From: a bacterium
GTDB lineage: Bacteria; Armatimonadota; Zipacnadia; Zipacnadales; UBA11051
NCBI GenBank assembly: GCA_021372615.1
Contig: JAJFUB010000128.1
Location: 1-38,811 of the forward strand
Reading direction: 5' to 3'
DNA: 38,811 nucleotides
Positions 1 to 38,811 of this stretch are shown piece by piece. The notes under the pieces were generated by a model. The model saw only the letters and a list, made by a program, of their open reading frames with translations, made no database searches and was not told the origin of the DNA. The stretch's first letter is position 1; every line of letters begins with the position of its first letter. A program made the position numbers and the translations under genes.

Positions 1-139
1 AGTCCAGCGCCTTCGTGTTCGTCGTCACCGCCAGGCACTTGGTGATCGCCGACGTCAGCGTCGTCTTCCCGTGGTCCACATGACCGATCGTCCCCACATT
101 CACGTGCGGCTTGTCGCGGACAAACTTCTCCTTGCCCAT
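1..139 (-). CDS. tuf: Elongation factor Tu, N-terminal fragment (cut by window edge)
   Basis: Only the first 46 codons are inside the window. The frame starts at ATG 139 and reads [15 protein letters not shown], followed by the P-loop GHVDHGKTT at residues 19-27, which is the diagnostic GTP-binding start of EF-Tu. EF-Tu carries aminoacyl-tRNA to the ribosome. A strong GGAGGAAC ribosome-binding site precedes the start. The gene begins 42 nt after the fusA stop, so it is the last visible member of rpsL-rpsG-fusA-tuf. The gene continues past base 1. Confidence 0.97.
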
Positions 140-181
140 GGGTTCCTCCAACCTGAAGAAAACGTGTCTTCGTTTCTTGTT

Positions 182-2239
182 CTATGACTTGTCTGGAGCG
201 ACCGGCTCGTAGCTGTGCGGCTCCATCGTGTACGTCGCGCGGCCCTGTGTCAGGGACCGCAAGGAAGTGGCGTAACCGAACATGTTGGCCAGCGGCGTCT
301 CCGCCAGGATCGTCTGGGTGTCGCCCGGTGAGGGCCGCATCTGCGTGATGTTGCCGCCCCGGGACACCAGGTCGTTCATCACATCGCCCATGTGCGCCTC
401 GGGCGTGACGACCTCTACCAGCATGACGGGCTGCAGCAGGAGCGGCGAGCCCTTCGTGTACGCCTCGCGAAAAGCCATGCTCGACGCGATCTTGAAGGCG
501 ACATCGTTGGAGTCCACATCGTGCGACGATCCGTCTGTCACGACCGCCCGCACGTCCACCACCGGGTAGCCCCGGAACGGTCCGGCCTCCATCGCGTCGT
601 GCGCGCCGCTCTCCACCGAGGGCATGAACTCCCGCGGGATCGGCCCGCCCTTCGTCGCGTCCACGAACTCGAAGCCTTCGCCCCGCTCCAGCGGCTCCAG
701 CCGCATCTCCACATCGCCGTACATGCCGCGTCCGCCGGTCTGCTTCACGAACCGTCCGCGCCCCTCGCAGACCCGCGAAATCGTCTCCTTGTACGCCACC
801 TGCGGCTTACCGACGTTGGTCTCGACGTTGAACTCGCGCCTGATCCGATCCTTGACGATCTCGAGGTGCAACTCCCCCATGCCCGAGATGATCTGCTGAC
901 CGGTCTCACGGTCCGTGCGCACCGCAAAGGTGGGGTCCTCGGCTACGATCTTGCCCAGCGCGTCGGCCAGCCGTTCCTCGTCCGCCTTCGCCTTGGCCTC
1001 GATGGCCATTGAGATCACCGGCTCGGGGAAGCTGATCTGCTCCAGAAGCAGCGGCTTGTCCACGTTGCACAGCGTCTCGCCGGTCATGGTGCGCCCGATA
1101 CCCACCGCCGCCACGATGTCCCCCGCCATCGCCTCCTGCACGTCCTCGCGGCGGTTGGCGTGCATCCGCAGCAGCCGCCCCACCCGCACCTTCTTGCCGT
1201 TGTTCGCGTTGTATACCGTCTGCCCGGTGGACAGCTTCCCCGAATACACCCGCAGGTACGAAAGCTGCCCTACGAACGGGTCGGTGACGACTTTGAACAC
1301 CAGCGCGGCCAGCGGCTCTTCGGGCGAGGCGTGCAGGAAGATGGGCTCGTCGTGCTTGGGCCGGACACCCTCGACCGGCGGCACATCCAGCGGGGAGGGC
1401 AGGTAGTTCACGATGCCATCGAGCAGGGGCTGAATGCCCTTGTTCTTGAAGGCGCTGCCACACAGCACAGGGACCAACCCGCCGTGCAGGCACCCGCGCC
1501 GCACCGCCGCGTGCATCTCCTCGACCGTCGGCATCTCCCCGGCGAAGTACTTCGCCTCCAGCTCCGGAGACGTGTCGGCCAGCGAGACGATCAGGTGCTC
1601 ACGGAAGGCTTCCGCCTTGCTCTGCATATGGGACGGGATCTCGTCGTAGACCGGGGTCTCGCCCAGCTCGTCGTCCTCTTCCCAGTAGATCGCGCGCATC
1701 TCGATCAGATCCACGACGCCGACGAAGTTCTCCTCGGCGCCAATCGGGATCTGCAGGGCCAGGGCGTCTGCCCCCAGGCGCTTCCGCACCTGGTGGAGCA
1801 CGTCGTGAAAGTCCGCGCCCATCCGGTCCATCTTGTTGATGAAGATCAAGCGGGGGATGGCGTACTTGTTCGCCTGCCGCCATACGGTCTCGGACTGCGG
1901 CTGCACACCACCGACGGCGCACATGACCGCAACCAGCCCGTCCAGTACTCTCAAAGATCGCTCGACTTCGGCCGTGAAATCCACGTGGCCGGGTGTGTCA
2001 ATCAGGTTGATGCGATGGTCGTTCCAGAAATACGTCGTCGCCGCCGAGGTGATCGTGATGCCACGTTCCATCTCCTGGGGGAGATAGTCCATGGTCGCGT
2101 TCCCCTCATCCACCTCGCCGATGCGGTGCACCCGACCCGAGTAGAACAGCATCCGCTCCGAAGTCGTGGTCTTGCCCGCGTCTATGTGAGCCGCGATGCC
2201 AATGTTCCGTGTTTTGTCCAGCGCGACGTCCGCGGCCAC
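182..2239 (-). CDS. fusA: Elongation factor G
   Basis: Ribosomal translocase GTPase of 685 residues, close to the usual 690-700. Visible motifs are the P-loop AHIDAGKTT (residues 17-25), switch I with ERGITI (58-63), DTPGH (81-85) and NKMD near residue 135. Domain II and the [20 protein letters not shown] segment of domain IV follow, then a normal C-terminal domain V. The start is a GTG at 2239 (protein [12 protein letters not shown]) with GGAAG upstream. The switch I stretch reads [13 protein letters not shown] where many EF-Gs have DWMEQEQERGITI, a small departure that does not touch catalytic residues. It lies between rpsG (146 nt upstream) and tuf (42 nt downstream) in the str operon. Confidence 0.98.
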
Positions 2240-2342
2240 TGTGCCACTTCCTAGCTTGGCTGTGCCTCATCCAGCCCGTCATCAGCTCTGCCTCACCAGG
2301 TACGTAGGGACGTGTCCTGCCGTACTACCCGTATGAGTCAAG

Positions 2343-2379
2343 GTCGGCGGGACCTGCCCCTCAGACAGTGCCCGCCGAC
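2343..2379 (-). other. Intercistronic hairpin between rpsG and fusA
   Basis: GTCGGCGGG at 2343-2351 pairs perfectly with CCCGCCGAC at 2371-2379 across a 19-nt loop. The stem starts right after the rpsG stop codon and has no T-tract on the transcribed strand, so it looks like an mRNA-stability or processing structure rather than a full terminator. Its role is inferred from position only. Confidence 0.45.
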
Positions 2380-2385
2380 TGGTCC

Positions 2386-2856
2386 TTACCACCGATAGTG
2401 CGAATAGGCCCTGTTGGCCTCGGCCATGCGATAGACTTCCTCGCGGCGGCGGTAGGCCGCACCCTCGCGGTTGGCCGCGTCCATGATCTCCTTGGCGAAA
2501 CGCTCGCGCATGGTGCGCTCGTTCCGCTTGCGCGAGGCGTCAATGATCCAGCGCACCGACAGCGTGATCTGGCGGCGAGCCGGTACCTCGACGGGCACCT
2601 GGTAGTTCGCGCCGCCCACGCGTCGCGGCCGGACCTCGACCTGCGGCATCGTGTTGCGGACAGCGGTCTGCAGTACGTCCAGCGGATTGCCGCCGGTCGT
2701 GTCGGCGATGTCGCTCATGGCGCCGTAGAAGATGCTCTCGGCGGTGCTCTTCTTGCCGCCCAGCAGAATCTTGTTGATGAAGCGGGTGGCCACTTCGCTA
2801 CCGAATACCGGATCCGGCGGTACTTCGCGCTTTCGAACGTCGCCCTTCCGCGGCAT
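2386..2856 (-). CDS. rpsG: 30S ribosomal protein S7
   Basis: Primary 16S rRNA-binding protein that nucleates the small-subunit head. The product is 156 residues, the standard length. It begins MPRKGDVRKREVPPDPVFGS and contains the conserved VEVRPRRVGGANYQVPVEV segment (about 74-92), RRQITLSVRWI, and the C-terminal AEANRAYSHYRW typical of S7. The ATG at 2856 is preceded by GGAG at 7 nt spacing. It is the second gene of the str operon. The 256-nt gap separating it from rpsL is wide for this operon and is filled with palindromic repeats. Confidence 0.98.
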   Translation of the reverse strand: MPRKGDVRKREVPPDPVFGSEVATRFINKILLGGKKSTAESIFYGAMSDIADTTGGNPLDVLQTAVRNTMPQVEVRPRRVGGANYQVPVEVPARRQITLSVRWIIDASRKRNERTMRERFAKEIMDAANREGAAYRRREEVYRMAEANRAYSHYRW

Positions 2857-2874
2857 ATCTTCGCTCCACTGTAG

Positions 2875-2968
2875 GGCGGGGGCTTGTACCCCGCCGACTG
2901 TAGGGCCGGGGCTTGTGCCCCGCCCGGCCGTCCCCGGTTCCCGATGCCCGGTCCCCGGTTCCCGCCGT
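2875..2968. repeat. Palindromic and CCCGGTTCCCG-type intergenic repeats between rpsL and rpsG
   Basis: Two near-identical units lie side by side, one at 2875-2895 and one at about 2903-2925. Each has GC-rich arms of the type GGCGGGG/CCCCGCC closing on a CTTGT(A/G) loop. They are followed by reiterated CCCGG-TTCCCG-type blocks up to 2968. The same two kinds of sequence recur in other gaps of the window (16592-16622, 33711-33838). They lie inside the str operon transcript. Confidence 0.7.
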
Positions 2969-3112
2969 TCAATATTGGATTGCCATCCTGGGCCGAGCTT
3001 TCCAGTTCTCGTCGCCCGCTGCAGCAGGGCCCACCCAGGATGACACTAGACAAGGGGTCTCTCCCCGCAGGCCGGGCGTTGGCCTGGCCGGAGGGGGCTG
3101 ACCCCGGGAAAA

Positions 3113-3523
3113 CTACGCTTTCTTGGTGCCGTACTTGCTCCGCGACTGCTTGCGGCCCTGGACGCCCTCGGTGTCCAGCGTCCCGCGGATCACGTGGTAC
3201 TTCACCGAGTTGAGGTCCTTGACGCGGCCGCCGCGCACCAGTACGACGGAGTGCTCGGCCAGGTTGTGGCCCTCACCGGGGATGTACGCAGTGACTTCCT
3301 GGCGGTTGAACAGACGGACACGGGCGCACTTGCGCAACGCGGAGTTCGGCTTCTTGGGGGTCTGCGCCCACACGCGGGTGCAGACGCCGCGCCGCTGCGG
3401 GGCGCCATCCACGACGCGTCCGCGCCGCTTGAGGGCGTTCCAGGCGACCTTCAGGGCCGGGGTCTTGGGCTTGCGCGCCTTCTTGGCTCGTCCCTTGCGC
3501 ACCAGTTGAGAGATGGTTGGCAC
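3113..3523 (-). CDS. rpsL: 30S ribosomal protein S12
   Basis: Decoding-centre protein of the small subunit, first gene of the str operon. The product is 136 residues and starts at GTG 3523 ([15 protein letters not shown]) behind AAGGAG. It has the long form: a block reading [15 protein letters not shown] sits between PALK and the conserved [10 protein letters not shown], as in Firmicutes S12 and unlike the shorter E. coli protein. The [11 protein letters not shown] loop is intact. The second functional loop reads [13 protein letters not shown], where nearly all S12 proteins have KDLPGVRYH, so the invariant Pro is Asn at residue 105 and the next Gly is Ser. The C-terminus [11 protein letters not shown] is normal. 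Confidence 0.98.
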
Positions 3524-3537
3524 TCTTGTACTCCTTG

Positions 3538-3590
3538 GTGGGAGCGGTCACCGACCGCGGCTTCCTCAGTGGGAGCGGTCACCGACCGCG
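3538..3590. repeat. Two direct copies of the GTCACC-loop hairpin repeat
   Basis: The 22-bp unit with core GAGCGGTCACCGACCGCG occurs at 3538-3559 and 3569-3590, 31 bp apart. The core is itself palindromic (GCGGTC paired with GACCGC). Further identical copies lie at 26387-26408, inside a coding sequence, and at 38760-38781. The pair sits immediately upstream of the rpsL ribosome-binding site, so it is transcribed in the str leader. Confidence 0.85.
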
Positions 3591-3682
3591 ACCCCGTACA
3601 GGCAGACAGTCCGCCGTCCCTGTTTCGTAGTGCGGACTTCCAGCCCGCGTCGTGGGGCGGAAGACAGGGCTGCGGCGGACGC

Positions 3683-3718
3683 AAAAGACCCCTTCCGAGC
3701 AATCTCGGGAAGGGGTCT
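3683..3718 (-). terminator. Terminator-like hairpin in the rpsL leader (possible attenuator)
   Basis: On the minus strand AGACCCCTTCC(C)GAG pairs with CTCGGAAGGGGTCT and is followed by TTTT. It lies about 240 nt downstream of the str promoter and 160 nt upstream of rpsL, and no gene precedes it on this strand. It can therefore only act on the str transcript itself, which suggests attenuation. Regulation is inferred; the structure is read directly. Confidence 0.6.
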
Positions 3719-3951
3719 GCGAAGTGGCGTCAATTGGTAAAGAAGCGAACGGGGGCCACCTGTTTGGCGGCTTCCACCTTCGGCTTCATCACCCCTTGGT
3801 GCCGTTGACTGCCTCGCGTGATACATGCGCGATGGAAGCAGTCGAGTTCCGCAGAGCCCCAGACATCGGGTCAGATAGCACGGGTAGTTCGCAGCGGCCC
3901 GAACAGCGCTTTTTTCGCCCAAAGCAGCCGCGCTTACCCGGCAGACGATGT

Positions 3952-3980
3952 AGTATAGCCAACGGCGGAACCCAAGTCAA
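3952..3980 (-). promoter_or_regulatory. Promoter of the str operon
   Basis: On the minus strand TTGACT (3980-3975) is separated by exactly 17 nt from TATACT (3957-3952), a near-consensus vegetative sigma promoter. It points towards rpsL and implies a start site near 3945 and a leader of about 420 nt. It is divergent from the promoter at 4095-4123. The stretch 3524-4226 contains no convincing gene, only this leader, the repeats and the two promoters. Confidence 0.75.
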
Positions 3981-4094
3981 GCGTCCAGCATCCACTTTCT
4001 GCCTGCACCCCACACTTTTTCCACCGAACACTCCCCCACCAAGACGTCCGCGTCCACGTCTCGCCCCTTGACGCCGCCCGGCCCCACATTCCCC

Positions 4095-4123
4095 TTGCCC
4101 ATGTCCCCCCCGTTGACTATACT
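4095..4123 (+). promoter_or_regulatory. Promoter of the triple-domain deoxyribosyltransferase/TIR-like gene
   Basis: TTGCCC (4095-4100), 17 nt, then TATACT (4118-4123). The -10 is identical to that of the str and outer-membrane gene promoters of this window. A start near 4130 would give a leader of about 95 nt before the ATG at 4227. An overlapping TTGACT at 4113 is not used as a -35 in this reading because no -10 lies 16-18 nt beyond it. Confidence 0.6.
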
Positions 4124-4226
4124 CGCGTTACGCCTGACCTGGCGCCAGGGCGCGGCGTCAGCAAGGGAGACAGGCGCACACTCCGCGGCGGCGTGGCGGC
4201 AAGGGGGCCGCGACGGGAGGGAACCG

Positions 4227-6479
4227 ATGAGCCAGGATCAGACGGACGCGAAGCAGAGAGTCTGCAAGAGGTCTCAGAATCTGCTCCAAGAGGTGGGCAC
4301 AGACCGGCGTCGCCGCGTGATGAAGCGCTGCTTCATGACCGGCAAGCAGTGCATCTTCTCTTCGAACACGTCGGGCCCACCCGCCACGATGACCTGTGGC
4401 GACCTCAGCGTGTTCGTTATCACCCCCTTCAAGACCAACTTCGATGCCTTCGACGACTGGAGCCTCTTCCCATACCTGGAGCACGAGTATGGCCTCTGTG
4501 GGGACAACCTCCGTCGCGCAGACCACGTGCGCTCCACTGGCTACATCGTGTGCGAGAAGATCTGCCACGTGCTGCAAGAGACCGACCTGGTCATTGCCGA
4601 CATCACCTTCCCCAACCCGAATGTCTTCTATGAACTGGGCCTGGCCTACGGCCTGGAGCGGCCGATTATCTTCATGGTCAATGATGCCGACAAGACCTCC
4701 CCGCACGGCGTGATGCGCAACGATGCCCTCCGGAACTGCCTGGCCCTGGACGACAAGAAGGTATTGCTCTACCCCGGGGTGGCCCCAATCAACCCAGAGT
4801 CATCACCCTACGCTCTGGAGGAGCACGTCACGACGCCACCGCAGGCCCAGGGCATGGTGCGCGAACTGAAGATCTCGGTACTCAAGACCAAGCCCGCGCG
4901 GCCGCGGGTGCCGGGACACTCGGAAGCCCCCGACGACATCACGCTCGACGTCTACGGTCTCCTCGAAGGGGCGGTGGCCGTGGCCATGTCCGATATCGTG
5001 AGGGAAGTGCAGGCCAAGGAGGACAAGGCGAAGGCCCCGTGGGAGCAAGTACTCAGCGCGCTGGCGGACGAGAGTAACGGCAAGCGCGAGCCCCTCAAGC
5101 AGGCCAACATGATTGAGGTGGGGCCGGCAGCGACTTTCCAGGCTGTCGCCGAGGCTCTGGGGAGTTCCTTCTGCACGATCATTGACGTCAGTGAGAACGA
5201 TCCTCTCGGCCTGTTCTGGCTGGGCTACTGCCACGGTCGGGGCCTGGACGCCATCCCCTTCGACCGCAAGCCCATCCAGCCGGTCGCCGAGGACACGCAC
5301 GAGATCGAGCCGAACCCGCGTCTGTGTCCGGGGGCCCGCAAGCGCCTGGCCTTCGATATCCGTGCGCTGTGGTACATGGAGCATGACGACCAGAACGCCG
5401 CCGGCCTCAAGAGCGAGATCCAGGACATACTCACTCGCCTCCTCGAGCGGGATCTGCCGGACCGGCAGCGGCGGGCCTTCTGGGACCGGTTCCCCCGCGA
5501 GAAGGAAATGAAGATCCTCACCGGCGCCATCCACAACGACACGCTCAACCGCGAGATGGTCGGCGACTGGGATGTCCGCACCGTCTCGGACCTCGTGTCC
5601 TATCTCACTCAGGTGCGCGAGCCCAGCAGCATCAAGCTCGCGACCCCGCTCTACTCACCCGAACATGCGTACCCCAAGGACAAGCCCAACCGGGAGGTAT
5701 TCCTCCAGGAGTTCTACGCTGGCATAGGCAGTGAGTTGAGCAGTTGCAGCGCGGTCGTGATCGCCTCCGCTGACGTTAACCCGGTCACCGAGTACTTGCT
5801 GCACAGGGTCTACGGCCTGGGCGAGCCGGTTCCGGAGCCGTGGACGGACCCCAGCGCGCTGTGCGGCTACGTCGCGCTCAAGCGCTTCCCGGCACCCAAC
5901 AAGACCAGGCAGGATGGCGCTGCGCCGCAGGACCAGGCCAGGCGAGCGACCGACGAGGAAGGCTTCACAAGACGGTTCTATTCCGAGGTGCACCTGGCTC
6001 GCGGCAGGAAGCAGGCTGACCGCGGCTTCGTCCGCTACGTGTATGGCAAGCCCGTGAAGCCGCTGCTCGAGAACTACAAGGCCCAGGACGATCCCGGCGA
6101 GTTCAAGCTCCTCGGCCACCTGCTTGTCGCCAGGTGGTCGGGCGAGACGGAGGCTGACAGACGGCGCGGCCGTGACGAAGAGCAACTCATCGTGCTCCTC
6201 AATGGCGTTAGCGGGCCGGCCACTTCGGCGCTCGCGGAGATACTCACCGGCGGCCCCAAGACCAAGCCACAGATGATGGCGAAGGCCGAGGAGATGTTGG
6301 CCGAACTCAATGAGGAGCTCAATAAGCCAGGCTGGGATGCGGTGGAGGCGATCGTGGAGGTACAGATAAAGCCAGCCCGGCCCGCCCAGATCCACAAGTA
6401 CAGAGACAGCCGAGAGGTGGTTGGCTGGAGCTACGCTGTGCATCCCCGTCCTTTCACTCGCCGCTCGGTCGTCTCCTGA
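4227..6479 (+). CDS. Large protein with one intact and two degenerate nucleoside-deoxyribosyltransferase/TIR-like domains
   Basis: 750 residues from ATG 4227, chosen because GGGAGGG lies 5 nt upstream; an in-frame ATG at 4068 lacks a ribosome-binding site. After a short Cys-containing N-terminus (KRCFMTGKQC) comes a domain with VFVITPF, then ADIT (D125) and NPNVFYELGLAYGL (E136). This is the pattern of the 2-deoxyribosyltransferase-like/TIR-like (DRHyd) superfamily, whose Glu attacks N-glycosidic bonds. The motif recurs as IIDVSENDPLGLFWLGY (D320, W331 replacing the Glu) and as VIASADVNPVTEYLLHRVYGL (S514 and L524 at the D and E positions). A C-terminal region with VLLNGVSGPATSALAEILTG (after about residue 645) is unrecognised. 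The protein has no signal peptide, so it is probably cytosolic. Such domains are often NAD- or nucleotide-cleaving effectors in defence systems, but that role is inferred. It sits alone on the opposite strand between rpoC and rpsL. Confidence 0.75.
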   Translation: MSQDQTDAKQRVCKRSQNLLQEVGTDRRRRVMKRCFMTGKQCIFSSNTSGPPATMTCGDLSVFVITPFKTNFDAFDDWSLFPYLEHEYGLCGDNLRRADHVRSTGYIVCEKICHVLQETDLVIADITFPNPNVFYELGLAYGLERPIIFMVNDADKTSPHGVMRNDALRNCLALDDKKVLLYPGVAPINPESSPYALEEHVTTPPQAQGMVRELKISVLKTKPARPRVPGHSEAPDDITLDVYGLLEGAVAVAMSDIVREVQAKEDKAKAPWEQVLSALADESNGKREPLKQANMIEVGPAATFQAVAEALGSSFCTIIDVSENDPLGLFWLGYCHGRGLDAIPFDRKPIQPVAEDTHEIEPNPRLCPGARKRLAFDIRALWYMEHDDQNAAGLKSEIQDILTRLLERDLPDRQRRAFWDRFPREKEMKILTGAIHNDTLNREMVGDWDVRTVSDLVSYLTQVREPSSIKLATPLYSPEHAYPKDKPNREVFLQEFYAGIGSELSSCSAVVIASADVNPVTEYLLHRVYGLGEPVPEPWTDPSALCGYVALKRFPAPNKTRQDGAAPQDQARRATDEEGFTRRFYSEVHLARGRKQADRGFVRYVYGKPVKPLLENYKAQDDPGEFKLLGHLLVARWSGETEADRRRGRDEEQLIVLLNGVSGPATSALAEILTGGPKTKPQMMAKAEEMLAELNEELNKPGWDAVEAIVEVQIKPARPAQIHKYRDSREVVGWSYAVHPRPFTRRSVVS

Positions 6480-6489
6480 GAACCCAACA

Positions 6490-6523
6490 GCCGCGGGAAC
6501 CCCTGATCCGGGGCGCCCGCGGC
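6490..6523. terminator. Hairpin between convergent genes
   Basis: GCCGCGGG (6490-6497) pairs with CCCGCGGC (6516-6523), with an inner CCCC/GGGG stem around a short loop. It lies between the stop of the plus-strand gene ending at 6479 and the end of rpoC, so it can serve both directions. T-tracts are weak on both sides. Confidence 0.55.
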
Positions 6524-6566
6524 CGTATTGTGAGTCCTCTCACGACTGAGCGGATCGCTCTGTCCC

Positions 6567-11363
<4,797 letters not shown>

Positions 11364-11431
11364 AGGTTCTCCTCCTCCGAATGTATGCTCATTGCGACGT
11401 CGCCCACCCCGCCCTCGCTCTGCTCGGGCAT

Positions 11432-11499
11432 CCCTCCCCACAGGGGAGGGGGCACTACCTGGCCGCTTTGGGCCTCACCCCTCCCCCGCGGGGAGGGGT
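11432..11499. repeat. Two GC-rich hairpins between rpoB and rpoC
   Basis: CCCTCCCC pairs with GGGGAGGG at 11432-11450 (loop ACA), and a 10-bp stem ACCCCTCCCC/GGGGAGGGGT closes at 11477-11499 (loop CGC). They fill the gap between rpoB and rpoC and must be transcribed with them. Neither is followed by a T-tract, so processing or stability elements are more likely than terminators. Confidence 0.6.
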
Positions 11500-11522
11500 C
11501 GGCGCGAAGCGACGGGGGTGGG

Positions 11523-15344
<3,822 letters not shown>

Positions 15345-15435
15345 ATGCTGCGCGATGCCTCCTCTGCGGTATGCGGAACATGCCAGCCGGCGAACCCCTG
15401 GTGGAAAGCACAGGGGCCCGGCCTACGCGGGCAAC

Positions 15436-15482
15436 AAAAAAGCCCCCACTTCTCGACGGCGGGTCCCTATCGAGAGTCGTGG
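15436..15482 (-). terminator. Terminator-like hairpin in the rpoB leader (possible attenuator)
   Basis: On the minus strand CCAC and CTCGA pair with TCGAG and GTGG, and the hairpin runs into GGGC followed by six T. It lies between the rpoB promoter (15551-15579) and the rpoB start at 15344, with no gene upstream on this strand. It thus resembles an attenuator of the rpoBC transcript. The stem is interrupted, so strength is moderate. Confidence 0.55.
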
Positions 15483-15550
15483 AGTAGCCGAAGCTGTGTT
15501 GCCTTCAACCGGTAATCCCTTATACGACCTTCACGGCGTCCGGAATGTTT

Positions 15551-15579
15551 ATTATGGCACAGCCAGCCGCCAGGGTCAA
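15551..15579 (-). promoter_or_regulatory. Promoter of rpoBC
   Basis: Minus-strand TTGACC (15579-15574), 17 nt, CATAAT (15556-15551). A start near 15543 gives a 200-nt leader before rpoB. It is arranged back to back with the plus-strand promoter at 15672-15700. The gap 15345-15746 holds these promoters and the leader hairpin but no gene. Confidence 0.65.
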
Positions 15580-15671
15580 GGCCTTTGTGCGTTGTGAAGA
15601 CCACTCCCCCGGCCTCACCTTTTCGAACACCTGTGCCCACACGACAGTTCCCACCGCCCCCCAGGCTGCCG

Positions 15672-15700
15672 TTGACTTCGCCTTCCCCCCTGATTATACT
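15672..15700 (+). promoter_or_regulatory. Promoter of the outer-membrane barrel gene
   Basis: TTGACT (15672-15677), 17 nt, TATACT (15695-15700), the same hexamers and spacing as the str promoter. The predicted start near 15707 gives a 40-nt leader ending in a TTGGAGGTG ribosome-binding site. Confidence 0.75.
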
Positions 15701-15746
15701 GGTCCTGTCGCGCCCGCCGCGGCCAGATCCCTTGGAGGTGAGCCGG

Positions 15747-16481
15747 ATGCGCTCCGCCGTCATCATCGTCGGGTTGATTGTATTAGCTGTCGCCCCCACC
15801 CTCGCCGCTGATTCCATCGTCAGCGTCTGGGGCGCAGAGAACACCTCCAATACCGCCACGTCATCGTGGTACGGCAATGTGGGCCTGATCGCCACTCCCA
15901 GCGCCTTCACCCCCCCCGCCACCGCCACCTCGCTGGGCGTCCACTGGGTCAACCGCCATCCCGACGCCACCTGGATGGCCAACATCAACTTCGGCGTCAC
16001 GGCCGAACTGGAGGTCGGCGGAGCCTGGATCCAGTCAGCGGGTGACGAGGAGGCGGAGAGCGACCACGACTCCTCCCAGACCATAATCAACGCCAAGTAC
16101 CGCCTCAGCGTGGCCAAGTGGCTCGAGGAGCCCAACCTCCCGGACATGGCGGTCGGCTGCTTCGACATCGCCAACCAGATCAACCGCTCCATCTACCTGG
16201 TCCTCAGCAAGGGGTTCCGGTTCGACCCGACTGACGCCAACAGCCCCTGCATCAACCTGCACGCGGGCTGGGCTTCCAGCGACAGCGGTGAGGGCGCCAT
16301 GGACGGCTTCTTCGGCGGCCTCGAGTTCAACGCGCTCAAGGACTGCCTGGTGCAGGCCGAGTACGATGGCGAGAACTTCAACGCCGACCTGCGTTACAAC
16401 CTCACCAAGGGCCTGTCGCTCGAAGGCGGCATCCTGAACGAGGATCCGGGCTTCGGCCTCACCTACCGCTCGGAGTTCTAG
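15747..16481 (+). CDS. Signal-peptide outer-membrane beta-barrel-like protein
   Basis: 244 residues from ATG 15747, preceded by TTGGAGGTG; the longer reading from 15585 is Pro-rich and lacks coding character. The N-terminus MRSAVIIVGLIVLAVAPTLA is a clear signal peptide, with cleavage expected before ADS. The mature part alternates polar and hydrophobic residues (MANINFGVTAELEVGGAWIQ, SIYLVLSKGFRF, LVQAEYDGENFNADLRYNL) and ends LTYRSEF, with the terminal Phe favoured by the BAM outer-membrane assembly machinery. The GNVGLIATPSA start is reminiscent of YjbH-type barrels, but I would not assign that family firmly. No partner gene is adjacent; it is divergent from rpoB. Confidence 0.7.
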   Translation: MRSAVIIVGLIVLAVAPTLAADSIVSVWGAENTSNTATSSWYGNVGLIATPSAFTPPATATSLGVHWVNRHPDATWMANINFGVTAELEVGGAWIQSAGDEEAESDHDSSQTIINAKYRLSVAKWLEEPNLPDMAVGCFDIANQINRSIYLVLSKGFRFDPTDANSPCINLHAGWASSDSGEGAMDGFFGGLEFNALKDCLVQAEYDGENFNADLRYNLTKGLSLEGGILNEDPGFGLTYRSEF

Positions 16482-16514
16482 ACACAGGTCTCCCCCCATC
16501 CCATGACGAACACA

Positions 16515-16538
16515 GGGCGTGCCGCTTGCGGCACGCCC
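16515..16538 (+). terminator. Hairpin after the outer-membrane gene
   Basis: GGGCGTGCCGC pairs perfectly with GCGGCACGCCC around TT, starting 33 nt after the stop. The following bases GTTCC are only weakly T-rich, so termination is plausible but not assured. A second hairpin (GCGGGCC/GGCCCGC, loop TCCA) and CCCGGATCCCG repeats follow up to 16622. Confidence 0.5.
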
Positions 16539-16637
16539 GTTCCGTGTGGAGCGCGGGCCTCCAGGCCCGCCGGCCGTGTCGTAGCCGTGGCCGTTCCCGG
16601 ATCCCGGATCCCGATTCCCGCCCCCGGAGGCCTCCGC

Positions 16638-17723
16638 ATGACCACCCACGAGCGCCTGACCCGCGTCTACAACCACGAAAGCCCCGACCGCCTGCCGATG
16701 CACGATGGCCCGTGGGCCAGCACCCTGGAGCGCTGGCACCGCGAGGGCCTGCCCGAGGGTGTCGGCCCGGCCGCCTTCTTCGGCTGGGACAACATCGCCG
16801 GCTACCAGGCCGACAACAGCCCCCGCTTCCCGGTCGAGACCCTCGAGCAGACCGACGAGTACCGCATCCACACGACGACCTGGGGCGCGACGATGCGCAA
16901 CTGGACCCATCGCGGTAGCGTCCCGGAGTTCCTGGACTTCAAGATCAACGCCGAGTCATGGCCGGAGATCAAGCAGCGCATGACCCCCGGCCCGGACCGG
17001 GTCAACTGGAAACTGCTGGAGGAGCACTACCCGCAGTGGCGCGCCAGCGGAGCCTGGGTCCAGTTCGGCACCTGGTTCGGCTATGACGTGATGGCCAGTT
17101 GGGTGGTCGGCTACGACCGCACCCTCATCGCCCTAGCCGACAACCCGGAGTTCTGCCAGGACTTCATCAACACCTGCCTGGAGCTGGACCTCGCCCTGCT
17201 GGAGATGATGTGGGACCGCGGCTACCGGCCCGACTGCGTCCGCTGGCCCGACGACCTGGGCTACCGCAACGGCCTGCTCTTTTCCAAGGACATGTACCGC
17301 CGGATCGTCAAGCCGGCGATGAAGCGGATGATAGATTGGGCGCACGACCGGGGCGTGAAGACCCACCTGCACTCCTGCGGTAACGTGATGGAGCTGATCC
17401 CGGAGTTCGTGGAGATCGGCCTGGACGCGCTGAACCCCCTGGAGCAGAAGGCGGGCATGGACGCGCTGGCAATCAAGCGGGAGTACGGGGACCGGTTGGT
17501 GTTGGAGGGTGGCCTGGACGTGCGCAACTGGACCGACGGCGGCGCCGCCGAGCGCGAGATCGCCGAGAAGCTCCCGCTCCTCAAGCAGAACGGCGGCTAC
17601 ATCTTCCACTCCGACCACTCAGTCCCCGAGAACGTCAGCTTCGCAGACTTCTGCCGGGTGCAGGCGCTGGGGCGGTGGTATGGACGGTATGGAGGGGGGA
17701 GGTGTAGGCGGCCTTGGTGCTGA
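16638..17723 (+). CDS. Uroporphyrinogen decarboxylase-like (MtaA/CmuA-type) protein
   Basis: 361 residues from ATG 16638, with CCGGAGG 7 nt upstream. It belongs to the URO-D superfamily of (beta/alpha)8 enzymes: MTTHERLTRVYNHESPDRLP opens like the family, and the centre carries HLHSCGNV with H245 and C247, the zinc-ligand pattern of corrinoid methyltransferases such as MtaA. Most genomic members of this type act on methylated compounds rather than in haem synthesis, and the HxC motif favours that reading. The substrate is unknown. The last residues (GRYGGGRCRRPWC) are low complexity and look like read-through beyond the natural end. It stands alone between repeat-filled gaps. Confidence 0.8.
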   Translation: MTTHERLTRVYNHESPDRLPMHDGPWASTLERWHREGLPEGVGPAAFFGWDNIAGYQADNSPRFPVETLEQTDEYRIHTTTWGATMRNWTHRGSVPEFLDFKINAESWPEIKQRMTPGPDRVNWKLLEEHYPQWRASGAWVQFGTWFGYDVMASWVVGYDRTLIALADNPEFCQDFINTCLELDLALLEMMWDRGYRPDCVRWPDDLGYRNGLLFSKDMYRRIVKPAMKRMIDWAHDRGVKTHLHSCGNVMELIPEFVEIGLDALNPLEQKAGMDALAIKREYGDRLVLEGGLDVRNWTDGGAAEREIAEKLPLLKQNGGYIFHSDHSVPENVSFADFCRVQALGRWYGRYGGGRCRRPWC

Positions 17724-17859
17724 ATAGGCGTTCACTCGCGTCCCCGGTTCGGGGCACCAAGTGCCCTCAGCCTGGGAGGACGCTCACGCCCCGTCTGTTG
17801 TTAAGGTGAGTGGGACTTCTGTCCCGCAACCGTGCTGCCGGGACTAGGAGAGTACAAGC

Positions 17860-18633
17860 GTGCCCATCAACGAAGTCTTCCCAAACCCGACCGTCAAACA
17901 GGTCTTCTTCCAGATCAGGTTCCCCAATCTGTTCTTCCTGGAGAGTAGAATCGGCGACCTACAGCAACAGGTCATGCAGGAATTCCCCGAGGCCACGCTG
18001 CTGCGTCAGCAGCACGTCGTGTTCGCCGACATCGCGGTGGAGCCACCTGAGTCCCCTCGCCTGCCGCCCGACGTTGATGGGCCTACAAGCAGGAAGATCT
18101 GGCAGTTCAACTCGCCGAAGGGCTACAAGCTTTCCGTCACGACCGACAGTCTCGCAATCACCTCCGAACACCACAAGACCTACGACAAGGACGACGCGAA
18201 CAGGTTCCGCGACGTGATCCAACGCGTGCTCACGGCGTTTGCCGGGGTGGCCCCCGTCCCAGAGTACGCACGGGTTGGACTCAGGTACGTGGATCACTGC
18301 CCTATCATGGAGAAGACGAACGAGAGCTTTGAGGCCTACTACTCCACCTCGTTCCCTCTGACCCGTTTCAGCCTAGCGGATGCCGAGGAGATGAGTTTTG
18401 CCGCCATCGTGACCAGGGGGAGGCACCAACTCCGCTATGTTGAGGCGCTCCGTAAGGACAGCGACGCCGACAGCGGCTTCGTGCTCGTGCTGGACTTCGA
18501 CGGGTTTGCCAAGGATGTCCCGTCTGGGGAATGCCTCACCGTCACCGACGAACTCCACACACTGATCGACGAGGCCTTCTCCGAGACGATCAAACAGCCT
18601 GTCTACGACTACATGCGGCGGGAGGGTGGGTAG
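17860..18633 (+). CDS. TIGR04255 family protein, first gene of a three-gene cassette
   Basis: 257 residues from GTG 17860 with TAGGAG 9 nt upstream. The layout matches the sporadically distributed TIGR04255 family: an N-terminal VKQVFFQIRFPNLFFLESRIGDLQ strand-helix, WQFNSPKGYKLSVTTDSLAI in the middle, then a RVGLRYVDHC strand and a C-terminal LHTLIDEAFSETI helix. The function of this family is unknown. The next two genes overlap or nearly touch it, indicating one operon. Arg is often AGG and rare codons are more frequent than in neighbours, which use mostly CGC, so recent transfer is plausible. Signal peptides and membrane segments are absent. Confidence 0.75.
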   Translation: MPINEVFPNPTVKQVFFQIRFPNLFFLESRIGDLQQQVMQEFPEATLLRQQHVVFADIAVEPPESPRLPPDVDGPTSRKIWQFNSPKGYKLSVTTDSLAITSEHHKTYDKDDANRFRDVIQRVLTAFAGVAPVPEYARVGLRYVDHCPIMEKTNESFEAYYSTSFPLTRFSLADAEEMSFAAIVTRGRHQLRYVEALRKDSDADSGFVLVLDFDGFAKDVPSGECLTVTDELHTLIDEAFSETIKQPVYDYMRREGG

Positions 18634-18634
18634 G

Positions 18635-18883
18635 GTGCACGCTCACGACACCAGTCCCGATGATCCGACCGTCTCGTCTGAGACGACCGGAGAGCTGGGG
18701 GGGCAGCAGCCCATCAGGGCGGTGTGGGCACTGGGCCCGTACAGGATCACCGTCCGACTCGACGCGGAGGGTCGGCTCGTGGCCATTGAGGCGGTTGAAG
18801 TCGCTGCTGATTTCGTTGACGCGCGCCGCAAGACCCTCCCGCCCACCTTCCACGATGTGAGGGACCTTTATCAGGATGAGTAA
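18635..18883 (+). CDS. Small unknown protein, second gene of the TIGR04255 cassette
   Basis: 82 residues from GTG 18635, which has GGAGGGTGGGTAGG upstream; an in-frame GTG at 18626 abuts the GGAGG with no spacing and is less likely. The start lies 2 nt after the stop of the TIGR04255 gene. The end overlaps the next start by 8 nt (ATGAGTAA). The middle, VWALGPYRITVRLDAEGRLVAIEAVEV, predicts a small antiparallel beta sheet. I recognise no family. Its size and tight coupling would suit a partner or adaptor of the flanking proteins. Confidence 0.6.
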   Translation: MHAHDTSPDDPTVSSETTGELGGQQPIRAVWALGPYRITVRLDAEGRLVAIEAVEVAADFVDARRKTLPPTFHDVRDLYQDE

Positions 18884-19526
18884 CGGGGGCTTCTACGAAC
18901 CAGTCCCAGATGCCAACCTTCGGTTCGGAGATGTCCTGCTCGGGGTGCCTGCCCTCGAGCACGTGACAGAGCAGTTGAACCCGGACCCGGCGGAAGGGGA
19001 CTTCTCTATCAGAGTGCGGAGGACGGCATTCTCAGTCGTCATGTCGCCGTGCTGCTCGATAGAGGAGGGGATCGTGTCCTTGGCCCCCCTCACACAGATC
19101 GATCAGAAACTCCTGTCGAACCCATTCCTTGTGGAGGACTTCACCAGAGTCAACCACCGGATGACCGCGGAACAAGCGGCGCCCCCGCAGCAGTGGGTAC
19201 GGATGCCCGAGGAGGAGCGGGCGCGCAGAGAGTTGGCTGGCATGGCATACGCCTTCGTCGAGTATTTCGTCTATGCGCCGGCGGAGCAACTCCCGGCCTA
19301 CGTCATGGCCGGGCGCGACCGGGTCCAGCATACAGTCCGGCACTACATGGTCGATTTCCGGGACATCTACAAGGTTCACTGCAGAGAAGTCCAGCGCAAC
19401 CGGGACATCCCCAGCGCGCCGAAGGTCCTGCAGTTGTCGGTGCTTACGCGCAGGGACCTGCGCGATAAGTTGGGGGAGTACTACTGGCGTCCTCCGGACG
19501 AGGACCGCGTACTTCTCGAAGGCTAG
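18876..19526 (+). CDS. Unknown 216-residue protein, third gene of the TIGR04255 cassette
   Basis: Starts at ATG 18876 inside the end of the preceding gene, in the overlap ATGAGTAA, so it is probably translationally coupled. The product is soluble, without signal peptide. Features are RVRRTAFSVVMSPCCSIEEG with adjacent cysteines C59 and C60, an acidic-basic helix (MPEEERARRELAGMAYAFVEYF) and a C-terminal LQLSVLTRRDLRDKLGEYYW. The SPCCSIE block resembles a metal- or thiol-dependent site, but I cannot assign a family. With the two upstream genes it forms a compact accessory unit. Confidence 0.6.
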   Translation: MSNGGFYEPVPDANLRFGDVLLGVPALEHVTEQLNPDPAEGDFSIRVRRTAFSVVMSPCCSIEEGIVSLAPLTQIDQKLLSNPFLVEDFTRVNHRMTAEQAAPPQQWVRMPEEERARRELAGMAYAFVEYFVYAPAEQLPAYVMAGRDRVQHTVRHYMVDFRDIYKVHCREVQRNRDIPSAPKVLQLSVLTRRDLRDKLGEYYWRPPDEDRVLLEG

Positions 19527-19558
19527 TACCGCAGGATTGGCGTGCTGGGGGATGCCGC

Positions 19559-19837
19559 ATGCCCAGGACCACCGTAACAGCCGAGTATCAAGTCACTATC
19601 CCCAAGGACGTGCGCGAGCGCGCCGGGCTGAAGCCTTGCGCCAAGCTCGACGTGACCGCCGCTCGCCACGTCATCCGCCTAGTGCGCGTCCCGACTCTGG
19701 AGAGACTGCGCGGCATCGCGCGCGGCCAACGGCAGCGGCCTGCGCGACAAGCAGGACCGCCCCTGACTCACTTGCCTTCCACCCACACCGAACTCGACCA
19801 TGCAGCCTGCCCATTCGACAGGCTGACCCTCAGGTAG
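19559..19837 (+). CDS. AbrB/MazE-type antitoxin-like DNA-binding protein, probably frameshifted
   Basis: The N-terminus MPRTTVTAEYQVTIPKDVRERAGLKP is a classic swapped-hairpin AbrB/SpoVT domain, the DNA-binding half of VapB/MazE antitoxins. The reading frame given runs to 19837, but after LERLRGIARG (about 19726) it turns into an atypical Arg/Pro/His-rich tail. The other frame there reads ANGSGLRDKQDRP and stops at 19766, with G or C at every third position. This indicates loss of one base near 19727 and an original protein of about 69 residues. It is either a decayed gene or a sequencing error. No PIN or MazF toxin gene follows; the next gene is a secreted hydrolase. Confidence 0.7.
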   Translation: MPRTTVTAEYQVTIPKDVRERAGLKPCAKLDVTAARHVIRLVRVPTLERLRGIARGQRQRPARQAGPPLTHLPSTHTELDHAACPFDRLTLR

Positions 19838-19967
19838 CGCCAGCTCCGCCCCGGCGGCACTCCCGCTCTGCTCCCCAGGACCCAAGCCTCGCACGCATCT
19901 CCCGCGTGGAGGTGCTGGCGAGGTGCTGCCGCAGCCACTGACGAACCTGCCCCCGGAGGCGCGCGGC

Positions 19968-21164
19968 ATGAGCCGACCCCTGCTTGCCCTTGCTGCCGTT
20001 CTCGCCGCCAGCCTCGCCCACCTGCCGGCGGCCGTTGCCGCGCCGACACAGCCCGCCATCCCAGGAGCCACGGTGAGAGACCTACGCCTGCTGCTGCCCC
20101 CCGTGATCGCTGCCGTCCCCGGACGCGAGTGCAACCTGTACTTCGACAACCTCGTCCTCGCCCCGCGCGGCGTCGCCGCCCTGCTCGAGGTGGACGTGGC
20201 CTGCGACAAGGGCCAACAGCAGCAGGAGCGCTTCACCTGGACCCCGACGCCGGACGAGGTCGGTGACTTCCCGCTGTCCATCACGTTCACAGGGCCCGAC
20301 GACCGCGTCTGGGCCGAAGGTAGGACCACGATCCGGGTGTTCCCGGCCGATGCCGGCCGGGGCCAGGCCATCACACTGCTCATCGTGGCTGCCAGCGATG
20401 CTCACTTCAACATCTACCCGGCCGAGTTGCTTGAGCTGTGCGCCGGCGAGGGCAACCCGACGCTAACCGAGGTCGGCAGCTTCGCCCCGAATCCCGCGCT
20501 GCCGCGCGTCCGGCACGAGGGCTATGGCGGCTGGGCTGCCGCCACCTTCCTGACCAAGTGGGGCCCGGAGGTCTGGGAAGCCCCGGGCCGTCGCGGGCGC
20601 AGCCCGTTCCTCTTCGAGGAGAATGGCAAGCCTACACTGAACTTCCAGAGGTACTGCGACGAGAACAACGGCGGCCAGGGCCCCGACTTCATACTCATCT
20701 CTCTGGGGGGCAATGACCACTTCGCCGCCAAGGACGACACGATTGAGGCCAGTTGCGACCGATACGAGGCGAACATGGAGGCCCTGATCGCCGAGTTCCG
20801 CCGCGTGCGCCCCGACACCAGGATCGGCCTCCTCACCATGATGCCGCCCACGGCGAGCCAGGATGGCTTCGGCGCCAACTATGGCTGTGGACAGACCCGC
20901 TGGCAGTACCGCAAGAACCAGCACCGAGTGGTCGAGCGCATGTACGCTCGCTGGGGGAATCGAGAGGCCCAGCACATCACGATCGTGCCCGGCTTCACAA
21001 ACCTGGACACCGTCCACGGCTACCCAACCGTGCTCTCCCCCGCCAATGCCCGCTCCGACGTCCGGATCAGCCGTGGCTCCAACGGCCTGCATGAGAACGC
21101 CGGGGGCTACAAGCAACTGGCCGACACGATCTACTGCTGGCTCAAGGGGCAGTTGGCACGGTAG
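19968..21164 (+). CDS. Secreted SGNH-fold hydrolase with altered nucleophile motif
   Basis: 398 residues from ATG 19968 with CCGGAGG upstream. MSRPLLALAAVLAASLAHLPAA is a signal peptide, followed by an N-terminal beta domain (about 35-130) and an SGNH/GDSL-type hydrolase domain. Visible blocks are AASDAH (S143) in place of GDS, GGND (247-250) as block III, and NGLH (H375) as block V, where D-x-x-H is usual. Ser, Gly, Asn and His are thus all present, but the GD of GDS and the Asp of DxxH are replaced. Members are esterases or carbohydrate deacetylases; a role on polysaccharide esters fits the nearby glycosidase-like gene. The substrate is not deducible. Confidence 0.75.
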   Translation: MSRPLLALAAVLAASLAHLPAAVAAPTQPAIPGATVRDLRLLLPPVIAAVPGRECNLYFDNLVLAPRGVAALLEVDVACDKGQQQQERFTWTPTPDEVGDFPLSITFTGPDDRVWAEGRTTIRVFPADAGRGQAITLLIVAASDAHFNIYPAELLELCAGEGNPTLTEVGSFAPNPALPRVRHEGYGGWAAATFLTKWGPEVWEAPGRRGRSPFLFEENGKPTLNFQRYCDENNGGQGPDFILISLGGNDHFAAKDDTIEASCDRYEANMEALIAEFRRVRPDTRIGLLTMMPPTASQDGFGANYGCGQTRWQYRKNQHRVVERMYARWGNREAQHITIVPGFTNLDTVHGYPTVLSPANARSDVRISRGSNGLHENAGGYKQLADTIYCWLKGQLAR

Positions 21165-21195
21165 CGGGCCCTGGGAGCAGCAGGGACTTCACTGC

Positions 21196-21226
21196 AGGTC
21201 TCTGCGCCCCCGGGGGGAACAGACCT
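21196..21226 (+). terminator. Hairpin after the SGNH hydrolase gene
   Basis: AGGTCT and AGACCT flank an inner CCCCC/GGGGG stem, 32 nt after the stop at 21164. No T-run follows. It lies in the 125-nt gap before the amidohydrolase pair and suggests separate transcription units. Confidence 0.35.
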
Positions 21227-21289
21227 CGTGCCTCACCCATGCCTTTGCCGTCCCCAACACCCAATCCCCACCCCCCGAGGTGCCTCGCC

Positions 21290-22171
21290 ATGTTCATTGA
21301 CATCCATGTCCATACCCGCTACTTCCCGGGCCCCGAGCGGCTTTCGGGGGGCACATATGCCACGCCGCAGCAGCTCATGGACATGCTCAAGCCCCACAAG
21401 GTGCGCCATGCTGTGATCCTGCCGGGTGTGAACCCCGAGTGCTCCTACATCCCCCAGAGCCTCGGCGAGGTCATCCGCATCGTTGAGGAGTCCGAGGGCT
21501 TCTTCATCCCCTTCATGAACGTGGACCCGCGCGCGGTCGGCAACTCCGCGACGGCCAACCTGGGGCACCTCATGGACTTCTGGATGGCCCGGGGCTGCAA
21601 GGGCATCGGTGAGGTCTGCGCCAGCCTGCCCTTCGATGACCCCCGCATGGAGAACCTCTTCGCCCACGCCCAGGAGCGCAAGCTGCCGATCACCTTCCAC
21701 CTGGCCCCCGAGCCCATCGGCTACTACGGCATCGTGGACAGCCTCGGCCTGCCGGGCCTGGAGGGTGCCCTCAAGAGGTTCCCCAACCTGCTCTTCTTCG
21801 GCCACTCCCAGCCGTTCTGGGCTGAGATCAGCGGCGACCTGACCGAGGACCTCCGCAACACATACCCCAAGGGCTCCGTGGCCCCCGGCGGGGCCGTGGT
21901 GCGGCTCTTCCGCGAGTACCCGAACCTCTACGGCGACCTCTCCCCCGCCGCCGGCAGCGGCTTCAACGCCATCGCCCGCGACCCGGAGTTCGGCTTCGCC
22001 TTCATGGACGAGTTCCAGGACCGCCTGCTGTTCGGCACGGACATCTGCGACCCGCGCAACGAGCTGACGCTGATCGGCTACCTCAACGACGCAGTGGCGA
22101 ACGGGAAGCTCAGCCGCGAGGCGTACGAGAAGATCGGCTGGAAGAACGCCGAGAGGGTACTGGGGCTCTAG
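21290..22171 (+). CDS. Amidohydrolase family (amidohydrolase 2 type), first of a tandem pair
   Basis: 293 residues from ATG 21290. It is a metal-dependent TIM-barrel hydrolase or decarboxylase of the amidohydrolase-2 type: HxH at H6/H8 (DIHVHTRY), H137 in TFHLA, H172 in FGHSQPFWAE and D251 in FGTD are the expected metal or catalytic ligands. It is cytosolic, with no signal peptide. The next gene starts 2 nt after its stop and encodes a close paralogue with the same block order, so the two are co-translated. The substrate is unknown; relatives act on aromatic acids, lactones and sugar-derived acids. Confidence 0.85.
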   Translation: MFIDIHVHTRYFPGPERLSGGTYATPQQLMDMLKPHKVRHAVILPGVNPECSYIPQSLGEVIRIVEESEGFFIPFMNVDPRAVGNSATANLGHLMDFWMARGCKGIGEVCASLPFDDPRMENLFAHAQERKLPITFHLAPEPIGYYGIVDSLGLPGLEGALKRFPNLLFFGHSQPFWAEISGDLTEDLRNTYPKGSVAPGGAVVRLFREYPNLYGDLSPAAGSGFNAIARDPEFGFAFMDEFQDRLLFGTDICDPRNELTLIGYLNDAVANGKLSREAYEKIGWKNAERVLGL

Positions 22172-22173
22172 CC

Positions 22174-23076
22174 ATGGAACCGACCTACTTCATTGACACG
22201 CACGTCCACGTGCGCGCCCATGTCTCGCCCGAGCGCCTCAGCGGCGGGACCTATCCCTCCCCCGAGCGCGCCATGGAGGTGCTCAAGCCTCTGGGGGTCC
22301 GCCGGGCGGTCATCCTGCCGGGCGTCCACGCCGACGGCGTCCACGATGTCCAGGGCAATGGCGAGATTCTGGACATCTGCAGCCGCTACCCGGACTTCTT
22401 CATCCCCTTCATGAACCTCGCGCCCACGCAACTGACCAACCGCCCGGACGCGAACCTGGGGCACCTGATGCGCTTCTACAAGCAGCACGGTTGCCGGGGC
22501 ATCGGTGAGATGTCCTGCAATGTGCCGCTGGATGACCCGCAGTTGCTGAACCTGTTCCACCACGCGGAGGAGAACGACCTGCCCCTGCTGTTCCACATCG
22601 GCTTTCAGAAGGGCGGCTGCTATGGCCTCATAGACCGCCTGGGGCTGCCGCTGCTGGAGAACGCCCTGCGCCAGTTCCCCGGCCTGCGCTTCATCGGCCA
22701 CTCCCAGCCCTTCTGGGCCGAGATCAGTGGGGACGTGACCGAGGAGACGCGGCGCGGCTACCCGAAGGGCCCCGTGGCGCCCGGCGGCCGCGTCGTGGAA
22801 CTGTTCCGCACCTACCCGAACCTGTACGCCGACCTCTCCCCCGCCACCGGCGGTAGTGGCTTCAACGCCATTCGTCGCGATCCTGACTTCGGCTACGCCT
22901 TCCTCGAGGAGTTCCAGGACCGCCTGCTGTTCGCGACCGACCTCGCCAACCCGAACACGTCCGAGGACATGGCCCTGGCGCCCTACCTACATGAGGCCGC
23001 CAGAGGCGGCAGGATCAGCCGGGAAGCCTACGAGAAGATCGCCCATGGCAACGCCGAGCGGCTGCTCGGGCTCTGA
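22174..23076 (+). CDS. Amidohydrolase family, second of a tandem pair
   Basis: 300 residues from ATG 22174. It is paralogous to the preceding gene over its whole length; shared blocks include the PERLSGGTY opening, a RRAVILPGVH-like strand, GHSQPFWAEISGD, YPKGxVAPGG, and EEFQDRLLFATD. The metal ligands HxH (H10/H12), FHIG, GHS and ATD are retained, so both copies should be active. Differences concentrate in loops (for example HADGVHDVQG), which would suit different substrates or a heteromeric enzyme. It ends 9 nt before the convergent YbjN-like gene. Confidence 0.85.
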   Translation: MEPTYFIDTHVHVRAHVSPERLSGGTYPSPERAMEVLKPLGVRRAVILPGVHADGVHDVQGNGEILDICSRYPDFFIPFMNLAPTQLTNRPDANLGHLMRFYKQHGCRGIGEMSCNVPLDDPQLLNLFHHAEENDLPLLFHIGFQKGGCYGLIDRLGLPLLENALRQFPGLRFIGHSQPFWAEISGDVTEETRRGYPKGPVAPGGRVVELFRTYPNLYADLSPATGGSGFNAIRRDPDFGYAFLEEFQDRLLFATDLANPNTSEDMALAPYLHEAARGGRISREAYEKIAHGNAERLLGL

Positions 23077-23085
23077 CGCGCCTGG

Positions 23086-23646
23086 CTACTGCAGAGCCGC
23101 GGTGATCATGGGCCAGAGCTTCGCCCAGCTCTTGTCCATGCGCGCGACCATGTCGAAGACATACTCGGCGTGCAGGCCCTGGGACATGACGTTCACGTTC
23201 CACTGGATCACGACTTCCCCGTCGTCGTCAATGTAGCCGGCGAAGAACCAACTGTCCCTGCTGGCCTCATTGATCGCCTTCATCACGGCTGCGCTCTTCT
23301 CCGCGGGCACCTTGATACCGGTGAAAACTTGCGCCGTTACGGCACGCTCCACGACCCTTCCGCTTTCGGTCTTGTGCACCGACTGGGTGTCTACGGTGAT
23401 GGCGTAGTTGGGCGCCGGGTCGCCCTTCATGTCGTAGACCAGCACCAGGTCGTCGTTCTCGAGGACCTTCTCCCGGGCCGTGAGTTGGTGTGCCTCCTTC
23501 AGGTACTGCTCGATGACGCGTTCCATCGAGCTCTCGTCCTGGGTCACGGTGAGCACGTCACCGTCGGCCCAGCAGACTCCACCCACGCAGGTTGTCCATA
23601 GGCCAACAACCAGTGCGACCCAGACGATGCTCCAAGCGTTGCGCAT
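23086..23646 (-). CDS. Exported YbjN-like domain protein
   Basis: 186 residues from ATG 23646, chosen for GGGAGG six nt upstream; an in-frame start at 23679 would add residues before the signal peptide. The N-terminus MRNAWSIVWVALVVGLWTTCVGGVCWA is a signal peptide. The mature part has the two-layer alpha/beta layout of YbjN/type-III-chaperone-like proteins: INEASRDSWFFAGYIDDDGEVVIQWNVNV is the characteristic Asn-Glu helix followed by a D-D-G-E hairpin, then a long terminal helix. YbjN proteins are poorly understood regulators; an exported version is less usual. No partner is obvious. Confidence 0.6.
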   Translation of the reverse strand: MRNAWSIVWVALVVGLWTTCVGGVCWADGDVLTVTQDESSMERVIEQYLKEAHQLTAREKVLENDDLVLVYDMKGDPAPNYAITVDTQSVHKTESGRVVERAVTAQVFTGIKVPAEKSAAVMKAINEASRDSWFFAGYIDDDGEVVIQWNVNVMSQGLHAEYVFDMVARMDKSWAKLWPMITAALQ

Positions 23647-23721
23647 GTTGCGCCTCCCGACAACAAGAATGCACTGCACGAACCGCAGGCGACATCGGTC
23701 CAGCGCCGCGGCGCCCGGTGG

Positions 23722-24501
23722 TCAACTGGCCCACCCCTTCAGCCGGTACATGACCAGCCCCACATACTCCCTGATCGCCGCCGTGGAGTCCACCAGTTGG
23801 TCGGCCTGCGGCACCCAGCCGAACAGGTTGGCCCCGCCCCGGTGGTTGCGGAAGTCCACGGCGTACGGCGTGGCCTCCATACCCACCTTCCGCAGGCAGC
23901 CGAGCGACCGGCGCATGTGGAAGGCGGTCGTGATCACCACCACCGACTGCCCCCCGATCTGCTCCAGGATGCGCTTGCTCTCGATCGCGTTCTCGCGCGT
24001 GTTCCGCGACGCGTCGTCCACGTAGATCCGCTCAGGCTCAATGCCGAGCCGGATGGCCTCGCCTTTGAGCAGCGAGGCCTCCGTCTTGGCGTGGTCCACG
24101 AGGCTGGCCGTGCCCCCCGAGAAGATGATCTTGGCCTGCGGGAGGCGCCGCGCGAGCAGGACGGCGTACATGAAGCGGTCGGAGGACGGACCATATTCCA
24201 ACCGCCCCGGCTCAGACCGCACCAGGTCCAGCGCGCCGCCCAGCACGATGATGACGTCCGCGGTAGCCGGCTCCGGGGCGTTGGTGAAGGGCCGTTCGAG
24301 CGGCAGCAGCAGCACGTCGGTCCCCCACGGGCAACTGCAGAACCAGAGCACGACGACTGCGGCCCAGAACAGCCGCCAGGCGGGCTTGGGCCGCCGCCGG
24401 CTCCGCAGCCAGAACACCACTAACCCCAGCAAAGCCAGGGTCAGCGGGAAGATCAGATAGCCCAGCAGCTTCGACAAGACAAAGAACATGAGTACCACCA
24501 T
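23722..24501 (-). CDS. YdcF/ElyC family (DUF218) membrane-anchored envelope protein
   Basis: 259 residues, the same size as E. coli ElyC. Two N-terminal membrane segments (about 4-32 and 42-62) precede a cytosol- or periplasm-facing DUF218 Rossmann-like domain. Diagnostic strings are VIIVLGGALD, KIIFSGG, the GIEPERIYVDDASRNTRENA segment and VVVITTAFHMRRS. ElyC-type proteins affect undecaprenyl-phosphate use and peptidoglycan synthesis. The start may be ATG 24501 or the in-frame ATG 24489; neither has a strong ribosome-binding site. It lies downstream of the DUF4091 gene on the same strand, separated by 162 nt of hairpins. Confidence 0.85.
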   Translation of the reverse strand: MVVLMFFVLSKLLGYLIFPLTLALLGLVVFWLRSRRRPKPAWRLFWAAVVVLWFCSCPWGTDVLLLPLERPFTNAPEPATADVIIVLGGALDLVRSEPGRLEYGPSSDRFMYAVLLARRLPQAKIIFSGGTASLVDHAKTEASLLKGEAIRLGIEPERIYVDDASRNTRENAIESKRILEQIGGQSVVVITTAFHMRRSLGCLRKVGMEATPYAVDFRNHRGGANLFGWVPQADQLVDSTAAIREYVGLVMYRLKGWAS

Positions 24502-24563
24502 TCCGGCTAGTAATCGGCCGAGGCTGCAGATGCGGTCTCAGATGCGGGTGTGGGTGCGGGTGC

Positions 24564-24624
24564 CACTGCCAGCCCCGCTGGCAGTGCTTCACAGGCCCAG
24601 GCACGGCCAGGAAGCCTGGCCGTG
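24564..24624. repeat. Two perfect hairpins between the DUF4091 and ElyC-like genes
   Basis: CACTGCCAG/CTGGCAGTG (24564-24586) and CACGGCCAGG/CCTGGCCGTG (24602-24624) are perfect 9- and 10-bp stems with loops CCCCG and AAG. They could jointly terminate the DUF4091 transcript, although no T-tract follows on the minus strand. Confidence 0.5.
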
Positions 24625-24663
24625 GCACCCGATGCCCGAGCCCCCGGCCCCCGGGTCGGGCCG

Positions 24664-27600
24664 CTAGCGCATCAGCCCCTCGATCGCCTGCGCGCACTGC
24701 TGTCGGACCCGGTACACAGCCTCGGGGTCGGGCAGGATCTTCGTCGAGTACCGTCCGCCCGCATTCGGGATTTCCACCAGCTTCTCCGCCGCCGCCAGAG
24801 CGGCCTTGGCGGCGGCCACAGCCTCCCGCGTGGGGCGGCGTGTCCCCACGCCGCCATCTGCGGGCGTGGGGACACGCCCGCCCACGCGCTCCACCAGGTC
24901 CCGCAGCAGCCACAGATACTCATAGTCCTCCATCCCCTCCCGCGCCTGCTCCAGCCGCGCCGAGCTGACCGCTCCGTCATGCCCGATGGGCTTGCCCGGA
25001 TAGGCCAGGAAGCCATCGCCACACGGATAGCGGACGCAGTCAATCTTCCCCGGCGTGCCGCTCTGCTTGATGAAGCTGTGCCAGCCGAACTCGTAGGGGT
25101 CATACGTCAGCCAGTCTATCCCCCAGAACTCGTAGGCCCTGGCGCCGTACTTGAAGGCATAGTGGGGCAGCAGCCGCTCCACACCGCAATAGGGCGTGTC
25201 GGTGCACATCTGTCCGTCGGTGGTCCACCAGATCGTGTCCCCGGCGGCCTGCAGCTTCCTCATCTTCTCCACCGAGAAGCAGCCATAGTGCCCCACGCCC
25301 CACACGTTCAGGTATCCGCCCTCCCATGCGGGCTGCTCGTGCCAGTTGCTGACGTAGATGCGGATGGCCGGGTCCACCTCGTGGACCATGTCACACAGGG
25401 CCTTCATCTGTGCCCGGATCTCGGGCTGGCTGTCATAGGGCTCGTCGGACATGTACAGGACGATGCGGTCCGCCCAGCCCTTCGCCTTCACATGGTCCCA
25501 GTAGGCCTTCAGCACAGCCTGGTAGGCCCGCTTGTACTCGGGCCGCAGTCTGCCGCGGTCCACACCCTCGAAGGGGTATTGGCCCTCGTAGGGCTGCTCG
25601 CCGAACTTCGCGTACGGCGGGTGCCCCCAGCCGAAGCCGTAGAAGACGCCCGGCGTGTAGCTGTGCGGCAGCTTGAGCACATCAAAGTAGTACGCGGCCG
25701 CCTTGTCGTACTCGGTGAAGTCGGCCACGACCTGGCCGTCCTTGTACCCCAGTCTGGGCTCGGGATGGACGCGGTCGGGGCAGACGCGCCGGTCGGCCAT
25801 GAACTGCCAGAAGTCCTGCTGCGTCTCCTGCTGCGTCTTCCCCTCGCGCCGCCACATGCCCCCGCCCTGTCGGCAGTCGTAGATCGCCGCGAGGTGCCCC
25901 TGATCCGGTAGCGCGAACCGGCGCACCTGCAGCGCCACCTGCCCCTGCCACAGCGTCCTGTCGCCCTGGACGAGCTTCACGGCGCCGCTGTAGGCTCCCG
26001 GCGTCGCCTCCGCCGGGGCCCGGTACGTGACCCACACCGGCTGCGTCTGGTTCGGCGCCGCGTCAAACGCACGGTCCGGCAGCAGCGGATCGGGCCACAT
26101 CCCCGCAAAGCCATCTGACCCGCCCGTGCCACCGGGCAGACGCCGCTGCCAGTCCTCCAGCTTGCTGCTGTAGTAGCCGCCCGCGTGGTCTATGGGTACG
26201 TAGCCGACCACGTTCACAGTCGGCGCGGGCAGCCTCTTGCCGCCCGGCCCCACCGGCGCGCCGGCCACCAGACGCACCTGCGAGAGCGCCTGGTCCGAGC
26301 GGATCGCGAGTTGCAGCGGCTCGCACTCATTCCGCGCCAGCGACACCTGTAGGGCGGCAGCCTGCTGTGTGGCGGCAGCCTGCTGTGTGGGAGCGGTCAC
26401 CGACCGCGAACCGCCCGGGTTCACATCATGCCTGAACACCTTGACCACCGCCGGCACCGGCCACACCTCAAGCCCCCTGGCCGGTCGGCCCTGCAACGGG
26501 CCCAGCTCGCCCCGTTGCGTCTCCACGAGCAGCACACCGTCGTGCCATGCCGTCCCGGTAGCGTTCATCGTCAGGTGCAGTTGGAAGATGCGGCAATCGG
26601 CGGGCATCGTGAACACCCCGGCGAGTTGCGTCCAGCCGGTCGTGCCGGAGATCGCCGGCCCCGCGCTCGTGTAGGGGTTGTCCTTGGACAGTTCCCCCGC
26701 TGCGGTGCGCTTGTGGGCGTGGAGTTGCAGGCTGCCCTTGAGGTCCTCACATTTGAGCCACGCCGAGTACAGATACGTCCGACCCGGCTCGACGGGCACA
26801 TCCTGCCGCCAGCCGGTCCAGGCGGGCTTGGCGTCGTGCGGCACGTGGATCTTGACGCACCGCTTGCCGACCAACCCCGGCGTGTCGAAGCCGAGCATGG
26901 CTCCGGCCGGCTTCTCTCCCTCCGCCCCGCCAGGCCAGGCGTCCGGCAGCTTGTCCCCCTGCTCGAAGCTCCCGTTTCTGGCGAGGTTCACGGGACTGTC
27001 GAGCAGCCTGTCGAGGGACAGCACCGACCCCGGCGGCTCGGCGGAGCGCATGCCGCCAAGCACCAGGTAGTACGTCACGATGCTGCGCGGCGGCAGGTCC
27101 GCCTGGAAGACGAGCAGGCCCCCCAGTACCCCGCGCGGCAGCTCCCGCTCGCCCTGCATGATGGTGCGCCCGGAGACAGCACCGCTGAGCGTGCCACGCG
27201 GGACCAGCCCGCCCGTGTCCACGGCCACCATTACCCGACGGGGCTCCGCGGCCCAGTTGAACACGCGGATCGGAGCGCGCTGCTGCCACCCGCGCTTCCA
27301 GGTGGGTGGCTCGTCAATCTCCCTCAGCGGCAGCTTCTCGACCAGCCCGACCGTCGCCGTCAGCGTCGGCCGGGCGTCCGTTTCCAGCGTCACATCGTCG
27401 AACCATGCCGTGCCGGTGCCATACAGCACCGTGCCCAGGTCGGCGAGGTTCGCGCCCTCGGGGGCGGTGAACTCCGCCCGTACCTGCTTCCAGTCATATG
27501 TCCCCGCCCCGCCGTTGAGCATCGGCGAGATCATCATGGACTGGGTCGAGTTGCCGACGTGGATATACCAGCCGGCATTGCCCACCACGTCCTGCGCCTT

Positions 27601-28257
27601 GACCCACGCGGTCATGGTGTACTTGCCGCCGGGGATGAGGTGCAGGCCGCTCTGTCGCGTGGCGATCCACGTGGACGGCGCCCCCGCCGCCACGACGGTC
27701 CTCAGGCACCGCTGGCCCGAATGGGGGTTCTCTGTCACCCATGAAGCCTGGTGCTGGCTGTCAGCGGCGTCATGGCGCCACCCGCTCGGCGTGTCCCCCG
27801 AGCCGGCCTCGACACCGGGGTTGCGCACGCCGCTGCCGGCGTTCAGGAAGTCGGGGACAGCCCATGCCGCGGGGTTGTCGAAGTAGACGGTGTAGGTGGC
27901 TTCCCCTCCGGCGGGCACATCCGTGGCGAAGAACAGGCTCCCACCGGCGGGCACAGGCCCCCGCTTCACGATCTGCCCCGCGGCGTCCTGCACGGTGTAC
28001 AAATACTCCGTGCCGGCCTCGTTGCACACGCGCAGGGCGTCCACGGTCGCCCCAGCCAGCGGGACTTGCCCCGCGCCCGTGCCGACCTTCAGCTCCACCA
28101 GCTCGCCCGGCAGGAGCTGCGCTCCCGTGTTGCGCACCTGCACGGCAATCCGCTGCCGCCACACCCCACCGTTGCCGATGCAGAGGGACGACTGCCAGTC
28201 CGCCGCCAGCCCCGCCGTCGCCCAGATCACGGCCCACGCCACGAGCATCTTCCGCAT
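24664..28257 (-). CDS. Large exported glycosidase-like protein with DUF4091 C-terminal domain
   Basis: 1197 residues from ATG 28257 (MRKMLVAWAVIWATAGLAA, a signal peptide), with AGGTG upstream. Order: an N-terminal beta region (25-145), two carbohydrate-binding-like jelly rolls (about 150-300 and 430-590, with GWRHDAADSQH, WFDDVTLET and GRTYLYSAWLKCEDLKG), a linker, a beta region and a (beta/alpha)8 part with the acidic motif VLYMSDEPYDS, ending in the DUF4091 signature GDGFLAYPG, ARLEQAREGMEDYEYLWLL. DUF4091 proteins are thought to be glycoside hydrolases, with the Asp-Glu of SDEP the likely catalytic pair. Two genome repeats are embedded in frame: residues about 617-635 and 1127-1141. It belongs with the SGNH hydrolase in polysaccharide use, by inference. 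Confidence 0.85.
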   Translation of the reverse strand: MRKMLVAWAVIWATAGLAADWQSSLCIGNGGVWRQRIAVQVRNTGAQLLPGELVELKVGTGAGQVPLAGATVDALRVCNEAGTEYLYTVQDAAGQIVKRGPVPAGGSLFFATDVPAGGEATYTVYFDNPAAWAVPDFLNAGSGVRNPGVEAGSGDTPSGWRHDAADSQHQASWVTENPHSGQRCLRTVVAAGAPSTWIATRQSGLHLIPGGKYTMTAWVKAQDVVGNAGWYIHVGNSTQSMMISPMLNGGAGTYDWKQVRAEFTAPEGANLADLGTVLYGTGTAWFDDVTLETDARPTLTATVGLVEKLPLREIDEPPTWKRGWQQRAPIRVFNWAAEPRRVMVAVDTGGLVPRGTLSGAVSGRTIMQGERELPRGVLGGLLVFQADLPPRSIVTYYLVLGGMRSAEPPGSVLSLDRLLDSPVNLARNGSFEQGDKLPDAWPGGAEGEKPAGAMLGFDTPGLVGKRCVKIHVPHDAKPAWTGWRQDVPVEPGRTYLYSAWLKCEDLKGSLQLHAHKRTAAGELSKDNPYTSAGPAISGTTGWTQLAGVFTMPADCRIFQLHLTMNATGTAWHDGVLLVETQRGELGPLQGRPARGLEVWPVPAVVKVFRHDVNPGGSRSVTAPTQQAAATQQAAALQVSLARNECEPLQLAIRSDQALSQVRLVAGAPVGPGGKRLPAPTVNVVGYVPIDHAGGYYSSKLEDWQRRLPGGTGGSDGFAGMWPDPLLPDRAFDAAPNQTQPVWVTYRAPAEATPGAYSGAVKLVQGDRTLWQGQVALQVRRFALPDQGHLAAIYDCRQGGGMWRREGKTQQETQQDFWQFMADRRVCPDRVHPEPRLGYKDGQVVADFTEYDKAAAYYFDVLKLPHSYTPGVFYGFGWGHPPYAKFGEQPYEGQYPFEGVDRGRLRPEYKRAYQAVLKAYWDHVKAKGWADRIVLYMSDEPYDSQPEIRAQMKALCDMVHEVDPAIRIYVSNWHEQPAWEGGYLNVWGVGHYGCFSVEKMRKLQAAGDTIWWTTDGQMCTDTPYCGVERLLPHYAFKYGARAYEFWGIDWLTYDPYEFGWHSFIKQSGTPGKIDCVRYPCGDGFLAYPGKPIGHDGAVSSARLEQAREGMEDYEYLWLLRDLVERVGGRVPTPADGGVGTRRPTREAVAAAKAALAAAEKLVEIPNAGGRYSTKILPDPEAVYRVRQQCAQAIEGLMR
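24837..24878. repeat. Perfect inverted repeat inside the DUF4091 coding sequence
   Basis: GGCGTGTCCCCACGCC (24837-24852) is repeated inverted at 24863-24878 across a 10-nt spacer. Each 16-nt arm is itself a small hairpin (GGCGTG/CACGCC). It encodes a Gly/Pro/Thr-rich stretch (GGRVPTPADGGVGTRRPT) that interrupts the helical end of the protein. Confidence 0.85.
26353..26408. repeat. 18-bp tandem duplication plus GTCACC hairpin repeat inside the DUF4091 coding sequence
   Basis: GGCGGCAGCCTGCTGTGT occurs twice without gap (26353-26370, 26371-26388) and runs straight into the 22-bp palindromic unit found upstream of rpsL (26387-26408). On the minus strand this is translated as SRSVTAPTQQAAATQQAA, a low-complexity linker, and the frame is preserved. 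Confidence 0.9.
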
Positions 28258-28286
28258 TCCGGTCACCTGCCTACCGAAGCGAGTTA

Positions 28287-28310
28287 GCCGGCGAAGTCAC
28301 CTTCGCCGGC
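28287..28310. repeat. GTCACC-loop hairpin between the DegT and DUF4091 genes
   Basis: A perfect 9-bp stem, GCCGGCGAA with TTCGCCGGC, closes on the loop GTCACC. It lies in the 83-nt gap upstream of the DUF4091 start. The loop is the same as in the hairpin at 38124-38145, although the stems are unrelated. Confidence 0.7.
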
Positions 28311-28340
28311 CAGAGCCCCCGCGCCTGCTCATGGGTGTCT

Positions 28341-29450
28341 CTACAGCGCCCCCCCCACCACCTCACACACCCGCTCGATCTGCTCGTCGGTCAGCTCGGG
28401 GTACATCGGCAACTGGATGACCTCCTGGGCGCACTGCATCGTGACCGGCAGGTTCACCTGGCCCAGGCCCCACTGCTCCCCGGCCGGGTGGGTGTGCGGG
28501 GGCTGTTTGTAGTGCGTCGCGAAGCCGATGCCCGCTGCCTGCAGCGCCGCGGCAACCTGGTCCCGCTTGGGCGTGCGCAGCGTGTACAGGTGGTACACAT
28601 GCTCCGCCTGCGGGGCCTCAAACGGCAAGACCACGTCGAGCTTGCCCAGCAACTCGTTGTAGCGCGCCGCCACCCGCCGCCGGGCCTCGTTCCACTGCTT
28701 CAGGCGCTTGAACTTCACATTCAGGACCGCCGCCTGGACCTCGTCGAGGCGCGAGTTGTACCCGACCTCGCTGAACACGCCGCGTTCGGCCTGTCCGTGG
28801 TCGCGCAGGGCCCGCACGCGCTTGGCGACGTCGTCGCTCTTGGTGGTGATCATCCCGCCGTCGCCGTAGCCGGCGAGGTTCTTGCTCATGTAGAAGCTGA
28901 AGGCCGCCGCATCGCCCAGCGAGCCGACGCGCTCGCCCTTCCACCGGGCGCCATGGGCCTGGCAGGCATCCTCGATGATCCGCAGCCGCCGCGGCTCGCA
29001 CAGGTCCACGATCTCGTCCATGTTGCACGGGTGGCCGAAGATGTGAACGGGGATGACGGCGCGGGTACGGTGGTTGATGGCTGCCGCGAGGGCCCTGGTG
29101 TCCATGCAATAGGTCTGCGGGTCAATGTCCACCACGACAGGCGTGGCCCCGACATGGGCGATGGCCTCGATGGTGGCCATGAAGGTCCACGACACGGTGA
29201 TGACTTCATCGCCGCGCCCGATGTCCAGGGCGCGCAGCGACAGCGACAGGGCCTCGGTGCCATTGGCCACGCCGATGGCATGCTTGACGCCGCAGAAGTC
29301 GGCGAAGTCCCCTTCGAGCTGCTGGACATTGGGCCCCAGGAAGAGCTGCATGCTTTCGAGCGCCGTGCCGATGGCGGCGTTGACCTCCTGGCGCAGGCTC
29401 TTGTACTGGGTCTTCAGGTCAATCAGGGGTATGGGGGCAAGTTGGCTCAC
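28341..29450 (-). CDS. DegT/DnrJ/EryC1/StrS family PLP aminotransferase
   Basis: 369 residues from GTG 29450, preferred because AGGTG precedes it; GTG 29465 has no ribosome-binding site. The sequence is typical of sugar aminotransferases: IPLIDLKTQYKSLRQEV at the start, GVANGTEALSLSLRAL, the cofactor aspartate region RIIEDACQAHGARW, and SFYMSKNLAGYGDGGMI with the Schiff-base lysine K190. These enzymes transaminate keto-nucleotide-sugars for surface glycans; a few family members act as regulators or dehydratases. No sugar-nucleotide genes are adjacent; the nearest downstream gene on this strand is the glycosidase-like DUF4091 protein, 83 nt away. Confidence 0.92.
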   Translation of the reverse strand: MSQLAPIPLIDLKTQYKSLRQEVNAAIGTALESMQLFLGPNVQQLEGDFADFCGVKHAIGVANGTEALSLSLRALDIGRGDEVITVSWTFMATIEAIAHVGATPVVVDIDPQTYCMDTRALAAAINHRTRAVIPVHIFGHPCNMDEIVDLCEPRRLRIIEDACQAHGARWKGERVGSLGDAAAFSFYMSKNLAGYGDGGMITTKSDDVAKRVRALRDHGQAERGVFSEVGYNSRLDEVQAAVLNVKFKRLKQWNEARRRVAARYNELLGKLDVVLPFEAPQAEHVYHLYTLRTPKRDQVAAALQAAGIGFATHYKQPPHTHPAGEQWGLGQVNLPVTMQCAQEVIQLPMYPELTDEQIERVCEVVGGAL

Positions 29451-29622
29451 GGGGCACCTACTCACGGTTCAAGGCACGCCTGCCAGAGGCGTTTGCTATT
29501 AGAGTGTGCATACGGAGGGAAGTTGCGTAGGGATACGGATGGGACGGACCTTCCTCGCCATGTAGACTATGGTTGGTTGTTCAGGCGACTCTGCGAGCGA
29601 ACCAATAGGGAGGGGAACGTCC

Positions 29623-29883
29623 ATGGCAGAGAGCAAGAAGTTCAAGGGCAGAGTGTGGAAGACAACGGACGGTGGCGTCAAGCAGGCGTGGCTGGTGGTA
29701 CGGGAGGATCCACGCGAGGCCATGCTGGTGGTACTGTGGAGCGGCATGGGCAGTATCGGCAATGCCGAGATCGTGGCGGGCCGACAGTGGGTGGATAGAC
29801 GGTACAACGACGACGAGCAGGCGGAGATCACGGGTACCGCGTACTCAGACGGCCAACGAGACTACATTGTGGTCCCGACATAG
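29623..29883 (+). CDS. Small basic-start beta-rich protein of unknown function
   Basis: 86 residues from ATG 29623, with AGGGAGGGG 8 nt upstream. The protein MAESKKFKGRVWKTTDGGVKQ continues with alternating strands (AWLVVREDPREAMLVVLWSG, AEITGTAYSDGQRDYIVVPT), which suggests a small beta barrel or sheet. No signal peptide. The next gene, a large exported protein, starts only 14 nt after its stop, so they are probably co-transcribed. No family recognised. The 173-nt gap upstream, back to the DegT gene, shows no convincing promoter. Confidence 0.6.
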   Translation: MAESKKFKGRVWKTTDGGVKQAWLVVREDPREAMLVVLWSGMGSIGNAEIVAGRQWVDRRYNDDEQAEITGTAYSDGQRDYIVVPT

Positions 29884-29897
29884 GAGGAGGGCTGAGC

Positions 29898-32135
29898 ATG
29901 TACAGACGATACGGGTTGCTCCTCGTCGCGGTCCTGTGCGTGGTGTCTACGGCGGCGCTCGCGCAGCCACAGAGCGTCCCTCAACCTCCCCGCCCGGGCA
30001 TCGTGGTTGGCGCCCCGGCGGTGTATGACTACGAGGCGATGCGCGTCAGCCTCGAAAGCCTGGTGGCCGAACTGGCAGCCGCCAAGCCCCTGCTCAACAT
30101 TCAGGACATCCACGAGGCGCTGGGGGGACGCCAGGCCAGCACAGCCCAGGAGCGCTACGACAGCTTCCGGCTGACGGGGCCCGACGTCGGAGGAGGCAAG
30201 GCCGCGGACGTCACCGCACCGACACTGTCTGCGGCCGGGGAGGTGCAGAAGGCAACCACCCCGGACACGACGGAGAAGATGCGCTTTGGCGGCCACGATC
30301 TGCTGGCGCAGCAGTTGGAGCTGAGCTACCGCATCGCCAACCTGCGCCTGCTGCTGGACGAGTCGGACAGTGACCGGTTCCAGGTCCTGCGGGTCACGGA
30401 CAAGAACGGCAACCAGACGGCGCTCGCGTGTCGTCTGCGGCGCAAGGCGGTTCTGGGCTTCCAGGTCAGCATAGACAACCCGCTACCGGAGGCGGTGGCC
30501 AATGTCGAGTTCACGGTCAGCGCCAAGCCACCGGCCACAACCACGGAAGTGCCCGGACCTCGCCTGGCCGTCATTCGCATCTTCCCCGAGGACAAGACCT
30601 ACAATGCCTCGATGCTGACCAGCAAGACCAGCGACTTCGGTCTCGGCGCAGCGGTGAACCTGATCGGCTTTGGCGCGCTCTTCGGCAACCGCAACAGCGC
30701 GCTGTACCTGGTGCGTGACACCGATACGGTGGCCCTACTCAAGCCGCCAACCGCGGAGGGCACAGTCAGCTTCGGATGGCAGTTCCGTCCGGTTCTGGGG
30801 CGGAAGAGCATCGTGCCGGGGAAGCGTGATGTCTACGTGGCGTTGGCCCTGCCGGCAACACAGGAAGACGACTGCGAGTTGCAGGTCAGCGCCAAGGTCT
30901 CATGGCAGCGCTTCAACCCCAAGAAGAAGACCGTCGGCGACTACATGCTCAACGACCGCCTGGACGCGTTGCCCGACAAGGCCGTCGTCGCCGTGCCCTC
31001 CTCCCAGGAGATGCGCAAGCGACGATCGCCGTTGTGCAGCGGAGCAACAGTCACAGCAGCCGGCGCCGATAGGGCCATGGTAGTCCTGGACACTGCGGAC
31101 CTCGACCAGAATACGTCCGTCGTGATCGGGGCACGCACGGTGCGGGAGCCCGACCTCATCCGCACCGGGTACCACCGCCTCGCCTTCTCGGCCTCGGTGG
31201 ACGAACTGGCCGCCAATCCCGTCGGCTTGGCGTCTCCCTATGGCTATGTGAATCCCGTCTATGAGTACAAGCGCGGCGATGGCGATCCCGAGCCCCCCAA
31301 CTACCAGTTGAGTGCGGCGGCCAAGGTCTATCCCGTTGATGCCACCAACACCCGCGTGGAGCTGACAGTGAAGCCGAAGACCAGGTTCTGGGACAGTTCA
31401 GAGATCGGCTATCCCTGGTACGCAAAGCTGGGTTCCACCTACTACGCCTTCGCCCGGCTGAACGCCAATGCGTGCGCCGAACAAGCGCAACTGAGCCTGA
31501 CCTGCGAAACCAAGGCGTTGCGCGATGCCCGCGTGCTCGAGGTGGGACGCCTGTGCGTGGGCGACGTCTGCCGGATCACATGCGACGTACCACCTCCTTC
31601 GGCGTGGGAGCCCCGTCCCCTGGGTATAGACAGCGTGACACCCGTGGGCGAGGATGAGCAGAAGCGTCAGGTGTACGCTGTGGTCGGCGGCGGCCTTCAG
31701 CAGGATCCCAGGAGGCCGTTGCGCATCTCCATGGGCGGGGAGCAGGTGACCCAGATCACGCCGGTCAGCGCCTCACTGATGCATATCGCTGTCCCCAAGG
31801 AGACCGCCGGGCGCGCCGACAAGCTCGTCGTGTACCGCGAGGGGGAGACGCCGGTCATCTTCTCACTGACCAAGCCGGCGAAGAAGCCAGCCCTGACGGT
31901 GGGACAAGCCGGCATGATGATCCTGGAGAAGACAGACAAGCTTGATCCGGCCGACATCGCGACGGTGACGTTCGGAGAGAAAGCCCTGAAGGTCTCCAAG
32001 GACGTCAAGGACGGTAAGGATGTGTACTCCCTGTACCCGGTGGAGTTGCTGACTGCGAAGGAAGGAACGGTCACGCTCCTCGTGACCACGAAGACGGGCA
32101 AGGTCGCGGAGCTGAAGCTGGAGGTCGGCAAGTAG
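29898..32135 (+). CDS. Large exported protein of unknown function
   Basis: 745 residues from ATG 29898 behind GGAGGAGGGC. MYRRYGLLLVAVLCVVSTAALAQ is a signal peptide. A Pro-rich linker, a helical part (about 45-160, including LAQQLELSYRIANLRLLLDE) and a long beta-rich remainder follow. The last 200 residues (from about LGIDSVTPVGEDEQ) look like Ig/IPT-type beta repeats: VYAVVGGGLQQ, LRISMGGEQVTQITPVSASL, VTFGEKALKVSKDV. It may be a surface or periplasmic scaffold. I recognise no catalytic motif. Coupled to the 86-residue gene upstream; a strong hairpin at 32163-32189 ends the unit. Confidence 0.65.
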   Translation: MYRRYGLLLVAVLCVVSTAALAQPQSVPQPPRPGIVVGAPAVYDYEAMRVSLESLVAELAAAKPLLNIQDIHEALGGRQASTAQERYDSFRLTGPDVGGGKAADVTAPTLSAAGEVQKATTPDTTEKMRFGGHDLLAQQLELSYRIANLRLLLDESDSDRFQVLRVTDKNGNQTALACRLRRKAVLGFQVSIDNPLPEAVANVEFTVSAKPPATTTEVPGPRLAVIRIFPEDKTYNASMLTSKTSDFGLGAAVNLIGFGALFGNRNSALYLVRDTDTVALLKPPTAEGTVSFGWQFRPVLGRKSIVPGKRDVYVALALPATQEDDCELQVSAKVSWQRFNPKKKTVGDYMLNDRLDALPDKAVVAVPSSQEMRKRRSPLCSGATVTAAGADRAMVVLDTADLDQNTSVVIGARTVREPDLIRTGYHRLAFSASVDELAANPVGLASPYGYVNPVYEYKRGDGDPEPPNYQLSAAAKVYPVDATNTRVELTVKPKTRFWDSSEIGYPWYAKLGSTYYAFARLNANACAEQAQLSLTCETKALRDARVLEVGRLCVGDVCRITCDVPPPSAWEPRPLGIDSVTPVGEDEQKRQVYAVVGGGLQQDPRRPLRISMGGEQVTQITPVSASLMHIAVPKETAGRADKLVVYREGETPVIFSLTKPAKKPALTVGQAGMMILEKTDKLDPADIATVTFGEKALKVSKDVKDGKDVYSLYPVELLTAKEGTVTLLVTTKTGKVAELKLEVGK

Positions 32136-32162
32136 ACGGTGTGCCGAGCTGCAGCGACCTCG

Positions 32163-32189
32163 GGCGCCCGGCCACAGTGGCCGGGCGCC
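32163..32189. terminator. Strong bidirectional hairpin between convergent genes
   Basis: GGCGCCCGGCCAC (32163-32175) and GTGGCCGGGCGCC (32177-32189) form a 12- to 13-bp stem. It lies between a plus gene ending at 32135 and a minus gene ending at 32211, so it can serve both. T-tracts are short. Confidence 0.6.
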
Positions 32190-32210
32190 TGTGATTCCGC
32201 CGGGGCCCGC

Positions 32211-32678
32211 CTAGATCGGGAACTTGATGTTCGCCGAGACGCCGACGCCCGGCACCGTCCTCAGCGAGTTCTTGGTGCTGATGGGCAGCAGGCCGCGCGC
32301 GCGGACCGTGCCCAGGAGGTTCAGCTCCACCTCGCCGACCGCCCGCACCTTGTCCACCTGCGCCTTGGGGCCCATCACCTGCGCGGCCCCCACTGCCGTG
32401 CCCTTGCCGCCCCCCAGCCGCATGATCGGCACCACCTTCGTGTACCCCTCCACCGCCGCATCATGCTGGGCCAGGGCGCTATTGATCGCCTTGTTGATCT
32501 GCCCGGAGAAGTGCTCGACCACCCACCCGATGCCGAAGATCTTCACCAGATCGCCGATGCTGCCACCCAGGTCCAGGGCTTGCACGGGGTTCGGCGCCGT
32601 GCCGACGCCGAGCAGGAAGGCCCACATCAGCAGCATCACCGCCAGCCACGTCCACTTGTTGCGCTTCATCATGCTCAT
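32211..32678 (-). CDS. Exported protein with a novel C-terminal domain shared with its neighbour
   Basis: 155 residues from ATG 32678 (ATG 32672 is also possible; GAAGGGG lies upstream). The N-terminus KRNKWTWLAVMLLMWAFLLGVGTAPNPVQA is a signal peptide or anchor. A short amphipathic part (LDLGGSIGDLVKIFGIGWVVEHFSGQINKAI) precedes a domain of about 75 residues containing VVPIMRLGGGKGTAVGAAQV, GPKAQVDKVRAVGEVEL and LLPISTKNSLRTVPGVGVSA. The same motif order ends the upstream gene at 32689-33453. The function is unknown; the regular beta character and export signal suggest an envelope-associated component. It lies 10 nt downstream of that neighbour, so they form one operon. Confidence 0.65.
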   Translation of the reverse strand: MSMMKRNKWTWLAVMLLMWAFLLGVGTAPNPVQALDLGGSIGDLVKIFGIGWVVEHFSGQINKAINSALAQHDAAVEGYTKVVPIMRLGGGKGTAVGAAQVMGPKAQVDKVRAVGEVELNLLGTVRARGLLPISTKNSLRTVPGVGVSANIKFPI

Positions 32679-32688
32679 CGCCCCTTCC

Positions 32689-33453
32689 CTAGAGTCTCAG
32701 GTCGCCCAGCCCGGTCACGCCGACGCCCTGGACGCGGTCGAGCTGCTTGCCTGGTGTCTTGGTGGAGATCGGCACGTAGATGTCGATCTCGAGGAACTTC
32801 CGGAAGTCGATGCTGAACTGCGCCACGGCCTGGGTGCGTTCCACCCGGCTCTCGGGGCCGTTCACGCGGGCCACGCCCAGGCGCGTCCCCTCCAGTAGGC
32901 TCAGGATGGGCACGATTCTGTCCTCATACGGCTCGGACGGCTGCCACGTGCTCTCGGTAGTCGTCGCGGCCTCGCGCGGGCCGCCGAGGGCCTCGCGCAG
33001 GTTGCCGGCCCAGCGCTCAGCCAGAGCCTGCTGGCCTTCCTGCAGGACGCGGGCGTCCTCGATGGTCACCGTCACCAGGGAGACCTCGCGCCCTGATATG
33101 ACATACGCCCCCTGGCTGGTCTGCACGAGGACATCGGCCGCGCGGAGGCCGGCGCGGATCTGCCGGTTGATCCGGTCCGCGACGATCACGGCCCGCTCGT
33201 AGCCGCTCACGTCGCCGGACGCCACCGCCAGGACGGCCACCTCCCTGTCCGCCACGGTCACTCGGCCGCCATCGAGCCCCGACACCGATACTGCCTCGAC
33301 CCGGGCCTCGGGCTGCTCCGCGGCGCAGACCGCGGCCGGGTGGAGCGCCGGCGCCCCGCCCCCCACCAGCCGCCCCAGGCCGAACATGCCCACGCAGGCC
33401 AGCACTAACGCCAGGCCCGGCGCCATACGACGTCTGAGGGTCTGAACTGCCAT
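32689..33453 (-). CDS. Exported protein: MscS-type periplasmic domain fused to the novel C-terminal domain
   Basis: 254 residues from ATG 33453 with AAGGAGGG 5 nt upstream. A membrane anchor or signal (about 9-32) is followed by a region (about 50-150) that reads like the periplasmic extension found before some MscS-like channels: a VLAVASGDVSGYERAVIVADRI strand-helix, YVISGREVSLVTVTIEDARV, then ALAERWAGNLREAL. No channel segment follows. Instead the C-terminal part (about 175-254) carries IVPILSLLEGTRLGVARVNGP, ESRVERTQAVAQFSI, VPISTKTPGKQLDRVQGVGV, the same motif order as the 155-residue neighbour. The MscS link is from memory of that family and is moderate. First gene of a two-gene operon. 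Confidence 0.65.
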   Translation of the reverse strand: MAVQTLRRRMAPGLALVLACVGMFGLGRLVGGGAPALHPAAVCAAEQPEARVEAVSVSGLDGGRVTVADREVAVLAVASGDVSGYERAVIVADRINRQIRAGLRAADVLVQTSQGAYVISGREVSLVTVTIEDARVLQEGQQALAERWAGNLREALGGPREAATTTESTWQPSEPYEDRIVPILSLLEGTRLGVARVNGPESRVERTQAVAQFSIDFRKFLEIDIYVPISTKTPGKQLDRVQGVGVTGLGDLRL

Positions 33454-33519
33454 CTTGTCCCTCCTTCATGAACGGATTCCACGCTCATCCGGGGACGGCA
33501 CGAGAGCCGCATCAAGGCA

Positions 33520-33548
33520 TTGACTCCCGCCCCCGCCTTGTGTATGAT
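33520..33548 (+). promoter_or_regulatory. Promoter of tRNA-Gln
   Basis: TTGACT (33520-33525), 17 nt, TATGAT (33543-33548). The start expected near 33556 places the mature tRNA 5' end (33559) almost at the transcript start, leaving practically no leader. Confidence 0.75.
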
Positions 33549-33558
33549 GTTGCTCCGT

Positions 33559-33632
33559 TGCCGGGTGGTGTAATGGTAACACAGCTGACTCTGGATCAGC
33601 CATTCAAGGTTCGAGTCCTTGCCCGGCAGCCA
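33559..33632 (+). tRNA. tRNA-Gln, anticodon CTG, CCA encoded
   Basis: Acceptor TGCCGGG (33559-33565) pairs with CCCGGCA (33622-33628), D stem GTGT/ACAC, anticodon stem GCTGA/TCAGC with loop CTCTGGA and anticodon CTG (33591-33593), T stem CAAGG/CCTTG with loop TTCGAGT. The discriminator is G33629 and the CCA end is encoded (33630-33632). It reads CAG codons, the main Gln codon in this GC-rich sequence. It is a single-gene unit between its own promoter and a terminator. Confidence 0.97.
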
Positions 33633-33650
33633 ACCAAGCGTTTCTTTCAG

Positions 33651-33674
33651 GCCGCTGCAGTTGCAGCGGCTTTT
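33651..33674 (+). terminator. Intrinsic terminator of tRNA-Gln
   Basis: GCCGCTGCA (33651-33659) pairs with TGCAGCGGC (33662-33670) and is followed by TTTT. It lies 18 nt past the tRNA 3' end and is the clearest intrinsic terminator in the window. Confidence 0.85.
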
Positions 33675-33689
33675 CGCATGGGTCGGGAC

Positions 33690-33757
33690 GAAGAGGGGGG
33701 CGACCCGCATGACGGGGGCTTCCGCCCCCGCCTAGACTGAGTCGCGCCTCCGGCGCT
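33690..33757. repeat. Composite palindromic repeat, copy A
   Basis: A stem GGGGGC/GCCCCC with loop TTCC, then GCCTAGACTGAGTCG, then a second palindrome CGCCTCCGGCG. The 47-bp core (33711-33757) recurs with two mismatches at 38514-38560. A diverged inverted version lies at about 38601-38670. It lies in the gap between tRNA-Gln and the end of rlmN. Confidence 0.8.
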
Positions 33758-33806
33758 CCCACCGCCCCCACAGCCCAGTCCCCCCATCGCGCCCCCGCAC
33801 GCCGTG

Positions 33807-33838
33807 TCCCGAATCCCGGGTCCCGAATCCCGAACCCG
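33807..33838. repeat. Tandem TCCCGAA/TCCCGGG-type units
   Basis: Heptamer-like units TCCCGAA, TCCCGGG, TCCCGAA, TCCCGAA and CCCG run in tandem up to 2 nt from the rlmN stop. Similar runs occur at 2934-2968 and 16592-16622. Confidence 0.6.
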
Positions 33839-33840
33839 CC

Positions 33841-34878
33841 CTACCCTTCCCCCCGTGCGCGTAGCTGTCCGCAGGCGGCGTCTATGTCACCACCCTTGCT
33901 GTGGCGGAGGCTCACATTCAGCCCGTGCCGCCGACAGGCTTGTACGAAGGCACTCACTCGCGGATAGGCCGGCGGCTTGAATCGAGCGTGGGATACCTCG
34001 TTGAAAGGGATCACGTTCAGATGGTGCGGCAGGCCCTTGAGGAGTTTGCCCAGGCGCTCGGCATCATCAAACGAGTCATTGACACTCTCGATGAGCACGT
34101 AGGCGAAGGTCACCGGGCGGCCGCCATGGGCCTCGGAGAAGTGGCGGCAGGCCTCCAACAACTGCGCCAGCGTGTACCGCGCCGTCCCGGGCATCAGCTC
34201 CCGCCGCTGTTCGTCGCTGCCGGCGTTCAGTGACACCGCCAGCTCCGTGGCCGGCCCTTCATCGGCATAGCGATGGATGCCCGGTACGATGCCCGAGGTG
34301 GAGATGGTCAGCCGCCGGGGTGACATGCCGAAGGCCTCGGGCAGGATCAGCCGCCGCACGGCCTTCACGACGTTGGCGTAGTTGTGGAACGGCTCGCCCA
34401 TGCCCATGAAGACGACATTGCGCACGCGCTCGCCCAGGCTGTTGATCGTGACGACCTGCTGGATGATCTCCCCCGCCGTCAGACTCCGCTGCAGCTTGAG
34501 CTGCCCCGTGGCACAGAAGGCGCACTTGACGGCGCACCCGACCTGGCTGGACACGCACGCGGTGTAGCTGCCGTCCATGCTGATGCGCACGCACTCGACT
34601 GTCTGGCCGTCGGCCAGCTCCAGCAGGAGCTTGGTGGTCTCCTCGCTCTGCGACACGGCACCGGGCACGAGCGGGCCGCAGCGGAAGGCCGTCTCCAGTT
34701 GCGCGCGCAGGTCGCGCGGCAGGTCAGTCATGTCGGCGAAGCTGGCGGCGCTGCGCTGGTAGGCCCAGGCGAAGATCTGGCCGGCGCGATAGGCAGGCTG
34801 CCGTCGCTCCTTGAGCCAGGCAGTCAGCCCGTCCAGTTCGAGTTCATAGAGCAGGGGTAGACGCTGCGGTGTAGTCAT
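33841..34878 (-). CDS. rlmN: 23S rRNA/tRNA adenine-C2 methyltransferase RlmN
   Basis: 345 residues from ATG 34878; an in-frame TTG at 34893 is the alternative and neither has a good ribosome-binding site. Radical-SAM enzyme that methylates A2503 of 23S rRNA and A37 of some tRNAs. The cluster motif CAVKCAFC (C-x3-C-x2-C) follows SSQVG. VVFMGMGEPFHNYANV is the family's SAM-binding motif, ISTSGIVPGI and NVIPFNEV are conserved, and the C-terminal HSKGGDIDAACGQL supplies the methyl-carrying Cys. Its start faces the promoter at 34897-34944, and the tandem operators there end only about 19 nt from it, so it may share that control. Confidence 0.95.
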   Translation of the reverse strand: MTTPQRLPLLYELELDGLTAWLKERRQPAYRAGQIFAWAYQRSAASFADMTDLPRDLRAQLETAFRCGPLVPGAVSQSEETTKLLLELADGQTVECVRISMDGSYTACVSSQVGCAVKCAFCATGQLKLQRSLTAGEIIQQVVTINSLGERVRNVVFMGMGEPFHNYANVVKAVRRLILPEAFGMSPRRLTISTSGIVPGIHRYADEGPATELAVSLNAGSDEQRRELMPGTARYTLAQLLEACRHFSEAHGGRPVTFAYVLIESVNDSFDDAERLGKLLKGLPHHLNVIPFNEVSHARFKPPAYPRVSAFVQACRRHGLNVSLRHSKGGDIDAACGQLRARGEG

Positions 34879-34896
34879 GGGGGGCTTTCGCAAAAT

Positions 34897-34944
34897 TACT
34901 ATTGACAGTAGTACGAATAACTGTCTATACTATGGACGTTAGTA
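34897..34944 (+). promoter_or_regulatory. Promoter with two matched operator sites
   Basis: A TTGACA -35 (34902-34907), 18 nt, TATACT -10 (34926-34931). Overlaid are two 17-bp interrupted palindromes TACTA-N7-TAGTA: TACTATTGACAGTAGTA (34897-34913), covering the -35, and TACTATGGACGTTAGTA (34928-34944), covering the -10 end and start site. Their starts are 31 bp apart, about three helical turns, so two dimers would bind one face. A third inverted pair, GACAGT/ACTGTC, lies between them. The sites drive the secreted zinc-ribbon gene at 34979. The 5'-TACTA and TAGTA-3' ends recall BlaI/MecI-type operators, but no such regulator is in the window. Confidence 0.75.
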
Positions 34945-34978
34945 GGCCGCGCGTAGCGCGCACTGGAGGTAGTCTAAT

Positions 34979-35404
34979 ATGCTTTCACGGATTGCGCAAA
35001 CGATCTTGGTGGTCATCGTGGCTGCCGGGCCGCTCTTCGCGCAGACTCCGCTGCGCATGTGGTACCGTGGCGGCTTCGAGGGCTGGACCGAACTGCGGCG
35101 TGATCCCGCTCCCGGTTGGTACTACACACCCTCCCAGAACTCTGCCTATCCGCTGAACGAGTCGGCGTATGGCCAGCCGGTGCCATGCGCCAAGTGCGGC
35201 CACACACACTACCCGGGGCAGGACGTGTGCCCGTACTGTGGCGACCGTTGTGCGGCCGGGGGCAACGACCTGGATCCCGACACCGTCTACACCCAGCGCC
35301 GCCTGCCGGGGCAGTACTGGTATGAGAAGCAGCCGCACTACCGCTTCAGCGCCCCGATGCGCCTGCGCGGCACGTACCTGAAGTACAAGTGGCCCTACGA
35401 CTAG
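34979..35404 (+). CDS. Small exported protein with a four-cysteine zinc ribbon
   Basis: 141 residues from ATG 34979 with GGAGGT 8 nt upstream. MLSRIAQTILVVIVAAGPLFAQ is a signal peptide. The mature protein is Tyr/Trp/Pro-rich at both ends (LRMWYRGGFEGWTELRR, GQYWYEKQPHYRF), with a central CAKCGHTHYPGQDVCPYCG zinc ribbon and one further Cys. Zinc ribbons are usually cytosolic, so an exported one is unusual. No family recognised. Its promoter carries two operators, which points to switched expression rather than housekeeping. The next gene, also exported and Tyr/Gly-rich, starts 82 nt downstream. Confidence 0.65.
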   Translation: MLSRIAQTILVVIVAAGPLFAQTPLRMWYRGGFEGWTELRRDPAPGWYYTPSQNSAYPLNESAYGQPVPCAKCGHTHYPGQDVCPYCGDRCAAGGNDLDPDTVYTQRRLPGQYWYEKQPHYRFSAPMRLRGTYLKYKWPYD

Positions 35405-35486
35405 GGCCGCATGTCGCCGGGGGGAACCCGGTTCGGTCTGTCCGCAGCCAGTGCCGCGATGCTCCGCGGTGATGAAAGGAGAAGTG

Positions 35487-35930
35487 ATGGAGATGTTTGC
35501 ACGCTGTCTACCCGTAATGCTGGTGATTGCGGTGGTGGGGACGGTCCTGCTGGGGCCCGCGGCAACCCCGGCCGCCGCGGACAGGAACCACACTGGCGAG
35601 GTCATCGCGGGGATGATCATCGGCGGCCTCATCGGCGCCGCGCTGGCTGATGACGATCACGGCCCACGCCACTGCGGCCCGCCCCCGGGCGATCCGTACC
35701 GGCGCTACGATCCCCCGCCGCGCGGCCAGTGGGTGCCGCCGGGCCGCGCCTACAACGAAGGCTACCACGACGGCTGGTACGATGGCCGCGACGTGGGCCG
35801 CCACGAAGGCTACAGCCGGGGTTATGACCGAGGCTACGGCAGCGGCTACGGCGACGGGCGCCATGACCAGTACCGCGCTGATCGCGGCTATGCCTACGGC
35901 CCCTGGTCCGGAGGCCCTTGCTGGCGCTGA
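35487..35930 (+). CDS. Exported protein with glycine zipper and Gly/Tyr/Asp/Arg repeats
   Basis: 147 residues from ATG 35487 behind AAAGGAG. A signal peptide (MFARCLPVMLVIAVVGTVLLGPAATPAAA) is followed by a glycine-zipper membrane-like segment (GEVIAGMIIGGLIGAALA), a Pro/Arg-rich linker and a repeated GY-x-x-G segment (NEGYHDGWYDGRDVGRHEGY and on, residues about 91-132). The repeats alternate charged residues with Tyr/Gly and are probably intrinsically disordered. Glycine-zipper exported proteins are often outer-membrane or stress-related. It is probably in the same unit as the zinc-ribbon gene upstream, and a hairpin ends the unit. Confidence 0.6.
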   Translation: MEMFARCLPVMLVIAVVGTVLLGPAATPAAADRNHTGEVIAGMIIGGLIGAALADDDHGPRHCGPPPGDPYRRYDPPPRGQWVPPGRAYNEGYHDGWYDGRDVGRHEGYSRGYDRGYGSGYGDGRHDQYRADRGYAYGPWSGGPCWR

Positions 35931-35951
35931 CAACGCAGTCTCTCCCCTGAG

Positions 35952-35986
35952 CCACCGCACCCCGGGCTACCCCCGGGGTGTGGTGG
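35952..35986 (+). terminator. Terminator-like hairpin after the Gly/Tyr-rich gene
   Basis: CCAC/GTGG and CACCCCGGG/CCCCGGGGTG arms form a long, nearly continuous stem, followed by TTCTGGTT. It separates this unit from the oxidoreductase gene starting at 36075. Confidence 0.6.
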
Positions 35987-36074
35987 TTCTGGTTGAGCCC
36001 CTTTCCTCCGTGCTGCAGGTCCTCCGTCCTCGCCGCCGAACCTCTCCCCCATTCCAGTCCCCGGAGGATCACCC

Positions 36075-37124
36075 ATGGCCAAACTCAGAGTCGGTTTCGT
36101 CGGCGCCGGCGGCATCGCCCGTGGCGCTCACTTGCCTGCCTACCAGGCACTCAGCAACGAGTGTGAAGTCGTCGCCGCCGCGGATGTCGCGCCGCAGGTC
36201 CTGGAGACCTTCGCCGGTGCCGCAGGCCTGGACGCCAAGCACTGCTACTCCGACTACCGCGACATGCTCGCCAAAGAGAAGCTGGACATGGTCTCGATCT
36301 GCACGCCGAACTCGTGGCACTGCCAGCCGACGCTGGATGCCTTCGCCGCCGGCCTGCACGTGCTGTGCGAGAAGCCCATCGCCATCAGCGCCGCGCAGGC
36401 GCGGGAGATGATCGCTGCCGGCCACAAGGCCAAGAAGCTCTTCATGGTCGGCCAGACGCTGCGGTTCATCCGAGCGGGCGCAATGATGAAGGAGTGGGTC
36501 AACGAGGGCGTCATCGGCGACATCTACTGGGCGCGGGCCCAGTACATCCGCAACCGCGGCATCCCCGGCCGCCTCGGGTTTGTCTCCAAGGAGCTGTCGC
36601 AGGGCGGGCCGATCTACGATATCGGCGTCCACGTCCTGGACCTGGCCCTGTGGCTGATGGACTTCCCCGAGCCGGTCAGCGTGTCGGCGGGTGTCTACAA
36701 CAAGCTCGCCAGCAAGAAGTCGCCCCTGAACCCCTTCGCGCCCAAGCAGTATACGGTGCCGGATGACTCGTCCTTCAGCCTCATCCGCTTCGCCAACGGC
36801 GCGACGATCTCGCTGGAGTGCAGTTGGGCGCTGAACATCCCGCAGACGGCGATGAACGTGACGGTCTGCGGCGAGAAGGGCGGCTGCCAGTACGAGCCGC
36901 TGGCGATGGTCACGGAGCGCAGCGGTCGGCTGGACCGCGTGCAGCCGGAGATCTACAAGTTCCCCGAGCCGGGCGGCCACCACGGCGAGGTGCGCGACTT
37001 CATTGACGCCATCCGCAAGGACAAGCCGTCACCGGTGCCCGGCGAGCAGGCGCTCATCACCCAGCGCATCCTCGACGCGATCTACAAGAGCGGCGAGAAG
37101 GGGAAGGAAGTGAAGGTGGAGTAG
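36075..37124 (+). CDS. Gfo/Idh/MocA family NAD(P)-dependent oxidoreductase
   Basis: 349 residues from ATG 36075, with GGAGG 7 nt upstream. Rossmann start LRVGFVGAGGIARGAH (GxGGxA at residues 10-15), the hinge motif CEKP (E99, K100, P101) and the catalytic segment GGPIYDIGVHVLD with D182 and H186. These enzymes oxidise or reduce sugars, inositols and their derivatives using NAD(P). Length and motif spacing are normal for the family. It is cytosolic and has no obvious partner; a large inverted repeat follows directly. Confidence 0.93.
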   Translation: MAKLRVGFVGAGGIARGAHLPAYQALSNECEVVAAADVAPQVLETFAGAAGLDAKHCYSDYRDMLAKEKLDMVSICTPNSWHCQPTLDAFAAGLHVLCEKPIAISAAQAREMIAAGHKAKKLFMVGQTLRFIRAGAMMKEWVNEGVIGDIYWARAQYIRNRGIPGRLGFVSKELSQGGPIYDIGVHVLDLALWLMDFPEPVSVSAGVYNKLASKKSPLNPFAPKQYTVPDDSSFSLIRFANGATISLECSWALNIPQTAMNVTVCGEKGGCQYEPLAMVTERSGRLDRVQPEIYKFPEPGGHHGEVRDFIDAIRKDKPSPVPGEQALITQRILDAIYKSGEKGKEVKVE

Positions 37125-37138
37125 GGAGAACGGCAGAC

Positions 37139-37302
37139 GGCGTCCTCACCCCTGCCCCTCTCCCTCGCATACGGCCGCTCCGGAGAGGGGAGCCATGCGA
37201 CCGCTCCATGGCTGCGAAGCCACAGAGCGGCGCCGGGGGTACCCCTCTACGGAGGCCCCAGCCGTACCGGGGCCGAGGGAGAGGGGAAGGGGTGAGGACG
37301 CC
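37139..37302. repeat. 164-bp element with 29-bp terminal inverted repeats
   Basis: The left arm 37139-37167 (GGCGTCCTCACCCCTGCCC and on) matches the right arm 37274-37302 inverted at 28 of 29 positions. The 106-bp centre contains shorter inverted segments. No open frame is supported inside. It fills the gap between the oxidoreductase and the convergent gene and could act as a bidirectional terminator or be a non-autonomous mobile element. Confidence 0.7.
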
Positions 37303-37315
37303 GTTGACGTTGACG

Positions 37316-38098
37316 TTACGAGTTCGCCGCGATGAAGTCCCTGATCCACAGCGCCTGTTCCAGGTGCCCGTCAATCAGGTTGGCCGACAGGATGGAGTAG
37401 CCGTCCAGCATCCCGGCCTCGAGGTTCCGCGCGATGGACTCCCACTGCACCTGCACCCGGTCCATCGGCACTGGCGCGACCATCGTGTAGTCCCGCAGGT
37501 ACGCCCCCATCATGATCGGCTTGCCGGGGAAGACCTCCCGGCAGCGCGCGATGCCCTCGTCCTGCTGCACCAGCTCCTCGGACTTCCATACCCACAGGTT
37601 CACAACATCCATGAACTGCGCGAAGTCGGCCCACTCGGGCGCTTCGAGTTCGTGCGTGTAGACGACCACCCACAGCTTCAGCGCTGGGTTGGCGCTCTTG
37701 ACCGCCGCGTACACCTCGCCGTAGCGCTCCGGGGTCATCTGCTCGCGCCGCGCCAGGCCCAGCATGTCGTCATGGAAGGCCCCGGTGATGTTGGGGAACT
37801 TCACTGACAGTTGGCTGACCAGGTTAGCCTCCGCCAGCACGCGCTCGGGGCGACCGTCCACCGAGTGCCGGCTGCCGCCGCGCTCCGTGTCACTGAACTC
37901 CCACTTGGCGATGTCGCAAGTCACTTCGTCCAGCCATGACAGGTGCTGCATGGCGAACTCGGTGTTGGGGTGGAACATGTAGTTGGCGTGCGTGAGGCCG
38001 AAGAATCGGCAGCCGTCACCGCAGCCGAGGATCGAGGGGTGCACGCCGGGGTCGAGCCCCTGCCCCTCCCAGCACCAGCCGACTTGTGCGAGATTCAT
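37316..38098 (-). CDS. Unknown protein, probable (beta/alpha)8 fold
   Basis: 260 residues from ATG 38098 (MNLAQVGWCWEGQGLDPG), with GGAGGG 6 nt upstream; the longer frame back to 38365 crosses hairpin repeats and is not credible. Alternating strands and helices (FFGLTHANYMFHP, NITGAFHDDMLG, LKLWVVVYTHELE, VVNLWVWKSEE, GKPIMMGAYLRDY) suggest a TIM barrel with acidic residues at strand ends (DD in FHDDM, E in THELE), as in glycosidase-like proteins. No signal peptide. No family recognised with certainty. A 76-residue winged-helix-like gene lies upstream on the same strand. Confidence 0.6.
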   Translation of the reverse strand: MNLAQVGWCWEGQGLDPGVHPSILGCGDGCRFFGLTHANYMFHPNTEFAMQHLSWLDEVTCDIAKWEFSDTERGGSRHSVDGRPERVLAEANLVSQLSVKFPNITGAFHDDMLGLARREQMTPERYGEVYAAVKSANPALKLWVVVYTHELEAPEWADFAQFMDVVNLWVWKSEELVQQDEGIARCREVFPGKPIMMGAYLRDYTMVAPVPMDRVQVQWESIARNLEAGMLDGYSILSANLIDGHLEQALWIRDFIAANS

Positions 38099-38123
38099 GT
38101 CATGCCCTCCCATCCTCACGTAG

Positions 38124-38189
38124 GCGGGTTCGTCACCGAACCCGCAGACACCATGGCGCGTGACGAAGCGGGTTCGAGGACGAACCCGC
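38124..38189. repeat. Two hairpins with the same stem, one with the GTCACC loop
   Basis: GCGGGTTC/GAACCCGC with loop GTCACC at 38124-38145, and GCGGGTTCG/CGAACCCGC with loop AGGA at 38168-38189. All four arms share GCGGGTTC or its complement, so long-range pairing is also possible. It lies between two probably co-transcribed genes. Confidence 0.75.
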
Positions 38190-38198
38190 CCACGCGCG

Positions 38199-38429
38199 TC
38201 ATCCCAGGTCCACCATGTTCCAGCGCCCCGGCCCGGCATGCGCCAGCTTGCGCGGGAAGCCCGAGCGCAGGAACTCCATGTAGCGTTCGAGTTGCTCGAC
38301 GGGTGCGTCGAGGCCGTGGCGCTTGAGCAGTTCGGCCTGCACCTGCTGCGTTGTGCATGTGCCAAGGTCCCCGACGATGTCGAGGATGCGGTCGGAGTTC
38401 TCCTGGGTGAGCTTGGTCAAGTCAGGCAT
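38199..38429 (-). CDS. Small winged-helix-like protein
   Basis: 76 residues from ATG 38429 (MPDLTKLTQENSDRILDIVG), with AGGGAAG upstream. The order helix, short turn (LGTCTTQQVQAELLKR), helix (PVEQLERYMEFLRSG) and a final strand (RWNMVDLG) is that of a small winged helix-turn-helix. It could be a regulator or a subunit of the downstream protein at 37316-38098, 100 nt away on the same strand. No sequence family recognised. Confidence 0.55.
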   Translation of the reverse strand: MPDLTKLTQENSDRILDIVGDLGTCTTQQVQAELLKRHGLDAPVEQLERYMEFLRSGFPRKLAHAGPGRWNMVDLG

Positions 38430-38462
38430 GGCTTCCCTATCGCGCTCAAGTGTCGGGGTCCA

Positions 38463-38720
38463 GTCGCGCCTCCGGCGCTCAACGGCGCCCAGAGGTAGGA
38501 GGGGGCGCCGCGTGACGGGGGCTTCCGCCCCCGCCTAGGCTGAGCCGCGCCTCCGGCGCTAACGGCGACGACGCACCTCTCCACTGACGATGCCAGGCGC
38601 GCGTCGGCGCGAGGCCCGGAGGGCCGACTCAGTATAGGCGGGGGCGGAAGCCCCCGACCCCATGCGCACCCACCCCTCCCTCTGGTCACTCTGGTCGGAG
38701 CCCCGGAGGGGCGACTCACC
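38463..38720. repeat. Cluster of composite palindromic repeats (copies B and inverted C)
   Basis: A partial unit at 38463-38479, a full copy B at 38514-38560 and an inverted diverged copy at about 38601-38670, with a further partial inverted unit near 38694-38720. Shared parts are the GGGGGC/GCCCCC stem with TTCC loop and the GCCTANACTGAGTCG linker. The region 38430-38811 shows no supported gene, and the longest reading through it (minus, 38417-38794) is Arg/Pro-rich and repeat-derived. Confidence 0.75.
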
Positions 38721-38759
38721 CTCGCCGCAATGCCGCTGTCTGGTCGCGGGGTCCGGCCC

Positions 38760-38811
38760 GTGGGAGCGGTCACCGACCGCGACCGGAAGGCCATCGTCGC
38801 GGTCGGTGACC
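38760..38811. repeat. GTCACC hairpin repeat facing an inverted partial copy at the window end
   Basis: The 22-bp unit at 38760-38781 matches the copies at 3538, 3569 and 26387. CGCGGTCGGTGACC at 38798-38811 is the start of an inverted copy that is cut by the window edge. Confidence 0.8.

Follow-up and report, generated by a model that had tools for sequence, protein, structure and literature searches.

Gene pairs encoding a BlaI-type regulator and an M56 peptidase are widespread, and to our knowledge their targets and signals are mostly not known, apart from those that act in resistance to antibiotics and in the copper switch of cyanobacteria. The closest known logic to the system described here is PetR-PetP of Synechocystis sp. 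PCC 6803, in which copper activates the M56 protease PetP and PetR is degraded (PMC7896320, PMC13421787). The two systems share a BlaI-family regulator, a BlaR1-type M56 membrane protease without a penicillin sensor and a small regulon, and neither is a beta-lactam system. PetR-PetP differs in being cyanobacterial and copper dependent and in switching plastocyanin and cytochrome c6; its regulator PetR also both represses and activates, and the targets here are secreted proteins instead. BlaI_0696 of Clostridium thermocellum is similar in operator geometry (6-bp half-sites 5 bp apart) and in autoregulation, but its dyad reads GTCTAT-N5-ATAGAC as opposed to TACTAY-N5-RTAGTA here, and its regulon of three operons is different (PMC8457756). 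Each BlaI_0696 target has two dyads (PMC8457756), as in the locus described below, whereas many promoters in our genomes show a single recognizable dyad. The staphylococcal BlaI-BlaR1 and MecI-MecR1 systems likewise comprise a BlaI-family repressor, an autoregulated gene pair and operators lying over the promoter, and the M56 protein found here resembles the transmembrane and protease part of staphylococcal BlaR1; unlike those systems, ours is without a penicillin-binding sensor, the TACANNTGTA operator core or a recognized resistance gene. CopY/CopR regulators belong to the same winged-helix superfamily as the BlaI protein reported here, which differs from them in lacking a C-terminal CxC and in its operator, with no copper exporter or other metal export gene recognized among its targets.

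The window (the whole 38,811-nucleotide stretch analyzed, contig C128 of a 6.41-Mb genome in 171 contigs) contains two 17-bp dyads, operator O1 (TACTATTGACAGTAGTA, 34897-34913) and operator O2 (TACTATGGACGTTAGTA, 34928-34944), both read directly and agreeing with the original prediction of two matched TACTA-N7-TAGTA sites. Their starts are 31 bp apart, or 2.95 turns at 10.5 bp per turn, as expected for the predicted placement on the same face of the DNA. O1 and O2 are the sole matches in the window to TACTATNGACNNTAGTA with up to three mismatches (0.15 expected from shuffles) and the only exact instances of TACTA-N7-TAGTA, for which shuffles yield 0.68 matches at up to two mismatches. The recognized form of the sites is TACTAY-N5-RTAGTA, and the canonical TACANNTGTA core of BlaI/MecI/CopY operators (PMC7253601) is absent.

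Both dyads lie on a sigma70-type promoter, TTGACA-18-TATACT (34902-34931, plus strand), which matches the consensus at 11 of 12 positions in a promoter scan with a shuffle mean of 0.1. The −35 hexamer (TTGACA, 34902-34907) is contained within O1, and O2 overlaps the end of the −10 hexamer (TATACT, 34926-34931) and the expected start. The scan thus bears out the repressor architecture that had been proposed, with operators overlapping the core promoter at the −35 and at the −10/start. Downstream is a gene (34979-35404, plus strand) for a 141-aa protein with a signal peptide and a CxxCG…CPYCG zinc ribbon, consistent with the predicted secreted zinc-ribbon product and belonging to a family with the pattern WYRGxFxG…LPGQYWY. 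Pfam zinc-ribbon models match it only below cut-off, and a fold search with its structure model (mean pLDDT 83) returned no match at E < 1. The second target gene (35487-35930, plus strand) encodes a secreted glycine/tyrosine-rich protein of 147 aa with homology to a glycine-rich family (E 3e-18), and is likely cotranscribed with the zinc-ribbon gene. Homologs lie 3′ of the zinc-ribbon gene in most genomes with blaI, and in other genomes often have an operator of their own. Pfam and NCBIfam searches gave no family name for either product.

On the other side of the operators is rlmN (33841-34878, minus strand; TIGR00048, 355.8 bits), the ATG of which is 18 bp from O1. A weak divergent promoter-like sequence directed toward it, TAGACA-18-AATAGT (34898-34927, minus strand; 9 of 12 matches), lies under O1 and O2, and an effect on rlmN is therefore possible. 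The proximity to rlmN mentioned by the original prediction holds in this genome and in its nearest relative (G001), but the adjacency is not kept in G016; we dropped rlmN as a feature of the system. Beyond rlmN, two adjoining minus-strand ORFs (32211-32678 and 32689-33453) have signal-like N-termini, a common C-terminal pattern (GPxxxVxxxxAV…PISTK…VxGVGV) and no Pfam or NCBIfam match, and are possibly a tandem pair of unnamed secreted proteins. Elsewhere in the window, an 803-aa ORF (4068-6479, plus strand) lies between the fusA/ribosomal-protein genes and rpoC, an unusual insertion into a neighborhood that is usually conserved; its match to a nucleoside deoxyribosyltransferase-like family is subthreshold (PF05014, 22.1 of 28.8 bits).

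The genome contains a single BlaI-family gene (Penicillinase_R, PF03965; G000:C80:13218-13661), which encodes a protein of 148 aa scoring 94.7 bits against a curated cut-off of 22.6. Its own promoter carries the dyad TACTACTATAAATAGTA, ending 48 bp 5′ of the ATG with TTGACA just upstream, so that the regulator sought on the basis of the original prediction, one bearing the same site in its own promoter, is the only BlaI-family protein of the genome. The solved structure nearest to it by sequence is PDB 2g9w (E 1.5e-14), which we take to be Mycobacterium tuberculosis BlaI (Rv1846c). Membership of the CopY group was rejected: the metal motif of CopY is a C-terminal Cys-X-Cys (PMC7253601), which is absent from this protein, whose one Cys lies near residue 42 and whose sequence ends in …RRKKTGKQR. 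TIGR02698 (CopY/CopR) matches it below the cut-off (45.8 of 121.95 bits). The next gene after blaI encodes a 338-aa M56 peptidase (PF05569, 42.3 bits).

Pattern searches located the same motif elsewhere in the genome, upstream of secreted-protein genes and of blaI, as had been anticipated. TACTATNGACNNTAGTA occurs three times, as O1, as O2 and as TACTATTGACAATAGTA, which is perfectly palindromic and lies 53 bp upstream of the ORF of another secreted protein. The bare motif TACTA-N7-TAGTA is found in 10 places compared with 7 for a reversed control; with so modest an enrichment, the evidence rests on placement and conservation. One of the ten precedes blaI, two are in the window and the rest precede products with signal or lipoprotein peptides, although at one of them (on contig C121) the ORF start failed the automatic rule and was picked by eye. 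Among 111 distinct sites read from 89 stretches of this genome and its relatives, 91 have an ORF with a signal peptide starting no more than 160 bp downstream, compared with 61 of 734 positions drawn at random from the same stretches (8.3%), signal peptides being called by a simple hydrophobicity rule and all ORF and signal rules of thumb being applied alike to the control. At many sites, a −35 or −10 element lies inside the dyad. Recurrent targets are the zinc-ribbon WYRG protein, the glycine-rich protein, Ser/Gln-rich secreted proteins and a lipoprotein family with an LTIxLxVxDxxG…VTVWVDG stretch. No beta-lactamase or penicillin-binding protein was recognized in the approximately 90 downstream ORFs read by eye, library scans covering part of the products, nor was any plastocyanin or cytochrome c6 among the ORFs read.

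The nearest named BlaI loci are in metagenome-assembled genomes of Candidatus Zipacnadia, candidate division WS1 and Armatimonadetes, Zipacnadia being a proposed class of the Armatimonadota (PMC10290634). Across 41 genomes of the order, a BlaI ortholog is present in 30, and a profile search identified the zinc-ribbon family in 33. An exact N7 dyad is present within 250 bp upstream of blaI in 27 of the 28 loci with usable upstream DNA, and with one mismatch in the 28th; spacers of N5, N6, N8 or N9 gave no match upstream of the blaI and zinc-ribbon orthologs with up to one mismatch. The motif is conserved before the zinc-ribbon orthologs, a point on which the original prediction could have failed: an exact site is found upstream in 24 of the 26 genomes with blaI (the exceptions being G017, with one-mismatch sites, and G010, with none) and in 0 of the 7 without it (Fisher 8e-6), a p-value that overstates the association because all blaI-lacking genomes lie in family f3 (genera g5 and g16 and one genome of g10), related genomes are not independent and the true losses may be one or two. 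Similarly, and to be read under the same restriction, genomes with blaI carry a mean of 5.2 copies of TACTAYNNNNNRTAGTA against 0.9 of its reversed control, and those without it 0.7 against 0.4 (Mann-Whitney 2e-6). In f3, the sites are retained by those members of g10 and g19 in which blaI is present, and one genome in which blaI was not found yet has four motifs (G028) is 79% complete. Most zinc-ribbon orthologs are preceded by the O1 sequence or by TACTATTGACANTAGTA, the latter being the usual dyad, with the −35 at its center. A second dyad with up to one mismatch follows the first in approximately 15 of these promoters, in about 14 genomes besides this one, mostly 30 bp downstream and otherwise at 25, 31 or 33 bp.

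The zinc-ribbon orthologs of blaI-lacking genomes (L064, L065, L066, L067, and L069) are without the CxxC pairs, and the glycine-rich neighbor was not found there. Two zinc-ribbon matches (L241 in G013:C43 and L244 in G024:C124) contain one internal stop, yet have exact operators upstream. Exact N7 dyads also occur outside the order, upstream of the BlaI genes of certain Polyangia and further outgroups, so this type of operator is not unique to the order, and exact TACTA-N6-TAGTA was seen close upstream of BlaI genes in two Actinomycetota outgroups only (L185 and L190).

The sites, their placement and conservation, their occurrence together with blaI and the pairing of blaI with an M56 gene are direct observations. 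The suggestion that the dyads are AT-rich palindromes that happen to surround a strong promoter by chance draws on the near-control count of the bare motif in this genome, but is hardly credible given that sequence, spacing and position are conserved across families together with promoter placement, and the ortholog comparison refutes it in practice. It is also very unlikely that some other dyad-binding regulator owns the sites and is linked only indirectly to blaI, as dyads are almost universal in the blaI promoter, sites are missing where blaI was not found, and the BlaI dyad of C. thermocellum has the same 6-5-6 geometry (PMC8457756). The dyad in the promoter of blaI itself, the conservation before orthologs and the co-occurrence with blaI therefore make the link to BlaI well supported by comparison.

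We conclude from these sequence comparisons that O1 and O2 are very probably BlaI operators, that BlaI would repress itself and a set of secreted proteins, and that an activated M56 protease would remove it. We predict that one BlaI dimer would occupy each dyad, the two lying three helical turns apart on the same face and covering the −35 and the −10/start, and that bound BlaI would keep the zinc-ribbon gene and the downstream glycine-rich gene off. BlaI would also cover the promoter of its own blaI-M56 pair and those of approximately six other secreted-protein or lipoprotein genes. The M56 membrane protease, activated from outside the cytoplasm, would then remove BlaI and allow the set to be expressed. 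Binding, repression and proteolysis are what knowledge of the family would lead one to expect; because BlaI homologs such as PetR can also activate, repression in particular is inferred from the overlap with the promoter.

In 28 of 30 loci, blaI is followed by the M56 gene, mostly at a distance of 2-9 bp, and the partners are approximately 330-340 aa long. The M56 profile matches Staphylococcus aureus BlaR1 (E 9e-6), and the AlphaFold model (mean pLDDT 91) aligns with BlaR1 transmembrane-protease structures with Foldseek probabilities up to 1.00 at E-values of only 0.03-0.15. Pfam identifies no penicillin-binding domain on the 338-aa protein, in which only a short tail follows the final membrane helix. 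A classical response to beta-lactams or cell wall damage, with M56 in the role of BlaR1 and a regulon that would give protection from wall-directed antibiotics, would fit the family membership of both proteins and the almost exclusively extracytoplasmic targets; we regard it as improbable because the approximately 340-aa M56 protein is without a penicillin-binding domain and no beta-lactamase or penicillin-binding protein was recognized behind the sites examined, a minority of the target products having been scanned against family libraries. The trigger does not look like a penicillin. Of the proposed likeness to BlaI/MecI/CopY, the BlaI-type operator is supported, and the TACANNTGTA core, the penicillin-binding domain and the CxC are all absent. 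Its domain, autoregulatory site and gene pairing mark this as a BlaI-family operator system, and the features tested make it neither a BlaI-BlaR1 beta-lactam system nor a CopY system.

The M56 protein has His76, His85 and Cys87 between helices 2 and 3 and Cys327 in the tail past the last membrane helix, conserved in 25, 27, 25 and 25 of 27 proteins, respectively. By analogy with BlaR1, the loop and the tail probably face outwards, and the four residues form a candidate metal or redox site; metal sensing, if any, is likelier to take place in the protease than in the repressor. A PetR-PetP-like mechanism, in which these four residues bind metal or form a disulfide that switches proteolysis, is a real possibility, if short of probable, and refines BlaI repression relieved by M56 rather than competing with it, the two not being mutually exclusive. 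Besides the conservation, it is favored by the joint loss of Cys87 and Cys327 in G009 and G014 (L024 and L032), by outgroup M56 proteins, some of which have H…C in the loop and a His in the tail, and by PetP, which is activated by copper and degrades PetR (PMC7896320, PMC13421787). Against it, the topology is by analogy with BlaR1, the joint loss is probably a single event in one genus and no metal export gene was recognized among the targets. The zinc-ribbon gene was not found in G009 and G014, where operators precede other secreted proteins. As a more speculative step, the probably outward-facing His/His/Cys and the tail Cys would sense, as the signal, a change in metal or redox conditions.

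The system is best described as BlaI/M56 regulation in a new form, directed at secreted proteins. No prior report of the regulon, or of BlaI in Zipacnadia, was found in the literature searched, which included few subscription journals. An operator code that can be read from sequence provides a defined, testable set of targets in a lineage for which metagenomes are the sole source, and the four named protease residues constitute a candidate sensor. For several unnamed secreted families, namely the zinc-ribbon WYRG, glycine-rich and lipoprotein families, the regulon offers an initial hint of their context. More tentatively, across this order of uncultured Armatimonadota the protease of the BlaI/M56 system may use a His2Cys2 site, in place of a penicillin sensor, to read the metal or redox state outside the cytoplasm, and may control a regulon consisting almost entirely of secreted proteins and lipoproteins. 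If so, the system would serve a response of the envelope or cell surface that belongs to neither of the known cases, beta-lactam and copper.
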